Positions 1-64,000 of a stretch of DNA of 64,000 nucleotides are shown one piece after another. The DNA is from Yinghuangia soli (GTDB lineage: Bacteria > Actinomycetota > Actinomycetes > Streptomycetales > Streptomycetaceae). The stretch is taken from assembly GCF_021502675.1 (NCBI RefSeq), contig NZ_JAKFHA010000010.1, positions 124,001-188,000 of the forward strand, in the 5' to 3' direction. The notes below the pieces were generated by a model. It worked only from the letters and a program-made list of their open reading frames with translations. It ran no database searches and had not been told where the DNA came from. The stretch's first letter is position 1. The number at the start of each line of letters is the position of its first letter. Both the position numbers and the translations under genes were made by a program.

Positions 1-286
1 CCCGGAGCCAGGTGGCCTGGGCATCCAAATCGACGTCGATTCCCGGGAGTTCGGAGGCAGGTGCCCAGACGGCGCGGGTCCCGGCCAGGGCGCGCAGGTC
101 GGGCGCGGACGCGTAGTAGTGCCGGGGCGAGACCAGCACGCCCAGGTGCGACAGGGCCTTGTTGAGGGTGACGGCACCGGCCTTGGCGGCGGTGCGCAGG
201 CTCGGCTTCCGGCGGGCGGTGTTGTCGGGCATCGCGGTCCTGTTCTCGGAGGGGTTCGGTCGGGCGGTCGCCTGCGGGTCCGTCAT
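1..286 (-). CDS. Methyltransferase-like protein, N-terminal part (cut by window edge)
   Basis: The gene reads leftward out of the window, so only about 95 N-terminal codons are present, from ATG at 286. After a disordered start the visible part contains SPRHYYASAPDLRAL and SELPGIDVDLDAQ. This resembles the N-terminus of class I SAM-dependent methyltransferases found in actinobacterial glycopolymer clusters, but the SAM-binding motifs lie outside the window, so the assignment rests on this stretch and on context. Its ATG overlaps the TGA of the preceding acyltransferase gene (TGATG), so the two are probably translationally coupled. It could be another sugar-modifying enzyme of the same locus. 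Confidence 0.55.
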   Translation of the reverse strand, partial: MTDPQATARPNPSENRTAMPDNTARRKPSLRTAAKAGAVTLNKALSHLGVLVSPRHYYASAPDLRALAGTRAVWAPASELPGIDVDLDAQATWLR

Positions 287-1383
287 CAGCGGCGCTCCTT
301 CCGGGATTTGGCGGTGCGCAGGATCGCGCCGGCCAGGCGGGCGGACGGTCCGCGGGGGAGCAGCCACTGCTCGTCGAAGCGGTCGTCTGCGCCGAACGAG
401 GCGTACTTGTAGGCCTCGCCGCCGCGCAGGAAGTCGAAGTGCCGGGCGCCTGCCTCGTCGGCGGTCGCCGTGATGGTGCGGTCGAGCAGGACGGTGCCGA
501 GGCTGAGCCGCGCGAAGGCCGGGTCCCAGCCGCCGTTGTAGTAGGCGAACGTGTCGCCCCACAGGAATCCGTACACCGCGCCGACGGGTTCCCCGCCGCG
601 CTCCGCGAGCATGGCGGCCGGGCCCCGCCCGGGGGCCGCGCGGGCCATGAGCCGCACGTGGAAGTCCCGCCGGGACAAATCGAAGCCGCTTGGCGTGCCC
701 AGGTGTTCGCGCCGTACCCGGTGCAGGTGCGCAACCGTGTCGAACACTCCGGCGGTCATGGCCTCCGGAGGGACCCACCGGAAGGTGACGCCGTCGGCCT
801 CGAGCTGCCGGGTCCGGCGGCGCATGAGGCGGCGGAATCCCGCGGAGCCGGCCTGCCGTCCGCCGCCGACCGCGAGGCGCGGACACGTCTCGCGGGCGAG
901 CAGGCGGCACCCGGCAGGCAGCAGCGCGGTGTCGGCCTCGGGGTCGAGCGCGGGCAGCCACAGCGCGGCGTTCCGGGTCCGGGCCCGCAGATGGGCGCGC
1001 ACGGCGTCGCGGCGGTGCGCAGCAGCGAGCAGCACGCCGTGGTCGGCGGCGTCGGCGAGGCCCAGTAGGGTCCAGTGCCGGACCGGGAGCGGGATGCGCG
1101 GGTGCAGCCGGCCGCGGGTGCGGAGCAGGGGGAGGACGGCCTCGACGGTGCCGTCCGGTGCGGTCCACACCGCGGTCTCGGCGTGGCGCGCGGCGGCGGC
1201 GCCCAGGTCCTCCCACGCCGCGAGCACCCAGTCCGGCGTGCCGAAGTACGACGCCCCCGGGGTGGCCGCGGCCAGCTCGCGCCAACCGTCCTCGTACGCG
1301 GCGAGCGCGTCCGGGGCACGGTGGACGGCGAACCCGCTGCGGACCGCGGCCCCGTCGCCGGCCGGTGCGGTAAGCGCGGTCAC
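286..1383 (-). CDS. GNAT / CelD (BcsL)-like acyltransferase
   Basis: The protein is about 365 residues. Its C-terminal half matches the FemAB/CelD-type double-GNAT fold: an arginine-rich helix (RRLMRRRTRQLEADG) followed by EPVGAVYGFLWGDTFAYYNGGWDP, given here in two parts as EPVGAVYGF and AYYNGGWDP, and the closing DFLRGGEAYKYASFGA. Proteins of this group sit in cellulose or exopolysaccharide loci and are thought to acylate sugars or lipid-linked precursors; the substrate here is unknown. I chose GTG at 1383. An in-frame ATG at 1500 has a better ribosome site (GGGGGA) but would add about 39 Arg/Pro-rich residues of no domain character, so the start is uncertain. The gene is coupled to the methyltransferase downstream and divergent from 1622. 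Confidence 0.7.
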   Translation of the reverse strand: MTALTAPAGDGAAVRSGFAVHRAPDALAAYEDGWRELAAATPGASYFGTPDWVLAAWEDLGAAAARHAETAVWTAPDGTVEAVLPLLRTRGRLHPRIPLPVRHWTLLGLADAADHGVLLAAAHRRDAVRAHLRARTRNAALWLPALDPEADTALLPAGCRLLARETCPRLAVGGGRQAGSAGFRRLMRRRTRQLEADGVTFRWVPPEAMTAGVFDTVAHLHRVRREHLGTPSGFDLSRRDFHVRLMARAAPGRGPAAMLAERGGEPVGAVYGFLWGDTFAYYNGGWDPAFARLSLGTVLLDRTITATADEAGARHFDFLRGGEAYKYASFGADDRFDEQWLLPRGPSARLAGAILRTAKSRKERR

Positions 1384-1621
1384 CGGTCCGCCGCAGGGGT
1401 GATTCCGTGCGTGTCGAGGCCGCGGCGCGGGCGGACGCAGGGGGACCCGCGGGAGTCCGCCAGGAACGACACGCCGTATGGCGTACAGGATCGGCGACAT
1501 GCATGTTCCCCCGCATGTCCGGCATATCGATTCGATGGCACAGGGGTAAATTGCCACGAATCCTCCATCCGGGACGGCAGAAGTACCGCGCCGACGGCTC
1601 AGTCACCCACTAGGAGCATTC

Positions 1622-2500
1622 GTGTTGCACAACCGATTGACGCGGCGCATCGCCGCCAGCCCGCTCGCCCCGCTCGCCGTGCTGCCCGGCCGGATCGCCG
1701 CGGTGGCCCGGCACAACGCCCGCACCGCGGCCCGGACGGCGTCGTGGCTGGTGCGCTCACGCGAACACGTGCACTACACGTACGACCTGGAGCGCCTCAA
1801 CCTCGAACACCTCGCCTGGTTCGTCACCACCGTCACCGGCGTCCCCGCCGCGGACGCGCGCAGGTACCTCGCCGAGATCCGCGAGGACGACGACCTGCGC
1901 CGGGTGGTGGGCGACGGCCTGGCCCGCAGTCCGCGGCGCGCCACCACCGACCCGGTCGTCCGCTACGGCCGCCGGATCGGCTGGTACGCCCTGGTCCGCG
2001 CGCTCCGCCCGGAGTTCGTGGTGGAGACCGGCACCAACCGCGGCCTGGGCAGCGCGGTGATCGCCGCCGCCATGCTGCGCAACGGCACCGGCCGGCTGGC
2101 CACCTGCGACTTCGACGACCGCAGCGGCGAGCTGATCCTGCCGCCGTACGACAAGATCGTCGACCACGTGGTCGGGGACTCCCTGGAGTTCCTGGCCGGG
2201 CCGGTGGCCCGGCAGATGCCCGTCGACCTGTTCATCTCCGACACCGCCTTCACCCAGGACCACGAACTCGCGGAACTCACCGCGGCCCGGCCCCTGCTGT
2301 CGCCGCGCGCCGTCGTGGTCGCGACCCGCTGCAACATGTGGTGGACGCTGCCGCGCTGGGCGGACGCCCAGGGCATGCGCTTCCTCTACTTCGACGAGAA
2401 ACCGGCCGACCACTGGTACCCGGGCCTGGGCATCGGCGCGGCCTTCACCTCGCAGGCCGCCGAGGCCGCCCGGCCGACCGCCGCGGCCCGGACCGCGTGA
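1622..2500 (+). CDS. Class I SAM-dependent methyltransferase
   Basis: This 292-residue protein has a glycine-rich SAM loop VVETGTNRGLGSAV near residues 135-148, an acidic strand end TCDFDD, and VDLFISDTAF as the post-II region, in the order of the Rossmann-fold methyltransferase family. The N-terminal 60 residues are Arg/Ala-rich and may be an amphipathic membrane-proximal helix. GTG at 1622 is preceded by AGGAG at good spacing. It overlaps the next gene by GTGA, so it is probably co-translated with the polysaccharide deacetylase. In this locus it most likely methylates a sugar of the glycopolymer, but the acceptor is not predictable. Confidence 0.75.
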   Translation: MLHNRLTRRIAASPLAPLAVLPGRIAAVARHNARTAARTASWLVRSREHVHYTYDLERLNLEHLAWFVTTVTGVPAADARRYLAEIREDDDLRRVVGDGLARSPRRATTDPVVRYGRRIGWYALVRALRPEFVVETGTNRGLGSAVIAAAMLRNGTGRLATCDFDDRSGELILPPYDKIVDHVVGDSLEFLAGPVARQMPVDLFISDTAFTQDHELAELTAARPLLSPRAVVVATRCNMWWTLPRWADAQGMRFLYFDEKPADHWYPGLGIGAAFTSQAAEAARPTAAARTA

Positions 2501-3501
2501 ACCCCGCGGTCCGCGCCCGGCTGGCGTCCTGGTACGCCCGCGCCGATGCCTGGCCGGGAGCGGACGCCGCGCTGCGCCGCTCCCCGCTCCAGGCCTACCT
2601 GCGCCGCCGGTCCGCCGACCGGCTCGCGGTGCTCGGCTACCACGGCATCGACGACGCCGAGGGGTTCGCCGCCCAGATGGACCACCTGCAGGCGCACGCG
2701 TTCCCGGTCTCGCTGCGCCAGGTCGAGGACGCCGTGCACAACGGACGCCGCCTGCCTCCGTACAGCGTCCTGGTGACCTTCGACGACGGCGACGTCAGCG
2801 TGGCCACCGAAGGCCTGCCGCTGCTTGCCGCCCGCGGCATCCCGGCCGTGTGCTTCGTGGTCGCCGGCCTGATCGGCACCGACACGCCGTTCTGGTGGGA
2901 CGAGGCCGAGTACTTGGCCCGGCACGGCGGCCGCAGCCGCCGCCTGCCCGAGGTGGCCCCCGAGATCGTCCCGCATCCGATGAAGCTGCTCACCGAGAAC
3001 GAACGCCGTTCCGTACTGGAGGAGTTGCGGGAGACCGCCACCGCCCAGGCACCGCGCCGCCCGCAGCTCACTCCGGAGCAGCTCGTGCAACTCCGCGACG
3101 GCGGCGTCGAGATCGGCAGCCACACGCTGACCCATCCGTGCCTCGACCGCTGCGACGACCGCCAGGTCGAGGAGGAGATCCTGGGAGCGCACGACCGGCT
3201 CGCCGGACTGCTCGGCAGCGCCCCGACGTCGTTCGCCTACCCCAACGGCAACACCGACGCCCGCGCGCACCGCCTCCTCGACAAGTGCGGCTACCGCACG
3301 GCGTTCCTCTACAACCACAGCCTGGCCCGGCCCGGGTCCTGCTCCCCGCTGGGCATCGACCGCCTGGTGGTCACGCCCGCGGCCGGCCCGGACCGCTTCG
3401 CGACCGTGCTGTCCGGACTGCATCCGGCGGTGTTCCGGGTCGGACGCACGGTCGCTCGATCGGCGGCGCGCGCGGTTCAGCCGTTCGCCAGGAGCTCGTG
3501 A
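2497..3501 (+). CDS. Polysaccharide deacetylase (NodB/CE4 family)
   Basis: This is a 334-residue protein with the CE4 metal-site motifs TFDDG (residues 94-98) and HTLTH (209-213), plus FAYPNG later in the fold. The family removes N-acetyl groups from GlcNAc-type polymers using Asp-His-His-bound zinc. No signal peptide is visible, so it is probably cytoplasmic or acts on lipid-linked precursors at the inner face. GTG at 2497 overlaps the stop of the upstream methyltransferase (GTGA). Its 3-prime end overlaps the convergent phosphatase gene by 25 bp. The residue after the DDG motif is Asp-Val rather than the commoner Tyr/Phe, a small deviation. Confidence 0.85.
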   Translation: MNPAVRARLASWYARADAWPGADAALRRSPLQAYLRRRSADRLAVLGYHGIDDAEGFAAQMDHLQAHAFPVSLRQVEDAVHNGRRLPPYSVLVTFDDGDVSVATEGLPLLAARGIPAVCFVVAGLIGTDTPFWWDEAEYLARHGGRSRRLPEVAPEIVPHPMKLLTENERRSVLEELRETATAQAPRRPQLTPEQLVQLRDGGVEIGSHTLTHPCLDRCDDRQVEEEILGAHDRLAGLLGSAPTSFAYPNGNTDARAHRLLDKCGYRTAFLYNHSLARPGSCSPLGIDRLVVTPAAGPDRFATVLSGLHPAVFRVGRTVARSAARAVQPFARSS

Positions 3502-4115
3502 CGCGGCGCCAGCAGCACCGCGGTCCGCCGCACCGCCCGGTCCACCCGGGCCGCGCAGGCCCGCAGCGCCTCCGGCGGCAGGTCGACCGGGTCCGCGATG
3601 TCGTCGGCGTCCGGGGCCGGCGGCCGGACCCGCCCGCGCAGGGCCGCGGCGCGCGCCACGATCTCACGCGGGTCCGCGGCCGGGTCCGCAGCCGGTTCCG
3701 AGGCCACCGCGGCAAGGCGTACGAACTCCTCGAAGGCGAAGCACCGCCGCAGCACCGACGGGCACAGCCCCACGGCCGCCTCGCGGTGCTCCCGCGCCAT
3801 CCCCAGCACCAGATCGGCCCCCGCGACGTCCCTCTCGGTGAGGCGGCGCGCCGCGAACCCGCTTCCGTCGCCGCCGAATTCGGCCATCACCTGCCGGGTG
3901 TCCGCGCCCAGCACGGCTCCCGGCCGGGCGTGCGTCCCGGCACTGCGCACCACGATGCCCGGCAGCGAATCGGCCGCCGCCTCCGGGCCGCCCGCGCCGA
4001 GCCGCGCCGCGAGCAGCCGCTCCGCGAGCGGCGACCGGTACAGATTGCCGGTGCACACGAACAGGACGGTGAACGCGTCGGACTCCCGCCGCACCGCGGG
4101 CCCGACGCCGATCAC
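3477..4115 (-). CDS. Low-molecular-weight protein-tyrosine phosphatase
   Basis: This 212-residue protein has the signature loop CTGNLYRSP (Cys21, Arg27 = CX5R) and a late general-acid Asp in IADP (Asp175). The family dephosphorylates the tyrosine-rich tail of bacterial tyrosine kinases of the Wzc/CpsD type, resetting polymer export and chain-length control. The GTG start overlaps the stop of the tyrosine kinase gene (GTGA), so kinase and phosphatase are made together. It is longer than the usual ~150 residues because of an Ala/Pro/Asp-rich insertion before the acid loop (residues 136-172). The stop lies inside the convergent deacetylase gene. Confidence 0.9.
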   Translation of the reverse strand: MIGVGPAVRRESDAFTVLFVCTGNLYRSPLAERLLAARLGAGGPEAAADSLPGIVVRSAGTHARPGAVLGADTRQVMAEFGGDGSGFAARRLTERDVAGADLVLGMAREHREAAVGLCPSVLRRCFAFEEFVRLAAVASEPAADPAADPREIVARAAALRGRVRPPAPDADDIADPVDLPPEALRACAARVDRAVRRTAVLLAPRHELLANG

Positions 4116-5560
4116 GCGCCGACCCCCGTGCCCATCGCTCCGGCATCGGCCTCCGACCGCACCGGCCGCGGGCGCGGCGCGGTGGCGTCGGCGGCCCGCT
4201 TCGCCGCGTCCACGTGCTCGAACCCGTACCCGTAGCCGTACGTCCGCTGCTGCTGCGGGTCCGTCATGCTCAGTACGCCGCCCAGGATGTGCGCGCCGAC
4301 GGCACGCAGGCCGTCGGCCGCCGCCCGCACCTGGTCGGCCGGCGTCTTCCCGGCGCGCACCACGAGGATGGCGGCGTCCGTGAGCGGTGCCAGCCCCAGG
4401 GTGTCGGCGACCGGCAGCAGCGGCGCGGTGTCCACGATCACCACGTCGAACGCCGTGGCCACGTCGCGCAGGACCTGGCTCATCCGCTGCGAGGCCAGGA
4501 TCTCCGCCGGGTTGGGCGGGATCGGCCCGGACGTGAGCACCGCCAGTGTGTCGTCGCCCGCCCACTGCAGGACGTCGGAGACCGTGGCGGCACCGATCAG
4601 CACCGACGTCAGACCCGCCGACTGCACGAGCCCGAACGTCTTGGCCACGCACGGGTTGCGCAGGTCCGCGTCGATCAGGCACGTGGTGTGCCCGGCCTGG
4701 GCCAGCGAAAGGGCCAGGTTCGCCGCGGTGTTGGTCTTGCCCTCGCCGGGCAGCGAACTGGTCACGATGATCACGTGCGGCCGGTGGTCGACCTGCGCGA
4801 ACTGCAGGTTGGTGCGCACCAGGCGGAACGCCTCGGCCCGGGCGCTGAGCGCCTGGTCGCCGATCGCGAGCGGTGCGGCCACCGCGGCCTTGTCGAAGGG
4901 CACCGAGCCGAGCACCGCGATGCCGGCGGTCTCGCCGATCTCTTCGCCGGTCCGCAGCGTGGTGTCGAGCGTGTGCCGCAGCAGCGCGAAGGCGATGCCG
5001 GTGAGCAGGCCGCCCAGCAGCCCCGCGCCCGCGTTGAGGAGCGGCTTCGGGGAGACCGGGTCGGTGGCCGGCACCCCGCTCCGGGTGATGCCGATGTGCA
5101 CGGGAGCGGCACCTTGCCCGGGCGGCGTCTCGAGGTCGACGATCAGCAGGCCCGCTTCCGCGGCCACCGCATTGGCGATGAGCGCCGCCCGCTCCGGGTC
5201 GGTGTCGGTCACCGTGATGTCGATGAGCACCGTGTTGAGCCGGGCCGTCGCCTGGACCCGGTCGGCCAGGGCCCGGGCGCTGGTGTCCAGGCCGAGTTGC
5301 TTCACCACCGGGGCGGTGACGCGCGGACTGGCGATGATGTCCGCGTAGGACTGCACGCGGGCCTGCGAGAAGGCGCTGCCCTGGTTCATCTCGGCGACGT
5401 CCGAGGTACCCCGGGTGGCCACGAAGATCTGGCTCACCGACTTGTACTGGGCCGTCGAGCAGGCCGTCAGCGTGAGTCCGGCGGCCAGTCCGCCGAGGGC
5501 GAGGAGGGCCACTGACACCCACCGCCGCGACAGCGCCCTGAGGAATCCGCGCAAGTCCAC
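4112..5560 (-). CDS. Bacterial tyrosine kinase with Wzz-type chain-length domain
   Basis: This is a 482-residue protein. It has an N-terminal Wzz/lipopolysaccharide chain-length domain between two membrane segments (about residues 16-34 and 176-195), then a cytoplasmic P-loop kinase with Walker A PGEGKT (271-276), Walker A-prime CLIDADLRNP (294-303) and Walker B VVIVDTAP (373-380). A short tyrosine cluster (Tyr441, 443, 445) is the likely autophosphorylation site. It is a one-piece Wzc-type protein, as usual in actinobacteria, and should control polymer length and export. GTG at 5560 with GAGG upstream is preferred; the frame stays open to 5638. It is coupled by GTGA to its phosphatase. Confidence 0.9.
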   Translation of the reverse strand: MDLRGFLRALSRRWVSVALLALGGLAAGLTLTACSTAQYKSVSQIFVATRGTSDVAEMNQGSAFSQARVQSYADIIASPRVTAPVVKQLGLDTSARALADRVQATARLNTVLIDITVTDTDPERAALIANAVAAEAGLLIVDLETPPGQGAAPVHIGITRSGVPATDPVSPKPLLNAGAGLLGGLLTGIAFALLRHTLDTTLRTGEEIGETAGIAVLGSVPFDKAAVAAPLAIGDQALSARAEAFRLVRTNLQFAQVDHRPHVIIVTSSLPGEGKTNTAANLALSLAQAGHTTCLIDADLRNPCVAKTFGLVQSAGLTSVLIGAATVSDVLQWAGDDTLAVLTSGPIPPNPAEILASQRMSQVLRDVATAFDVVIVDTAPLLPVADTLGLAPLTDAAILVVRAGKTPADQVRAAADGLRAVGAHILGGVLSMTDPQQQRTYGYGYGFEHVDAAKRAADATAPRPRPVRSEADAGAMGTGVGA

Positions 5561-5796
5561 CGTGCACCTCTTCGGGTAGTTCCCGCCCGACAGCCGAGCC
5601 GTCCGGAATTCGGCCGGGAATATGAGATATCCCTGCACCTGAGCTTAGAGACGCGCCGCGTCATTTCCCGTGAACCGGCCTGGTCCATTCGAGGCGTCCG
5701 GATACGTGTTCGCGCGACCGCCGTCGCCGAGCGTTTTGCAGCGGCCGCATTGCGGGCGGTCGGACCGAGTCAGGCTTTCTTCGCCGTGCTGCCGGG

Positions 5797-6936
5797 TCAG
5801 GGCGCCGGCGGGATCGGCGGCGGCACGAACGAGTCCGGTGCGTACGGGCGGTCCGCGCGCAGTGCGGTGAACAGCGCGCCCGCGGCGGGCTCGGCGAGGA
5901 CGTCGCGGTTCGGGTCGGCCGGGTAGGCCTTGCGCGGCACCGTCACGAACGACACGTTCCCCTCCGGGACCGCGCGCAGGCGCTCGACCAGCCCGTACAG
6001 CTCGTCCAGCGAGTCGAGGCCGGCATCGGCGGTGACCGCGGATGTCGCGGCGTCCAGCACCCGGTACAGCCGGACGGGGTTCAGCAGGACGTCTCCGCCG
6101 CGCACCTTCGCGGCCAGCTTCCGCATGAACTCCTGCTGGCGGGCCATGCGGTTCGTGTCGCTGCCGTCGCCCACATACTGGCGGGCCCGCACGTACGCCA
6201 GGGCGTCCTGGCCGTGCAGGACCGAGCGGCCGGCCGGCAGGTCGAGGCCGACGTTCGGGTCCCGCTCGGCGGCGGGCAGCTCGACCTCGACGCCGCCGAG
6301 TTCGTCCACCAGCCGGGTGAAGCCGTCGAAGCCCAGCACCATGTGGTGGTCGATGCGCACGCCCGTCAGCCGCTCGACGGTGCGGATCGTGCAGGCGGGG
6401 CCGCCGATGTCGAAGCTCCAGTTGAACTGCTCGTAGCGCAGCGCGCCGGGCGCTCTGCCGCCGTCCGGCTCCGGTCCGGCGTCCGCGGCGCTCTTGCCGT
6501 CCCGCGCGCAGTCCGGGATCCACACCATCAGGTCGCGCGGCACGCTGACCACGAGGGCGCGCCGCCCGTCGCCCGACAGGTGCAGGAGCAGGGTGGTGTC
6601 CGAGCGGGCGCTGCCCAGTTCGGGCCGGTAGTCCGAGCCCATGATCAGCAGGTTGCGGGCCGGGCCGGCGGCCTTGGGCCGCTCCTTTTCGACCTGGGCG
6701 AGGGACTTCCGCGTGTCGTCGTCGGTGCGGATGTTGCCGTCCAGCTGCCGGTACAGCCACCAGCCCGTCCCGCCCAGCACCGCGGCCAGCAGCACCGCGG
6801 CGGCCAGCAGCCCGAACAGCACCCTGCGCAGCCGCCCCGCGGGCGGCGGCGGACCCCACTGGCCCTCCGGCGGCGCGTCCTCCGACGGTGTGTCCTCCGG
6901 GCCCGGGAACCACGAGCCGAGTCCCGACCCGCTCAC
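5797..6936 (-). CDS. LytR-CpsA-Psr (LCP) family glycopolymer transferase
   Basis: This 379-residue protein has a cytoplasmic Pro/acid-rich N-terminus, one membrane anchor (about 37-62) and an extracellular LCP domain. Family landmarks are visible: ARSDTTLLLHL, SVPRD, and DALAYVRARQYVGDGSD followed by TNRMARQQEF, which carry the Asp and Arg residues that bind the lipid pyrophosphate. LCP enzymes move an undecaprenyl-linked glycopolymer onto peptidoglycan, so the polymer of this locus is probably wall-attached. It is divergent from the initiating sugar transferase across a 230-bp promoter region and reads in the same direction as the tyrosine kinase. Confidence 0.92.
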   Translation of the reverse strand: MSGSGLGSWFPGPEDTPSEDAPPEGQWGPPPPAGRLRRVLFGLLAAAVLLAAVLGGTGWWLYRQLDGNIRTDDDTRKSLAQVEKERPKAAGPARNLLIMGSDYRPELGSARSDTTLLLHLSGDGRRALVVSVPRDLMVWIPDCARDGKSAADAGPEPDGGRAPGALRYEQFNWSFDIGGPACTIRTVERLTGVRIDHHMVLGFDGFTRLVDELGGVEVELPAAERDPNVGLDLPAGRSVLHGQDALAYVRARQYVGDGSDTNRMARQQEFMRKLAAKVRGGDVLLNPVRLYRVLDAATSAVTADAGLDSLDELYGLVERLRAVPEGNVSFVTVPRKAYPADPNRDVLAEPAAGALFTALRADRPYAPDSFVPPPIPPAP

Positions 6937-7090
6937 CGGCGTGCGTCCGTTCGGGCGCCGGACGCGTCGGCCGATCGGGTGGTCCCGTCATCCGGCAGAT
7001 CCCGCTGTTTCCGGCCCAGGAGCGAGCAACGCATGAATCACACCTATCCGTTCGGAGCAGCGGGCGCGTGGCGGAACCACGACGCCGTTG

Positions 7091-7107
7091 TCACTGTGTG
7101 AGAGTGA
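7091..7107. promoter_or_regulatory. Inverted repeat upstream of the sugar transferase
   Basis: TCACT and AGTGA arms flank a 7-base spacer, 60 bp before the GTG of the initiating transferase and in the space divergent from the LCP gene. It is placed to act as an operator for either gene. No regulator is identified, and a short repeat like this can occur by chance. Confidence 0.3.
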
Positions 7108-7166
7108 TTTCCGGTTGGGGGGATTTTAGGTTTGCCGCACAAGATATCCCTCCGAGGAGTGGGAAC

Positions 7167-7793
7167 GTGGCAATTTATGTGGCACGTCCGCTGGTCGTGC
7201 GACTTTCCCCCAAATGGCTTATCGACATGACCTTGAGCCTGCTTATTCTGGTCATGTTCGCGCCATTCATGGTGGTCATTCTGCTGCTCGTCAAATTCAC
7301 GACACCGGGCCCGGTGCTGCACCGGCAGGTGCGGGCCGGAAGGCACGGCGCGCCCTTCTGCATGTTCAAATTCCGCACGATGCACGTCGGGGCGCACGCC
7401 GCCCGGGCGGCACTCGCGGACCTGAACGAGGCCGACGGGCACCTGTTCAAGCTGCGCGACGACCCCCGGGTCACCCGGGTCGGCCGTACGCTGCGCCGGC
7501 TGTCCCTGGACGAACTCCCGCAGCTGTTCAACGTGCTGCGCGGCGACATGTCCCTCGTCGGGCCGCGCCCGCTGCTCATGGAGGAGTCGGACTACGAAGG
7601 GCCGGCCCGCAAGCGCCTCGACGTCGCGCCCGGCATGACCGGCCTGTGGCAGGTCAGCGGACGCTCCGACCTGCCCTGGGACGAAATGGTGCGACTCGAC
7701 CTGCACTACGTCGCGAACACCTCGGTACGCCTGGACCTGGCCATCCTGGCCCGGACCGTGCCCGCCGTCCTCACCGCCCGCGGAGCGCGCTGA
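7167..7793 (+). CDS. Initiating phosphoglycosyl transferase (bacterial sugar transferase)
   Basis: This 208-residue monotopic enzyme has one N-terminal membrane hairpin (about 18-44). The catalytic domain follows, with FKFRTM (67-72), the block from Asp115-Glu116 through LPQLFNVLRG to SLVGPRP (ending at 135), and GMTGLWQVSGRS. The family transfers a sugar-1-phosphate from a nucleotide sugar to undecaprenyl phosphate, the first step of glycopolymer assembly. It lacks the four extra membrane helices of WbaP-type enzymes and so resembles the short PglC/ExoY form. GTG at 7167 is chosen because GAGGAG lies about 7 bases ahead. The flippase gene begins 3 bp after its stop. Confidence 0.92.
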   Translation: MAIYVARPLVVRLSPKWLIDMTLSLLILVMFAPFMVVILLLVKFTTPGPVLHRQVRAGRHGAPFCMFKFRTMHVGAHAARAALADLNEADGHLFKLRDDPRVTRVGRTLRRLSLDELPQLFNVLRGDMSLVGPRPLLMEESDYEGPARKRLDVAPGMTGLWQVSGRSDLPWDEMVRLDLHYVANTSVRLDLAILARTVPAVLTARGAR

Positions 7794-7796
7794 CCG

Positions 7797-9305
7797 ATGG
7801 CGGCACCGGGGGTACCGAAAGCAGCGGAAGTGCCCGAAGCCCCCAAGGCTTCGGGCCCGCCGCCGCGCGAGGCGCGCACCGCGCTGTCCGCGCTCGCCTG
7901 GAACTCGTCGGCGGCGCTGGCCGGCGCCCTGCTCCAGCTCTGCTACACCGCGTTCACCGCGCGCGTGGTCCGGCCCGAGGGGTTCGGCGCGTTCGCGGCG
8001 GCCAGTGCCGCGCTCACGGTCCTGGGCTACGTGGCGGGCGCCGGGCTCTCGACCTACCTGCTGCGCGCCGAGGAGCTGACCCGGCGGACGGTGCGCACCG
8101 CCTACCGCGTCGCGTTCGGCGCCGGCGTGCTGTGCTGCGTGGCCGCGCAGTTCGCCGCGGCACCGGCAGCCGTGCTCTGGGGGCTGCCGGACATCGACCC
8201 GATCGTCCGGCTGTTCGGCCTGTTCTTCCTGACGCAGCCGGCTTCCCTGGTCGCCACCGCCGCGCTGCGGCGGCTCGACCACGCCCGGTTCGCCTCGCTC
8301 GCCGAGGCCTGGGCGCAATTCGCCGGGATGGCCTGCGGGGCCGCACTCCTGGCCGCCGGATGGAGCCCGTACGGCCTGGTCGCGGCCCAGGTGATCGCCC
8401 CCACGCTCGTCCTGGCGGCGGCCTCCGCGCGGCTGCGGACCTGTCCGCTTCCGGACGGCGAGCCGGTCCGGGCCGCTGCGATGCTGGGCGTCTCCGGTGC
8501 GTTCGCCGGCTACGGCGTGATCCAGGCGCTGGTCGCCGACGTCGCCCTGTGGGCGGTGACCCGGCATCTCGGATCCGCGGTCGGCGGGCAGTTCTCCCGG
8601 GCGGTGCTCATTGTCGGGATCCCCTCCTCTCTCCTCGCGCAGAGCCTGCGCCGCGCGTTTCTGCCGTCGATGGCCCGGGTCAACGGCCAAGGCGATTCGC
8701 TGGGCGGCATGCTGCCCGGGATCCTCGGGATGTCGTCCGCCCTTGCCTGCGTGTGCTTCGGGGCGCTGGCCGGGGTCGGGCCGCCGGTCGCGGCCCTGTT
8801 GCTCGGACCGGGCTGGGGAACCGTGGGACTGCTCGTGCCCGTACTCGCCGCGGGCGCCCCGCTGGTGCTGCTGTGCGCGGTGGGCTACGCGGTCGACGAG
8901 ACGCGCAAGAAGATGCTGTTCCTGCTGTACACGCAACTCCTGGTGCTGGCCGTGATGGCGGCGTGCACCGCGGCCGCCGTCACGCAGGTCCGGCACCTTG
9001 CGGTGTTCGCCCTCGGCGGTTCGCTGGCCGCCGGGGCGGGACACGCACTGCAGATCGCCCGCTGGCGCCGCGACGGCTTGATCCGGCCGGCCGCCCTGGT
9101 CCGGCCCTATGCGGTCCACGCCCTCATCGGTGCCGCCCTGGCAATGAGCGGATGGCTCGGCGTCCGTGCCGCGGACGGCAGTCCGGTGGCCGGCCTGGCC
9201 GGCGGGCTGCTCGGCATGTCCGTGGTGGCCGCGGCGTGCTGGGTGCTGCGCCGCCGCCTGCCGCTCTATTCGGCGGCGGTCGCCAACGGGCTTCTGCGGG
9301 GCTGA
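7797..9305 (+). CDS. Wzx-type oligosaccharide flippase (MOP superfamily)
   Basis: This 502-residue membrane protein has about 12-14 hydrophobic segments and an early SSAALAGALLQLCYTAFTAR-type stretch that resembles the first helices of polysaccharide-transport MATE/MOP proteins. The expected role is to flip undecaprenyl-linked repeat units across the membrane. It follows the initiating transferase by 3 bp, so the two are an operon. The first ~25 residues are low-complexity Pro/Glu/Ala and a later start is possible. Its last 40 bp overlap the convergent glycosyltransferase gene. Confidence 0.82.
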   Translation: MAAPGVPKAAEVPEAPKASGPPPREARTALSALAWNSSAALAGALLQLCYTAFTARVVRPEGFGAFAAASAALTVLGYVAGAGLSTYLLRAEELTRRTVRTAYRVAFGAGVLCCVAAQFAAAPAAVLWGLPDIDPIVRLFGLFFLTQPASLVATAALRRLDHARFASLAEAWAQFAGMACGAALLAAGWSPYGLVAAQVIAPTLVLAAASARLRTCPLPDGEPVRAAAMLGVSGAFAGYGVIQALVADVALWAVTRHLGSAVGGQFSRAVLIVGIPSSLLAQSLRRAFLPSMARVNGQGDSLGGMLPGILGMSSALACVCFGALAGVGPPVAALLLGPGWGTVGLLVPVLAAGAPLVLLCAVGYAVDETRKKMLFLLYTQLLVLAVMAACTAAAVTQVRHLAVFALGGSLAAGAGHALQIARWRRDGLIRPAALVRPYAVHALIGAALAMSGWLGVRAADGSPVAGLAGGLLGMSVVAAACWVLRRRLPLYSAAVANGLLRG

Positions 9306-10441
9306 TCGACCAGCGCACGGTACAACTCCTCGGTGCGCCGCACCCACGCCTCCTCGGTGAACCGCTCGGCGAACACCGCCCGGCAGTGGCCGACCAGCGC
9401 GGGAAAGCGCCGGGCCGCCTCGTCGAGCACCGGCAGCAGCGGCTCGTCCCACCCCACCACGGTCCCGGTGCCCGCGGCGCGGACCGACTCGGCCACCGAG
9501 GAGCCTTCGAACGCCAGCACCGGCAGCCCGGCCGCCAGCGCCTCGACATAGACCAGGGGAGCGCCCTCGAAGCAGCGGCTGGGGAACACCAGCCCGCGCC
9601 GCCCGGGCAGCCCGGCGCGCAGCTCGGCCCGGCTCAGCGCGCCCAGGAAGCGCACCTGCGCCGGCGCGGCCGCCCGTGCCGCATCCCGGAGTTCGCCGTC
9701 GCCGACGACGTCCAGCGGTACGGACTCCGGCCACCGGGCCAGGAGTTCCAGGATGCCCTTCTCCGCGGTCAGGCGGCCCGCGAAGAGCCATGCACCGCCG
9801 CGGGCGGGCTCCCGGGGCGCAGCGGGGGCGTCCGCGAAGTTCGGGATCAGCACCGTGCGTTCCGCCGGGATGCCGGCCCGGGCGTACATCCGGCGGCCGA
9901 GCTCGGACAGCACGACGAGCCGGTCGGCCCGGCTCAGCAGCGGATCGGCCGGCGCGCCCTTGCGGTTCGCCCACGCCAGCGGTGCGGACGCGACGCGCGA
10001 ATCGCGGTAGCACCCGTTCCGCAGCCCGGCCCAGCGGTCCCCGTCCAGGCAGGACGTGCACACCGAGCCGGCCCGGTACAGCGTCGAACCCGCGCAGATC
10101 GGCCGGAAGTTGTGCACGGTGGCGACCAGCGGGCCGGGCCACGCGCGCACCCAGCCGCGCGTCAGATTGGGGAAGAGGTTGTGCACGTGCACGACGTCCG
10201 GCCGGAACGACCGCAGCCGGGCGAGCGGGGTCCGGCCCAGCCCGGTGGCCACGGTCGCGGCCGCCCGCAGCGGATGCAGGCGCGACGCGCGCGCCTCGTC
10301 GTCGGTGTGCACCGCGACGAGTTCGACCTCGTGCCCGGCCCGGCGCAGCGCCGCGACCTGATCGCGGACCGCCTCGTTCTCCCCGCTGGGCCGGGCCGCC
10401 GAGTAGAAGCTGTGCACCACGGCGATGCGCAGCGGCGTCAC
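9266..10441 (-). CDS. Glycosyltransferase family 4
   Basis: This 391-residue GT-B fold enzyme starts with RIAVVHSFYSAARPSGENE, continues with the DVVHVHNLFPNLT motif, and carries the donor-site block AWLFAGRLTAEKGI followed by FPSRCFEGAPLVYVEALAAG with the E-x7-E arrangement of retaining GT4 enzymes. A CxxC pair (CTSCLDGD) in the acceptor domain may bind metal, as in some GT4 members. GTG at 10441 has GGAGGAAAG in front and overlaps the stop of the upstream WecG-like gene (GTGA). The donor sugar is unknown. Confidence 0.88.
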   Translation of the reverse strand: MTPLRIAVVHSFYSAARPSGENEAVRDQVAALRRAGHEVELVAVHTDDEARASRLHPLRAAATVATGLGRTPLARLRSFRPDVVHVHNLFPNLTRGWVRAWPGPLVATVHNFRPICAGSTLYRAGSVCTSCLDGDRWAGLRNGCYRDSRVASAPLAWANRKGAPADPLLSRADRLVVLSELGRRMYARAGIPAERTVLIPNFADAPAAPREPARGGAWLFAGRLTAEKGILELLARWPESVPLDVVGDGELRDAARAAAPAQVRFLGALSRAELRAGLPGRRGLVFPSRCFEGAPLVYVEALAAGLPVLAFEGSSVAESVRAAGTGTVVGWDEPLLPVLDEAARRFPALVGHCRAVFAERFTEEAWVRRTEELYRALVDQPRRSPLATAAE

Positions 10442-11208
10442 CTTTCCTCCGGCGCGCGCATGCGCGGCGGTCGCCGCGCGATGCGGGCCAGGTAGGAGGG
10501 GTTGTTGCGCAAGTAGCGCCAGGCCAGCCGCCGCGGCTCGGTGGCCATGCGGTACGACCACTCCAGCCCGCGTCGGGACATCCATGCGGGGGCACGCGAG
10601 GTCCGGCCGGTGTGCACGTCGAACGCCGCGCCGACACCGAACAGCACCGCGGCGTCCAGGGCCGCGCGGTGCTCGGCCATCCACCGCTCCTGCTTCGGCG
10701 TGGACAGGCCGACCCACACCAGGTCCGCGCCGCTGCCGTTGATGCGGGCCACGATCGACCCGGCCTCGCGCGGCGTGAGCGGCCGGAACGGCGGCGAGTA
10801 GGACCCCGCGACCTGCAAGCCGGGGAACCGTGCCTGCAGGCGCTCGGCCAGCAGCTCCGGTACGCCCTCGGCACCGCCGTAGAAGTACGACCGCCAGCCG
10901 CGTTCGGCGGCGCGGGCCAGGACGTCCAGCATCAGGTCCGGCCCGGCCACCTGCCGCATGTGGCGTGCGCCCGCGCGGTGCCCGGCCCACACCATCGGCA
11001 TGCCATCCGGCACCGTGAGCCCGGACTTGTTGTGCACGCGCAGGAGTTGGGGGTCGCGTTGGGCCTCCATGACGCCGTGCACGCCGGTCACGCAGACGTA
11101 GTGGCGCTCGCCTTCGTCGACCCATCGCGTGATCTCGCGGAGCGCGTCGGCCGGGTCGACCGCGCTGACGCCGACGCCGAGCACGTCCACGCGCGCGATG
11201 GGGCTCAC
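10438..11208 (-). CDS. WecG/TagA/CpsF family glycosyltransferase
   Basis: This 256-residue protein contains the family blocks VTGVHGVMEAQRDPQL, VPDGMPMVWAG, GADLVWVGLSTPKQERWM and LFGVGAAFDVHTG, then the RRGLEWSYRM element near the C-terminus. Members add the second sugar (ManNAc, GlcA or similar) to an undecaprenyl-diphosphate-linked first sugar and act as peripheral inner-membrane enzymes. Here it most likely follows the initiating transferase at 7167. Its GTG overlaps the stop of the epimerase gene and its stop overlaps the GT4 start, both as GTGA, giving a tight three-gene operon. Confidence 0.9.
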   Translation of the reverse strand: MSPIARVDVLGVGVSAVDPADALREITRWVDEGERHYVCVTGVHGVMEAQRDPQLLRVHNKSGLTVPDGMPMVWAGHRAGARHMRQVAGPDLMLDVLARAAERGWRSYFYGGAEGVPELLAERLQARFPGLQVAGSYSPPFRPLTPREAGSIVARINGSGADLVWVGLSTPKQERWMAEHRAALDAAVLFGVGAAFDVHTGRTSRAPAWMSRRGLEWSYRMATEPRRLAWRYLRNNPSYLARIARRPPRMRAPEER

Positions 11209-12200
11209 CGGCGCGGACCAGTGCCGTCGAGGGCCGCCTTCACCTGCGCGTGGATCCAGCGGTAGGTCGGCTCCAGACCCTGCAGCAGGCTGGTGGACGG
11301 CGCCCATTCCAGCTCCTTGACCACCCGGGTGTTGTCGCTGTTGCGGCCCCGCACGCCGAGCGCCCCGGGCACATGCCGCCGACCGAGGCGCACACCGGCG
11401 ATCTGCTCGACCGCGGCGTACAGTTCGTTGATCGTCACCGACTGGTCGGAGCCGATGTTGAGCGGTTCCACGGCGCCGCTGCGGGTGAGCCGCAGCGTGC
11501 CCGCGACGCAGTCGTCGATGTAGGTGAAGCTGCGCACCTGCTCGCCGTCGCCCCAGATCTCGATCGCGTCGCCGCCGGTGAGCGCCGCGATGGCGACCTT
11601 GCGGCAGGCGGCCGCGGGGGCCTTTTCCCGGCCGCCGTCCCAAGTACCGTGCGGACCATAGATGTTGTGGTAGCGCGCGGTGCGTGTGGCCAGCCCGTAG
11701 TCCTCGCGGAAGTGCCGGGCCATGCGCTCGCTGAACAGCTTCTCCCAGCCGTAGCCGTCCTCCGGCATCGCGGGGTACGCGTCCTCCTCGCGCAGTGGCA
11801 GGACCGCGGCTTCGGTCTGCTTGTCCGCGGCGTACACGCAGGCGGACGACGCGTAGAAGTAGCGGCCCACACCGGCATCGCGCGAGGCCATGAGCATGTG
11901 TGTGCTGGACAGTACCGACAGCATGCACGCGGCCTTGTTGTTCTCGATGAACCCCATGCCGCCCATGTCGGCGGCGAGGTGGTAGACCTCGCCCACGCCG
12001 CCATGGACGGTCTCCTCGCAGGCATCGAGGACCGAGACGTCGCGCACGAGGTTCTGCGCGCCGGCGTGCTGCTGGTACCACTCCGTGAGCGGCTTGCGGT
12101 CCACCGCGCGAACGGACTTGCCCTCGGCCAGCAGGGCCCGGGTCAAGTGTCCGCCGATGAACCCTCCCGCTCCGGTGACCACGGCGTCTACATACGGCAT
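11205..12200 (-). CDS. GDP-mannose 3,5-epimerase-like NAD-dependent epimerase
   Basis: This 331-residue extended SDR has GxxGxxG at residues 10-16, HLAADMGGMGFIENN (74-88), catalytic Cys121 in SSACVY, YxxxK at Tyr150/Lys154, a GGREKAPAAA block with Lys193, QVRSFTYIDD at 221-230, and GVRGRNSDN. This set matches plant-type GDP-mannose 3,5-epimerase much better than dTDP-glucose dehydratases or UDP-galactose epimerases, including the extra Cys and Lys used for epimerisation at C3 and C5. The likely products are GDP-L-galactose or GDP-L-gulose for the polymer. ATG at 12200 has GGGGAG ahead. It heads the operon with the two glycosyltransferases. Confidence 0.88.
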   Translation of the reverse strand: MPYVDAVVTGAGGFIGGHLTRALLAEGKSVRAVDRKPLTEWYQQHAGAQNLVRDVSVLDACEETVHGGVGEVYHLAADMGGMGFIENNKAACMLSVLSSTHMLMASRDAGVGRYFYASSACVYAADKQTEAAVLPLREEDAYPAMPEDGYGWEKLFSERMARHFREDYGLATRTARYHNIYGPHGTWDGGREKAPAAACRKVAIAALTGGDAIEIWGDGEQVRSFTYIDDCVAGTLRLTRSGAVEPLNIGSDQSVTINELYAAVEQIAGVRLGRRHVPGALGVRGRNSDNTRVVKELEWAPSTSLLQGLEPTYRWIHAQVKAALDGTGPRR

Positions 12201-12367
12201 AAGTGGCTCCCCGGGTACGAAACGGGATAAATATGCGCAGACAATAGGTTGCGCACCCGCCGCACTCCGCAACTGCGACACGCACCTCCGCCGACAGCCA
12301 CCCGATCAGCCCATGCGAAACGCCCGCTTGCCGCAGGGGGACCGCGGCAGCGCTGCGTACGGGGTGG

Positions 12368-14644
12368 TCAGGCGTGGGCGCCGCTCTTGGCGTCGACGGC
12401 ATGCAGGACGCCGTTGTGGGCGACCGCGTAGACCAGGCGTCCGTCCGTCACCGGGCGCGTGTAGACCGCGCCGATCTCGGCGGACCAGCCGGGTTCGCCG
12501 GTGACCGCCTCGAACGCGTGCAGCGCCTTGTCGTCGCCGACCAGGAGGCTGCCGCCGACGATGATCGGACAGGACAGGAACGCCGTCTCGGTGGCCTTGA
12601 GCGGCCTCTGCCACTGGGGTTCGGCGTCCTTGGCCTTCAGCGCCAGGATTTCCCGCTTGCCGACCGCATAGACGAGGCCGGCGGCGGCGTACGGCCAGGA
12701 CAGGAGGCGGCCGGTGACGGCGATGTGGCCGATGCTCGACGCCCACAGCTGCTTGCCGTCGCCCGCCTTGAGCGCCTCCAGGTTCTGCTCCTGGTCGAGC
12801 GCATACACCTGCCCGTCCGACACGGCGGGAGCGAACACGTAGGGGAACGGGCTCCGGGCGGACTTCCAGCGCAGCTTTCCGGTCGCGGCATCAAGGGCGT
12901 GGATGCGGAAGTCCGCGCTGGTGATGTAGACGGTGCCATCGGCCACGGTCGGGGTCGAGTAGACCGCGCCGCCGGTCGCGGCGCTCCAGCGTTTGACGCC
13001 GGTCACGGCGTCCAGGGCGTAGACGCTCTTGTCCTCGCTCCCGACGTAGACGAGGCCGTCCGCCACGACCGGGTCGCGGGGCATCTGGATCGTCGGCGCC
13101 GTCCACCTGTTGCTGCCGTCGGCGGCATTGAGCGCCATGAGACCGGTGCGCTCGCTCGCGACGTAGACCAGGCCGGCGGCGGCGGCAGGTGCGCCGAGTT
13201 CGCTGCCGAACGGCTTGCTCCACTTTTTCGTGCCCGTGGCGGCATCGACCGCGAAGAGCTCCGAGCCGACCGTCACGTAGACCAGGCCGTCGGAGAGCGC
13301 CGGGGAGTTCACGGACGGCTCGCCCACGGTGAGCTTCCACGGTGTTGCTGCCGGGGGTGCCCCGGGCGTTGCCGGTGCGGACGGTGATGCCTGGGACGAT
13401 CCGGCGGGCGAGGACTTCGCGTTCCCCGCGGGCGTCTCGCCGCTGCCGCTGCCCCTGGTCGCGAGGACGGCCGCGGCCGCGCCGCCCGCGGCAGCCGCGG
13501 CGGTGATCCCCAGCCAGAGCGCTGTGCGGCGGGTCACCGGCTTGCGGGGCTCGGGGGACGCCAGGGGCTCGGGGCCCTCGCCGTGCGCCCCGGCCGGTGC
13601 CGCCGCGGCCGCGGACCGGCGGTCCGAACTGTCCGATCCGCCGACGTCGTTCGTGGCGTCCGTCCGCTCGGCAGGCGGCGGCACCGGGCGGGGCGTGTTG
13701 CCGCTGCGCGGGATCCGCGGGGCCGTCGCGGTCGCTTCCATCTGCGCCCAGACGGTCCCGGAGGACGACGGCGAAGACGACGGGTCCGGCGGCACCGCGG
13801 CCCACGGGCCCGAAGAGGCGGCCGGCGCAACGTGCGTCGCCAGCCCGTGCAGCATCCGGGCCACGTCGGCCGCGGAATCGGGCCGGTCCTCCGGTGCCTT
13901 CGCGAGCAGGTGCAGGACGAGGTCGTCGATCGCGGCGGGGATGCCCGGCCGCGACGCACCGGGCGGTGTGGGCGCCTGGTACAGGTGCGCGGTCATCGCC
14001 GCCACCGGCCCCGAAGCCGAGTCGAACGGCTGGCTGCCGGTGAGGAATTCGTGCAGCACGCAGCCGAGCGAGTACAGGTCGGACCGGCCGTCGCCGGGCC
14101 GCAGGTCGAAACGTTCCGGCGCCATGTAGGCGAACGTGCCCATGATCTGGCTGGACGTCTCGGTGCCCGCCATGAACCGGGCGATCCCGAAGTCGAGCAC
14201 CTTGATCGTGCCGTCCCGCAGGCACATCAGGTTCGCGGGCTTGAGGTCGCGGTGCACGATGCCCGCCTCGTGCGCGGCCGCGAGCGCCGCGGCAGTCTGC
14301 GCGGCCCAGTCGAGCGCGACCGGCACCGGCGGCGGCCCGGCGCTCTTGAGCAGCGTGGCCAGGTCCCGGCCGTCCACGAACTCCATGACCAGGAACATGG
14401 CGTCGCTGTCGGGGTCCTGCCCGAGATCGTGCACGGTCACCACGCCGGGGTGGTTGAGCCCGCCCGCAGTACGGGCCTCGCGGAAGAAGAGATCGGACGC
14501 GAACCGGTCCTGGTGGCCGGTGGGCAGCAGCTTGACCGCGACGCGCCGCCCGATCAGCCGGTCCCGGCCCTCCCAGACCTCGCCCATACCGCCGCGGCCG
14601 AGGAGCCCGACCAGCTCGTATCTGTCCACCAGCACACGTGACAC
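12368..14644 (-). CDS. Membrane Ser/Thr protein kinase with C-terminal PQQ-type beta-propeller
   Basis: This 758-residue protein begins with a Pkn-type kinase domain (1-270) with GRGGMG (16-21), Lys38, HRDLKPAN (131-138) and DFG (151-153). A Pro/Ser linker and one membrane helix (about 373-395) follow. About seven PQQ/YncE-like repeats (440-758) of the form VYV-x-ALDA-TG-x-x-W are predicted outside the cell. The arrangement suggests the propeller senses a wall ligand and passes the signal to the kinase. It reads away from the glycopolymer locus with its stop 167 bp from the epimerase start. No cognate phosphatase is adjacent. Confidence 0.93.
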
Positions 14645-14747
14645 CTACGCCCCCTGTTCAGGTCGGCGATCACGTTCTCACATCCGCAGGCGGATCCCGG
14701 GACCGGCCGGGCGGTTTTCTCCGCCGCGGCTGCCGCGCCGGTCGGCG

Positions 14748-15599
14748 TCAGGGGGCGGGTCGGAAGCGTGCGAGGAGTTCGCCGCCGTCGACGCGCGTCT
14801 CGAAGACCGGCTGGGGGGCGGTGGCCGGCCCGCGCACGACCGCGCCGTCCGCGAGGCGGAAGGTGCTGCCGTGCCACGGGCAGGTGACGCAGCCGTCGTC
14901 CGCGGCCCCTTCCCACAGCGGCCCGGACAGGTGCGCGCAGCGTCCGGCCAGCACATCCGCACCGCCGCTGCGGCGGACCACCACCAGAGCGGTCTCGCCG
15001 ATGAGGTGCTCGACCGGTTTGCCCTCGGGCAGGTCGGCGAGCCGCCCCAAGGAGTGCCACCGGTCGTCCAAGGCCGCGCGGAGGGAGGCGGTGCGGTCGG
15101 CGCCGGTGGCCTGCCGGTACGCCAGGTGTCCGCCCAAAAAGCCGCCCGCACCCACCGCGGCGAGGCCGGCGAGTGCCAGGAGCCGCCCGCGGACGGGCCG
15201 CCGGCGCAGCCGGGCGAGCAGCGAGGCCGTGTACAGGCCCAGGCCGATGCTGTTGCACACCATGTGGGCCACGCCGACGCGCTGCTGTTCCTTCCCGGTG
15301 GCCGCGAGATCGACAGCCCCTGCCGCCGCGGCCGGCACCGCGGCGCCCAGGCCGACCGCGATCAGCGCGGCCGACGCGGGTCCGGTACGCGGCACGAAGT
15401 CCAGCACCGACGCGGAAGCCCATGTCCCGACCGGCACCTGGACCAGCACCGGGTGCAGCGGGTGCCCGAGCGGAACCCCGTGCAGGGTGTCCCGCACCCG
15501 GCCCTCCGGCACCCGCCCGGACAGCGCCTGCAGCAGAGCCGCAGGCCGGTCGAGGCTCCGGGTGCGTTCCAGACGTGTGGTGATCGCCGTGATGCCCAT
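14748..15599 (-). CDS. DUF2231 membrane domain fused to a Rieske [2Fe-2S] domain
   Basis: This 283-residue protein has, in its first ~165 residues, a DUF2231-like membrane region with HGVPLGHPLHPVLVQVPVG and about four helices. The last ~100 residues are a Rieske ferredoxin domain with both ligand pairs, Cys221-x-His223 and Cys240-x2-His243 (CAHLSGP and CPWHGS). It should carry an intact 2Fe-2S cluster held at the membrane as an electron-transfer protein; the partner is unknown. ATG at 15599 is the first start consistent with the domain. It is 69 bp downstream of, and co-directional with, the MFS gene. Confidence 0.85.
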   Translation of the reverse strand: MGITAITTRLERTRSLDRPAALLQALSGRVPEGRVRDTLHGVPLGHPLHPVLVQVPVGTWASASVLDFVPRTGPASAALIAVGLGAAVPAAAAGAVDLAATGKEQQRVGVAHMVCNSIGLGLYTASLLARLRRRPVRGRLLALAGLAAVGAGGFLGGHLAYRQATGADRTASLRAALDDRWHSLGRLADLPEGKPVEHLIGETALVVVRRSGGADVLAGRCAHLSGPLWEGAADDGCVTCPWHGSTFRLADGAVVRGPATAPQPVFETRVDGGELLARFRPAP

Positions 15600-15668
15600 G
15601 TCCAGGCGCTGCCCGCAAGAGCGGCCGGCATGCGGCCCGCCCTGCACCCCGGGCGCGCATCCGGTCCG

Positions 15669-17132
15669 TCAGTCCCGGACGGCCCGAGCGCGGATGTGGA
15701 CGGCCGCTATCGCCGATGCGGCGAGGACCAGCAGGACGGACGCGGCTCGGAAGGCGGTGGTCCACCGCGGATCGCCCGCGGCCGGGAGGCCCGCGCCGAG
15801 GGTCTGGTGGAAGACCAGGCCGGTCACCGCGATGCCCAGGGCGCCGGCCACTTCCTGGACGGTGCCGAGGACGGCGGCCGCCGTACCGGAAAGCCGGGTG
15901 CGCACGCCTACCAGGGCTGCGGCGGTGAGCGGGGCCATGAGCAGGCCCATGCCCGCGCCGGTGACCGCGAGCCCGGCGATCAGCCCGAGCGGTACGGACG
16001 TCCCGGTCGCGGGCGCGGCCCACCCCGTGGCCGCCAGGCCGGCGGCGAGGACGGCCGCGCCGATCAGCGGGAGCCGGCTGCCGAGCCGCCCGGTGAGCCG
16101 GCCGGTGTGCATCGAGGTGGCGAAGAACCCGGCGTTGAGTGCCGTGCATATCGCTCCCGCGGCGAGCGGCGACAGCCCGGCGCCGTCCTGCAGGCCGACC
16201 GCGAGCACCGACGTCAGTCCCGCGGAGGCCCCGAACAGCAAGGCGATGCACAGCAGTCCGGCCGCGAACCCGCGCTCGCGGAACACCGCGGGGTCGACGA
16301 GCAGCCCGCGTCCGGCGGCCGTCCGGCGCCGCTGCTGCGCGGCGAAGGCGGCGAACAGCGGTACGGCCGAGGCCAGTACCGGCCACGTCCACCAGGACGT
16401 CCCGGCCTCGGGAGCGGCGGCCAGCGGCAGGACGACGGCGATCAGCCCGGCCGCGGCCAGCGCGGCGCCGAGCAGGTCGAGGCCGTTCCGGTCCGGTACG
16501 GAGCGCTCCCCGCGCGGCAGCACCGCAGGGGCGAACAGGAGCGCGGCGGCGCCCAGCGGGATGTTGACCAGGAAGCAGGTACGCCAGCCCAGCCCGGCCG
16601 GGTCGACCGCGACCAGCAGGCCGCCCACGACCTGGCCGCCGGTCCCGGCCAGCCCGACCGTCGCGCCGTACCAGGCGAATGCCCGGGCCCGGTCCGCACC
16701 GGGGAACAACGTGCCGAGCAGCGCAAGCACCTGAGGCCCCATCAGGGCGGCGGCGAGGCCCTGGACGATGCGCGCGCCGACGAGGAACTCCGCGTCGGGG
16801 GCGAGCCCGCAGGCCGCCGAGGCCGCGGTGAACAGCGCCAGTCCCGCCGCGAACACCCGGCGCGGGCCGTACAGGTCGCCGAGCCGGCCCGCGGTGATCA
16901 GGCCTGCGGCGTACGCCATTCCGTAGCCGATCAGGACCGTCTGCATCGCGGTGGCCCCGGCGTCCAGGTCGCGCCGCGCCGCGGGGCCCGCGGCATTGAC
17001 GATGAAGAAGTCCAGCGTCGTCATGAACACCGCGACGAGCAGGACCGGCAGCGCGGCCCAGCGGCTGCGCGGCCGCGCCGGGGGGTCGGCGAGGTGCGTG
17101 CGCACCGGCCGTTCGGGCGCGAGCAACGACAT
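15669..17132 (-). CDS. MFS transporter, DHA2-type drug/proton antiporter
   Basis: This 487-residue protein has about 14 predicted membrane helices. The first-helix motif MTTLDFFIVNAAGPAARRDL, the GRLGDLYGPRRVF motif between helices 2 and 3, and the ARIVQGLAAALMGPQVLAL motif C identify a DHA2-type multidrug efflux permease. ATG at 17132 has CGGAGG about 7 bases ahead. A second DHA2 pump lies just upstream in the same direction, separated by a strong hairpin, so each probably has its own transcript end. The substrate is unknown. Confidence 0.9.
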   Translation of the reverse strand: MSLLAPERPVRTHLADPPARPRSRWAALPVLLVAVFMTTLDFFIVNAAGPAARRDLDAGATAMQTVLIGYGMAYAAGLITAGRLGDLYGPRRVFAAGLALFTAASAACGLAPDAEFLVGARIVQGLAAALMGPQVLALLGTLFPGADRARAFAWYGATVGLAGTGGQVVGGLLVAVDPAGLGWRTCFLVNIPLGAAALLFAPAVLPRGERSVPDRNGLDLLGAALAAAGLIAVVLPLAAAPEAGTSWWTWPVLASAVPLFAAFAAQQRRRTAAGRGLLVDPAVFRERGFAAGLLCIALLFGASAGLTSVLAVGLQDGAGLSPLAAGAICTALNAGFFATSMHTGRLTGRLGSRLPLIGAAVLAAGLAATGWAAPATGTSVPLGLIAGLAVTGAGMGLLMAPLTAAALVGVRTRLSGTAAAVLGTVQEVAGALGIAVTGLVFHQTLGAGLPAAGDPRWTTAFRAASVLLVLAASAIAAVHIRARAVRD

Positions 17133-17232
17133 GAACGGACCTCCGAGGCAAGCCGGGAATGAGGAAGAAGGAAGAAGGAAGCGGGAAGGCAGAAGCGGAA
17201 ATCCGAAGGGCAGCGAAAGGGGCGAAGCGAAA

Positions 17233-17267
17233 GGGGGTGGCCCCGGCTGTTGCCGAGGGCCACCCCC
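17233..17267 (-). terminator. Rho-independent-type hairpin downstream of MFS gene 17317-18858
   Basis: A perfect 11-bp stem (GGGGGTGGCCC with its complement) is extended inside by a further 4-bp CGGC/GCCG stem around a TGTT loop. On the minus strand it is followed by TTTCGC, a modest T-run. It lies 50 bp after the stop of the second MFS gene. Confidence 0.75.
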
Positions 17268-17316
17268 TCCAGGGGCCGGGTGCGGTGTGCCGCCTCCGGT
17301 CCGGGCCGGTTCCGGC

Positions 17317-18858
17317 TCAGTGCATGACCGAGACCTTCGGCGCGGAGCCCGCGGTGTCGCCGGAGCCCTCCCCGCCTTCCGCGACCTCGGCGTTCGCGGA
17401 CTTGCCGCGGACCAGCAGCAGGAGCAGCGCGGTGGCCAGGCCCACGGCGGCGAAGACCGCGGTGGCCAGGAAGCCGGCCTGGAAGCCGTCCGTGAGGCCC
17501 TCCGGCGTGGTGCCGGTGGTCTGCGCCAGGGCGACCGACGAGGCGATGGCGATGCCGAGCGCGGCACCGATCTGGAAGACCGCGTTGTTGATGCCCGAGA
17601 CGAGGCCGGACTCCTCCGGCTTGGCGCCGGTGAGCGAGGCGATCGACGCCGCGACGTTGGTGCTGCCGATGCCGGTGCCGAAGATGACCAGGCCGAAGAA
17701 CAGGTCGCTCCAGTAGCCGCCGTTCGCATCGATCTGCGTGAGCAGCAGCAGGCCGCCGGTGAGCAGCGACATGCCGACGATGGCGATCGGCTTGTAGCCG
17801 ATCCTGGCGACCAGCCGGGCGCTGATGTTGGCGCCGACGATCGACATGAGGGCGTAGATCGCGGTGCTCAGGCCGAACTTGACCGCGCTGTACCCGAGGA
17901 CCTGCTGGGCGTACAGCGACGTGATGAGCGCGCCGCCGTACACCGCCATTGCCACGATGAGCATCAGGATGTTGCCGCCCACGAGGGTCGGCGACTTGAA
18001 GACGCGCAGCGGGACGAGCGGGGCCTTGGAGCGGTTCTCGATCGCCGCGAAGACCGCGAGCAGGACCGCGGAGGCGGCCAGCAGGCCGAGCGTGCGGCCG
18101 GATGTCCAGCCGGCCTCCGGGGCGTCCACGACGGCGTACACCAGCGCCGCGATCGCCGCGGTGATGGTGATCGCCCCGGCCGGGTCGAAGTTCTTGCGGC
18201 CCGGTGCGACCGGGGTCTCACGCAGCACCTTCGGGCCGAGCAGCAGCACGGCGGCGACCACCGGCACGTTGATGTAGAAGATCCACTCCCAGCCCAGGCC
18301 GTCGGTGATCGGACCGCCGATGAGCAGCGCGGCGGTGGCGCCGAACGCGCCGATGCCGGTCCAGATGCCGAGTGCCTTGTTGCGCTCCGGGCCCTCGGCG
18401 AAGGTGTGCATGAGGACGGCCATCGCGGTCGGCGTCATGATCGCCGCCGCGGCGCCCTGCAGGATGCGCGCCCCGATCAGCATCTCGGAGTTCACCGCGA
18501 GGCCGCACAGGACCGACGCGATGCCGAACAGCGCGGTGCCGACCATGAACATGCGCCGGCCGCCGAGCAGGTCGGCCGTGCGGCCGCCGAACATCAGCAG
18601 GCCGCCGAAGCTGAGCAGGTACGCGCTCATCACCCACTGCACGTCGCCCGCCGCGAAGCCGAGGTCGGACTCCATCGCGGGCAGCGCCAGCATGACGATC
18701 TGCGAGTCGACGATGACCATGAAGAACGACATGACCAGCAGCGTCAGCGCCTTCCATCTGCGGGCATCGGGCGGTCCGGCGGGGGAGTGGGGCCGTGCGG
18801 TGCCGGCCGGTCGGGCCGGCGGTCCGGCGGCCGGGCGGGCGGCGTCGGTGTTCCTCAT
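17317..18858 (-). CDS. MFS transporter, DHA2-type (14 helices)
   Basis: This 513-residue permease has MVIVDSQIVMLALPAME in helix 1, GGRTADLLGGRRMFM between helices 2 and 3, and the motif-C helix ARILQGAAAAIMTPTAMAV. About 14 helices are predicted, as in the EmrB/QacA group. ATG at 18858 has GGAG ahead; the frame stays open to 18984 but the extra residues are charged and low-complexity. It is divergent from the SARP regulator across a 323-bp region, so the regulator may control this pump, although that is inference. Confidence 0.9.
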   Translation of the reverse strand: MRNTDAARPAAGPPARPAGTARPHSPAGPPDARRWKALTLLVMSFFMVIVDSQIVMLALPAMESDLGFAAGDVQWVMSAYLLSFGGLLMFGGRTADLLGGRRMFMVGTALFGIASVLCGLAVNSEMLIGARILQGAAAAIMTPTAMAVLMHTFAEGPERNKALGIWTGIGAFGATAALLIGGPITDGLGWEWIFYINVPVVAAVLLLGPKVLRETPVAPGRKNFDPAGAITITAAIAALVYAVVDAPEAGWTSGRTLGLLAASAVLLAVFAAIENRSKAPLVPLRVFKSPTLVGGNILMLIVAMAVYGGALITSLYAQQVLGYSAVKFGLSTAIYALMSIVGANISARLVARIGYKPIAIVGMSLLTGGLLLLTQIDANGGYWSDLFFGLVIFGTGIGSTNVAASIASLTGAKPEESGLVSGINNAVFQIGAALGIAIASSVALAQTTGTTPEGLTDGFQAGFLATAVFAAVGLATALLLLLVRGKSANAEVAEGGEGSGDTAGSAPKVSVMH

Positions 18859-19181
18859 CCTGGTCTCCGTGGAGTGGGCCGCCGCGTCGTCGCGGCGGGT
18901 GCGGGTCCGGTCGGCGGGTGTGCGGTCCGGGAGGTCTGCATGACCCCCGCGGCCCGTGCTGTCCTTGCGGTCCGTGGGGGCCATGCGGGCCTCGCTTCCT
19001 TCGGTGCCTGCCGGGTGCCTGCCGGGCCTGCCGTAGGTCCGCCGGGCGCCTGTGCCGGCCGCCGGTCCGGCGGCCGTCCGGCTTCCTGGGGACCACCTTC
19101 CGGCGGGCCCCTCTCGGCGGGCTCACGGTCCGCTCACGGCGCTCTCCGCGGCACTCACGGGCGCTGGGCTACGGTGCTGCC
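18859..19181. other. Divergent promoter region between MFS pump and SARP gene
   Basis: These 323 bp carry no credible gene. They contain a tandem repeat of TGCCTGCCGGG (two copies and a partial third near 19012-19040), degenerate 9-bp periodic sequence around 18960-19000, and the direct repeats described separately at 19122-19160. Confidence 0.6.
19122..19175 (+). promoter_or_regulatory. Candidate SARP-binding direct repeats and -10 of the SARP gene
   Basis: CTCACGG occurs at 19122-19128, 19133-19139 and 19154-19160. The first two are spaced 11 bp apart and the third 21 bp further. A TACGGT -10-like hexamer lies at 19170-19175, 9 bases after the last repeat, and the ATG is at 19182, so transcription could be leaderless. 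SARP proteins are known to bind heptamer direct repeats of about 11-bp period just upstream of a -10. Confidence 0.5.
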
Positions 19182-22100
19182 ATGCGTTTCGGAGTCCTGG
19201 GTCCGCTGGAGGTGCGGACCACCGCGGGCACCCCGGTCTCCGTCGGCGAACCCAAGGTCAGGGCGCTGCTGGCCGACCTCGTGGTGCATGCCGGCCGCCC
19301 GGTCGCCGTCGACCGGCTGCTCGACGACCTGTGGGGCGAGGACCTGCCGGGCCGGCCCGGTCCGGCGCTGCAGACCAAGGTGTGGCAGCTGCGCCGCACA
19401 CTGGAGGCGGCCGAGCCGGGTGCCCGGGAACTCGTCGTGTCGCGCGCCCCCGGCTACCTGCTGGCGACGGCCCGCGACGCGGTCGACGCGCTGCTCTTCG
19501 AAGACCTCTGCGCGCAGGCCCGCGGCACCGCTGATCCGCAGGCCAGGACGGCGCTGCTGGGCCGCGCGCTCGGGCTGTGGCGGGGCGCGGCGTACGCCGA
19601 CTTCGCGGACGCCGAGTTCGCCCGGTCCGCGAGCCGGCGGCTGGAGGAGCTGCGGCTGGTCGCGCTGGAGGAACTTGCCGAGGCGCGGCTCGGACTCGGC
19701 GAGCACCACGTGCTGGCCGGCGAACTCGCCGACCTGGCCGCCGAGCACCCGCTGCGCGAGCGCCTGCACGCCACGTACATACGTGCGCTGTACCGGGCGG
19801 GCCGCCAGAGCGAGGCGCTGGAGCGGTATGCGGCGCTCCGCGAACGCCTGGCCGACGAACTGGGCGTGGACCCCGGCCCCGGCCTGGCCGCGCTCTACCA
19901 GGCGATCCTGGAACAGGACCCGGCCCTGGACGCGCCGCAGGTGCCGGCCCCGGCCGCCCCCATGTCCCCGGCCGCCGCCCCGGCCCCGGCACCCGTCCGC
20001 GAACCGGGAGCGGCATCGCTCCCCGAGACGGCCGCCCGCACCGCACCGCCCCGCGCGCGCGGCAATCTCCCCGCGCCGCTCACCGGCCTCGTCGGCCGCT
20101 CGGCCGACCGCGCCGCGGTACGCAGCCTGGTGGCACCCGCCGCCCCCGACGCCGATGCGGACGCCGAAGGCTCCGCCGCGCGCCTGGTGACCCTCACCGG
20201 CCCCGGCGGCGTCGGCAAGACCCGCCTCGCGCTGGCCGCCGCGGGCGATGCCGCCGACGCCTTCCCGGACGGCACATGGCTGGTCGAACTGGCCGGCCTC
20301 GACCGCTCCGCGCGCGCCGGAGCCCAGGTTCCGGCCGCGGACATCGCCACCGCCGTGGCCGCCGCCCTCGGCATGCGCGACGACACCCGGACCCGGGCGT
20401 CCCGCACGCCCTCGTCCGCCGACCCGATGGACGGGCTCGTCACGGCTCTCCAGGACAAGCAGATCCTGATCGTCCTCGACAACTGCGAGCACGTGGTCGA
20501 CCCGGTCGCCGATCTCGCCGCACTCCTGCTCGGCCGGGTTCCCGGACTGCACCTGCTGGCCACCAGCCAGGAGCCGCTCGGCATCGACGGCGAACTCGTC
20601 TACGCCGTGGGTGCCTTGGCACTGCCCGAGGCGGACGTCCGCGATCTGGCGGAACTCGGGCGCTCCGATGCGGTACGCCTGTTCCTGGCCCGCGCGGCCG
20701 CTGCCGCACCCGGGTTCCGGCTGGACGCCGCGGACGTGTCCGCGGTCGCGGCAATCTGCCGCCGCCTCGACGGACTGCCCCTCGCCCTGGAACTCGCCGC
20801 CACCCGGGTGCGGGTGCTGGGCGTACGCGATCTCGCCGAGCGCCTCGACGACCGCTTCCGGGTGCTCGCCGCGGGCCGCCGCAACGCGCCCGCGCGCCAG
20901 CAGACCCTGCGTTCGATCATCGACTGGAGCTGGGAACTCCTCGGCGAACCCGAGCGCGTGGTGCTGCGGCGCCTGGCCACCCAGGCCGAAGGCTGCACAC
21001 TCGACGCCGCGGAGCGCATCTGCGGCGGCGTCCTCGCCACCGAGGCCCCCGCGGCCGGCGATACCGGATCGGCTGCCCCCGGGACCGGCGTCCCCGAAGC
21101 GGACGTCCTGGACCTGCTCGCCCGGCTGGTCGACCGCTCCCTCGTCGTGGCCGCCGAACCGGCCCCCGGCGCCGGCATCCGCTACCGGCTGCTGGAGTCG
21201 GTGGCCGCGTACTGCCTCGAACGCCTCGACGAGGCCGGCGAGACGGCCGCCGTGTGGCGGCGGCACACCGCGTACTACACCGAACTCGCCGAGACCGCCG
21301 CGCCGCACCTGCGCGACCACACCCAGCGCCAGTGGCTGGAGCGCCTCGACACGGAGACGGCCAACCTGCGCAACGCGCTGGAGGCGGCGGCCCGGCACGG
21401 CGACGCGACGTCGGCGCTGCGCCTGGCCACCGGTCTCGGTTGGTACTGGCTCCTACGCGGCCGGCTCGGCGAGGCCCGGCGCTCGCTGGACGCCGCCCTG
21501 GCCGTCCCGGACACCGGTGCCGCCCCCGAACTGCGTGCGATGACCGTGGTCTGGCGCGCCGCCTACGCCCTGCACTCGGGCGCGCCCGACGGCCTGGTCC
21601 TCGCGGAACATGCCGTCACCGTCGCGGAGTCCATCGCCTCGCCGCGCGACCAGGCGAACGCCCTGTGGCTGCTGGCCTTCACCCTGTACGGCTCGGGCGA
21701 CCTGGACGGCAACCACGAACGCGTCGGCCGCGCGCTGGCGCTGTTCGAGACGCTCGACGACCGCTGGGGCACGGCCGCGTCGCTGTCCGTCCTCGCCGGG
21801 CACGCCTTCATCCGCGGCGATCTCCCTCTCGCCACCCGGCAGGCCACGGCCAGTCTCCGCATATTCCGTGAACTGGGCGACCGCTGGGGCCAGTTGCGGG
21901 TCGGCGAGACGCTGGCCATGGTCGCCGAGATCACCGAGGACTACGAAGGAGCCGCCCGCGAATACCGCGACGGGCTGCGGATGGCCGAGGAACTCGGCCT
22001 GTGGACGGACGCCTCGTACAAGTGGTCGGGCCTCGGGCGGATCGCCCTGCTGACCCACGACTACGCCAACGCCGACATCCTCCACGAGCGCGGAAGGCTG

Positions 22101-22628
22101 CTGGCCGTCGAGCACGCGCACAAGCGCGGCGAGCAGTTCGCCGAGATCGGCCTGGCCCTCAGCGCCCGGCGCCAAGGGCGGCTGGACGACGCCGAGGCGC
22201 ACCTGCTCAAGTGGCTGGACTGGCTGCGCGACGTGTACGGCGAACTCGGCATCGCCCTGGTGATGGCCGAGTTGGGCTTCATCGCCGAACAGCGCGGCGA
22301 CGCCGGCGAGGCCCGCCGCCTGCAGCGCGAGGGGTACGACGCCGCGCGGGCCACCGGCGACCCCCGCTCGCTGGCCCTCGCCTTGGAAGGCCTGGCCGGT
22401 GCGGAAGCGCTGGCCGGGGGGTACGCGCACGCCGCCCGCCTGCTCGGCAGCGCGGCGGCCGCCCGGGAGTCGGTCGGCGTGCCGCTCGCCAAGGCCGAGA
22501 GCGGCGACCTCGACCGCATCACCGCGGCCGCCCAGGCCGCCCTCGGCAAAACGGAGTTCGACCGCCTGCTCGCCTCCGGCCGCGCCGAGTCCCCGGACGG
22601 CATCGTCCGCGAACTGCCGTTCGGCTGA
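19182..22628 (+). CDS. Large SARP-family regulator with ATPase and TPR domains (AfsR-like)
   Basis: This 1148-residue protein has an OmpR-type winged-helix DNA-binding domain (1-95, beginning MRFGVLGPLEVR) and a BTAD domain (about 97-245). A Pro/Ala linker leads to an NB-ARC/AAA-type ATPase with Walker A TGPGGVGKT (339-347) and Walker B ILIVLDNCEHV near 430, and a long helical TPR-like C-terminus (about 760-1148). Such proteins activate secondary-metabolite or transport genes in response to nucleotide or effector binding. The start has no obvious ribosome site, consistent with a leaderless mRNA. It is divergent from a DHA2 pump. The partner or ligand is unknown. Confidence 0.92.
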   Translation: MRFGVLGPLEVRTTAGTPVSVGEPKVRALLADLVVHAGRPVAVDRLLDDLWGEDLPGRPGPALQTKVWQLRRTLEAAEPGARELVVSRAPGYLLATARDAVDALLFEDLCAQARGTADPQARTALLGRALGLWRGAAYADFADAEFARSASRRLEELRLVALEELAEARLGLGEHHVLAGELADLAAEHPLRERLHATYIRALYRAGRQSEALERYAALRERLADELGVDPGPGLAALYQAILEQDPALDAPQVPAPAAPMSPAAAPAPAPVREPGAASLPETAARTAPPRARGNLPAPLTGLVGRSADRAAVRSLVAPAAPDADADAEGSAARLVTLTGPGGVGKTRLALAAAGDAADAFPDGTWLVELAGLDRSARAGAQVPAADIATAVAAALGMRDDTRTRASRTPSSADPMDGLVTALQDKQILIVLDNCEHVVDPVADLAALLLGRVPGLHLLATSQEPLGIDGELVYAVGALALPEADVRDLAELGRSDAVRLFLARAAAAAPGFRLDAADVSAVAAICRRLDGLPLALELAATRVRVLGVRDLAERLDDRFRVLAAGRRNAPARQQTLRSIIDWSWELLGEPERVVLRRLATQAEGCTLDAAERICGGVLATEAPAAGDTGSAAPGTGVPEADVLDLLARLVDRSLVVAAEPAPGAGIRYRLLESVAAYCLERLDEAGETAAVWRRHTAYYTELAETAAPHLRDHTQRQWLERLDTETANLRNALEAAARHGDATSALRLATGLGWYWLLRGRLGEARRSLDAALAVPDTGAAPELRAMTVVWRAAYALHSGAPDGLVLAEHAVTVAESIASPRDQANALWLLAFTLYGSGDLDGNHERVGRALALFETLDDRWGTAASLSVLAGHAFIRGDLPLATRQATASLRIFRELGDRWGQLRVGETLAMVAEITEDYEGAAREYRDGLRMAEELGLWTDASYKWSGLGRIALLTHDYANADILHERGRLLAVEHAHKRGEQFAEIGLALSARRQGRLDDAEAHLLKWLDWLRDVYGELGIALVMAELGFIAEQRGDAGEARRLQREGYDAARATGDPRSLALALEGLAGAEALAGGYAHAARLLGSAAAARESVGVPLAKAESGDLDRITAAAQAALGKTEFDRLLASGRAESPDGIVRELPFG

Positions 22629-22659
22629 ACCTCCGCGCCCCCTGGGACCGCTCCCGGGG

Positions 22660-22692
22660 CCCGTCCCCGCGCCCCGACAGCGCGGGGACGGG
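22660..22692. terminator. Bidirectional terminator hairpin
   Basis: A perfect 13-bp stem, CCCGTCCCCGCGC with its complement, surrounds a 7-base loop between the convergent SARP gene and the NAD(P)-binding protein gene whose stop is 3 bp away. Confidence 0.7.
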
Positions 22693-22694
22693 GG

Positions 22695-23513
22695 TCAGGA
22701 AGCGGCCAGCCAGTCGGCGAACGCCGGTCCGGCGAGCAGGGCGTCCGCACCCGGGAGCAGGGCGCCGCTCTCCAGCAGCTTGCGGTCCGGGGTGTTCGGG
22801 TCGCTGACCTCGACCACCTCCACGGCCTCGCCGCGGTGCGCGAACACGAGCCGGGCGGCTTTGGCGAGGCTCTCCTCGCGCGGTCCGGCGATCTCCGGGA
22901 ACGGCATGCGGGTCGAACCGGCCGCGGGCGCCGGGCCGTTCGCCAGGTCCACAAGGGCCTGCGCGACCGCCGAGCAGGCCACCAGCTGGGTGCGCATGAC
23001 CGGGACGTACGCGGTGCCGCCCTGGCGTCCCCAGCTCACCAGCAGCTCGACGAACTCGTGGAACTGCGCTGCGCGCAGGATCTGGACCGGGAGCGGCCCG
23101 CCGGCCAGGGCCTTCTCGTGCGCGACCTTGGCGAGGTTGTAGCCGCCCTCCGATGCGTCGATGCCGATGATCGAGACCGACACGATGCGCTCGACGCCCG
23201 CCGCGGCGCCGTACTCGTGCAGGTTGCGCGCCGAGGCGGTGAAGAACGCGATGGCGTCCTGCTCGTCCGGCGACGGCGTGCTCGCGGTGTCGATCACGAT
23301 GTCCACTCCGGCAAGGGCGTCGGCGAGGCCCTCGCCGGTCACCACGTCGATCCCGGCGGACCGCGAGATCGCCACGACGTCGTGTCCCTGCTCGCGAAGG
23401 ATGCGGGCCACGTGGCTGCCCAGGCGGCCGGTCGCGCCCGCCACGGCGATCTTCTTCGGCTGGACGGCCTGCGCGGCCTGCGCGGTCTGCGGGTCCTGCG
23501 TGTTCTGCGGCAT
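22695..23513 (-). CDS. NmrA/atypical SDR NAD(P)H-binding protein
   Basis: This 272-residue protein opens with a Gln-rich leader (QDPQTAQAAQAVQ), then KKIAVAGATGRLGSHV, the GxxGxxG dinucleotide loop of atypical SDRs. VERIVSVSIIGIDASEGGYN and LAKVAHEKAL follow, with the active-site YN-x-x-K arrangement typical of the NmrA/YwnB group. Members are NADPH sensors or quinone/sugar reductases, and the substrate is not predictable. ATG at 23513 has GGAG ahead. The next gene upstream on the same strand is the sigma factor fusion, 185 bp away. Confidence 0.8.
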   Translation of the reverse strand: MPQNTQDPQTAQAAQAVQPKKIAVAGATGRLGSHVARILREQGHDVVAISRSAGIDVVTGEGLADALAGVDIVIDTASTPSPDEQDAIAFFTASARNLHEYGAAAGVERIVSVSIIGIDASEGGYNLAKVAHEKALAGGPLPVQILRAAQFHEFVELLVSWGRQGGTAYVPVMRTQLVACSAVAQALVDLANGPAPAAGSTRMPFPEIAGPREESLAKAARLVFAHRGEAVEVVEVSDPNTPDRKLLESGALLPGADALLAGPAFADWLAAS

Positions 23514-23698
23514 GTCCGGTTCTCCGTCGGTGTGTCCGGCGGGCCGGCCCCGTTTCCCGGGGCCTTCCCGCTTCCGTTCTGCGCTGTCGAAGCATTGACG
23601 GAGCCCGGCCCGGAGATGTGACGGGCACTGCCGAGGAATTTCCGGCAGGGCTCTCGCCTGGGGCCGCGGCGGCCTGCGCAGGCGGAAGGTTCGCGGCG

Positions 23699-25723
23699 TC
23701 AGCCCGTGGCGCGCAGTTGCCGCAGGGTGAGCCCGGTCGTGGTCTTGCAGAGGTACTCCGCGCGTTCGTACGACAGCCGCCCGCGGCCGGTGTGCGGGCA
23801 GATGTCGCGTGCGCCCAGCGTGCGCAGGCGGGCCGGACCCGGACGCCGGTCGGAAAGGAACAGCGGCCCGCTGGTGCGCGCGCCGACGAGTTCCGCCAGC
23901 AGCGCGGCCGCCGAGGACCGCCACGCCACCCGGTGCCGGCCCGAAGTGCCGGGCAGCGCGCGGCGGTCGGCCACGTCCAGATCCTCCACGTTGAGGCCGA
24001 GCACGGCCGACACCGCGGCCTCCGACTCCCGCAGGAGCGTCCACAGCGCGCGCTCGCGCAAGGCGGATTCCTGCAGAGCCCGCCGCAGGACGTCGGAACC
24101 GCCTGGGGGTTCCCCGGGACCCGCGGCTCCAGCCGAGGAAGTTCCTTTCCTCCTGGACGAGTTGTCGCGCCGCCGCACGAGCCGGGCGTCCAGGTGCGGG
24201 ACTTCGGCCCAGGCGCCGAACGACCCGACCGCGGCCCGATGCCGGTTCCACGTCGCCGCCGCGGCGCTGCCCCAGGCGGTGCGGAACACGCCCGCCACCT
24301 GGTCCGCGGTCATGGCGGCCACCGGCAGGCCGTCGCCCAGTGCCAGGCGCAGGCGCTGCAGCGTCTGGCCGTACGAGCGGGCGGTGGCAGGCGGGAGTTC
24401 CTCGCGCGCCAGGAACGCCTGCGCTGCCTCCCCGAGCGTGGGTCCCTGGTCCCGGGTGCCCGGCGCTCCGGCCGGCACCGAGGCCGCGCGGCGCAGCAGG
24501 AAGTCCCGTTCCGCCGCGTTCTTCGTCAGCGCGGCGGCCCGTTCGAACTCGCGTCGCGCCTCCTCGCGGCGGCCCGACCGCAGCAAGAGGTCGCCGCGGA
24601 CGCCGGGCAGCAAGTGGTAATCGCGCAGCGCCGGGTCGGCGAGGAGTTCCTCGGTCAGCGCCAGCCCGGCTTCGGGGCCGGCCGCCATGCCCACCGCGAC
24701 CGCCTGGTTCAGCCGGACCACGGGCGACGGCACCAGCCGCACGAGTGCCTCGTACAGTCCGGCGATGCGCGGCCAGTCGGTCTCCTCGGCACTGGACGCC
24801 TGCGCGTGGCAGACCGCGATCGCGGCCTGCAGCACGTATGGCCCGGCCGTCCCGCCCGCGGCCCGGGCCCGGAGCATGGCGGCGAACCCGCGGCGGATCA
24901 GCAGCGGGTCCCAGCGACCGCGGTTCTGCGCGTGCAGCGGTACGGGTTCGCCGCCCGGACCGGTGCGGGCCGCGGCCCGGGAGGCCTGGATCTCCATGAG
25001 GGCGACCAGGCCGTGCACTTCGGCCTCGTCCGGGGCGGCGTCGGCGAGCAGGCGGCCCAGCCGCAGCGCTTCCAGGCACAGCCCGGGACGCATCAGGTCG
25101 TCGCCGGAGGTCGCCGAGTAGCCCTCGTTGAAGATCAGGTAGACGACTTCGAGGACCGACGCCAGGCGGTCGGCAAGCTCGGCGCCGTCCGGGAGTTCGA
25201 AGGCGACCCCGGCGTCGGCCAGGGTCTGCTTCGCGGTCGCGATGCGCCGCGCGACGAGCGGCTCGACGGTCAGGAACGCCCGGGCGATCTCGGCCGCGGT
25301 CAGCCCGCCGAGCAGCCGCAGGGTGAGGGCCACCCGGGACTCGGTGGGCAGCACCGGGTGGCACGAGACGAACATGAGGCGGAGGAGGTCGGCCGGCTCG
25401 TCGGCGGTGTCCGGGGCCCACCCGCCCGCCGGTCCGGCGTCCCGGTCCGCCTCGCGGGCCAGTTCGGCGCCGGTCTCGGCGAGCCGCCGGTCGCGCCGGA
25501 TGCGGTCGACCGCCCGGCGCTTGGCGACCAGCATGAGCCAAGCGCCCGGGTTGTCCGGGACGCCCTGCCCGGGCCACTGCTCCAGGGCCGCGACCAGGGC
25601 GTCCTGGGCCAGTTCCTCGGCGAGGCCGACGTCCCGGACCATGCGGGCGAGTGCCGCGATGATCCGGGCCGACTCCATCCGCCAGATCGCGTCGACGCTG
25701 CGGTGGACGTCCGTCACCGGCAC
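23699..25723 (-). CDS. ECF42-type sigma factor fused to a degenerate tyrosine-recombinase module
   Basis: This is one uninterrupted 674-codon frame. Residues 1-75 are sigma region 2 (AEELAQDALVAALEQWP and AVDRIRRDRR), about 125-178 are region 4, and 180-415 are the long C-terminal domain typical of ECF42 (EVVYLIFNEGYSATSG). ECF42 proteins normally end near residue 415. Here residues 428-507 look like the SAM-like core-binding domain of phage-type integrases (PATARSYGQTLQRLRLALG), and 545-674 resemble the catalytic domain. The latter is damaged: the box I Arg is Ala570, box II reads TLRQLRAT instead of the usual H-x-x-R-H, and the nucleophile Tyr is missing. Recombinase activity is therefore unlikely. 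The start GTG lies 25 bp after the DGPF gene. Confidence 0.85.
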   Translation of the reverse strand: MPVTDVHRSVDAIWRMESARIIAALARMVRDVGLAEELAQDALVAALEQWPGQGVPDNPGAWLMLVAKRRAVDRIRRDRRLAETGAELAREADRDAGPAGGWAPDTADEPADLLRLMFVSCHPVLPTESRVALTLRLLGGLTAAEIARAFLTVEPLVARRIATAKQTLADAGVAFELPDGAELADRLASVLEVVYLIFNEGYSATSGDDLMRPGLCLEALRLGRLLADAAPDEAEVHGLVALMEIQASRAAARTGPGGEPVPLHAQNRGRWDPLLIRRGFAAMLRARAAGGTAGPYVLQAAIAVCHAQASSAEETDWPRIAGLYEALVRLVPSPVVRLNQAVAVGMAAGPEAGLALTEELLADPALRDYHLLPGVRGDLLLRSGRREEARREFERAAALTKNAAERDFLLRRAASVPAGAPGTRDQGPTLGEAAQAFLAREELPPATARSYGQTLQRLRLALGDGLPVAAMTADQVAGVFRTAWGSAAAATWNRHRAAVGSFGAWAEVPHLDARLVRRRDNSSRRKGTSSAGAAGPGEPPGGSDVLRRALQESALRERALWTLLRESEAAVSAVLGLNVEDLDVADRRALPGTSGRHRVAWRSSAAALLAELVGARTSGPLFLSDRRPGPARLRTLGARDICPHTGRGRLSYERAEYLCKTTTGLTLRQLRATG

Positions 25724-25748
25724 CCCGGCACCGCCGATCGGTCCCGGG

Positions 25749-26072
25749 TCACGGGCCGAACACCTCCTGGATCACGCTCTCGCCGTCCCCGACGATCGTG
25801 CGGAAGCGGCGGCCCAGCTCGACGGCCTCCTCCTTGGAGCGCACCTCGACCAGCGCGAAGCCGACCACGGCCTCCTTGGTCTCGGCGAACGGCCCGTCGG
25901 TGATGGTCAGCTCGCCGCCGGAGGAGACGAGCCGGATGCCTTCCGGGGCCAGGCCGCCGGTCGCCAGCAGCACGCCGGCCGCGGTCAACTCCTCGATGAA
26001 GGCACCCATTTCGGCGAACAGCTTCTCGTCGGGAGCGGTCGCGGAGGCCTTGGACATCATCAGGTAGCGCAT
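25749..26072 (-). CDS. DGPF/YCII-domain protein, partner of the ECF42 sigma factor
   Basis: This is a 107-residue ferredoxin-like-fold protein with the signature TDGPFAETKEAVVGF (58-72). DGPF-domain genes almost always sit beside ECF42 or ECF41-like sigma genes and are thought to be part of that regulatory unit, although their biochemical role is unsettled. ATG at 26072 has GGAG about 6 bases ahead. It is the first gene of the pair, with the sigma factor start 25 bp downstream. Confidence 0.92.
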   Translation of the reverse strand: MRYLMMSKASATAPDEKLFAEMGAFIEELTAAGVLLATGGLAPEGIRLVSSGGELTITDGPFAETKEAVVGFALVEVRSKEEAVELGRRFRTIVGDGESVIQEVFGP

Positions 26073-26243
26073 GGGGTTCTCCGGTTTCTGCGAGGTGCTC
26101 GGCCCCGACGCCGTGCCGGGGTTGCACCGTCACGTCGTCCCGGTCCATGTGACAGGGAATGCAGTCGTTCCCTGTCTTATCAGCGGGACGACGTCTTGGC
26201 GAGTCCGAACACCGCATCCACCGCACACCCGGAGGACACCGCC

Positions 26244-26939
26244 ATGGCGACCACGCAACTTCCCGCCCCCGCCGCCGCTGCTTCCGGCGCCGCCCGCCGG
26301 GCCGCCGCAGGCCCGCGCTTCGGTACACCGGCATCGCTCGCCTGCGCCGTGGTCGCCGGTCCTCTGTGGGTGGCGGTCTCCGCGGCCCAGGCGGCCGCCC
26401 GGGAGGGCTTCGAGCCGACCCGGCACCCGCTCAGCGCGCTGGCCACCGGGTCGCTCGGCTGGGTGCAGATCGCGAACTTCGTGGTGGCGGGCGTCCTCAT
26501 AGCGGCCGGGGCGACCGGTCTGCGCCGCGCCCTGGCCGGTGCGGTCGGCGGAGTATGGGTGCCGCGCCTCGCCCGTACCGCCGGCTTCGGCATGATCGCC
26601 GCCGGGCTCCTGACGATGGACCCGGCGGACGGATTCCCGGTCGGCACTCGGGACGGCCCGCCGGAGACGCTCAGTTGGCATGCGATCGGCCACATGGCGG
26701 CCGGATCCGTCACCTTCGCCGCGCTGATCGCGGCCGGTTTCGTGCTCGGGCGGCACTACGCACGCCAGGGCCGCCGCGGCCTGGCCGCCGCCTCCCGGAC
26801 CGCGGCCACCGCGCTGCTGGTCGGCAACGCCTGGGCGATGAGCGGCGCGTCCGGCGGAGCGCTCGTCCTGGCCGTCGGTGCTTCCTCGATGCTGATCTGG
26901 CTGGCCGCGGCCGCCGCCCGCCTCCGCCGCACCGCCTGA
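26244..26939 (+). CDS. DUF998-family membrane protein
   Basis: This 231-residue protein has about six membrane helices. It starts after a short Ala/Pro leader with ASLACAVVAGPLWVAVSAAQ and carries the family features EGFEPTRHPLSALATGSLGW and the HAIGHMAAGSVTF helix. DUF998 proteins are actinobacterial membrane proteins of unknown function, often found next to ECF sigma genes. It is divergent from the DGPF gene, with GGAGG at 26231-26235 ahead of the ATG, so it is a plausible target of the neighbouring sigma factor. Confidence 0.85.
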   Translation: MATTQLPAPAAAASGAARRAAAGPRFGTPASLACAVVAGPLWVAVSAAQAAAREGFEPTRHPLSALATGSLGWVQIANFVVAGVLIAAGATGLRRALAGAVGGVWVPRLARTAGFGMIAAGLLTMDPADGFPVGTRDGPPETLSWHAIGHMAAGSVTFAALIAAGFVLGRHYARQGRRGLAAASRTAATALLVGNAWAMSGASGGALVLAVGASSMLIWLAAAAARLRRTA

Positions 26940-26988
26940 CCACGCCGGCGACACCTACGACACCTGCGCCACCTGCCAGGAAATGCCG

Positions 26989-27025
26989 CGGACGCCCGGC
27001 CGGATCACTCCGGACCGGGCGTCCG
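26989..27025. terminator. Bidirectional terminator hairpin
   Basis: An 11-bp stem CGGACGCCCGG with its complement, one bulged A and an inner CCGG/CCGG stem lie between the convergent DUF998 and MarR genes. Confidence 0.7.
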
Positions 27026-27039
27026 GCAGGTGCGGAAGC

Positions 27040-27555
27040 TCAGTTCTGGCTGCCCGTGTGACCGCCGCGGCGCACCGGCCGGCCCGCCTCCACAGGCGTG
27101 GACAAGCGTCCGTGCACCAGGAGTTCGAGGTTGCGCACGAACGCCTCGCGCTCGTCCTCGGGGATCGCGGCGAGGACGTCGTTGTGCACCGCGTCGACCA
27201 CGTGCCGGCCCTCGACGGCCTTGGCGTGCCCGTCGTCCGTCACCGAGATGATCCGGGCCCGGCGGTCGGTGGGCGAGGGGCGGCGCTCCGCGAAGCCCTT
27301 CTTCTCCAACTCGTCCACGGTCAGCACCATCGTGGTCTTGTCGAGCGCGCTGGCCTCGGCGAGCTGGATCTGGGTCATCTCGCCGTCCAGCGCATGCACC
27401 AGCACACACTGCCCGCGCGGGGAGAGGTCGATCTCGCCCAGCCGCGCGGTCAGCTCGGTGGCCAGGACGTGCCCGGCATGCGAGAAGAGGAAGGTCAGGT
27501 CGGGGGCGCGCCGTTCCACGGCGGCCCGCTTCTCGCTGTGCGGTTCGGTAACCAT
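27040..27555 (-). CDS. MarR-family transcriptional regulator
   Basis: This 171-residue protein has the MarR winged helix: QIQLAEASALDKTTMVLTVD as recognition region and KKGFAERRPSPTDRRARIIS as the wing with the usual DRR. Family members are dimeric repressors released by small aromatic or oxidising compounds. ATG at 27555 is chosen, as the frame upstream has no family character. Two inverted repeats directly ahead of the start suggest autoregulation. No obvious structural target gene is adjacent except the convergent DUF998 gene and the co-directional TetR gene. Confidence 0.9.
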   Translation of the reverse strand: MVTEPHSEKRAAVERRAPDLTFLFSHAGHVLATELTARLGEIDLSPRGQCVLVHALDGEMTQIQLAEASALDKTTMVLTVDELEKKGFAERRPSPTDRRARIISVTDDGHAKAVEGRHVVDAVHNDVLAAIPEDEREAFVRNLELLVHGRLSTPVEAGRPVRRGGHTGSQN

Positions 27556-27563
27556 GCAGTAAT

Positions 27564-27598
27564 GATACCGCGGGAGTATCCATTGCGGGATGATCCCG
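27564..27598. promoter_or_regulatory. Two inverted repeats upstream of the MarR gene (candidate operators)
   Basis: GATAC/GTATC arms at 27564-27568 and 27576-27580, and CGGGAT/ATCCCG arms at 27586-27591 and 27593-27598, lie 9-43 bases ahead of the MarR ATG. The spacing and position fit MarR operators. Confidence 0.5.
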
Positions 27599-27665
27599 TA
27601 GAAGATGATTTCCGAGGCGGAACGCGCGCGGGGAGGGGGCTGGCGGCAGCGGGGGGCAGGCAGGG

Positions 27666-28349
27666 TCAGGCGCGGGCCGCCGCGAGGTCCGCCTCGATCC
27701 CGTCCAGCAGCGCCCGCAGCCCGAACTCGAAGCTCCGGTCCGGTGCGGCCGCGTAGTCGGTGCCCGAGGCCGCCTCGATGCGGCTGCGCAGGTGCGGGAA
27801 CTGCATGGCGATCTCGGCTGCCTGGGCCACCGTCTCGGCGAGCAGGGCGTCCCCGTCGGTGCCCTCCTGGGCGAAGCGCCGCCGCAGCGCGGCCTGCGCG
27901 GAGGCGCCCGAGGCGCTGCCCAGGACGTACATGAACACCGCCGCCGCGGCCTGGTCCGCCGCGGTCCCCTCCAGGCCGGCCGCCTCGTACACGGCCAGGC
28001 TGTGGTCGTCGTGCCGGGCCTTGCCCGGGCCGTAGAGCAGGTGCGAGGCCAGCGCCTGCACGAGCCACGGGTGCCGGACGAACATGGCGTGCAGATCCGC
28101 TGCCATCGCGCCGGCCGCGGTACGCCAGCCGACCGTGTCGAGGTCGGGCAGCGCGACCTCGTCCCACAGCCGGTCCGCGACCAGCAGGACCAGGTTGTCC
28201 TTGCTCTTCACGTGCCAGTAGACGGCGGTCGCGGCCGAGTCGAGCCGCTTGCCCAGGCTCCGCATGTTGAGGCCTTCCAGGCCCTCCTCGTCGAGGAGTT
28301 CCAAGGCGGTGCGGACGATCTGGTCCCGGGTCAGCTTGTCGCGCGGCAT
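27666..28349 (-). CDS. TetR-family transcriptional regulator (TetR C-terminal domain type)
   Basis: This 227-residue protein has an N-terminal HTH: LTRDQIVRTALELLDEEGLE, then MRSLGKRLDSAATAVYWHVK with the W-H-V-K recognition end, and a TetR_C-like ligand domain with FVRHPWLVQALASH. The HTH matches the group of tetracycline-type and drug-responsive TetR proteins. ATG at 28349 is chosen, although an in-frame GTG lies three codons upstream. Three near-identical operators in the divergent region point to autorepression and control of 28492. Confidence 0.92.
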   Translation of the reverse strand: MPRDKLTRDQIVRTALELLDEEGLEGLNMRSLGKRLDSAATAVYWHVKSKDNLVLLVADRLWDEVALPDLDTVGWRTAAGAMAADLHAMFVRHPWLVQALASHLLYGPGKARHDDHSLAVYEAAGLEGTAADQAAAAVFMYVLGSASGASAQAALRRRFAQEGTDGDALLAETVAQAAEIAMQFPHLRSRIEAASGTDYAAAPDRSFEFGLRALLDGIEADLAAARA

Positions 28350-28377
28350 GCGCCCCACGATAGGCCGACGGCCCCGA

Positions 28378-28450
28378 CTTGCACAAAGTTCAAGAACTAC
28401 TTGCACTAAGTGCAAGTCGGGGTCCAGAATCCACTTGAACAAAGTGCAAG
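28378..28450. promoter_or_regulatory. Three tandem 17-bp TetR operators
   Basis: Three copies of the palindrome CTTGCAC-N3-GTGCAAG are present: 28378-28394 (one mismatch), 28400-28416 (perfect) and 28434-28450 (one mismatch). They fill the promoter region between the TetR gene and the membrane protein gene at 28492. Confidence 0.85.
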
Positions 28451-28491
28451 TGGAACGGCGCAGGCCCTGCGCCCGGCAGAGGAGACCCTCG

Positions 28492-29010
28492 ATGAACGTT
28501 CTGGCCGCGGTACTCCAGCTCCTGGTCGGGCTCGCCTTCGTGAGCATCCCGGTGGTCCGGCACCGCTACGGCGCCGCCGCGAAAGACGGCGCCGAGGCCG
28601 AGCTGGAGCGCCAGGGCGTCCCGGTCTCGGTGCTCGCCGACAACAAGCTGAGCTTCGACGCGAGCGGCCACGAGACCGCCGCCCCCGTCACCGTCGCCGC
28701 CGTCATGGCGGCCCTGGCCGGGCTCAACCTCGCGGGGAACGACTGGGGCCGGATCCTGACCTGGGTGTTCCAGTCGATCGTGCTGGTCGGCAACTTCCTG
28801 ATCATTTACAGCAACCGCACCGCGGTGCAGTCGGTGACGGCGGCGTTCGCCCGCAAGGGCGACCCGATGCTCGCCCGCGTCGACGTCGCCGCCCTCCTCA
28901 AGGCGGCCGAGGACGGCTTCCCCGGCTGGGTGAGCCGCCTGCAGACCGCCCGGCACACCGTGGTCATCGGCGGCTCGGTCGTCGCGCTGGCCGCGACGAT
29001 CGCCGCCTGA
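28492..29010 (+). CDS. Small membrane protein of unknown function under TetR control
   Basis: This 172-residue protein has membrane helices at about residues 3-20, 66-85, 93-110 and 152-171, with soluble loops between. I do not recognise the family. ATG at 28492 has GAGGAG ahead. It is divergent from the TetR gene and its promoter holds three operators, so it is the likely regulated target. A role in response to a membrane-active or hydrophobic compound would fit but is inference. Confidence 0.75.
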   Translation: MNVLAAVLQLLVGLAFVSIPVVRHRYGAAAKDGAEAELERQGVPVSVLADNKLSFDASGHETAAPVTVAAVMAALAGLNLAGNDWGRILTWVFQSIVLVGNFLIIYSNRTAVQSVTAAFARKGDPMLARVDVAALLKAAEDGFPGWVSRLQTARHTVVIGGSVVALAATIAA

Positions 29011-29030
29011 CCCCACCGCAGCCGGAGAGG

Positions 29031-29049
29031 CCGCGGACGCGGTCCGCGG
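29031..29049. terminator. Short bidirectional hairpin
   Basis: An 8-bp stem CCGCGGAC/GTCCGCGG with a 3-base loop lies between two convergent genes, with no T-run. Confidence 0.4.
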
Positions 29050-29050
29050 G

Positions 29051-29512
29051 TCAGCCCCAGGTCGTGCCGGCCGGTTCCCGGATCGCGGAGTTGAGCCGGT
29101 TGAACAGGTTCGTGACGCCGATCAGCAGCAGCAGTGCGGCGACCTCCTCCTCGTCGAAGTGGTCGGCCACCTCGTCCCAGAGCCCGTCGGGCACCGGCTC
29201 TTCGGACCGGTCCGCGAGGCGTGTGACGGCCTCGGTCAGGCGCAGTGCGGCCCGCTCCGCGTCGGTGTAGAAAGGCGCTTCGCGCCATGCGGCCGCGGAG
29301 GCGATCCGCTCTGCACTCGCCCCCGCCTTGGCGAGGTTCTGGACATGCGCGTGCACGCATGCGCTGCAGCCGTTGATCTGGCTGGCGCGCAGGCCGATCA
29401 GCTCCTGGAGTTCTTCGGGGATGCCGCCCTGCTCGACGGCCCGGAACAGGCTGCCGATGCCCTTGATGCCGTCCGGCAGCACAAAAGCCGGGTTCTTCAT
29501 CCGTGCCTGCAT
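29051..29512 (-). CDS. Carboxymuconolactone decarboxylase / AhpD-like peroxidase
   Basis: This 153-residue all-helical protein has the redox motif INGCSACVHAHVQN (Cys49, Cys52, His56) preceded by ELIGLRASQ, as in the AhpD-like group. Members act as alkylhydroperoxidases or lactone decarboxylases; the paired Cys and the downstream His favour a peroxidase. ATG at 29512 has GGAGG ahead. It is divergent from a LysR-type gene, with a candidate operator between them, so it is probably its target. Confidence 0.9.
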   Translation of the reverse strand: MQARMKNPAFVLPDGIKGIGSLFRAVEQGGIPEELQELIGLRASQINGCSACVHAHVQNLAKAGASAERIASAAAWREAPFYTDAERAALRLTEAVTRLADRSEEPVPDGLWDEVADHFDEEEVAALLLLIGVTNLFNRLNSAIREPAGTTWG

Positions 29513-29635
29513 GGAAATCCTCCGGGGATTCGCGGGGTGAGGGGGTGAAGTCGGGTCCGCCGAAAGGGGATCCGGATGCCTCGATCCTCGGCGGGTGCGG
29601 TCCGGATGATCAACGGCCGATCCGGCCGTACAGCA

Positions 29636-29651
29636 ATAACCGTGGAGTTAT
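29636..29651. promoter_or_regulatory. LysR-type inverted repeat
   Basis: ATAAC and GTTAT arms with a 6-base spacer form a T-N11-A-style site 7 bases before the LysR GTG, in the space divergent from the AhpD-like gene. Confidence 0.5.
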
Positions 29652-29657
29652 CGAAGG

Positions 29658-30599
29658 GTGGGGCCTGCGGTGGAACTGCGGGAGATCGAGATATTTCTGG
29701 TGCTCGCCGAGGAACTGCATTTCGGCCGCACCGCGGAGCGCCTGCACGTGTCCCAGGCCCGGGTCAGCCAGGTCATCAAGAAGCAGGAACGCCGGATCGG
29801 CGCTCCGCTGTTCGAGCGCAGCAGCCGGGCCGTCGCGCTGACCCCGCTCGGCCGCCGGCTGCGCGAGGACCTGCGCGTCGCCTTCGACCTGGTCCAAGGG
29901 GCGCTGGCCCGCGCCCGCGCGGACGGGCAGGGCCTGCGGGGCACGCTGCGGGTCGGCTTCATGGGCGCCCTGGGCAACGAAATGCGGTACCTGATCGACG
30001 AGTTCCGCGAGCGCCACCCGGACTGCGAGGTCGAGTCCGTGGAGTTCGGCTTCGGGGACCCGTTCGGCCGCTTGCGCGCGGGGGAGATCGACGTCCAGCT
30101 GATCTGGCTGCCGGTCCGCGAACCGGACCTGTCGGTGGGCCCGGTCGTGCTGACCGAGGGCCGGGCGCTGGCCGTGCCGTCGTCCTCCGACCTCGCGCTC
30201 CGGGCCTTCGCCACGCTCGAGGATCTGGCCGGCCGCCAAGTCCTCGACCTCGGCGACGCGGTGCCCGACTACTGGGTCGAGGCGATGCTCCCGCGGACCA
30301 CCCCGGGCGGCCGCCTGATCCCCCGCGGGCCGTTCGTCCGCACGTCGCTGGAACTGCTCACCCTCGTCGCCGACGGGCAGATCGTCAGCCCGGTCGGCGA
30401 GCACGTCTCCTGGTACTTCCCGTACTGCGGCGTCGTCTACGTGCCGTTCCGCGACGCCCCGCGCACCGAATGGGCCCTCGTATGGACCGCCGCCGACCAC
30501 GGCGCCCACGTGCACGCGTTCGTACGCCTCGCCCGCGAACTGGGCATCCGCCGCATCGTCCACCCGGACGCCGACCGCCGCCCCGCCGAGGAATCCTGA
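29658..30599 (+). CDS. LysR-family transcriptional regulator
   Basis: This 313-residue protein has an N-terminal LysR helix-turn-helix (ELREIEIFLVLAEELHFGRT, AERLHVSQARVSQVIKKQER, GAPLFERSSRAVALTPLG). A co-inducer domain follows in two lobes, with LRVGFMGALG opening the first. GTG at 29658 is the furthest plausible start; a second GTG lies at 29670. The operator at 29636-29651 sits immediately upstream, so autoregulation and control of the divergent AhpD-like gene are likely. The inducer is unknown. Confidence 0.93.
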   Translation: MGPAVELREIEIFLVLAEELHFGRTAERLHVSQARVSQVIKKQERRIGAPLFERSSRAVALTPLGRRLREDLRVAFDLVQGALARARADGQGLRGTLRVGFMGALGNEMRYLIDEFRERHPDCEVESVEFGFGDPFGRLRAGEIDVQLIWLPVREPDLSVGPVVLTEGRALAVPSSSDLALRAFATLEDLAGRQVLDLGDAVPDYWVEAMLPRTTPGGRLIPRGPFVRTSLELLTLVADGQIVSPVGEHVSWYFPYCGVVYVPFRDAPRTEWALVWTAADHGAHVHAFVRLARELGIRRIVHPDADRRPAEES

Positions 30600-30669
30600 G
30601 CGCCCGCCGAAGCACCGCAGTGCTCGCGGACCGGGTTCGCGGGCACACCACAGAAGCCCAGGTCGCGCG

Positions 30670-31008
30670 TCAGCGTGTCAGCGTGTCAAAAAGCGGCCAT
30701 CCGTCGATCTCGGTCTCGTTCCGCCCCGCCGCGGGCAGTCCGAGCGCGTCGGCCGCATCGACGAACCTCCGCACCACGCCCGGTTCGTGCAGGTTCAGGG
30801 CAGCGTCGGCGGACCCCACCAGGCCCGAGTGCGCGTAGCCGCCGGACGCGAACCGCCCACCCCGTTCGGCGAACACCAGCCGCAGGACCGCGGGGGAGCC
30901 TTCCCGGCGCAGGGACAGCACTTCCTGGCACGGCGGATGCCGGTGGTGGACCGACCACAGCCATACCTGTGCGCCTATGCGGAGCTCTCGCCTCCGTGCC
31001 TTCCCCAT
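30670..31008 (-). CDS. Conserved-looking small protein of unknown function
   Basis: This 112-residue protein is basic at the N-terminus (GKARRRELRIGAQVWLWSV) and ends EIDGWPLFDTLTR. No membrane segment, signal peptide or known motif is visible. The composition is that of a real protein and the frame runs full length. It lies between the LysR and HxlR genes and may share a transcript with HxlR. Confidence 0.6.
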   Translation of the reverse strand: MGKARRRELRIGAQVWLWSVHHRHPPCQEVLSLRREGSPAVLRLVFAERGGRFASGGYAHSGLVGSADAALNLHEPGVVRRFVDAADALGLPAAGRNETEIDGWPLFDTLTR

Positions 31009-31039
31009 GGGGTGACCCTAGGCCTTGGCCGTCCGCGGG

Positions 31040-31390
31040 TCAGCTCACTGCAGCGATGCCGAAACGGCGCTCCTCGATCAGGTCCATGTGGCGGGTGCCC
31101 CAGACGCCCAGTGCGTCCAGCGCGGTGTTCAGCTCCTGGCCGAGCGCGGTGAGCGAGTACTCCGCCATCGGCGGCACCTGGTGGTAGATCTCGCGGTGCA
31201 CGATGCCGTCGCCTTCGAGCTCGCGCAGCTGCTCGATCAGCTCTCTCTCGGTGATCCCGGCGACGTCCTTCTTGAGCTCGCCGAAGCGGCGCGGCTCGGC
31301 GTGCAGGGCCCTCAGGACCAGGGCCTTCCACTTGCCGCCGACGACGTCGACGGCCGCCTCCAGCCCGGAGCTGTAGTGGCGTCCCCGCAT
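31040..31390 (-). CDS. HxlR-family transcriptional regulator
   Basis: This 116-residue winged-helix protein has the family pattern DVVGGKWKALVLRALHAEPRRFGELKKDVAGITERELIEQLRELEGDGIV, visible here as VGGKWKALVLRAL then FGELKKDVAGITERELIEQL. MAEYSLTALGQEL closes the wing. HxlR proteins respond to aldehydes, quinones or oxidants. ATG at 31390 has GAGGGG ahead. It is divergent from a methyltransferase-like membrane protein gene. There is no Cys near the N-terminus, so a thiol sensor of the QorR/HypR type is unlikely. Confidence 0.92.
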   Translation of the reverse strand: MRGRHYSSGLEAAVDVVGGKWKALVLRALHAEPRRFGELKKDVAGITERELIEQLRELEGDGIVHREIYHQVPPMAEYSLTALGQELNTALDALGVWGTRHMDLIEERRFGIAAVS

Positions 31391-31533
31391 GAGTTCCCCT
31401 CGTTTGCCGGTACGTGGGCATCTGTCCGCCCCCGACGGGTTTCGACACTACATCGGCGTCCGGCGGACCCTCATGGCGGTCCCGGTCCGTGCGCCGCCGT
31501 GGCGGCTGGGCCTCGGGGGGCCCGGGGCGGACA

Positions 31534-32061
31534 ATGTCCGACATGCGGAAATCGACGGCCGCCCTGGGCAGTTCCCTGTTCTTCGCGGCGGCGCCGGGGG
31601 TCGTGGCCGGCGTGGTGCCCTGGCTGCTGACCGATTGGCGGTCGGGGGCCGCGGGAGACCCGGACGGCTGGATGGCCACCCCGATCCGGGCCGCGGGCGG
31701 CCTGCTGCTGGCCGTGTCGGCGGCCGTCCTCGTGCATGCGTTCGCGCGCTTCGTGCGCGAGGGGGTGGGAACCCCGGCGCCGGTCGCGCCGACCGGGCGC
31801 CTCGTGGTGGGCGGGCTCTACCGCTATGTGCGCAATCCGATGTACCTGGCGGTGGTGGGCGCGGTGGCCGGCCAGGCGCTGCTGCTCTGGCGGCCGGTGG
31901 TGCTGGGGGCGTACGCGGCGGGTCTGGCCGCGCTCTTCGCGTGGTTCGTGCGCTGGTACGAGCAGCCCGCACTGCGACGGCAGTTCGGGGCGGAGTACGA
32001 GGCCTACTGTGCGGCGGTGCCCGCCTGGCGGCCCCGGACGCGTCCGTACCGGGAGCCGTGA
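31534..32061 (+). CDS. Isoprenylcysteine/phospholipid methyltransferase-like membrane protein
   Basis: This 175-residue protein has about four membrane helices. The motif GGLYRYVRNPMYLAVVGAV (with RNPMYL) followed by a C-terminal YEQPALRRQFGAEYEAYC block is the core of the ICMT/PEMT family, which methylates membrane-bound substrates using SAM. The substrate is unknown in bacteria of this type. ATG at 31534 is preferred; a second ATG follows at 31543. It is divergent from the HxlR gene, so regulation by it is possible. Confidence 0.82.
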   Translation: MSDMRKSTAALGSSLFFAAAPGVVAGVVPWLLTDWRSGAAGDPDGWMATPIRAAGGLLLAVSAAVLVHAFARFVREGVGTPAPVAPTGRLVVGGLYRYVRNPMYLAVVGAVAGQALLLWRPVVLGAYAAGLAALFAWFVRWYEQPALRRQFGAEYEAYCAAVPAWRPRTRPYREP

Positions 32062-32095
32062 GGGGCGGGCGCGAGGCCTGCCGCGGGGGCGGGTG

Positions 32096-32404
32096 TCAGG
32101 CGGCGCGCAGGCCGCGGCGGCGCTTGGGGGTGTGCCGCAGATGGTGCCGGACCGGGGCGTTCGCGGGATCCGGGGCGGCGGGCACGGCGGCCGCGACCGG
32201 TTGGAGCGGGATCGGAGTCGGCAGCGGATCGGAGACCTCGTCGGCGGCGCTCGGGGCGGGTGCGGGATCCGCGGCCGGGGACGGCGCCGGATTGCGTTTG
32301 GAGCCGAGTGCCGAAGGGCCGAGCATGCGGTCCTCGAACCACGCGAGGCCGGGCAGGAGACCGAACATCGCTATCGGAGCCAGGAGGGCGAAAACGAGGT
32401 ACAT
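32096..32404 (-). CDS. Short single-helix membrane protein, unknown function
   Basis: This 102-residue protein has one N-terminal helix (MYLVFALLAPIAMFGLLPGL), a short conserved-looking segment WFEDRMLG, a long Pro/Ala linker and a basic tail (HTPKRRRGLRAA). The frame and helix look real but the family is not recognised. Confidence 0.5.
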   Translation of the reverse strand: MYLVFALLAPIAMFGLLPGLAWFEDRMLGPSALGSKRNPAPSPAADPAPAPSAADEVSDPLPTPIPLQPVAAAVPAAPDPANAPVRHHLRHTPKRRRGLRAA

Positions 32405-32681
32405 GTGCGCCGCCTGAGGTCGGGGGTGAAGGCGGTCTCCGAGCCCGAAATGGCGGGCCGTGCGACTGCCTTGGTGCCGTGCCGTTACTTCTGACGACTA
32501 ACCGGGATCGACTAGGCCAAACGTGTCAATTAGGCAAAGGTCGCTCTCGGATAGTGCTCATGTGCGATCTGTTTCGATCGTAAGTGGACACGCCGGATCT
32601 TTCCTGGCGAGATGGGCCCTCCCGGGTGACGTTCGAACAGGGTTGCGGGCGTGTCGCAGATTGTCGACTTAGCGTGAGCAG

Positions 32682-33938
32682 ATGACTGCATATCGTGACC
32701 ATTTCGCCGGCCTTCCGCGGGGCGCCCGCGCCCCTCGAGTCGTGGCCCTCGTCGCCGCCGCTGCAGGGCTGTGCGGCCTGCTGGCGGCCGCACCGGCCGC
32801 GCAGGGCCGTCCCGCGATTCCGCCGCCCGAACCCGTGGACCTCTACGAGATGGTCACGCGCGACCTCGGCGCCCTCCCCGACACCGGCTACGAGGCCCCC
32901 GATGCGGCCGTGCGCGACGGGCTGCGGACCGGCCTGGACCGGGTGATCGCCCGCGACTGGCAGGGCGCCGACGACGCGCTCTACCCCCGCGGCTACTCGG
33001 GAACCGTGCAGCAGGACGTCCCCAGCGGCGTCTACTTCGGCCGGGTCTTCCCCTACGAGCACCCGACCAAGGGCTGGGGGTCGGCGTACGTGATGGGACT
33101 CGGCACCTCCGTCGCGGTCCAGGTCCCGCACCCGGGCTGCGCTCCCGGCATCGAGCGGTTCGGCGTCGAAGTGGCCCGGGGCGTACCGGAGTCCGTGCTG
33201 CTCCTGGCCGGTGCGAAGCGTTACGCGGGCGGTCCGGAGGGTGCCGCGGGGTGCACGGCTCCGGCGGTGCCCAAGGGCCCGGCCGCCGACTGCGCCGCGG
33301 CCGCCGATCCGAGCAGCTGCACCGGCACGGTGTTCCACATGTGGAGCGAATTCCTGCGCGAGCGCGCGATGCCCGCGGTCCGGCTGGACGCGCTGCCTGC
33401 CGACCTCGCGGTCGCCGATGTCGAGGTCGACCTGCCGGAAGGTGCCGAACCGACCTTCGCCGAGGCCGTCGCGGCGGCGGCGGAGAGCGGCGGCTTCACG
33501 GTCTGCCGCTCGTGGGTGGACGTCTGCCTCGGTGCCGAGGAAGGGCTGTACTCGCAGCAGGCGCTCGCCCACGGCAAGGCCGGTGCCCCGTTCGCCGCCG
33601 TGCAGGTACGCCAGTCCGTGCTCGACGTACCGGTCGACGCAGCCCTGGTGGCCAAGGCAGTTGCCACCGGAGCCCGGGAGTGGAAGGCCCCGGCCGCGCC
33701 CCCGGCTCCGGAGCCTGCGGAGCCCACTCCGTCGTCGCCCAGCCCGTCCGCGCCCGCGCCGGAGACGCCCGTTCCCGCGACCCCCGCGCGCACTCCGGAA
33801 CCCGACCCCTCGACGCCGCCTGCCGACCCGGACGACCTGGACCTGACCCGGGAGCCCATCGTGGTCACCGACCTGCAGATGGTCTTCCCGTTCCACTCCG
33901 AAGGCCCCGCGGACCACACCCGGGCCCGGCGCCGGTAG
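32682..33938 (+). CDS. Secreted protein of unknown function with Pro-rich tail
   Basis: This 418-residue protein has an N-terminal signal-type segment (VVALVAAAAGLCGLLAAAPA) with likely cleavage after AQG. A globular Cys-containing domain of about 280 residues follows, with Cys pairs such as CTAPAVPKGPAADC and CRSWVDVC. A Pro/Thr/Ser/Glu-rich stretch (about 345-390) precedes a short end VFPFHSEGPADHT. No catalytic motif is recognised. The tail resembles a wall-spanning linker but there is no LPxTG. It stands alone between two intergenic stretches. Confidence 0.7.
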   Translation: MTAYRDHFAGLPRGARAPRVVALVAAAAGLCGLLAAAPAAQGRPAIPPPEPVDLYEMVTRDLGALPDTGYEAPDAAVRDGLRTGLDRVIARDWQGADDALYPRGYSGTVQQDVPSGVYFGRVFPYEHPTKGWGSAYVMGLGTSVAVQVPHPGCAPGIERFGVEVARGVPESVLLLAGAKRYAGGPEGAAGCTAPAVPKGPAADCAAAADPSSCTGTVFHMWSEFLRERAMPAVRLDALPADLAVADVEVDLPEGAEPTFAEAVAAAAESGGFTVCRSWVDVCLGAEEGLYSQQALAHGKAGAPFAAVQVRQSVLDVPVDAALVAKAVATGAREWKAPAAPPAPEPAEPTPSSPSPSAPAPETPVPATPARTPEPDPSTPPADPDDLDLTREPIVVTDLQMVFPFHSEGPADHTRARRR

Positions 33939-34351
33939 CGGGGGCCCACGCACCGATCGCCGCCGCCGATCCGCCCGAGGCCGCAGGCCGTCGCTGAATC
34001 CCGTGCCGCCGAGAAGGCAGCTGCCGCTGACCGGCGTGCCGCTTCCCCGCTCACCGCCCGGCCGCGCCCGTCCCGCCTGCCGTCTGGCCTCGCCTGCCGT
34101 GCGAGGGGAACAGCCCGCCCTGCAGTGGAGAAGGCGGGCCTCGCCGCTGCTGCCGCCCGTCCCGGTCGGGGGGACGCGCACCCCGATCCCCGTCGCTGAC
34201 CCGCTCGAGGCCATCGACCCCCGCCGCTGAACGCCGCGCTGTGGCCCGCGGTCTCGGCTCCTTCAGGCGGCCCTACCCGCCCTGCCCCGGTCGCTGACCG
34301 GCGACGCGCCGACCGGCTGTTGACGATGCGTCAGCAACGGGCGACGGTGGG
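33939..34351. other. Intergenic region without a recognisable gene
   Basis: These 413 bp of very GC-rich sequence hold no frame with protein-like composition. The right end contains the palindrome TGACGATGCGTCA ahead of the LLM gene. Confidence 0.5.
34320..34334. promoter_or_regulatory. TGACG-ATG-CGTCA palindrome
   Basis: Perfect 5-bp arms with a 3-base centre lie 18 bp before the LLM gene. Closely similar palindromes occur at 38234 and 38833. Confidence 0.5.
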
Positions 34352-35242
34352 GTGGTGAAGATTCGCATAGGTGTGGGGCTCGGGCCGCGGGCGGCCGACG
34401 ACGAGATGTCCTTCGGCGGGCTCGTCGACTGGTGCGAGAAGCTCGGCGTCGATTCGCTGTGGCTGCCCGACAGCGTCACGTCCGACCTGCCCGATCCGCA
34501 CGTCGGCATGGCGTTCGCCGCGGGGCGGACCGCGCGCCTCAAGCTCGGCACCGGGGTCTCCGTGCTGCCCGGCCGGAACCCGGTCGCGGTCGCCAAGGAG
34601 CTGGCCACGCTGGCCGATCTGGCACCGGGGCGCATCCTGCCCGCGTTCGGCGTGCAGCACGCGCGGGCCTTCGAGCGCCCGCTCTTCCCGGTGCCGGGCC
34701 GTCGCGGTGAGGTGTTCGACGAGGCACTGGCCCTGGTCCGCCGCCTGCTCGACGAAACCGATGTCACCTTCGAGGGCGCCCACTTCCGGTGCGCCGGGAT
34801 CACCGTCCGGCCGCGTCCCGGACGCCGCCTGGACCTGTGGCTCGGCGGCAGCGGTCCGGCCGCGCTGCGCCGTATCGGGCGGCTCGCGGACGGCTGGCTG
34901 GCCGCCGGGGTGACGCCCGCGGAAGCGGCCCGGGGCCGGACCGCGATCGAGGCGGCCGCCGCCGAGGCGGGCCGCATCGTCGAGGACGACCACTACGGGC
35001 TGAGCCTGCCGGTGGCCTTCGGCGACTACCCCGCGGCCCTGCTCGGCGCGCTGCGCGAGCGGGCGCCCGAGGCCGATCCGGCCGACCTCGTCCCGGTCGG
35101 GTGGGCGGCCGCCCGCCGCATGATCCGGGCCTGCGTGGACGGCGGGATCAGCAAGTTCGTGGTGCGCCCGGCCACGCCGCCCGTGTCCTGGGCGGCGTTC
35201 CTGGACGAATTCGCGCAGGAGCTGGGCCCGCTGGAGACGTGA
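34352..35242 (+). CDS. LLM-class F420-dependent oxidoreductase
   Basis: This 296-residue luciferase-like TIM barrel has VKIRIGVGLGPR, SLWLPDSV, the family strand LKLGTGVSVLPGRNPVAVAKELATL, and RILPAFGVQHARAFE. LDLWLGGSGPAALRRIGRLADGWL marks the cofactor-binding C-terminal half. In actinobacteria such proteins usually use F420. The start is GTG at 34352 or 34355. The palindrome at 34320 suggests shared control with the LLM and SDR genes further right. The substrate is unknown. Confidence 0.85.
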   Translation: MVKIRIGVGLGPRAADDEMSFGGLVDWCEKLGVDSLWLPDSVTSDLPDPHVGMAFAAGRTARLKLGTGVSVLPGRNPVAVAKELATLADLAPGRILPAFGVQHARAFERPLFPVPGRRGEVFDEALALVRRLLDETDVTFEGAHFRCAGITVRPRPGRRLDLWLGGSGPAALRRIGRLADGWLAAGVTPAEAARGRTAIEAAAAEAGRIVEDDHYGLSLPVAFGDYPAALLGALRERAPEADPADLVPVGWAAARRMIRACVDGGISKFVVRPATPPVSWAAFLDEFAQELGPLET

Positions 35243-35527
35243 CGCGCGGCCCCAAGCCGTGCCGTAAGGCCGGGCGTACGCTGATCACGGACGAAAGAAG
35301 CGTTTCCCTGAAGCAGGCGAAGACCGCATAACTGCTGGCTGTGCCCAGGTTCCCGCCGAGGCCGCTTCCTATTGCTCAGTGACAGACCTGAGACAAACGG
35401 AGTGCAACCCGAGGTCCTGCTGATCGCGTCAATCGGGCAGAACCAACTCGGGATCGCCATCTCGGGTCACACCACTCGGGATATCCCGGGACTGAGCTTG
35501 TGCCGGGCACAGGAAGGCTGGAAGGAC

Positions 35528-36250
35528 TTGAAGAAGACGCGCATATCCGTGGCTGCGGCGGTCGCTGTCATATTGGCTGCGTCCGCGTGTACGTCCGGAT
35601 CGTCCGACAAGGACACGGACGCCAAGGGCAAGGCGGGGACCAGCAGCTCGGCACCGGCCACCGGGGCGTCGACTCCCGCGGAGACGCCGACGACCGGGGC
35701 CCCGAGCAGCTCGCCGACGTCGATCCCCACCACCGCGGCGCCGAGCAGCACCTCGGCCAAGCCGACGGCGACCAGCGCCAAGCCGTCCGCCAAGTCCACC
35801 AGCGCCAAGCCGTCGACGAGCAAGCCCGCGACCACGAAGCCGGCCACCACGAAGCCGCCGGCCAAGCCGGCCGGCAACCTCGACCCGCGCTGCATGACCG
35901 GGCGCGCGATGTGCATCGACAAGACCACCCGCAAGCTCACCTGGGTGATCGACGGCGTGCCGCAGTACGGCTTCGAGGTGCGCTTCGGCTCCAAGGAACT
36001 GCCCACCCGCGAGGGTGCGTTCCAGGTGAACTCGAAGTCCCGGGACCACGTCTCGACGATCTACCACACGCCCATGCCGTACGCGATGTTCTTCAGCGGC
36101 GGCCAGGCCGTGCACTACTCGCCCGACTTCGCCGCGAACGGGTACAACGGTGCTTCGCACGGCTGCGTCAACGTGCGCAACAAGCCGCTGATCCAGAAGC
36201 TCTTCAACGAGGCGCGGGTCGGCGACAAGGTCATCGTCTACCGCTCCTAG
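35528..36250 (+). CDS. L,D-transpeptidase (YkuD) lipoprotein
   Basis: This 240-residue protein has a signal peptide ending in AASAC, with the lipidated Cys at residue 21. A Ser/Thr/Ala/Lys/Pro-rich linker (30-115) with SAKP and TTKP repeats leads to a YkuD catalytic domain with His196 and SHGCVNVRN (Cys213). Such enzymes make 3-3 cross-links in peptidoglycan or attach proteins. TTG at 35528 is chosen because it places the signal peptide correctly and has AGGAAGG ahead. The linker would let the enzyme reach through the wall. A GGGATATCCC-centred palindrome lies about 40 bp upstream. Confidence 0.9.
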   Translation: MKKTRISVAAAVAVILAASACTSGSSDKDTDAKGKAGTSSSAPATGASTPAETPTTGAPSSSPTSIPTTAAPSSTSAKPTATSAKPSAKSTSAKPSTSKPATTKPATTKPPAKPAGNLDPRCMTGRAMCIDKTTRKLTWVIDGVPQYGFEVRFGSKELPTREGAFQVNSKSRDHVSTIYHTPMPYAMFFSGGQAVHYSPDFAANGYNGASHGCVNVRNKPLIQKLFNEARVGDKVIVYRS

Positions 36251-36302
36251 TACGTCCAGTACTTCCCGTACTCCCGGTACCTCCAGCACGTCCGGTACTT
36301 CT
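36249..36302. repeat. Degenerate 9-bp tandem repeat just after the L,D-transpeptidase stop
   Basis: Six units of roughly TAC-NTCC-NG follow the stop codon directly, in the same frame as the gene. This may be simple expansion of sequence in the 3-prime flank. Confidence 0.5.
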
Positions 36303-36345
36303 GCATCGCGGTGCCGCCGACGGCACCGGCAGCACCGCGCATTGC

Positions 36346-36380
36346 CGAAGGGGGCGGGGCCGATGGCCCCGCCCCCTTCG
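36346..36380. terminator. Strong bidirectional hairpin terminator
   Basis: A perfect 16-bp stem (CGAAGGGGGCGGGGCC and complement) with a 3-base loop lies between the convergent transpeptidase and LLM genes. Confidence 0.85.
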
Positions 36381-36395
36381 CGTGCCCGCCGCGGG

Positions 36396-37316
36396 TCAGC
36401 GCCCGAGCACCGCGTCCAGGTGGCGCCGCGCGTCGGCGAAGAACGCCGGGGCGTCCGCGGGCCCGGCGCAGAACGCCTGGATGGGGAGCTGCAGCGCGGT
36501 CGCCCCGGCCGCGATGACCTCCGGCGCCCCTTCCAGGGTGCGGGCCAGGTCGAACTTGCCGTCCTCGCCCTTCACCATCGGCACCGGCCCCTGCACGCGC
36601 AGCGCCGCCGGGTCGCGGCCCGCGTCGGCCAGCGCCTGCCGGATGGTGGCGACGTCGCGGCCCATGTCGGCGGTGGACAGCCCCATGATCGGGATCCAGC
36701 CGTCGCCGGACTCCACGATGCGCGCCAGGTTGCGCTTGTTGAGCGTGCCGCCGATCCACAGCGGGACGCCGCCCGGCTGCACGGGCTTCGGCATGAGGTA
36801 CGTGTCGGTGAAGTTGACCGTCTCGGACTTGAACGCCGCCGGGGTCTGCGTCCACAGCGCCTTGCACGCCGCGATGGTGTCGGTGAGCAGCTGCCCGCGC
36901 CGGTCCCAGTCCAGGCCCGCCGCGTCGTACTCCTCGCGCTGCCAGCCGACCGCGACGCCGAGGTCGAGGCGGCCGCCGCTGATCTGGTCCAGGGTGGCGG
37001 CGGTCTTGGCGAGCAGCGCGGCGCCGCGCAGCGGGGCGATGAGGATGCCGGTGGCGAGGCGGACGCGCGAGGTCACCGCGGCGATCGCGGAGAGCAGCGT
37101 GAGCGGTTCGGGCCACTCGGCCTCGGGCGGCGTGGGGAAGCGGCCCCACACGTACTTGTCGGTGTGCGGGCCCATGACCACGTGGTCGACCAGCACGATG
37201 CGGTCGATGCCGGCGTCCTCGGCGGCCCGGGCGACATCGAGGAAGCCGCGCCAGTCGCCGCCCGGCCAGGTGCCGAAGTTGGGCAGGCCGATGGAGAGTT
37301 GGACGTCGTCGGTCAT
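36396..37316 (-). CDS. LLM-class F420-dependent oxidoreductase
   Basis: This 306-residue TIM-barrel protein has VQLSIGLPNFGTW, IDRIVLVDHVVMGPH, VRLATGILIAPLRGAALLAK and GVPLWIGGTLNKRNLARIVE, followed by GDGWIPIM. The features match mycobacterial and Streptomyces F420-dependent LLM proteins of unknown substrate. ATG at 37316 overlaps the SDR stop (ATGA) and has CAGGAG ahead, so it is the second gene of an SDR-LLM operon that begins beside the palindrome at 38234. Confidence 0.88.
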   Translation of the reverse strand: MTDDVQLSIGLPNFGTWPGGDWRGFLDVARAAEDAGIDRIVLVDHVVMGPHTDKYVWGRFPTPPEAEWPEPLTLLSAIAAVTSRVRLATGILIAPLRGAALLAKTAATLDQISGGRLDLGVAVGWQREEYDAAGLDWDRRGQLLTDTIAACKALWTQTPAAFKSETVNFTDTYLMPKPVQPGGVPLWIGGTLNKRNLARIVESGDGWIPIMGLSTADMGRDVATIRQALADAGRDPAALRVQGPVPMVKGEDGKFDLARTLEGAPEVIAAGATALQLPIQAFCAGPADAPAFFADARRHLDAVLGR

Positions 37317-38221
37317 GGCGTACTCCTGACTGTCGGGGGCTTCGCGGGCGGCTGCCCGCTCCGTGCGGCGTCGACGGCGGCGTCGCCGAGCGAGGCGCGC
37401 GCCAGCTTCTCGAAGGACGGCGCGCTGCGCAGTTCGTTGCCGCCGTCGACCGCGATGCTCTGGCCGGTGGTCCACGAGGACTCCGGGCCGGCCAGGTAGC
37501 GGACGGCTTCGGCGATGTCCTCGGGGAGGCCGGTGCGGCCGAGGGGCTTGTTGGCGAGGAACTGCCCGAGCAGCTCCTCGTCGCGGAAGATGCGGGCGTC
37601 CTCCTGGGAGCGGACCAGGCCGGGGCGTACCGCGTTGACCCGGACGCCGACCGGGCCGAGTTCGTCGGCGGCCACCCGGACCAGGGCCTCCAGGCCCGCC
37701 TTGCCCGCCGCGTACCCGGCCAAGTACGGCCAGGAGAGCTTGGCCGCGGTGGTCGAGACGGCGACGATCGCCCCGCCGCCGGACGCGGCGATCGCGGGGG
37801 CGGCGTACTTGATCGCGAGGAATCCGCTGACCGCGTTGCGGCGCAGGTCCTCGGTGAAGGCCTCGTCGTCCATCGCGAGGATCGGGGCGACAGTGCCGCC
37901 GCCCACAGTGGCGATGCAGACGTCGAGGCGTCCGGGGGAGTCCCCGCCGGATGCGGGCCGGGTCGCCTCGGCCACCGCGGCCCGGACGCCCTCGGCGGTG
38001 CAGGCGTCCGCAGCCACGTGCCGGACCTCGGCCCCGGCCGGTGCGTCGGCGCGCAGCCTGGCGGCCACCGCCGCGAGTTCGGGCTCGCGGCGGGCGCTCA
38101 GCGTCACCGAGCAGCCGTCCCGGAGCAGCCGTGCGGCGCAGGCGGACGCGATGCCGCCGCTGCCGCCGGTGATCAGCGCCATCCGCCCGGCGAGGGGGAG
38201 CGGCGGGGGCGGGGAGTCCAT
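37313..38221 (-). CDS. Short-chain dehydrogenase/reductase
   Basis: This 302-residue classical SDR has a TGGSGGIA cofactor loop (usual TGxxxGIG with a final Ala), and YAAGKAG as the YxxxK active site. VSTTAAKLSWPYLAG provides the catalytic Ser region, and TGQSIAVDGG is the conserved late motif. The C-terminal ~45 residues extend beyond the usual length. ATG at 38221 is 13 bp from the palindrome CTGACG-ATC-CGTCAG. It is divergent from a MarR gene and overlaps the LLM gene, suggesting a small MarR-controlled catabolic operon. Confidence 0.9.
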   Translation of the reverse strand: MDSPPPPLPLAGRMALITGGSGGIASACAARLLRDGCSVTLSARREPELAAVAARLRADAPAGAEVRHVAADACTAEGVRAAVAEATRPASGGDSPGRLDVCIATVGGGTVAPILAMDDEAFTEDLRRNAVSGFLAIKYAAPAIAASGGGAIVAVSTTAAKLSWPYLAGYAAGKAGLEALVRVAADELGPVGVRVNAVRPGLVRSQEDARIFRDEELLGQFLANKPLGRTGLPEDIAEAVRYLAGPESSWTTGQSIAVDGGNELRSAPSFEKLARASLGDAAVDAARSGQPPAKPPTVRSTP

Positions 38222-38233
38222 GCGCGGGCCTTT

Positions 38234-38248
38234 CTGACGATCCGTCAG
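38234..38248. promoter_or_regulatory. CTGACG-ATC-CGTCAG palindrome (candidate MarR operator)
   Basis: This perfect 15-bp palindrome (6-3-6) is 13 bp upstream of the SDR ATG, in the SDR/MarR divergent region. Confidence 0.6.
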
Positions 38249-38320
38249 CACATGCAGAACGTTATACCGCAAATATTTCGAGCTGTAATCATTCGCACTC
38301 GCACGATAGGCTGCGCGGCC

Positions 38321-38788
38321 ATGGAGACCCGCGCGGACGGCGCCGACGAGAACCTGCCCGGCCTGACGCCGCTGCTCTACGCGGCCACCGCACGGCTGGA
38401 CGCGCACTTCGCGGCCTGCGCCTCGGCGGTCGGGCTGACCGCCTCGCAGGCCAATGCGGTCTACGAGCTCGCCGAACCGGCCGGCATGCGCGAACTGGGC
38501 CGCCGCATGTGCTGCGAGCCGCCGAACGTGACCTTCGTGGTGGACCGGCTGGAGGAGCGCGGACTCGTACGCCGCGGCCCGCTGCCCGGCGACCGCCGCG
38601 CCAAGCAGGTCGAGCTGACCGCCGAGGGCCGCACCCTGCGCGCCGATCTGCTGGAGCGGCTCGCCGTCGACCCGCCGCTGCGCGGCCTCGGCGATGCGGA
38701 CCGCCGCATGCTCCGCACCCTCCTGGTCCGCGTGCTGGCCGAACCGGACCCGCTGCTCGCGGCCGCCGCGGTGCGCGAGACAAAGTGA
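38321..38788 (+). CDS. MarR-family transcriptional regulator
   Basis: This 155-residue protein has GLTASQANAVYELAE, MRELGRRMCCEPPNVTFVVD as the helix-turn-helix, and RLEERGLVRRGPLPGDRRAK as the wing with DRR. Two adjacent Cys (MCCEP) in the HTH are unusual and could make it thiol-responsive. ATG at 38321 has no strong ribosome site. It lies between the divergent SDR-LLM operon and the co-directional LLM gene, both preceded by the shared palindrome, so it is the obvious candidate regulator. Confidence 0.92.
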   Translation: METRADGADENLPGLTPLLYAATARLDAHFAACASAVGLTASQANAVYELAEPAGMRELGRRMCCEPPNVTFVVDRLEERGLVRRGPLPGDRRAKQVELTAEGRTLRADLLERLAVDPPLRGLGDADRRMLRTLLVRVLAEPDPLLAAAAVRETK

Positions 38789-38832
38789 TGGATTGCGTCC
38801 AGCATCTGGCTCTCTCCGGCGCCCGACACTAA

Positions 38833-38849
38833 CCTGACGATCCATCAGG
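38833..38849. promoter_or_regulatory. CCTGACG-ATC-CATCAGG palindrome (candidate MarR operator)
   Basis: This is a 17-bp palindrome with one mismatch, about 48 bp before the LLM ATG at 38897, similar to the one at 38234. Confidence 0.55.
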
Positions 38850-38896
38850 CACGGGGCGCCCGCAGGGCTGCGGGCGTGGGAACAGGAGACAACGGC

Positions 38897-39877
38897 ATGG
38901 CTGTGTTCGCGCTTCGCTTCGACTTCCGCAATCCGGCCTTCGCCGGCACCAGCATGGGGGAGCGCTACGCGGCCGCGCTGGACATGGTCAGCTGGGCCGA
39001 GCGCCTCGGCTTCATGATGGTGACGCTCTCCGAGCACCACGCCTCCGAGGACGGCTACCTGCCGCGCCCGCTGCCGATGGCCGCGGCCATCGCGTCGCGC
39101 ACCGAGAACATGATGGTCACCATCGCCGCGATCCCCGCGCCGCTGCACGACCCGCTGCACATGGCCGAGGAGCTCGCGGTCGTCGACCTGATCAGCCAGG
39201 GCCGCGTCAGCGTGGTCCTCGCGAACGGGTACGCCGCGCACGAGTTCGCGATGTTCGACCGGTCGCTGAAGGACCGCGCCAAGCTCACCACCGAGATGGT
39301 GGCGACGCTGCGGGCCGCCTGGACCGGCGAGCCGTTCGAGTTCCGCGGCCGGACCGTGCAGGTCACCCCGACCCCGTTCCAGTCCGGCGGCCCGGCCATC
39401 ATCCTGGGCGGCAGCGTCGAGGCCGCGGCCCGCCGCGCGGCGCGCATCGCGGACGGCTTCATGCCGTCCAACCCGGGCCTGTGGGAGTTCTACCGGGACG
39501 AGAAGCTCAAGCTCGGCCAGGAGGACCCGGGCCCGTACTTCGGCGGCGACACCGGGTTCCTGCACCTGTCCAAGGACCCCGACGCGGACTGGGAGCGCAT
39601 CGCGCCGTTCGCGATGCACGAGGTCAACGCGTACGGCGCGATGATGGCCGAGGCGGGCACCAGCGGGGCCGGCGGCTACACGAGCGTGGACAGCGTGGAC
39701 GAGCTGCGCAAGACCGGGCAGTACCGCGTGATCACCCCCGAGCAGTACGTCGACGAGCTGAAGGCGATGGGCGACGCCGCGTTCGGGCTGTTCCACCCGA
39801 TGATGGGCGGCATCCCGCCGCAGCTGGCCTGGGAGAGCCTCAAGCTGCTGGAGACCGAGGTCATCCCCAACCTGTGA
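38897..39877 (+). CDS. LLM-class flavin-dependent oxidoreductase
   Basis: This 326-residue luciferase-like protein has FMMVTLSEHHASEDGYLPRP, MVTIAAIPAPLHDPLHMAEE, LAVVDLISQGRVSVVLANGY and GPAIILGGSVEAAARRAARI. The EHH motif and the full-length C-terminal helix are typical of the FMN/F420 bacterial-luciferase group related to steroid- or terpene-degradation monooxygenases. AGGAG lies ahead of ATG 38897. The palindrome at 38833 links it to the SDR-LLM operon and the MarR gene. Confidence 0.87.
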   Translation: MAVFALRFDFRNPAFAGTSMGERYAAALDMVSWAERLGFMMVTLSEHHASEDGYLPRPLPMAAAIASRTENMMVTIAAIPAPLHDPLHMAEELAVVDLISQGRVSVVLANGYAAHEFAMFDRSLKDRAKLTTEMVATLRAAWTGEPFEFRGRTVQVTPTPFQSGGPAIILGGSVEAAARRAARIADGFMPSNPGLWEFYRDEKLKLGQEDPGPYFGGDTGFLHLSKDPDADWERIAPFAMHEVNAYGAMMAEAGTSGAGGYTSVDSVDELRKTGQYRVITPEQYVDELKAMGDAAFGLFHPMMGGIPPQLAWESLKLLETEVIPNL

Positions 39878-39919
39878 GCACCGGCCGCGGCCCGCACGAC
39901 CGGGTCGCGGCGTCCTCAT

Positions 39920-39972
39920 GCGCGCAGTCACTCGGGCGGCCGGGACACTCGGCCGCCCGAGTGACTGCGCGC
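39920..39972. terminator. Very strong bidirectional hairpin terminator
   Basis: A perfect 23-bp stem with a 7-base loop (GGACACT) lies between the convergent LLM gene and the membrane protein gene that ends at 40122. Confidence 0.85.
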
Positions 39973-40121
39973 CACTAGTGTTACTAATCGTCTTCCTGAG
40001 GCAACCCTCTGCCACGGAGCACCCCAGCGCGGGCCGGCGCCCTTCTTCGCCGGCCCCGGGCGCATCCGGTGGCGGACCGGATGCGCGGCAGTGCCCCCGG
40101 CAGCCGGTCCACGGGCTCGGC

Positions 40122-40859
40122 TCAGCTGCTGGGGGCGCCGCCGATCAGGTCCTTGCACTTGTCCCACGCCGTGCGGTGCCCGGGCGGGAACCGGCGCAGT
40201 GCCTTCGCGTGCTTGCGCGATCCCTCGGGATACCGCCAACGCGCCCACGGCGAATCGGGTTTGGCGATGCGCACCGAAGAGACCCAGGCGACGAACGGCA
40301 CCAGGATGCCGATCAGCCCGGTGGCCACCTTGCCCTTGAAGATCGCGACCAGCGCGAAGGCCAGGTTGACCACGACGACCCCGGCGATCTCCGGCTTGCT
40401 GTCCCCGCTGCCCACGTCGAACGGGTTCGCGCCGAGCATCATGAGCAGGCCGAGCGCGGCCGCGATGAGCACCGCGTCGACCGACTTGCGGCCCTCCGCG
40501 GACCAGTAGACGTCGTCCAGGTGGAACCACAGCGCGTATTCGTCGAGGGTGAGCGCGGCGCCCGCGCCGAACGCCGCGGCCAGCGCCGCCCGTCCGACCC
40601 CGCCCGGCTCGTATGCGAACTCCGCGGCACCCGAGATCAGCATCAGGAAGATGCCCCACACCTGGTGGTGGATGTGCAGCGTGCCGCCGCCGAACGTGAC
40701 GTTGCGGAACGGGCCTTTGCCGGCCCGGATCAGCCGCGTCACCATCCGGGTGAGCACGAAGGTCACGATGAACGCGCCCAGCATCCAGCCGATCGCGTGC
40801 CGGACCGGAAGGCTGTCGCTCGCGACCGCCTCGGCCGCCGCTGCGGCCCCGTGGTGCAC
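40122..40859 (-). CDS. Integral membrane protein of unknown function
   Basis: This 245-residue protein has about five hydrophobic segments, for example RHAIGWMLGAFIVTFVLTRM. The conserved-looking soluble elements are NVTFGGGTLHIHHQVWGIF and TLDEYALWFHLDDVYW, and the clustered His and Asp could bind metal. The C-terminus is basic. I do not recognise the family by name. GTG at 40859 has AAGGAGAGG ahead and is preferred over the upstream ATG at 40985, which would add Arg/Cys-rich residues. Confidence 0.75.
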   Translation of the reverse strand: MHHGAAAAAEAVASDSLPVRHAIGWMLGAFIVTFVLTRMVTRLIRAGKGPFRNVTFGGGTLHIHHQVWGIFLMLISGAAEFAYEPGGVGRAALAAAFGAGAALTLDEYALWFHLDDVYWSAEGRKSVDAVLIAAALGLLMMLGANPFDVGSGDSKPEIAGVVVVNLAFALVAIFKGKVATGLIGILVPFVAWVSSVRIAKPDSPWARWRYPEGSRKHAKALRRFPPGHRTAWDKCKDLIGGAPSS

Positions 40860-41020
40860 CTGCAGTTCCCTCTCCTTGCCTGTCCGGACTGCGGCGGCTT
40901 CCGCTGAACTTTCTGATTCGATGCCGTTCGTACATGATCGGTGGAGCCGGTCCGCACACCGCCGCGGACACGGCCGCGCCGCCAAAAACGGCGCAACACC
41001 ACACGCGAGGAGTGCCGGGC

Positions 41021-41908
41021 ATGTCCCTCCCCACCACGTCCACGACCGTCGGCTACCCCGCGGGGGACATCGCCGGGAAGTCCGAGGTCCTCGCCGTGCC
41101 GGTGCTGCCGGACGGCCGGTGGGCGGTCGTGGTGGCGGACACCCCGTTCCACCCGCTCGACCACACCTGGCCCGACCAGCCCGCCGACACCGGCACGCTC
41201 ACCGTGGCCGGCCGGACCTACCCGGTCGCCGACTGCCAGACCGGCGGCGTGGGCCCGGAGGGGGAGTTCGCGGTCGCCGCGGACATCCCGGTACGCCGCG
41301 GCGACGAGACGTGGGCCTGGCTGGTCCTGCACGTCGTGGACCCGGCCGACGGGGTGGACCCGGCCTCGCTGGTCGGCGCGCAGGCCGAGCTCGCCGTGGA
41401 CGCCGACCGCCGCGCCGCGCTCAGCGCCGCGCACACCGCCTGCCACCTGATGGCGTTCGCGCTCAACGAGGCCCTGGCGCCGCGCTGGCGCAAGGAGGTC
41501 CGCACCGACGCGCTGGGGCGCCCGGACTTCGACAACCTCGCGATGGACACCTCGAAGATCTTCACGTGGGAGAGCCGCGACGACTACCGGATCGGCAAGT
41601 CGCTGCGGAAGAAGGGCTTCGGCAGCGAGGACCTGGCGGCGGACCTGGACGCGGTGCGGGACCGGACCAACGCCACCCTGGCCGGCTGGCTGGCCACCGG
41701 GGCGGAGGTCCGCCTGGACGTGCCGGACCCGGCGCTGACCGCCCGCCGCGTGTGGCACTGCGCGCTGCCCGAGGGCGACGCGCACATCCCGTGCGGCGGC
41801 AGCCACGTGCACAGCCTGGCCGAGCTGGAGTCGGTGGTCGTCGACCTGGCGCTGTCCGAGGACGGCACCGAGTTCACCGTCCGCACCAAGGTGACGGCCA
41901 AGGGCTGA
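41021..41908 (+). CDS. Free-standing AlaX-like (alanyl/threonyl-tRNA editing) metal-binding protein
   Basis: This 295-residue protein begins with a beta-rich N-terminal domain (1-120) with ADTPFHPLDHTW, like the glycine-less front part of AlaX proteins. A second domain has His138-x3-His142 (HTACHLMAF) and Cys258-x3-His262 (CGGSHVHSL), the four zinc ligands of the second additional domain of alanyl- and threonyl-tRNA synthetases. Such proteins hydrolyse mischarged Ser- or Gly-tRNA(Ala). An inserted stretch (150-240) and divergent N-terminus make a non-tRNA hydrolase possible. GAGGAG lies ahead of ATG 41021. Confidence 0.75.
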   Translation: MSLPTTSTTVGYPAGDIAGKSEVLAVPVLPDGRWAVVVADTPFHPLDHTWPDQPADTGTLTVAGRTYPVADCQTGGVGPEGEFAVAADIPVRRGDETWAWLVLHVVDPADGVDPASLVGAQAELAVDADRRAALSAAHTACHLMAFALNEALAPRWRKEVRTDALGRPDFDNLAMDTSKIFTWESRDDYRIGKSLRKKGFGSEDLAADLDAVRDRTNATLAGWLATGAEVRLDVPDPALTARRVWHCALPEGDAHIPCGGSHVHSLAELESVVVDLALSEDGTEFTVRTKVTAKG

Positions 41909-41918
41909 CCGCCCGGGT

Positions 41919-41947
41919 GCGTCCGGGGCGCGAAGATCCCCGGACGC
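41919..41947 (+). terminator. Hairpin terminator after the AlaX-like gene
   Basis: A perfect 10-bp stem GCGTCCGGGG with its complement and a 9-base loop lies 10 bp after the stop. Confidence 0.6.
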
Positions 41948-42127
41948 CCCCGGCCCGCCCCGGGCGGCCCCGGTTTTCCGGTCCCCCAGGGGCTGTTTCG
42001 CGTGCTTCGGGAACCGCGCAATGCCGAGCGACGTTACTCTTGGAAGACCGTCCCTTTGCATTTCCATGACTCATGGCCCCTGCCTCGGCCCTGAGCCCGT
42101 TGCCGCATCCACCGGAAGGCCGCCGCC

Positions 42128-42820
42128 GTGACCACCCTCGCCATCGGGCCTTCCTGGCTCGACCCCGAGTACTTGATCTCGACGTTCGGCCTCATCGGCA
42201 TCCTCGCCATCGTCTTCGCCGAATCCGGCCTGCTCATCGGGTTCTTCCTGCCGGGCGACTCGCTGCTGTTCACCACCGGCCTCCTGGTCGCCGACGGCAA
42301 GTACCTCGACCAGCCGCTGTGGCTCGTCTGCCTGCTCCTGGTGATCGCCGCCATCGCGGGCGACCAGGTCGGCTATCTCTTCGGCCGCAAAGTCGGCCCC
42401 ACGCTCTTCACGCGCCCCAACTCCCGGCTCTTCAAACAAGAGAACGTGGCCAAGGCCAACGAGTTCTTCGAGAAGTACGGGCCGCGCTCGATCGTGCTGG
42501 CCCGCTTCGTCCCCATCGTGCGCACCTTCACGCCGATCGTGGCCGGCGTCGCCAACATGAAGTACCGGACGTTCGTGCTCTACAACGTCATCGGCGGCAT
42601 CCTGTGGGCCTGCGGCGTCACGGTGCTCGGCTACTTCCTGGGCCAGATCGGCTTCGTGCGCACCAACATCGAGTTCATCCTCATCGGGATCGTCGCGCTG
42701 TCCGTCCTGCCGATCGTCTACGAGGTGCTGCGGGCCCGGGCCGGCTCGCGTGCCGCGCGCGCCGAGGCGCGGTCCGAGGAGCCGCAGGAGACGCACGCGG
42801 GCGCCCGACGTACGGACTGA
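42128..42820 (+). CDS. DedA-family membrane protein
   Basis: This 230-residue protein has the DedA/SNARE-associated signatures ESGLLIGFFLPGDSLLFTTG and GDQVGYLFGRKVG. KYGPRSIVLARFVPIVRTFTP and the following VAGVANMKYRTF are the family-specific loop and glycine-rich helix. DedA proteins are half-flippases or transporters that recycle undecaprenyl phosphate or move phospholipids. The start is GTG at 42128. It is followed 38 bp later by a beta-propeller-like gene on the same strand. Confidence 0.93.
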   Translation: MTTLAIGPSWLDPEYLISTFGLIGILAIVFAESGLLIGFFLPGDSLLFTTGLLVADGKYLDQPLWLVCLLLVIAAIAGDQVGYLFGRKVGPTLFTRPNSRLFKQENVAKANEFFEKYGPRSIVLARFVPIVRTFTPIVAGVANMKYRTFVLYNVIGGILWACGVTVLGYFLGQIGFVRTNIEFILIGIVALSVLPIVYEVLRARAGSRAARAEARSEEPQETHAGARRTD

Positions 42821-42858
42821 CGTACAAGCGCGGCGCCCCGCGGCGGTAGCGTCTGCGC

Positions 42859-43800
42859 ATGCGTCCTCTCCTTGCCGCGCAGACCTCGCTGCCGCCCCTG
42901 TGGAGCCTCGACCGGGTGCCCGGAGCCTCGGTCTGGCTGGCGCACACCGAGGACGGCGAGCTGCTCGTTCTCGACGACTCGCTGGCGGTGGTGCGCACCG
43001 TGCCGCTGCCGCGCGAATGGAAGGGCGGCCACGCGGTGGCGCCCGACCTGTCGTTCGTGGCCGCGTCCGGTCCCGACCGGGTCAGCGTGCTGGACATGAC
43101 CGGACGTCAGATCTGGTCGCATCCGCACGCCGACTGGGAGTTCGAGGAATCCGGCTCGTGCGTGGTGAGCACCGATGCGCGCGGCGTGTGGGCGGTGGTG
43201 CGCACCGAGGAGGGCGACGCCTGCGTGCTGTTCGACGCGCGCGAGGGCACCGTGCTGCGCACCGCGCCGCTCCCGGCGTCCACGGTGGGCTCCGAACTGC
43301 TGCCGCATCCGGACGGCCTGCACGTCGGCGTCGCGGCCGGGCACGGCGACGACGCGTACCGGATCTTCCTGGTCGGCTCGGACGGCGACGGGCCGCCCGC
43401 CGAGATCGCCGCGGGCGACAGCCGCATCCTCATCGACATCCAGCCGGGCTCCGGCCTCATGCTGACCACGCCGTACGGCCAGGGTCCGCTCGCGCTGCTG
43501 CGCTCGCCGGACGGCGGGATCGTGGCGGCCCGCCGGCCGGACGCGCTGTTCCCGGAGGACGACGAGGTCTTCGACTTCTACGCGGGCTTCCTCGGTCCCG
43601 ACCGGGTGGTCGCGGCGTCCTCGAACCAGCGCCACGTGGTGTTCTCGGTGCCCGACCTGCGCCCGGTGGCCGAGGTCGACTACCCGGACGACGAGGGCCG
43701 CGCGTGGCTCGTGGTGCGGCACGACGGCACGTGGGTGACCGCCGACCCCGATTCGGGGCTGGTGCGGCTGTGGCAGGTTCCCGGGACGCTCGGCCGATAG
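42859..43800 (+). CDS. WD40/beta-propeller-like protein of unknown function
   Basis: This 313-residue soluble protein is made of repeating beta units such as VWLAHTEDGELLVLDDSL, VSVLDMTGRQIWSHP and ACVLFDAREGTVLRTAPLP, consistent with a 6-7-bladed propeller. No signal peptide, membrane segment or catalytic motif is visible. It is probably cotranscribed with the DedA gene. Function is unknown. Confidence 0.78.
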   Translation: MRPLLAAQTSLPPLWSLDRVPGASVWLAHTEDGELLVLDDSLAVVRTVPLPREWKGGHAVAPDLSFVAASGPDRVSVLDMTGRQIWSHPHADWEFEESGSCVVSTDARGVWAVVRTEEGDACVLFDAREGTVLRTAPLPASTVGSELLPHPDGLHVGVAAGHGDDAYRIFLVGSDGDGPPAEIAAGDSRILIDIQPGSGLMLTTPYGQGPLALLRSPDGGIVAARRPDALFPEDDEVFDFYAGFLGPDRVVAASSNQRHVVFSVPDLRPVAEVDYPDDEGRAWLVVRHDGTWVTADPDSGLVRLWQVPGTLGR

Positions 43801-43809
43801 AGCCAAAGG

Positions 43810-43822
43810 TCACAATCTGTGA
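43810..43822. promoter_or_regulatory. TCACA-ATC-TGTGA palindrome before the NlpC/P60 gene
   Basis: This perfect 13-bp palindrome is followed by GTCACT repeats at 43830-43846 and a TAATGT -10-like hexamer at 43845-43850. It lies 36 bases before the GTG of the endopeptidase gene. Confidence 0.45.
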
Positions 43823-43857
43823 TGCGCTAGTCACTTCATGTCACTAATGTGGCGTGC

Positions 43858-45162
43858 GTGACCCGTAGCGCGCCGCGGAAGCGGAAGATCCTGTTCCGGG
43901 CGGTCGCGCGCGGCGGACCGCCTGCCGCTCTGGCGCTGGCGCTGCTCGCCGGTCCGGTCGTCGCCGCACCCGGGGACGATCCGGGCGCCGGGGCCTTCCC
44001 GGATGCCGGCCAGGTGGACCGCGCCCGCACCGACGTGCAGGCCAAGGCCGCGGATGCGGTCCGCCTGCAGGCCGAACTCGACCGCGCCCGCGCCGAACTC
44101 GACCGGAGCGCGCTGGACGCCGCCCGCGCGGTCGAGGCCTACAACGGCGCCCAAGTGCAGGCCGGGCTGGCCGCCCGGGCCGCCGGGCAGGCGAAAGAGC
44201 AGGTGGCCGCCGCCGGGACCGCAGTCGCGCAGGCCCGCGACGAACTGGGCCGACTGGCCGCAGAGGCCTACCGGATGGACGGCGGCTCGCGCCTCGGCAC
44301 GCTCGGCATGCTGCTCGACTCGTCCACACCGTCCGAGGCCGCCATGCGAGCGGAGGCGATGCGGACCGTGCTCCGGGCCCGCGAGGAAGGCCTGCGGCGC
44401 AGCAGCGAGGCCGCCCGCCTCGCGCAGACCGCCCGGCACACCGCCGAGGCCGCCGCCCGGCGCACCCGGGAGACCGCCGAGACGGTGCGCAGCGCCTATG
44501 CCGCGGCCGCCGCCAAGGTCGCCGAACAGCAGTCCCGGGTAGGAGAGTTCGCCCTGCGGCAGGACCGCCTCCTGGCCGACCTGGCGGCCGCCCGCGACAC
44601 CACGCTCGAACTCGAGCGGCAGCGCCAGGAAGGCCTCGCCGAACAAGCCCGGCAGCGTGCCGAGGCCGAGGCCCGGCGCCGCGCCGAGGAGGCCGCCCGG
44701 CAGACGGCCGCGGCCGCAGGACGGCCCCAGGCCCGGCCCGGCGCCGCCGGCGGAGCCTCCGGCGGGAGCGCCCAGGCGGCCCGGCCGGCCCCGGTCCGCA
44801 GCGGCGCCGCCGCGGCGATCGCCTACGCTAAGGCGCAACTCGGCAAGCCGTACATCTGGGGCGGCGAGGGCCCGCACGGCTACGACTGCTCGGGACTGGT
44901 CGTGCAGGCCTGGCGCCAGGCGGGTGTCGCGCTGACCCACTTCGCGGCCACCCAGTACGCCGAGAGCCGGCCCGTCGGCTACGCCGAACTCCGGCCCGGC
45001 GACCTGATCTTCTGGACCGAGACGCCGCGCGCCGAGGACATCCACCACGTCGCGATGTACCTCGGCGACGGCCTGATGATCCACGCCCCGCGCACCGGCG
45101 ACGTGATCCGGATCAGCAGCATGTTCTATATGGGCACCCCGGACTTCTACGCCCGCCCCTGA
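43858..45162 (+). CDS. Secreted NlpC/P60 peptidoglycan endopeptidase with coiled coil
   Basis: This 434-residue protein has an N-terminal signal segment (ALALALLAGPVVA) and a long Ala/Arg/Glu coiled-coil region (about 55-290, for example VQAKAADAVRLQAELDRA). A disordered linker leads to the C40 peptidase domain with catalytic Cys344 in YDCSGLV, His397 in HHVAMYL and His409. It resembles the RipA/CwlO-type hydrolases, which cut stem peptides during growth and are regulated through the coiled coil. The start is GTG at 43858; an in-frame GTG at 43849 is also possible. The promoter holds a palindrome at 43810. Confidence 0.93.
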   Translation: MTRSAPRKRKILFRAVARGGPPAALALALLAGPVVAAPGDDPGAGAFPDAGQVDRARTDVQAKAADAVRLQAELDRARAELDRSALDAARAVEAYNGAQVQAGLAARAAGQAKEQVAAAGTAVAQARDELGRLAAEAYRMDGGSRLGTLGMLLDSSTPSEAAMRAEAMRTVLRAREEGLRRSSEAARLAQTARHTAEAAARRTRETAETVRSAYAAAAAKVAEQQSRVGEFALRQDRLLADLAAARDTTLELERQRQEGLAEQARQRAEAEARRRAEEAARQTAAAAGRPQARPGAAGGASGGSAQAARPAPVRSGAAAAIAYAKAQLGKPYIWGGEGPHGYDCSGLVVQAWRQAGVALTHFAATQYAESRPVGYAELRPGDLIFWTETPRAEDIHHVAMYLGDGLMIHAPRTGDVIRISSMFYMGTPDFYARP

Positions 45163-45181
45163 CCCCGGTCACCCGGGCAGG

Positions 45182-45221
45182 CGAAAGGGCGGTCTCCCCA
45201 TCCGGGAGGACCGCCCTTTCG
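45182..45221. terminator. Bidirectional hairpin terminator
   Basis: A perfect 13-bp stem CGAAAGGGCGGTC and complement lies between the convergent endopeptidase and pyrophosphatase genes. Confidence 0.8.
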
Positions 45222-45292
45222 GGTGCTGCGGGTCCTGCGAGAACTGCGGTACCGCGTACGGACGCGGGTCACCGTGGCCGCCGGCGAGGCGG

Positions 45293-45784
45293 TCAGTGGT
45301 GGCCCGACTCCTTCAGGCGCTTGAACGACGCCTCGACCTCGGCCTCGGCCTCGACGCGGCCGACCCAGTCGGCCCCCTCGACGGACTTGCCGGGCTCGAG
45401 GTCCTTGTACACCTCGAAGAAGTGCTGGATCTCGAGCCGGTCGAACTCCGGCACGTGGTGGATGTCGCGCAGGTGCTCCATGCGCGGGTCGGTCGCGGGC
45501 ACGCACAGGACCTTGTCGTCGCCGCCGGCCTCGTCCGTCATCCGGAACATGCCGATCGCGCGGCAGCGGATGAGCACGCCCGGGAAGGTCGGCTCCTCCA
45601 GCAGCACCAGGGCGTCCAGCGGGTCGCCGTCCTCACCCAGGGTGTCCTCGATGAAGCCGTAGTCGGCCGGGTAGCGCGTCGAGGTGAAGAGCATGCGGTC
45701 GAGCCGGATGCGGCCGGTCTCGTGATCCACCTCGTACTTGTTCCGCGAACCCCGAGGGATCTCGATGGTGACGTCGAACTCCAA
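45293..45784 (-). CDS. ppa: Inorganic pyrophosphatase
   Basis: This 163-residue soluble family I pyrophosphatase has [42 protein letters not shown] (here [13 protein letters not shown] then [13 protein letters not shown]), and the metal-binding [13 protein letters not shown]. It cleaves the pyrophosphate released by biosynthetic reactions. TTG at 45784 is chosen because the protein then begins with the usual [11 protein letters not shown] and GGAGGAG precedes it. The upstream ATG would put the ribosome site inside the coding region. It is divergent from dacB. Confidence 0.97.
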
Positions 45785-46106
45785 GGCTCCTCCATCCATT
45801 GTTCGGCCGGGATCATCAGGGTCTGTCCGTGGCGTCGGCGGGCCGCACGGCACCCTGAAGCGGCCGGTCAGGGCCTTTCGGGGACGTGGCGGACTGCCTG
45901 CGGACTCGGACGGCCGCGCCGGGCCTCGGCCGGGCCGGCGGCCCTCCTCGACGCACGGTGGACGGTGTTTCGGTGGGGACGTCCTGCACACCCGTAGGGG
46001 TGACAGGAGTCCTGCCGGAGTCCCGAACAGAACCTAGTCTGCTGACAGTGTCTCGCATGCCCGCCGGGGCTGCCGAAGTGGATCTGTCGAAAGGGGTTGG
46101 TCGCGC
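45785..46106. other. Divergent promoter region between ppa and dacB
   Basis: These 322 bp have no gene-like frame. A TAGTCT -10-like hexamer lies at about 46034-46039, facing dacB. Confidence 0.4.
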
Positions 46107-47660
46107 GTGCCCAGGGTGAGGACGGTGGCCCTGGCCGCAACCGTCGCGGGGATCCTGCTGGCGGTCCTTGCGGTCTGGGCCGCAGGCCCCTGGCAGGACG
46201 GTTACCGGGTCGGAGAGCACCACGGCAGCAAGCGCAGCGGCGGAGCCCAGGCCGGTGCGCAGGGTGCGTCCGGTGCCGCGGGCGGCGGTACGGGTGAGAG
46301 GCGTATCACACCGCCGGTGCTCGCCCCGGTGGACGAAAACCCGGCCGGACGGCTGCCCACCGACCAGGGCGTCAAGGCCGTCCTGGAGCCGCTGCTGGCC
46401 GACAAGACGCTCGGCGGCCCCGGCAAGACCGCGGTCTCCGTCGTGGATGTCGCCACCGGCCGCACGCTCTACGCCGTGGACGCCGACCGCGGGGCGGTCC
46501 CCGCGTCCACCACCAAGGTCGCCACCGGCGTCGCCGCGCTGGCCGCCCTCAAGGCCGACCAGCGGTTCACCACCCGCGTGCTGGCCGGCGCGGCCCCCGG
46601 CACGATCGTGCTCGTGGGCGGCGGCGACCCGACGCTGACCGCGCTCGACGGCTCGCAGTACGCCGGGCAGTACGCCCCCGCCCGGCTGGACGCGCTGGCC
46701 GCCGCCACCGCGAAGGCGCTGCGCGCCGCGGGCATCACGCAGGTCCAGCTCGCCTACGACACCTCGCTGTACTCCGGGCCGGCCAACCACCCGATCAGCC
46801 CGAACGACAACATCGCGCCGGTCGTCGCCCTGATGGCCGACGAAGGCCGCGTCGACGGCAAAAAGGTCGAGGGCCCCAGCGCCCGCGTCGCCGACCCGGC
46901 CGCCAAGGCCGCCGAGCAGTTCGCGCAGCTCGTGGCCCGCCAGGGCATCGCGGTCAACGGCAAACCCGCGGCCGGCAGCGCCGCGGCCGGCACCGCCGGC
47001 ACCTCGGTCGACCCGGCCCCGGCCGCGCAGGCCGGCACGGCCCCCGCGCCCGGCACCGAACTCGCCGCGGTGCACTCGCCGCCGGTGCCCGAGGTCGTCG
47101 AGCAGATGATGATGGCCAGCGACAACGACATCGCCGAGGCGCTGCTGCGGCACATCGCGGTCGCCAAGGGCAAGCCCGCGTCCTTCGCGGGCGGCAGCGA
47201 GGCCGTCAAGGAGGTCCTGGCCGGACTCGGCGTGAACCTCGGGGCCATGCACCTGGAGGACGGCAGCGGCCTCAACCGGGCCAACAAGCTGCCGCCGGCG
47301 GTGCTCACCGGGCTCATCACGCTCGCCGCGTCCCCTGCGCATCCCGAACTGCGCACCGCGGTCACCGGGATGCCGATCGCCGGGTTCACCGGCACCCTCA
47401 AGGACCGCTTCGGCCGGGCGGACGTCGCGGACGCGACCGGCATCGTGCGGGCCAAGACCGGCTCGCTGACCGGCGTCAGCACCCTGGCCGGCGTGGTGCG
47501 CGACGCCGACGGGCGGCTGCTCGCCTTCGCGTTCCTGGCCGACCAGGTCCCGGGCGGCGCCGACTTGGCCCGCCCGGCCCTCGACAAGATGGCCGCGGCC
47601 CTCGGCGACTGCGGCTGCGGCACCCCCGCGGCCTCCGCACCGGCCGCCGCGGCCGGGTGA
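46107..47660 (+). CDS. dacB: D-alanyl-D-alanine carboxypeptidase/endopeptidase (PBP4 class)
   Basis: This 517-residue protein has an N-terminal membrane anchor or signal (TVALAATVAGILLAVLAVWA) and a Gly/Ala linker. A class C-type penicillin-binding domain follows, with STTK (Ser134, Lys137), SDN in MASDNDIAE and KTGSLTG. These are the three PBP active-site motifs. The enzyme trims or cleaves stem peptides in the wall. GTG at 46107 starts the protein. A Cys pair near the C-terminus (CGCG) is unusual. It is followed by the zinc-peptidase gene 83 bp downstream. Confidence 0.95.
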   Translation: MPRVRTVALAATVAGILLAVLAVWAAGPWQDGYRVGEHHGSKRSGGAQAGAQGASGAAGGGTGERRITPPVLAPVDENPAGRLPTDQGVKAVLEPLLADKTLGGPGKTAVSVVDVATGRTLYAVDADRGAVPASTTKVATGVAALAALKADQRFTTRVLAGAAPGTIVLVGGGDPTLTALDGSQYAGQYAPARLDALAAATAKALRAAGITQVQLAYDTSLYSGPANHPISPNDNIAPVVALMADEGRVDGKKVEGPSARVADPAAKAAEQFAQLVARQGIAVNGKPAAGSAAAGTAGTSVDPAPAAQAGTAPAPGTELAAVHSPPVPEVVEQMMMASDNDIAEALLRHIAVAKGKPASFAGGSEAVKEVLAGLGVNLGAMHLEDGSGLNRANKLPPAVLTGLITLAASPAHPELRTAVTGMPIAGFTGTLKDRFGRADVADATGIVRAKTGSLTGVSTLAGVVRDADGRLLAFAFLADQVPGGADLARPALDKMAAALGDCGCGTPAASAPAAAAG

Positions 47661-47743
47661 CCGGAATGCGCGATGGCCGGTACCGACCGGAAAACGCGCG
47701 CTTCGCCCGCCCAAACACTCCTTCCAGCACGTACGGTGGCCGT

Positions 47744-48925
47744 ATGACGAGCGGTGCGGACATGATCGACTGGGACCTGGCCGTCTCCACGGCGAACCGG
47801 CTGGTGCGTCCCGGGCCCGAGGTGACCCGCGACGAGGCCCGCGCCGTCGTCGCCGAACTCCGGGCGCACGCCGCGGAATCCGAGGGACACGTACGGGCTT
47901 TCACCGGCCTGGACACGCGCGGCAACGACACGCCCGTGCTGATCGTGGACCGGGCCGGCTGGGTGCGCGCCAACGTGCAGGGCTTCCGCCATGTGCTGCG
48001 TCCCCTGCTCGACAAGGTCAACGAACGCCGCGAGAACATCCCCGGCGGCAACGCCCTGACCGGCATGGGCAGCAAGGTCACCGGCCTGGAACTGGGCACC
48101 CTGCTGTCCTTCCTGTCCGCCCGAGTGCTCGGCCAGTACGAGACGTTCGCCCCCGCGGCACTGCCGGACAACCCGGACATCCCGGCCACCGCGGAGGGTG
48201 CCGAGGACGGACTCGGCGGCAAGCGGCTCTCCGCGGGCCCGGGGCGCCTCCTGCTGGTGGCGCCCAACATCGTCCAGGTGGAACGCGAACTGGACGTCGC
48301 ACCGCGCGACTTCCGCCTGTGGGTGTGCCTCCACGAGGAGACCCACCGCACCCAGTTCACCGCGGTCCCGTGGCTGCGCGACCACCTGGAGCAGGAAGTC
48401 CACGCGTTCCTGACCGAGACCGAGGTCGACCCCGCCGCGATGGCGCGCCGCTTCCGGGACGCCGCGCAGGCCCTGGTCGCGGGCCGCCGCGGCGACGCCG
48501 ACGAGGAGTCCCGGGGCGGCGACGGCTCGCTGGTCGAACTCGTGCAGACCCCGGTCCAGCGCGAGATCCTGAGCCGCATCACCGCGGTGATGTCGCTGCT
48601 CGAAGGGCACGCCGACTACGTCATGGACGGCGTCGGCCCGCAGGTCATCCCGAGCGTCGGCGAGATCCGCGAGAAGTTCCAGCAGCGCCGTGCCCGCGGC
48701 ACCGGCCGCCTGGACCTCGCGCTGCGCAAGCTGCTCGGCATGGACGCCAAGCTGCGCCAGTACAAGGACGGCGAGCGCTTCGTGCGCATGGTCGTCGACC
48801 AGGTCGGCATGGACGGCTTCAACCGGGTGTGGACCTCGCCCAACACGCTGCCCACGCGCGGCGAGATCGCCGACCCGCAGACCTGGGTGGACCGCGTGCA
48901 CAGCACCCGCTCCGCTCCCGAGTAG
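47744..48925 (+). CDS. Zinc-dependent peptidase of the F420-associated DUF2342 family
   Basis: This 393-residue soluble protein has HEETHRTQF with the zinc-binding HExxH (His197, His201). A later helix, EILSRITAVMSLLEGHADYVMD, holds conserved Glu and His, probably the third ligand. The family is annotated as coenzyme F420 biosynthesis-associated from its phyletic pattern, and its substrate is unknown. ATG at 47744 is 83 bp after dacB. The window also encodes three LLM oxidoreductases of the F420 type. Confidence 0.9.
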   Translation: MTSGADMIDWDLAVSTANRLVRPGPEVTRDEARAVVAELRAHAAESEGHVRAFTGLDTRGNDTPVLIVDRAGWVRANVQGFRHVLRPLLDKVNERRENIPGGNALTGMGSKVTGLELGTLLSFLSARVLGQYETFAPAALPDNPDIPATAEGAEDGLGGKRLSAGPGRLLLVAPNIVQVERELDVAPRDFRLWVCLHEETHRTQFTAVPWLRDHLEQEVHAFLTETEVDPAAMARRFRDAAQALVAGRRGDADEESRGGDGSLVELVQTPVQREILSRITAVMSLLEGHADYVMDGVGPQVIPSVGEIREKFQQRRARGTGRLDLALRKLLGMDAKLRQYKDGERFVRMVVDQVGMDGFNRVWTSPNTLPTRGEIADPQTWVDRVHSTRSAPE

Positions 48926-49250
48926 GCAGTCCGCAGGGCCGGCTCCGCCCGCACGGGCGGGGCACGGCCCGCCGGGCAGAGCCGCAACCGGCCCGAGGCA
49001 GGGCCATGAGCCGGGCCGGGCAGGCCGAGCAGGCACGCGATATCGGGATCCACTCAGAGTATCCGCACGACTACTTTCCGGTGCGACACTCCGCAAGCTT
49101 CACGCAGTCGGTCCAGTGCGTGCCGTAGCTTTGAAGCACGTTCAGCGGATTCCGGGTCGCACCGCCGCCTGCGTCGGCCGGGGATCGCGCACTGCGCGGC
49201 CCGGCTCACACGGCCCGCGCCGAGCGCCGTGCACCCCCAGGAGGTAGAGC
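48926..49250. other. Intergenic region before tilS
   Basis: These 325 bp have no convincing gene. The middle (about 49035-49130) is less GC-rich than its flanks and probably holds the promoter for tilS. A short frame 49006-49128 is present but looks like chance. Confidence 0.4.
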
Positions 49251-50231
49251 GTGGGTCCGCATCCTGCTGTCGCCGCGACCCGGGTCGCCGTCCGTGACGT
49301 GCTGCGCTCGATGAGCCCAGGCGATCTGGTCCTGGTGGCCTGCAGCGGCGGAGCGGACTCGCTCGCGCTCGCCGCGGCCACCGCTTTCGAGGCCTCGCGC
49401 GCGGGCATCCGGGCCGGCGCCATCACCATCGACCACGGCCTGCAGCCGGGTTCCACCGGCCGGGCCGTCGACCTGGTGGGCCGGCTGCGTGCGATGGGCC
49501 TGGACCCGGTCGAGGCACTCGGTGTCCGGGTCGGCCGGCGCGGCGGGCCCGAGGCTGCGGCCCGCACCGCGCGCTACGAGGCGCTCGACATCGCAGCGGC
49601 CCGGCACCAGGCCCGCGCGGTGTTCCTCGGGCACACCCTCGACGACCAGGCGGAGACCGTCCTGCTCGGGCTGGCCCGCGGTTCCGGGGCGCGCTCGCTG
49701 GCCGGGATGCCCGCGGTCATAGGGCACTACCGGCGGCCGCTGCTCGGCATCGACCGCGACACCACCCGCGCGGCCTGCGTCGCGCTGGACCTCGCCACCT
49801 GGGACGACCCGCACAACGCGGACCCGGCGTACACCCGGGCCCGGGTGCGGCACGACGTCCTGCCGGTCCTGGAGAAGGCGCTCGGTCCGGGCATCAGCGA
49901 GTCGCTGGCCCGAACCGCCCGGCTGTTCCGCGACGATGCGGACGCGCTGGACGCCTGGGCGGACCGCGTGCAGGCCGAACTGACCCTGGAGGACGGCGGC
50001 CTCGACGTCGAGGCGCTGGCCGAACTGCCCGCCGCGGTACGCCGCCGGGTGCTGCGCCGCAAGGCGATCAGCGTCGGCTCGCCGCCCGGCGACCTGTTCG
50101 CCCGGCACGTGGACATGGTCGAGCGCCTGGTCATCTCGTGGCGCGGGCAGGGCCCCATCAACCTGCCGGGCGGCGTGGAGATACGCAGGCGATGTGGAAA
50201 GCTTCTCTTCCACCGACCCTCGCAGCTTTGA
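49251..50231 (+). CDS. tilS: tRNA(Ile)-lysidine synthase
   Basis: This 326-residue N-type PP-loop ATPase has the SGGADS motif (32-37) and [13 protein letters not shown], then [22 protein letters not shown]-terminal region contains the TilS substrate-binding domain. It adds lysine to C34 of tRNA(Ile)2 so that AUA is read correctly. GTG at 49251 has AGGAGG ahead. It is followed by hpt 101 bp downstream, the usual arrangement. Confidence 0.95.
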
Positions 50232-50332
50232 GTCTGGGTCCGCCGGATCACGCCGGACCCCGGACCGCCCGGCTTTCGCGCCGGAGGCCCCGCCTCGGGG
50301 ACTGCACAGGACACTCGTAGGGAAGAGCACTG

Positions 50333-50899
50333 GTGGACGAGAAAGACATGGGCACCGACCTCGCGCGCGTGCTGGTCACCGAGGACGAGATCAACGCCAA
50401 GCTGCGCGAGCTGGCGGACCAGATCGACCGCGACTACGAAGGCCGCGACGTCCTGCTGGTGGGTGTCCTCAAGGGCGCCGTCATGGTGATGGCCGACCTG
50501 GCCCGGGCCATGCACTCGCCGGTCAAGATGGACTGGATGGCGGTCTCCTCCTACGGCTCCGGGACCAAGTCGTCCGGCGTCGTGCGCATCCTCAAGGACC
50601 TCGACACCGACATCGCGGGCCGCGACATCCTGGTGGTCGAGGACATCATCGACTCCGGGCTCACGCTGTCCTGGATGCTCGCCAATCTCGCCTCGCGGGG
50701 CCCGGCCTCGCTCGAGGTCTGCGCGTTCTTCCGCAAGCCCGAGGCCGCCAAGGTCGACATCCCGGTGAAGTACCTGGGCTTCGACATCCCGAACGAGTTC
50801 GTCGTCGGGTACGGCCTGGACTACGCCGAGCGCTACCGCAACCTGCCGTTCGTGGGCACCCTCGCGGAGCACGTGTACTCCGGCGCGAAGCCGCACTGA
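50333..50899 (+). CDS. hpt: Hypoxanthine phosphoribosyltransferase
   Basis: This 188-residue phosphoribosyltransferase has VGVLKGAVMVMADLAR, the PRPP motif VVEDIIDSGLTL (101-112) and FRKPEAAKVDIPVKYLGFD. It recycles hypoxanthine and guanine to IMP and GMP. GTG at 50333 is the start. It lies between tilS and ftsH, as in other actinomycetes. Confidence 0.97.
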   Translation: MDEKDMGTDLARVLVTEDEINAKLRELADQIDRDYEGRDVLLVGVLKGAVMVMADLARAMHSPVKMDWMAVSSYGSGTKSSGVVRILKDLDTDIAGRDILVVEDIIDSGLTLSWMLANLASRGPASLEVCAFFRKPEAAKVDIPVKYLGFDIPNEFVVGYGLDYAERYRNLPFVGTLAEHVYSGAKPH

Positions 50900-50908
50900 C
50901 GCCCGGTC

Positions 50909-50938
50909 CGGCGCCGGTCCCGAGCCGGACCGGCGCCG
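50909..50938 (+). terminator. Hairpin terminator of hpt
   Basis: A perfect 12-bp stem CGGCGCCGGTCC with its complement and a 6-base loop begins 9 bp after the hpt stop. Confidence 0.75.
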
Positions 50939-51222
50939 CCCGTACGCCGCTTCGGGGCACCCCCGGCCACCCGGTCCGAGCGATTCCGGTTACCGCGCGC
51001 GCACGGCGGGAACGGTGAACGCGACTTTCGGGAACAACGGAACGCACCCCCCACGTTGGAGGGGTCGGTAGGAGTCGGCTCCGCGCCGCGCCGCCCATGG
51101 GCGACGCGCGGCGCGGTGCCGCGCCGACCTCCGGTGTACCTTCATACGCAGTGACACTTCGTGGGCGACACCGGACAGAGCAGTGAACCCGGGGCCATCA
51201 GGTCCTCGGGTATGGAGCTGGC

Positions 51223-51254
51223 AGGAGGGACGGGGCGGCTATAGCCCCGCATGA
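51223..51254 (+). promoter_or_regulatory. ftsH ribosome site with intervening hairpin
   Basis: AGGAGG at 51223-51228 lies 26 bases from the ATG at 51255. Between them CGGGGC (51231-51236) pairs with GCCCCG (51244-51249). If that hairpin forms, the effective distance drops to 7 bases, ideal for initiation. Confidence 0.5.
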
Positions 51255-53321
51255 ATGGACGTCAAGCGCATTTTCCGCGGGCCGATCATGTGGGTCGTGC
51301 TGGCCGTACTTGCTGTCTTCGTCCTGATGCAGCTCGTCGGCGGGTCGAGCGGCTACAAGGGTGTCGACACCAGCACCGTGATCCAGGCGATCAACAACGA
51401 CCAGGTGAAGAGCGCCAAGATCATCGGCGGCAACGACCAGGCGGTCGAGCTGTCCCTCAAGGACGGCCCGGACGGCAAGCCGATCAAGATCGACGGCAGC
51501 TCCAAGATCAAGTCGTCGTACCTGAACGACCAGCAGGGCGACAGCATCGCCGATCTGCTGACCCAGAAGGCCGCCGAGGGCAAGATCAAGGACGGCTACA
51601 CGGTCAAGATCGGCAAGCAGAGTGCGCTGGTCAGCATCCTCTTCTCGCTGCTCCCGTTCGCGCTGATCGTCATCGTCTTCCTGTTCCTGATGAACCAGAT
51701 GCAGGGCGGCGGCTCCCGGGTGATGAACTTCGGGAAGTCGAAGGCGAAGCTGATCTCCAAGGACACCCCCAAGACGACGTTCGCCGACGTCGCGGGAGCC
51801 GACGAGGCCGTCGAGGAGCTCCAGGAGATCAAGGAGTTCCTCCAGGAGCCCGCCAAGTTCCAGGCGGTCGGCGCCAAGATCCCCAAGGGCGTGCTGCTCT
51901 ACGGCCCGCCCGGAACCGGCAAGACGCTGCTGGCCCGCGCGGTGGCCGGCGAGGCCGGCGTGCCGTTCTACTCGATCTCCGGCTCGGACTTCGTCGAGAT
52001 GTTCGTCGGTGTCGGTGCCTCCCGGGTCCGCGACCTGTTCGAGCAGGCCAAGGCGAACGCCCCGGCCATCGTCTTCGTCGACGAGATCGACGCGGTCGGC
52101 CGGCACCGCGGTGCGGGTCTGGGCGGCGGCCACGACGAGCGCGAGCAGACCCTCAACCAGCTGCTGGTCGAGATGGACGGCTTCGACGTCAAGGGCGGCG
52201 TGATCCTGATCGCGGCCACCAACCGGCCCGACATCCTGGACCCCGCGCTGCTGCGCCCGGGCCGCTTCGACCGGCAGATCGCGGTCGAGCGCCCCGACCT
52301 CGAGGGCCGCTTCTCGATCCTCAAGGTGCACGCCAAGGGCAAGCCGGTCACCGAGGACGTCGACCTGCGCGCGGTGGCCAAGCGCACCCCCGGCTTCACC
52401 GGTGCCGACCTCTCCAACGTGCTGAACGAGGCCGCGCTGCTCACCGCGCGCGGCAACGGCAAGCTGATCGACAACAAGTCGCTCGACGAGGCGATCGACC
52501 GCGTGGTCGCCGGTCCGCAGAAGCGGACCCGCCTCATGAGCGACAAGGAGAAGAAGATCACCGCGTACCACGAGGGCGGCCACGCCCTGGTGGCGCACGC
52601 ACTGCCGAACAGCGACCCGGTCCACAAGATCACGATCCTGTCCCGGGGCCGCGCGCTCGGCTACACCATGGTCCTCCCGGAGGAGGACAAGTACTCCACC
52701 ACGCGCAACGAAATGCTCGACCAGCTGGCCTACATGATGGGCGGGCGCGCGGCGGAGGAGCTCGTCTTCCACGACCCGACCACCGGCGCCTCGAACGACA
52801 TCGAGAAGGCCACCGGTCTGGCCCGCGCGATGGTCACGCAGTACGGCATGACGGAGCGCCTGGGCGCCATCAAGTTCGGCACCGACGGCTCCGAGCCGTT
52901 CCTGGGCCGTGAGATGAGCCACCAGCGCGACTACTCCGAAGAGGTCGCGGCTATCGTCGACGAAGAGGTCAAGAGGTTCATCGAGTCGGCGCACAACGAG
53001 GCGTGGGAAATCCTCGTCGAGAACCGCGACGTGCTCGACAACCTGGTCCTCGAGCTGCTGGAGAAGGAGACCCTCGACCGCCACGAGGTCGCGGCGATCT
53101 TCGCCCCGGTCACCAAGCGCCCGGCCCGTCCGGCGTGGACCGGTTCCAGCCGCCGCCAGCCGTCCAGCCGCCCGCCGGTCATGACCCCCAAGGAACTGAC
53201 CGTCAACGGCTCGGGCAACGGCAACGGCACGCTCAACGGTGGCGAGGCGGCCACCACCGGTTCCACCGGGACCGCGGGCACCGGCGTGTCCGACGGTCCG
53301 TCCGACGCTGCGGAGAACTGA
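51255..53321 (+). CDS. ftsH: ATP-dependent zinc metalloprotease FtsH
   Basis: This 688-residue protein has two N-terminal membrane helices (about 12-30 and 124-147) around a periplasmic domain. The AAA ATPase follows, with Walker A GPPGTGKT (217-224), Walker B VFVDE (273-277) and the second region of homology ending RPGRFDR. The peptidase has HEGGH (His439, His443). It degrades unassembled membrane proteins and some regulators. The C-terminus is a disordered Gly/Asn/Thr tail. The folE GTG follows 2 bp after the stop. Confidence 0.98.
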
Positions 53322-53323
53322 AC

Positions 53324-53932
53324 GTGACGATCGACCCGGTCACCCTCGACGGCGGCGGCGCCGTGGGTGAGTTCGACCAGGACCGCGCCGAGCGGGCGAT
53401 ACGCGAGCTGCTGATCGCGGTCGGGGAGAACCCCGACCGCGAAGGCCTCAAGGACACCCCGGCCCGGGTGGCCCGGTCGTACCGCGAGATATTCGCGGGA
53501 CTCCGGCAGAACCCCGAGGACGTCCTGACCACCACCTTCGACCTCGGCCACGACGAGATGGTGCTGGTCAAGGACATCGAGGTGTACAGCTCTTGCGAGC
53601 ACCACCTCGTGCCCTTCCACGGGGTCGCCCACGTGGGCTACATCCCGTCCGAGGACGGCCAGATCACCGGGCTGTCCAAGCTGGCCCGGCTGGTCGACGT
53701 GTTCGCCAAGCGCCCGCAGGTCCAGGAGCGGCTCACCACGCAGGTGGCCGACGCCCTGGTCCGCATCCTGCGGCCGCGCGGCGTCATCGTGGTGTTCGAG
53801 TGCGAGCACATGTGCATGACCATGCGCGGGATCCGCAAGCCCGGTGCCAAGACCGTCACTTCGGCGGTCCGCGGCCAGCTGCTCGACGCGGCCACCCGCG
53901 CCGAGGCGATGAGCCTGATCCTGCAGCGCTGA
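53324..53932 (+). CDS. folE: GTP cyclohydrolase I
   Basis: This 202-residue protein has [18 protein letters not shown] and [15 protein letters not shown]. Zinc ligands Cys91, His94 and Cys164 are in place, and [16 protein letters not shown] is the family helix. It makes dihydroneopterin triphosphate, the first step of folate synthesis. GTG at 53324 with GGAG inside the end of ftsH suggests coupled translation with it. Confidence 0.98.
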
Positions 53933-54021
53933 CCGGCGGCCCGGCGACCGGGTGACGCGCCGCGCGGCGCACCGGCACCGCCTGGGCCGACTGGCCGTGC
54001 TCAGCCCCTACGCTGGGGGCC

Positions 54022-54924
54022 ATGACAGCGACGACCAAGCCCGAAGGGAGCGCCGCCGGCCGAGGCCTGGAACGGGATGCGAGGCCGCCCACCGTGCGGG
54101 GACTGCCGGACTTCGGCCGCTGCGCGGTCATGGGCGTGGTCAACGTGACTCCCGACTCCTTCTCGGACGGCGGGCTCTGGTTCGATCCGGCCGAGGCCAT
54201 CGAGCGCGGCCATGCGCTGATCGCCCAGGGCGCCGACCTGATCGACGTCGGCGGCGAGTCGACCCGCCCGGGCGCCGAGCGGGTGCCGCTCGACGAGGAA
54301 CTGCGCCGGGTCGTCCCAGTGGTCCGCGAGCTGTCCGGGGCCGGTGCCCTGGTCAGCGTGGACACCATGCGGGTCGAGGTGGCCCGGGCCGCGGTCGAGG
54401 CCGGGGCCGCGGTGGTCAACGACGTGAGCGGCGGCCTGGCCGATCCGGCGATGGCCGCATTCGTCGCCGAGGCCGGCGTGCCGGTCGTGGTGATGCACTG
54501 GCGCGGGCACAGCCGGACCATGCAGGACAAGGCGCACTACGACGACGTGGTGGCCGAGGTCCGGGCCGAACTGGCCGAGCGCATGGACCGCGTGGTGGCC
54601 GCCGGAGTGGATCCCGAGTCGGTCATTCTCGATCCGGGTCTGGGATTCTCGAAGAACGCCGAGCACAATTGGGCGCTGCTCGCGCACCTGGAAGTGCTCA
54701 CCGGCCTGGGGCGTCCGCTCCTGGTCGCGGCTTCCCGCAAGACGTTCCTCGGTCGGCTGCTCGCCGACGACCAGGGGCTGCGCCCGCCGCGCGGCCGTGA
54801 CGACGCGACCGCCGCGGTGACCGCCCTTGCGGCGGCCGCCGGGGCCTGGGGGGTAAGGGTGCACGAGGTTCCGGCCTCGCGTGACGCGGTTCTGGTGGCG
54901 GCGGCCTGGCAGGCGGCCCTGTGA
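54022..54924 (+). CDS. folP: Dihydropteroate synthase
   Basis: This 300-residue TIM barrel has MGVVNVTPDSFSDGG (37-51) and DVGGESTRPGA (75-85), the pterin-pyrophosphate and p-aminobenzoate motifs, and LDPGLGFSKNAEHNW later. It joins dihydropterin to p-aminobenzoate. The N-terminal ~30 residues are disordered. Its stop overlaps the next gene (GTGA). It is the target of sulfonamides. Confidence 0.97.
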   Translation: MTATTKPEGSAAGRGLERDARPPTVRGLPDFGRCAVMGVVNVTPDSFSDGGLWFDPAEAIERGHALIAQGADLIDVGGESTRPGAERVPLDEELRRVVPVVRELSGAGALVSVDTMRVEVARAAVEAGAAVVNDVSGGLADPAMAAFVAEAGVPVVVMHWRGHSRTMQDKAHYDDVVAEVRAELAERMDRVVAAGVDPESVILDPGLGFSKNAEHNWALLAHLEVLTGLGRPLLVAASRKTFLGRLLADDQGLRPPRGRDDATAAVTALAAAAGAWGVRVHEVPASRDAVLVAAAWQAAL

Positions 54925-55400
54925 ACGGCCCGATGAACGGCCCGGAGGACGAGCTGATGTCGCCCGCCCAGGCCGAGGTGCGCGATCTCAACCTCGCCTT
55001 GTGGACGGCCGTGGAAGAGGGCGACCTCGACCGGCTCGGCGCCATATGGGCGGACGGCCCCGAGGCCGAGAGCATCACCTGCGTGCACCCGGGCTGGCCG
55101 GTCCTGCGCGGGCGCACCGAGGTGCTGCGGTCGTACGCGCTGATCATGGCGAACACCAGCTACGTGCAGTTCTTCCTCACCGACGTGCAGGTCACGCTGG
55201 ACGGCGAGGTGGCGATCCTGTCGTGCACCGCGAGCCTGCTGACCGGCATGGGCGAGGAGGACGGCGGCGACGAGGCCGGCTTCGCGGGCGGCCAGGCGGT
55301 GGTGACCAACATCTTCCGCCGGCAGCGCGGCGAATGGCGGCTGTGGCTGCACCACGCGTCCCCGGTGCTCGCCGAGGCCGACGGCGACGACGAGCTCTGA
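54921..55400 (+). CDS. NTF2/SnoaL-like protein in the folate operon
   Basis: This 159-residue alpha+beta protein has DLNLALWTAVEEGDLDRLGA, WADGPEAESITCVHPGWPVL and NIFRRQRGEWRLWLHHASPV. These are the cone-shaped NTF2-like fold features, with a potential polar cavity (Asp, His, Trp). GTG at 54921 overlaps folP. It sits between folP and folB, so a role in folate or pterin metabolism is possible, but no catalytic residues are proven. Confidence 0.85.
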   Translation: MNGPMNGPEDELMSPAQAEVRDLNLALWTAVEEGDLDRLGAIWADGPEAESITCVHPGWPVLRGRTEVLRSYALIMANTSYVQFFLTDVQVTLDGEVAILSCTASLLTGMGEEDGGDEAGFAGGQAVVTNIFRRQRGEWRLWLHHASPVLAEADGDDEL

Positions 55401-55660
55401 CGGCGGCCGGCCCGGAGCGGTCCGGGCTGCCCGCCCTCGTCGTGCAACGCGGCGTATGCCCTGGTGCGTCGGGAAGAGTGGAGCACGGGAGCCGGTTGTG
55501 TCCCGTGTAGCAGCTTGTCCCGGCAGGGCTTACGGCACCCCACCCGGGGAGTCGTGTCGGCTTGCCTGGGTACATTCGTAGGGCACCAAGGCGATCGAAG
55601 ACCATCGAGATGCCCCCGAGTGCGCCGGAGAAGAAGTAGTGCGCCGAGGAGGGCGACCTG

Positions 55661-56023
55661 ATGCTGGACCGCGTCGCGTTGCGGGGATTGAAGGCCCGGG
55701 GGCACCACGGGGTGTTCGACCACGAGCGTGAGGAAGGCCAGACCTTCATCGTCGACCTGGTGCTGGGCATCGACACGCGACCGGCGGCCGACGGCGACGA
55801 TCTCGAGCTGACCGCGCACTACGGCGTCATCGCCGAGGAGGTCGTGGCCGTCGTGCAGGGCGAGCCGGTGAACCTCATCGAGACGCTGGCGCAGCGGATC
55901 GCCGACGCGTGCCTGGCGCACAAGCAGGTCGAGGAGGTGGAGGTCGTCGTGCACAAGCCCGACGCACCGATCACCGTGCCGTTCGACGATGTGACCGTGA
56001 CGATTGTTCGGAGTCGTGTGTGA
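55661..56023 (+). CDS. folB: Dihydroneopterin aldolase
   Basis: This 120-residue protein has LDRVALRGLKARGHHGVFDHE with the family ARGHHG and EREEGQTFIVDLVL, and the later ETLAQRIADACL and HKPDAPI. It cleaves dihydroneopterin to 6-hydroxymethyl-dihydropterin. ATG at 55661 has GAGGAGG ahead. Its stop overlaps folK (GTGA). Confidence 0.95.
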   Translation: MLDRVALRGLKARGHHGVFDHEREEGQTFIVDLVLGIDTRPAADGDDLELTAHYGVIAEEVVAVVQGEPVNLIETLAQRIADACLAHKQVEEVEVVVHKPDAPITVPFDDVTVTIVRSRV

Positions 56024-56577
56024 CGGATCTGGGGACGGACACGCTCATGCGGATGCAGGCCCTCAGCGGCCCGCATCGCGCGGTGCTGGCGCTGGGCAGC
56101 AACCTGGGCAACCGCAGAGACAACCTGCAGGGCGCGATCGATGCGCTCGCCGACACCCCGGGCATCCGGGTCAACGTCGTCTCGCCGCTGTACGTCACCG
56201 AGGCGGTGGGCGGTCCCGAGGACCAGCCCGAGTACTTCAACGCGGTGGTCCTGGTCGACACGTTCCTCAGCCCGGAGATGCTCCTGGAGCGCGCCAACGC
56301 GGTCGAAGAGGCCTTCCAGCGGGTGCGCACCGAGCACTGGGGGCCGCGCACCCTGGACGTCGACATCATCGTGTACGCCGACAAGGTGTCCGACGACCCG
56401 CACCTGACGATCCCTCACCCGCGGGCCCACGAGCGGGCCTTCGTGCTCGCCCCCTGGGTGGACGCGGACCCCGCCGCGGAGCTGCCCGGACACGGCCGGG
56501 CCGCCGACCTGCTGGCCAAACTGAGCATGGCCGGCGTGGTGCGCCGGGACGACCTGGAGCTGAGGCTTCCGGAGTGA
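56020..56577 (+). CDS. folK: HPPK: 6-hydroxymethyl-7,8-dihydropterin pyrophosphokinase
   Basis: This 185-residue protein has AVLALGSNLGNRRDNLQGAI, YVTEAVGGPEDQPEYFNAVV, and the WGPRTLDVDIIVY block with IPHPRAHERAFVLAP. All are hallmark HPPK elements. It pyrophosphorylates the pterin for FolP. GTG at 56020 overlaps the folB stop and its own stop overlaps the DUF3180 gene. Confidence 0.96.
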   Translation: MTDLGTDTLMRMQALSGPHRAVLALGSNLGNRRDNLQGAIDALADTPGIRVNVVSPLYVTEAVGGPEDQPEYFNAVVLVDTFLSPEMLLERANAVEEAFQRVRTEHWGPRTLDVDIIVYADKVSDDPHLTIPHPRAHERAFVLAPWVDADPAAELPGHGRAADLLAKLSMAGVVRRDDLELRLPE

Positions 56578-57068
56578 AGCCGACGCGTCCCGCCCTGCTG
56601 CTCGGTCTGGCTGCGGCCACCGGAGCGCTGTCGTACGGCGCCGTCGACCTGTGGCTGACCCGCGGCACGCCGCCCGGGGTGCCGGTGCTCGCGCCGTTCG
56701 TGCTGCTGCTGCTTGCCGTGGTGGCGCTGGCCACCGGCCTGTCGCTGCGGGCCCGCTTCAAGGCCCAGCGCGAGCGCCGCGTGGACGCCAAGCCGGTGGA
56801 CCCGCTGACCGCGGCGCGCGCGGTGGTCTTCGCCAAGGCCAGTGCGCTGGTCGCCGCGCTGATCGGCGGGCTCTACGGCGGCTACGGCCTGTTCCTGTGG
56901 CTGCACCTGGACAACGACGCGCGCCGCGAGCAGGCCGCCCGGTGCGGCTTCTCGGTCGCCGCCGCGCTGCTGCTGGTGCTGGCCGCGCTGTTCCTGGAGC
57001 GCGTGTGCCGGGTGCCGGACGACCCGGAGCAGCCGGGCGGCGGCCGCTCGGCGTCCCCGTCGCGCTGA
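56574..57068 (+). CDS. DUF3180-family membrane protein
   Basis: This 164-residue protein has four membrane helices (about 6-25, 38-60, 85-108, 120-145) and a short disordered C-terminus. It matches the actinobacterial DUF3180 proteins always found after folK. Function is unknown. GTG at 56574 overlaps the folK stop as GTGA. Confidence 0.9.
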   Translation: MKPTRPALLLGLAAATGALSYGAVDLWLTRGTPPGVPVLAPFVLLLLAVVALATGLSLRARFKAQRERRVDAKPVDPLTAARAVVFAKASALVAALIGGLYGGYGLFLWLHLDNDARREQAARCGFSVAAALLLVLAALFLERVCRVPDDPEQPGGGRSASPSR

Positions 57069-57093
57069 CCCGCCCGCATCCCCTTCTCTCCGC

Positions 57094-57141
57094 CGACCGG
57101 CCTGCCACCCGGGTGAATTCCGCACCCGGCGCGGCAGGCCG
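57094..57141 (+). terminator. Rho-independent terminator of the folate operon
   Basis: An 11-bp ACCGGCCTGCC stem with an inner 7-bp CCGGGTG stem is followed by TTGCTTTT. Confidence 0.85.
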
Positions 57142-57222
57142 GTTGCTTTTCGCATCCGCCGGGTAACTCTCCGCGAGGCCGCGGCAAGGCGGCCGTCGTC
57201 GCACCCACGGGGATGATGCGCC

Positions 57223-57921
57223 ATGCGGGCCAAGTCGGTTGCCGTGGTGACGGGCCTGCTCATGCTGCTGGCCGGGGGGACGCCGAGCGCGTCCGCGGCC
57301 CCGCAGGCGCGGGCGGTGGACTGCGCCCGGCTGAAGTGCATCGCACTGACGTACGACGACGGCCCGGCGGCCGCCTCGACCGGCGCGCTCCTCGCGCACC
57401 TGCGGGCCCGCGGGGCCAAGGCGACGTTCTTCATGGTCGGCGCGCAGGCTGCCAGGCACCCGGCGATGGCCGCGCGGGTGGCGGCGGGCGGGCACGAGAT
57501 CGGCAACCACACGTACTCCCACAAGGACTTGCGCAAGCTGTCGCCCGCGAAGATCCGGACCGAGGTGGCGCGCAGTGCCGCGGCGATCCGCCGGGCGACC
57601 GGCCGCACGCCGGCACTGATGCGGCCGCCGTACGGGGCCCACGACGCGAAGGTGCGCAGTGCGGTCGGGGCGCCGCTGATCATGTGGAGCATCGACACCC
57701 GGGACTGGGCGGACCGCAACGCCTCGGTGGTCGCCTCGCGGGTGATCGCGCAGGCCCGGCCCGGGGCGATCGTGCTCATGCACGACATCCACGCCACGAC
57801 GGCCGCCGCGGCGCCGCGGATCCTCGACACGCTCGCCAAGCGGGGCTACACCTTCGTGACGGTGTCCGAGCTGCTCGGGAACCGCAGGCTCGCCAAGGGC
57901 GCGGTGTACGCGAAGCGCTGA
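57223..57921 (+). CDS. Secreted polysaccharide deacetylase (CE4)
   Basis: This 232-residue protein has a signal peptide ending in ASA. Its CE4 motifs are TYDDGP (43-48), HTYSH (96-100) and RPPYG, with the late DTRDW and LMHDIH motifs. All zinc and catalytic residues are present, so it should deacetylate peptidoglycan GlcNAc or chitin-type polymers outside the cell. ATG at 57223 starts the signal. Confidence 0.95.
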   Translation: MRAKSVAVVTGLLMLLAGGTPSASAAPQARAVDCARLKCIALTYDDGPAAASTGALLAHLRARGAKATFFMVGAQAARHPAMAARVAAGGHEIGNHTYSHKDLRKLSPAKIRTEVARSAAAIRRATGRTPALMRPPYGAHDAKVRSAVGAPLIMWSIDTRDWADRNASVVASRVIAQARPGAIVLMHDIHATTAAAAPRILDTLAKRGYTFVTVSELLGNRRLAKGAVYAKR

Positions 57922-57930
57922 CGCCGGCCG

Positions 57931-57948
57931 GCCCGGCGGGTGCCGGGC
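57931..57948. terminator. Short hairpin between convergent genes
   Basis: GCCCGGC and GCCGGGC arms flank a 4-base loop between the deacetylase and the ABC ATPase ending at 57951. Confidence 0.4.
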
Positions 57949-57950
57949 GG

Positions 57951-59153
57951 TCAGTCGCCGATCGTGTCGATGGTCTCCAGCACCACGCGCTCGGGGTCGA
58001 TGCCGGCCTCCTCGGCGCCCACCGACCGGCGCAGCGCCTCGTGCAGCCGCCCCGGCGTCAGCACGCCGAGGAACCGGTCGCCGTCGAGCACCGCGACCCA
58101 GCCCGCGTCGTACTGCAGCATCACGCCGAACGCGGCCTTCAGCGAGCTGCCGAACGGCACCCAGGCGTCCATCCGGCGGGCCCGGTCGCGCACGGTGCCG
58201 GTGCCGCCGATCGGTTCGCGGTCGTCGATCCAGCCGTGCAGGTCGCCGTCCGCGTCGAGCACCACGGCCCAGCGCGAGCCAGCCGCGCGCAGGCGCTCGG
58301 CGGCCTGCGGCAGCGGGTCGTCCAGGCGGACGACCGGCGGCAGTTCGAGGTCGTCGCGGGTGATCGGGGTGACCGCGAGGCGCTTGAGGCCGCGGTCGGT
58401 GCCCACGAAGTCGGCGACGTAGTCGTCGGCGGGGGTGCCGAGGACGGCGAGCGGGGTGTCGTACTGCGCGACGCGGCCGCCGGGTGCGAACACCGCGATG
58501 CGGTCGCCCATCCGGACCGCCTCGTCGATGTCGTGGGTGACCAGCAGCACGGTCTTCTTGAGCTCGCCCTGCAGCCGCAGGAACTCGGTCTGCAGGCGCT
58601 CGCGCACCACCGGGTCGACCGCGCCGAAGGGTTCGTCCATCAGCAGCACGGGCGGGTCGGCGGCCAGCGCGCGGGCCACCCCGACACGCTGGCGCTGCCC
58701 GCCGGAGAGCTGGTGCGGATAGCGGTCGCCGTACGTGTCCGGGGCCAGCCCGACCAGGTCGAGGAGGTCGCGGCCGCGCGCCCGGGCCTTGGCGCGGTCC
58801 CAGCGCAGCAGGGTGGGCACGGTGACCGTGTTGTCGAGCACCGTGCGGTGCGGCAGCAGTCCGCCGGACTGGATGACGTAGCCGATCCCGCGGCGCAGCT
58901 TGACCGGGTCGCGGCGGGTGATGTCCTCGCCGTCCACGAAGATGCGCCCGGAGGTCGGCTCGATGAGCCGGTTGACCATCTTCATGGTGGTGGTCTTGCC
59001 GCAGCCGGACGGCCCGACCAGCGTCACCAGGTCGCCGGCCGCGACGTCCAGCGACAAATCCTCGACGGCCGCGGTGCCGTCCGGGTAGCGCTTGGCGACG
59101 CGGTCCAGCCGGATCATGGCGGGGCGTTCGGCGGTCTCGCCGGTGCGGGGCAT
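57951..59153 (-). CDS. Glycine betaine/osmoprotectant ABC transporter ATPase with CBS domains
   Basis: This 400-residue protein has Walker A VGPSGCGKT (46-54), LSGGQRQR (149-156) and Walker B LLMDEPFGAVD (170-180), and the early LEPTSGRI-type insertion seen here as IEPTSGRIFVDGED. Two CBS-like domains (about 265-395) would sense ionic strength or nucleotides, as in OpuA-type systems. ATG at 59153 with GGGAGG ahead is preferred over the internal ATG at 59117. It is divergent from the permease genes. Confidence 0.93.
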   Translation of the reverse strand: MPRTGETAERPAMIRLDRVAKRYPDGTAAVEDLSLDVAAGDLVTLVGPSGCGKTTTMKMVNRLIEPTSGRIFVDGEDITRRDPVKLRRGIGYVIQSGGLLPHRTVLDNTVTVPTLLRWDRAKARARGRDLLDLVGLAPDTYGDRYPHQLSGGQRQRVGVARALAADPPVLLMDEPFGAVDPVVRERLQTEFLRLQGELKKTVLLVTHDIDEAVRMGDRIAVFAPGGRVAQYDTPLAVLGTPADDYVADFVGTDRGLKRLAVTPITRDDLELPPVVRLDDPLPQAAERLRAAGSRWAVVLDADGDLHGWIDDREPIGGTGTVRDRARRMDAWVPFGSSLKAAFGVMLQYDAGWVAVLDGDRFLGVLTPGRLHEALRRSVGAEEAGIDPERVVLETIDTIGD

Positions 59154-59268
59154 GCGGAGGCCTCCCGGGTACGGTCCGGGCTCGGGTACCCCGCGCGGTG
59201 CTCCGGCATGCCGCCGTACCGGAACGAGCGGGTGTGAACCGGGCGTCCGCGGGTACCGGCGGCGCGTG

Positions 59269-60072
59269 GTGACGGCAACGGCATCGGTACCTGCATCGGC
59301 GGCGACCGCGGACTCGGCCTCGGGGGACTGCCTCGAACAGAACGCGTGGATCTGCGGCGAGTACGTACGCGAGTACTGGCCGGACATCGCCACCGCGTTG
59401 CGCCAGCATGTCGTGCTGACCGTGGTCTCGGTGGTGATCGGCATGCTCATCGCGTTCCCGCTCGCCCTGCTGGTGCGGCGCCGGCCGGCCATGGGCCTGC
59501 CGGTGATCGGCACGACGACGGTGCTCTACACGATCCCGTCGCTGGCGATGTTCGCGATCCTGCAGCCGTTCACGGGTCTGGACGCCTCGACGGTGGTCAT
59601 CGGCCTGGTGCTGTACTCGCTGACGATCCTGGTCGGCAACACCCTCGCCGGGCTGCGCGCGGTGCCCGCGGACGCGATCGAGGCGGCTCGAGGCATGGGG
59701 TACGGGCCGACCCGGCTGCTGCTCCGCGTCGAACTCCCGCTCGCGCTGCCGACCGTGATGGCCGGTGTGCGGGTGGCCACGGTGTCGACCGTCGCGCTGG
59801 TGACGGTCGGTTCGGTGGTCGGTTCGGGCGGCCTGGGCAACCTCATCCAGACCGGCATCGACACGCAGTTCAAGGCGCAGGTGCTGACCGCTTCGGTGCT
59901 GTGCGTGCTGCTTGCGGTGGCGTTCGACCTGGTGCTGCTGCTCGTGCAGCGGATGCTGACGCCGTGGCAGCGCACTCCGCGCCGCCGCCGGCGCAGGCGG
60001 GAGTTCGTCCCCGGGCCGGTCGCCGACGTCGGCATCGACGACACGCACGCCCGGCCCAAGGCGGTCGCGTGA
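59269..60072 (+). CDS. Osmoprotectant ABC transporter permease
   Basis: This 267-residue inner-membrane protein has about five helices. The coupling loop is EAARGMGYGPTRLLLRVELP, the EAA motif of binding-protein-dependent permeases. The N-terminal 40 residues are periplasmic. The start is GTG at 59269 (or 59266). The C-terminus carries an Arg-rich cytoplasmic tail. It overlaps the second permease by GTGA. Confidence 0.9.
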   Translation: MTATASVPASAATADSASGDCLEQNAWICGEYVREYWPDIATALRQHVVLTVVSVVIGMLIAFPLALLVRRRPAMGLPVIGTTTVLYTIPSLAMFAILQPFTGLDASTVVIGLVLYSLTILVGNTLAGLRAVPADAIEAARGMGYGPTRLLLRVELPLALPTVMAGVRVATVSTVALVTVGSVVGSGGLGNLIQTGIDTQFKAQVLTASVLCVLLAVAFDLVLLLVQRMLTPWQRTPRRRRRRREFVPGPVADVGIDDTHARPKAVA

Positions 60073-60743
60073 ACGTCATCGGGGATGCCTGGGACTGGTT
60101 GACCGACGGGTCGAACTGGACCGGCAGCGGAGGTATTTGGCAGCGCCTCACCGAGCATGTGCTGCTGACCGTGGGCTGCCTCGCGATCGCCGCGGCGATC
60201 GCGCTGCCGGTGGCGCTGTGGCTGGGGCACATCGGCAAGGGCGGCGCGCTGGCCGTCAACATCTCCAACATCGGCCGTGCGGTGCCCACGTTCGCGGTGC
60301 TGGCGCTGCTGGGCCTGAGCCCGTTGGGGATGGGTACCGCCTCGACGGTCGTCGCGCTGGTGCTGTTCGCGATCCCGCCGGTGCTGACGAACGCGTACGT
60401 CGGCATGCGCGGTGTGGACCGCGATCTGGTCGAGGCGTCCGCGGGCATGGGGATGTCCGGGTCGCAGACCCTGTGGCGCGTCGAACTCCCGCTCGCGCTG
60501 CCGCTGGTGGTGACCGGGCTGCGTACCTCCGCGGTGCAGGTGGTGGCCACCGCGACGCTGGCCGCGCTGGTCGCGGGCGGCGGGCTGGGCCGCATCGTCA
60601 CGGCGGGCTTCCAGCTCCAGGACCAGGGGCAGGTGGTGGCCGGTGCGTTCCTGGTGGCGGTGCTCGCGCTGGTGGTGGAGGGGGTCTTCACGGTGCTGCA
60701 GAAGATCGTGGCCCGGACGCCCCGGCAGGGCGAGGGGAGCTGA
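60069..60743 (+). CDS. Osmoprotectant ABC transporter permease (second)
   Basis: This 224-residue protein has about five helices and the EAA loop EASAGMGMSGSQTLWRVELP. It is a close paralogue of the preceding permease, so the transporter is a heterodimer, as in the OpuB/OpuC type. GTG at 60069 overlaps the first permease and the binding-protein gene follows 8 bp later. Confidence 0.92.
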   Translation: MNVIGDAWDWLTDGSNWTGSGGIWQRLTEHVLLTVGCLAIAAAIALPVALWLGHIGKGGALAVNISNIGRAVPTFAVLALLGLSPLGMGTASTVVALVLFAIPPVLTNAYVGMRGVDRDLVEASAGMGMSGSQTLWRVELPLALPLVVTGLRTSAVQVVATATLAALVAGGGLGRIVTAGFQLQDQGQVVAGAFLVAVLALVVEGVFTVLQKIVARTPRQGEGS

Positions 60744-60750
60744 GCGGACC

Positions 60751-61704
60751 GTGCGGAGCGGGCTTTTGCGGAGCGGGGCGCGGGTGCGCTTCCGACTGGC
60801 CGCCGCCGTCTGCGCGGCGCTGCTGACCGGAGTGTCCGCGACCGGCTGCGGGCTGCTCGATGCCGCACTCGGCGAGCAGAGCGGCGGAGTCACGATCGGC
60901 TCCCAGGGCTTCACCGAGAGCCGGATCCTCGCCGAGATGTACCGCCAGCTGCTGGAGGCCGGCGGCGTCGAGGCGAGCATCAAGACCGTCATGAACCGCG
61001 AACTCCTCGAACCCGCGCTGTCCAAGGGCGACGTCGCGCTCGCCCCGGACTACGCGGCCACGCTCGCCGAGTTCCTCAACCGCAAGGAGAACGGGCCGGA
61101 CGCCCCGCCGGTCGCCTCGCCCGATCTGGACACCACGATGGCCGCACTCACCGCGCTCGCGGCCTCGCAGAACCTCGCACTGGGCGTCCCGACGCTCGCC
61201 GTGGACCAGAACGCCTTCGCGGTGACCCGCGAGTTCGCCGCGGAGCACAACCTCGAGACGCTGTCCGACCTGGGCGCCTCGGGTATCGAGGTACGCATCG
61301 CGGCAGGCGAGGAGTGCAATGTGCGGCCCTTCTGCGCGCCGGGCCTGGAGCAGACGTACGGCATCAAGGTGTCCGGCGTGGACCCGCTGGGCGTCGGCAC
61401 CGCGGCGGCCAAGCAGGCCGTGCAGGACGGCCGCGACGACATGGTCCTGGTGACGACGACCGACGCCACCCTGGAGTCGTACGGCCTGGTGCTGCTCGCC
61501 GACGACAAGAAGCTGCAGAACGCGGACAACATCGTGCCGGTGGCGTACCGGGGCGACGCGGCGCAGGTGCTGCCGATCGTGGACCGGCTCGCGCCCGTCC
61601 TCACCACCGAGGATCTGGCCGGTCTCAACCGCAAGGTCGACCAGCAGCGGCGCCGCCCTGCGACGGTAGTGCATGACTATTTGACGGAGAAAGGCTTGAT
61701 CTGA
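60751..61704 (+). CDS. Glycine betaine/choline-type substrate-binding lipoprotein
   Basis: This 317-residue OpuAC-like protein has a lipoprotein signal ending in SATGC (Cys33) and VTIGSQGFTESRILAEMY, which opens the QAT-type binding domain. YGIKVSGVDPLGVGTAAAKQ and DMVLVTTTDATLESYGL mark the second lobe. It captures quaternary amines and delivers them to the permeases. GTG at 60751 is preferred. It closes the operon. Confidence 0.93.
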   Translation: MRSGLLRSGARVRFRLAAAVCAALLTGVSATGCGLLDAALGEQSGGVTIGSQGFTESRILAEMYRQLLEAGGVEASIKTVMNRELLEPALSKGDVALAPDYAATLAEFLNRKENGPDAPPVASPDLDTTMAALTALAASQNLALGVPTLAVDQNAFAVTREFAAEHNLETLSDLGASGIEVRIAAGEECNVRPFCAPGLEQTYGIKVSGVDPLGVGTAAAKQAVQDGRDDMVLVTTTDATLESYGLVLLADDKKLQNADNIVPVAYRGDAAQVLPIVDRLAPVLTTEDLAGLNRKVDQQRRRPATVVHDYLTEKGLI

Positions 61705-61808
61705 CCGGTCCTGGCCTTACCGAATATTGAGGTTTGATTTGTCGATACGTCGTCAGTAGCCGGTGTGCCGCCATGCATTGAGACATGCGTCCGCGTTAAG
61801 GTCGCACC

Positions 61809-63461
61809 ATGCCTCGTGGACGCCATCGCCAGTCCTCCGCCCTGCTGCGCATATCCGTGCTCTCTGCGGCACTCGCGCCCGCGCTGGTCGCGGTCTTGAT
61901 CGCGGTGGCAGGCAGAAGCGGCGGCATATTGCGCGCCGCTGTCGGATGCGCCCTTGTCTCGGCCCTCGGGCTGCTCGGCCTGCTGTGGCAGAGCCGGCGC
62001 GGCTACGGCGAGGACCTCGCGCAGCGCCGCCGCGAGCGCGAGCGGCTGGCCGAGGCGGCCGCCGAAGAGCGCGACGCGCACGAGGCGACCCGGCAGCAGG
62101 CCGCCGAGCAGGAGCGGGAACTGGCCACCGCCCGCGACGAGTCCGACGCACTGCGTGCCCGGCTCGCGAAGGCCGAGGGGCGCGCCAAGGAGTACGAAAC
62201 CCGGGCGAACGTCCAGACCGCCCGCGCGAAGGCGCTGCAGACCCGCGTCGACGACCTTTCTGTCCGGGCCGGCGAACTGGCCGCGCGGTCCGAGGAGCTG
62301 GCACTGCGCGCCGACCGGTACGAGGCCCGCTTGGCCGCCCTCGCGCCGGACCCGGTGCGGTTGACCCGCGAACTGTTCGTCCGCGGCGCTGCCGCCCTCG
62401 CCGGGCTGGAGAACTCCGGCCGCGGTACGGCTGATTCGATCGCGGCGCAGCCTGCGGCCTCGATCGCCGCCCCTGTTGCCGAGCTACAGGTCGAGCCGCA
62501 GGTCGAGCCGGTGGCGGAGCCGATCCGAGAGCCGGCGGCCCGGCCCGTCGCGGCCGAGGTCCCCGCGCCGGTCCGTCCGGTGGCCGCTGCGCCTGCCCTG
62601 CAGGCCGTACCGACCGCGGCTCCGGAACCGGCACCTGCACCGGTGCCCGTGCGGCCGGCCGCCGAACTGCCCGCCACGGCAAGCATCGAGACGCCTGTCG
62701 AGGCCCACGTCGAGGCCCCCGTCGAACTCCCTGCCGCACCGGTGATCCCCGGCGTGCGCCGCCGCCCGATCGCCGTGGAAGGGCTCGTCCCGGCTTACGC
62801 CGCCTCGCTGTTCGGCCCCCAGGACCCCAGGCCTGCCCCGCTGGCGCCGCAACCGCCGCTGCCGGCTGAGCAGTTCCCGCCGCCGCGCGATGCGGCCCCG
62901 GTCGCCGAGGTGCCGGCCGGCGAGCTGCTCCCGTTCCAGCGCGCCGCCGAACTCGCCGCCCCGGCTGCGCCGGTCGAGCCTGCCGTGCCCGCGCCCGACC
63001 TCGACCTCGGCATCGACGCCCTGGAGCCCGCGGTCACCGCGCTGCCCGCGGACGACGCCGTCGCCCGCGTGGTCCGCGACGTCGCCGACACCCTGAACGC
63101 GACCAAGGAGCGGATGGCCAAGGCGGAGAGCGGCGGCGCGTTCGACTTCTTCGGCCGCCAGCTGCCCGCCGCCCCGGTGATGCCGGCCCTGGAGGCCGCC
63201 GAAGCCGTCGAGGCCGCCGGCGAGGCGGACGGCGCCGAAAGCACCAAGGCCGCCGAGACCGCCGCGGCCGCCGAAGAGCGCCCGGCCCGCCCGGCCCGCG
63301 ACGCCGCCGCCGGGTCCCGTTTCGAGACCGCCGTATTCGAGCCGGCCCGCCCGCTGGTCACGCACGAGCCGCGGACCGGCCGGGCGATCCCCGTCGACCT
63401 GACCGCGCACGACGACACCGAGATGCTGCCGCGCATCGTCGACACCCGGAAGCACGCCTGA
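61809..63461 (+). CDS. Membrane-anchored coiled-coil protein of unknown function
   Basis: This 550-residue protein has two N-terminal membrane helices (about 12-36 and 41-60), then a coiled coil (63-180) rich in Ala/Arg/Glu. A long Pro/Ala/Val-rich disordered region (185-440) with VEP and PAP repeats precedes a short conserved-looking end (RFETAVFEPARPLV). It resembles a conserved Streptomyces gene near nuo and fol genes. Function is unknown. It could scaffold membrane complexes. Confidence 0.8.
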   Translation: MPRGRHRQSSALLRISVLSAALAPALVAVLIAVAGRSGGILRAAVGCALVSALGLLGLLWQSRRGYGEDLAQRRRERERLAEAAAEERDAHEATRQQAAEQERELATARDESDALRARLAKAEGRAKEYETRANVQTARAKALQTRVDDLSVRAGELAARSEELALRADRYEARLAALAPDPVRLTRELFVRGAAALAGLENSGRGTADSIAAQPAASIAAPVAELQVEPQVEPVAEPIREPAARPVAAEVPAPVRPVAAAPALQAVPTAAPEPAPAPVPVRPAAELPATASIETPVEAHVEAPVELPAAPVIPGVRRRPIAVEGLVPAYAASLFGPQDPRPAPLAPQPPLPAEQFPPPRDAAPVAEVPAGELLPFQRAAELAAPAAPVEPAVPAPDLDLGIDALEPAVTALPADDAVARVVRDVADTLNATKERMAKAESGGAFDFFGRQLPAAPVMPALEAAEAVEAAGEADGAESTKAAETAAAAEERPARPARDAAAGSRFETAVFEPARPLVTHEPRTGRAIPVDLTAHDDTEMLPRIVDTRKHA

Positions 63462-63475
63462 CCGCCGCACCGCGA

Positions 63476-63519
63476 CGCAGGAGGGCCCGGCAGCCGTGCG
63501 GCTGCCGGGCCCTCCTGCG
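63476..63519. terminator. Very strong bidirectional hairpin terminator
   Basis: A perfect 20-bp stem CGCAGGAGGGCCCGGCAGCC and its complement with a 4-base loop lies between the convergent coiled-coil and NuoD-like genes. Confidence 0.88.
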
Positions 63520-63537
63520 TATCCGGCGTCCGGCGCC

Positions 63538-64000
63538 CTACTTGTCGACGTCGCCCACCACGAAGAACATCGAGCCGAGGATCGCCACCATGTCCGCGAT
63601 CAGGCAGCCCGGCAGGATCTCCGACAGCACCTGCACGTTGTTGTACGACGCCGAGCGCAGCTTGAGCCGCCACGGGGTCTTCTCCCCGCGCGAGACCAGG
63701 TAGTAGCCGTTCAGCCCGAGCGGGTTCTCGGTCCACGCGTAGGTGTGGCCCTCGGGCGCCTTGAGCACCTTGGGCAGCCGCAAGTTGATGGGCCCGGGCG
63801 GCAGTTGCTCCAGCCGGTCCAGGCACGCGTCGGCCAGGTCGAGCGAGACCGCGACCTGGTCGAGCAGGCACTCGAAGCGGGCCAGGCAGTCGCCCTCCTC
63901 GCGCGTCACCACCCGCAGCACGTCGGCCAGTTCGCCGTACGCCAGGTACGGCTCGTCGCGGCGCAGGTCGAAGTCCACGCCCGAGGCCCGCGCGATCGGC
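63538..64000 (-). CDS. nuoD: NADH-quinone oxidoreductase subunit D-like, C-terminal part
   Basis: About 154 C-terminal codons are visible, beginning at the window edge; the protein reads ...[19 protein letters not shown] and ends [18 protein letters not shown]. It matches the Complex I 49-kDa (NuoD) C-terminus, including [20 protein letters not shown]. The last stretch ([12 protein letters not shown]) differs from typical NuoD, so it may be an orphan or second copy. The N-terminal part lies outside the window. Confidence 0.85.

Follow-up and report, generated by a model that had tools for sequence, protein, structure and literature searches.

Sigma factors read promoters through two regions, sigma2 and sigma4. 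In the ECF42 group, a TGTCGA −35 element is recognized and a YciI/DGPF gene is the typical partner. Among tyrosine recombinases, the Rhodococcus plasmid pFAJ2600 encodes a small enzyme that presumably acts in multimer resolution. Described ECF42 factors include Sven_0747 and others of Streptomyces venezuelae and ECF-10 of Pseudomonas putida (PMC8999054). A second described system that our locus resembles is MrpR (YopR), the master repressor of prophage SPbeta (PMC10516654).

The window analyzed here is a 64,000-nucleotide stretch of DNA from Yinghuangia soli. It contains a gene that joins an ECF42 sigma factor to the remains of a tyrosine recombinase, which we call the tail. The gene and its parts are as follows:

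23699..25723, minus strand: fusion gene, ECF42 sigma factor plus degenerate tyrosine-recombinase tail (674 codons, GTG start)
24482..25723, minus strand: ECF42 sigma part, residues 1-414, with regions 2 and 4, DUF6596 and a TPR-rich extension
25235..25237, minus strand: Thr163, the sigma4 recognition-helix residue that corresponds to sigmaE R176; 29/29 unfused paralogues have Arg here
24203..24442, minus strand: recombinase core-binding (SAM-like) domain, residues about 428-507, placed by Pfam, AlphaFold and Foldseek
23702..24091, minus strand: catalytic-domain remnant, residues 545-674, with the TLRQLR box at its end, aligned to the intact relative L139

The single 674-codon frame of the original prediction is an uninterrupted ORF running from 25723 to 23699 on the minus strand. 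An assembly or frame error was excluded as the source of the fusion because the same single-frame, in-frame fusion recurs in other, independent genomes. An SDR-like gene (family judged by eye) lies 185 bp downstream of the fusion, at 22695-23513 on the minus strand of the window; another SDR-like gene, also recognized by eye, stands near an inverted repeat in L205.

The sigma part was predicted to be a complete ECF42 factor with regions 2 and 4 and a long C-terminal domain, and we recovered these as Pfam and NCBIfam matches within residues 19-402. Sigma70_r2 and DUF6596 (117 bits) exceeded their Pfam cut-offs in the window protein. Sigma70_r4_2, TPR and Phage_int_SAM_1 (440-506) fell just or somewhat below theirs when the full-length protein was scanned. 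Region 4, at 24.5, narrowly missed its cut-off of 25.7, yet its alignment with paralogues was gap-free; TPR_2 was weak (18.8 bits, cut-off 27). Two ECF42 features are present in the protein: sigma2 and sigma4 without sigma3, and a long C-terminal extension with TPR (the weak match above). The ECF42 label itself is putative and has no ECF42 model behind it.

An integrase-like core-binding domain had been predicted for the tail. When the window tail was scanned alone, Phage_int_SAM_1 (PF02899) rose above its cut-off, and the structural model and fold search agreed with that assignment. AlphaFold modelled tail residues 11-100 as one block (pLDDT 83-96), and Foldseek matched this core-binding block to integrase core-binding domains with a probability of 0.99, all E values being above 0.05. 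The core-binding domain expected of a tyrosine recombinase is thus met in the window protein. When seven fused tails were scanned together with three stand-alone relatives, Phage_int_SAM_1 matched 7/10 and the catalytic model PF00589 3/10, the window tail not being among those three. The catalytic remnant was modelled at low confidence (pLDDT mostly below 50). Models of this remnant and of the full protein were built from six alignment rows and carry no weight here; a folded clamp formed by the remnant is not shown, because the remnant modelled so poorly.

We compared the two halves of the fusion with unfused relatives. In a tail tree of 107 rows, whose bootstraps had not fully settled, 73 fused tails and one split copy formed one group (99/88), with the stand-alone recombinase L139 next to it (97/91). 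A quick search for a sigma tree of 64 rows placed 34 fused sequences on one side of a branch and 28 plain paralogues on the other (SH-aLRT 99). Both trees separated a basal from a main fused clade. Judged from these trees, the fusion has one origin, in its sigma half and in its tail half. L139, the nearest stand-alone row, has R, K, H-R-H, H and Y all in place and is 53% identical to the window tail profile over 234 columns. Around this intact recombinase (L139:3100-6300, genome G420) we saw by eye a small gene, a ParA-like motif and a reverse-transcriptase-like ORF, and the stretch is perhaps a plasmid or element remnant.

A phage origin of the tail was rejected. There was no match among 50,697 phage records, and the 16 pattern matches that a profile scan turned up in viral contigs included no relative. 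Searching the viral contigs for the inverted repeat described below, with a 7-bp spacer only, also gave no match.

A second family of stand-alone recombinase-like proteins (L155-L160 and L162-L164) makes up a nine-member group of its own in the tail tree. Its members lack the active-site residues and end at about the same box as the window tail. In six of the seven loci inspected, the gene is divergent from an MFS-like exporter gene (called by Pfam in L157, otherwise by eye). Between the two genes lie TTTACTGCGG-like repeats, also noted by eye. Parallel domestication is possible for this family.

The region upstream of the fusion carries the following features:

25749..26072, minus strand: YciI/DGPF-type gene (PF03795), first of the presumed operon
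26133..26137, minus strand: CGACG, 22 bp from where the half-site starts; presumed −10 in the YciI-fusion promoter
26147..26159, minus strand: right half-site TTCCCTGTCACAT, exact, upstream of the YciI gene
26168..26180, plus strand: left half-site TTCCCTGTCTTAT, with 2 mismatches and a gap of 8 bp to the right half-site
26189..26193, plus strand: CGACG, at 21 bp from the left half-site; presumed −10 in the promoter for divergent DUF998
26244..26939, plus strand: divergent DUF998 gene (PF06197), presumed second target

We examined 56 fused loci, including the frame-broken L128, L130 and L149. A YciI gene lies upstream of the fusion in 55 of them, within the stretch read, and the window locus shares this ECF42 feature; DUF998 is divergent in 39. 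Upstream of YciI in most fused loci, ATGTGACAGGGAA and TTCCCTGTCACAT face each other. With at most three mismatches allowed, TTCCCTGTCACAT was found in all 55 loci with a YciI gene, and both half-sites were present in 37. The arms are mostly 8-9 bp apart (27/30 matched pairs), compared with 6-7 bp at stand-alone sites.

At up to two mismatches, the half-site was absent from all 29 plain ECF42 loci (120,419 bases from six genomes) and present in 7/7 fused loci from five of the same six genomes. We rejected the idea that it is an ordinary ECF42 promoter element because it is missing from all 29 of these plain loci. The exact pattern had 79 matches in 75 whole genomes, occurring once in the window genome and marking the fusion locus in 43 of the 47 fused genomes. 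Eleven exact matches lie away from fusion loci, and three of these adjoin stand-alone recombinases (two in G420, one in G574). As a control, the pattern read backwards gave 21 matches in the 75 genomes, 18 of which were one per genome in two genera. Single half-sites also stand before a regulator-like gene near 3000-3100 in L202 (genome G043, unfused) and L203 (genome G040, fused), without a CGACG at the right distance. The TTCCCTGTCACAT half-site is probably the DNA site of the tail, although we have no binding data.

The half-site has a fixed position in the main clade. It is followed by CGACG at 21-22 bp in 45/45 loci, and the canonical TGTCGA −35 is found in none of the 45, so this ECF42 feature is absent at the window locus. 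With CGACG at that distance and TGTCGA gone, the half-site occupies the canonical −35 place. A chance origin of the layout was rejected, since half-site plus CGACG occurred in 0/9000 shuffled upstream stretches compared with 44/45 real ones. Information content is 1.4-2.0 bits per base across half-site and CGACG and mostly below 1 in the spacer. The sigma half is filed as a derived ECF42 branch because it groups by descent with ECF42 paralogues but lacks the TGTCGA promoter.

The left half-site mirrors this layout on the other strand, with CGACG at 20-22 bp, in 37/45 main loci. DUF998 was not shown in seven of the eight main loci without a left half-site, compared with 6/37 of those with one. 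In L122, DUF998 is present although our test detected no left half-site. Basal fused loci are arranged differently, with half-sites elsewhere (direct repeats in several) and [TG]GTCGA-N16/17-[CG]GA[CT]G kept in 7/10. Among plain loci, TGTCGA-N16/17-CG[AT]C lies upstream in 13/27; no canonical promoter was found in the stretches read for L175 and L177, plain loci close to the fused clade. In addition, an inverted repeat in genome G579 (L198:3004-3037) has CGACG at 21 bp on one side and stands before a DUF1801 gene (PF08818). This promoter-like site suggests a small regulon. A gene similar to DUF1801 by eye lies beside DUF998 in L149.

The sigma4 recognition helix differs between the same clades. 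We aligned VAQRIVRAK by eye with the sigmaE helix. Arg stands at the R176 place in 29/29 plain and 14/14 basal fused sequences but in only 4/59 main-clade rows, where eleven residue types occur. The R173 equivalent is retained in 57/59 main rows, and the V175 place has become Ala in 58/59. In sigmaE, R176 and R173 are reported to contact the −35 element (PMC6713349). The recognition helix has an entropy of 1.17 bits in main-clade rows, compared with 0.30 in the basal clade and 0.68 in plain sequences; the sigma2 values are 0.50, 0.26 and 0.65. Compared with the main rows, the basal ones are fewer and more closely related to each other, and this alone reduces their entropy. The early branches L150 and L109 still have Arg at the R176 place, as do the nested L111 and L141, and the order of the −35 switch and the R176 change rests on those two early branches. 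Because both changes define one clade, they represent a few events rather than 45.

Similar inverted repeats are found at stand-alone recombinases. We searched for inverted repeats with 12-bp arms, at least 10 matching positions and a spacer of 6-7 bp, a short spacing like that of loxP- or dif-like core sites. Such a repeat precedes or overlaps the start codon in 18 of 23 stand-alone recombinases, compared with 74/920 shuffled stretches and with 3/23 stretches when the test was applied within or after the gene; none was found at the other five. Setting aside L212 and L165, whose GC-rich repeats are of another kind, leaves 16/23. The repeat usually lies 50-140 bp upstream, with outliers at 919 bp (L139), at 394 bp (L215) and just inside the called start (L216). 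Arm sequence varies between subfamilies, and TGTGACAGGGAA-like arms occur in nine loci; L197 had been fetched on account of its half-site. No CGACG was found at 20-23 bp from the half-site in six stand-alone loci (L139, L197, L206, L209, L215 and L216). No inverted repeat was found at the pFAJ2600 recombinase, for which only 81 bp of upstream DNA lay within the stretch. We read the related inverted repeats at 16 of 23 stand-alone recombinases as indicating that the site tracks the recombinase part and not the sigma part.

We considered whether the tail binds the half-site merely as an autorepressor or upstream activator while sigma4 reads a changed −35 element (TTCCCT) in the main clade. The basal-clade half-sites away from −35 would fit such a role, and MrpR is a precedent for a tyrosine-recombinase fold that is inactive and works as a repressor (PMC10516654). 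A new sigma4 specificity is harder to reconcile with an R176 place spread over eleven residue types, where no new residue has settled, although the V175 place did become nearly uniform. It also does not account for the fact that the half-site is conserved over its full 13 bp (1.4-2.0 bits), with GTCACAT, which lies within the spacer, among the conserved bases, nor for the same or similar arms at stand-alone recombinases that have no CGACG at promoter distance. We regard this explanation as unlikely but still worth keeping in mind.

Alternatively, the inverted repeat could be the operator of another, unseen regulator, with the tail a passenger. Dimeric regulators encoded elsewhere often bind inverted repeats in divergent promoters. 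The site, however, goes with the recombinase module both together with sigma and YciI and apart from them, and it is found in 0/29 loci that have sigma and YciI without the module (one of which showed no YciI). An exact match occurs in just two of the 28 genomes without a detected fusion, one each: in G561 at a locus with a partly deleted fusion, and in G043 beside an unrelated gene. An unseen regulator is very improbable on this evidence.

We surveyed how widely the fusion is distributed, using profile counts in whole-genome samples that overlap. The original prediction called for a search for the same fusion elsewhere, and it turned up in dozens of genomes from two actinobacterial families. 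A scan of named genomes found five loci, all in-frame fusions (four in Actinoplanes, one in Streptomyces), and one of the two other genomes of the window's genus has it. Among the matches listed, the window's family has the fusion in at least 25 of 200 sampled genomes (23 single-frame, two frame-broken). In family f17, matches reach at least 240 bits in 52/200 genomes; 40 of these were retrieved and have the sigma part in frame, one is split (G600) and 11 were counted by open-frame length alone. The fusion is also present in G215, where the match was partial. A class-wide sample contained the fusion in 15/394 genomes, all within these two families, and a phylum-wide sample at E 1e-70 returned 1/296, which was the window itself. 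Family f18 had no fusion in its eight matching genomes out of 35. Matches were present in 121 plasmid records, and the four retrieved as fusions were confirmed (two Embleya, two Streptomyces). We found no literature report of such a fusion, although a mention in the founding ECF42 paper or the ECF reclassification is not excluded.

Homologs encoded as two separate genes, with no fused copies, had been named as grounds for refutation. Split copies do exist but are few: G600 is frame-split and sits inside the fused clade, and we therefore interpret it as a secondary loss. At least four copies are broken, by frame breaks in G131, G182 and G600 and by an internal deletion in G561. These breaks, together with the missing catalytic residues, the cut C-terminus and a tail that evolves faster than sigma in each of 16 hand-picked close pairs (dN/dS 0.21-0.61 compared with 0.11-0.29), are what a decaying relic of an accidental read-through fusion would show. 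A relic would not be expected to have a tail dN/dS below 1 in 16/16 pairs, strong fused-type matches in the two families at the frequencies given above, or a conserved, fusion-specific half-site, and we consider decay slightly less probable still than an unseen regulator. By the dN/dS measure, the tail stays under purifying selection.

Alignment with the intact relative confirmed the predicted loss of catalytic residues. Ala570 replaces the box I Arg, and TLRQLRAT stands where H-x-x-R-H is expected. The protein ends at this second box and therefore lacks box III and the Tyr. Among the recombinase residues R, K, H-x-x-R, H/W and Y, the window row keeps just the second Arg (TLRQLR), which makes the window tail a descendant of the family and not an active member. 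The box I Arg is retained in 5 of the 73 aligned fused tails. The residue table and the tail tree omit two rows, S_L074 and the frame-broken F_L130. Of the seven fused tails that are longer, five have Phe at the Tyr place, one has Leu and one has Tyr. The last is L134 (L134:2694-4883, genome G671), a fused copy that keeps R, K, H, R, H, H and Y (its Lys aligned by eye) and is a possible living intermediate. Because this fused copy retains the whole catalytic set, catalysis seems to have been lost after the fusion. That the protein remains a working recombinase under sigma control is the least credible reading, since L134 alone would support it and 66/73 fused tails terminate before box III and the Tyr, with Phe or Leu in six of the other seven.

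We favor, with a probability of roughly two in three, the model that a domesticated recombinase took over −35 recognition in the fused ECF42 sigma factor; its binding and transcriptional steps are inferred. The fusion and its single origin, the loss of catalytic residues, the site and its spacing, the missing canonical −35 and the sigma4 change can all be read from the sequences themselves. In this model, a single fusion event would have attached a small tyrosine recombinase of the plasmid/Xer type to the C-terminus of an ECF42 sigma factor. This recombinase would then have lost catalysis (box I Arg, Lys, H-x-x-R-H and Tyr) and, in most lineages, its last helices, while retaining binding to its own half-site TTCCCTGTCACAT. 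C-terminal helices of recombinases pack between protomers in tetramers, and their loss fits binding to a single half-site. In the main clade, the half-site is proposed to have moved into the operon promoters, 21-22 bp before the CGACG −10, replacing TGTCGA. The tail would take over upstream promoter recognition, making sigma4 reading dispensable, and the −35-reading residue of sigma4 would decay. The fusion protein may thereby drive its own YciI-fusion operon, with the mirror half-site serving the divergent DUF998 gene. The captured module would have brought its site along. Three points are inferences on our part: binding of the site by the tail, the identity of CGACG as the −10, and use of tail plus sigma2 by the holoenzyme.

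The proposal that the module was kept as a DNA-binding domain is supported, short of binding data, by its recurrence in two families, a tail dN/dS below 1 and the fusion-specific half-site. Whether it targets or restrains the sigma factor had been left undecided. Targeting fits better and restraint less well, given the location of the site at −35 and the decay of the sigma4 arginine that corresponds to it. The likely DNA target of a recombinase at the former place of a promoter signal suggests that an enzyme of mobile DNA was put to new use in locating promoters. The fuller statement is that −35 recognition moved from sigma4 to a captured recombinase module together with its own recombination site, a half-site acting as a promoter and the inverted repeat as a two-way promoter; the balance tips only slightly in its favor. 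A sigma lineage in which an unrelated module apparently replaced the −35 reader would show how promoter specificity can be rewired, here with enzyme and target site captured together. Basal fused copies keep the old −35 alongside the new site, which makes the transition traceable and open to testing. Such a system could also provide an orthogonal promoter whose upstream specificity comes from a recombinase.

We compared the fusion to the described systems. The pFAJ2600 recombinase (NC_003846) belongs to the same family as the tail, and L139 is 43% identical to it, but it stands alone with no sigma fusion. MrpR resembles the tail in having a tyrosine-recombinase fold without recombinase function and in regulating transcription through a repeated DNA element, binding by the tail being inferred; it differs as a stand-alone phage repressor that has both domains and the Tyr (PMC10516654). 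Our module is instead part of a sigma factor, is mostly truncated and has its site at the −35 place. The site pattern is the sole support for inferring MrpR-type DNA binding without recombination, and we claim kinship between MrpR and the tail at the superfamily level only. Described ECF42 factors share sigma2 and sigma4 and the TPR-rich C-terminal extension with the window protein (PMC8999054). The typical YciI/DGPF partner gene is present upstream here too. The window protein adds a second C-terminal module of about 250 residues, derived from a tyrosine recombinase, and its main clade has a recombinase half-site at the −35 place and has lost the R176 equivalent.
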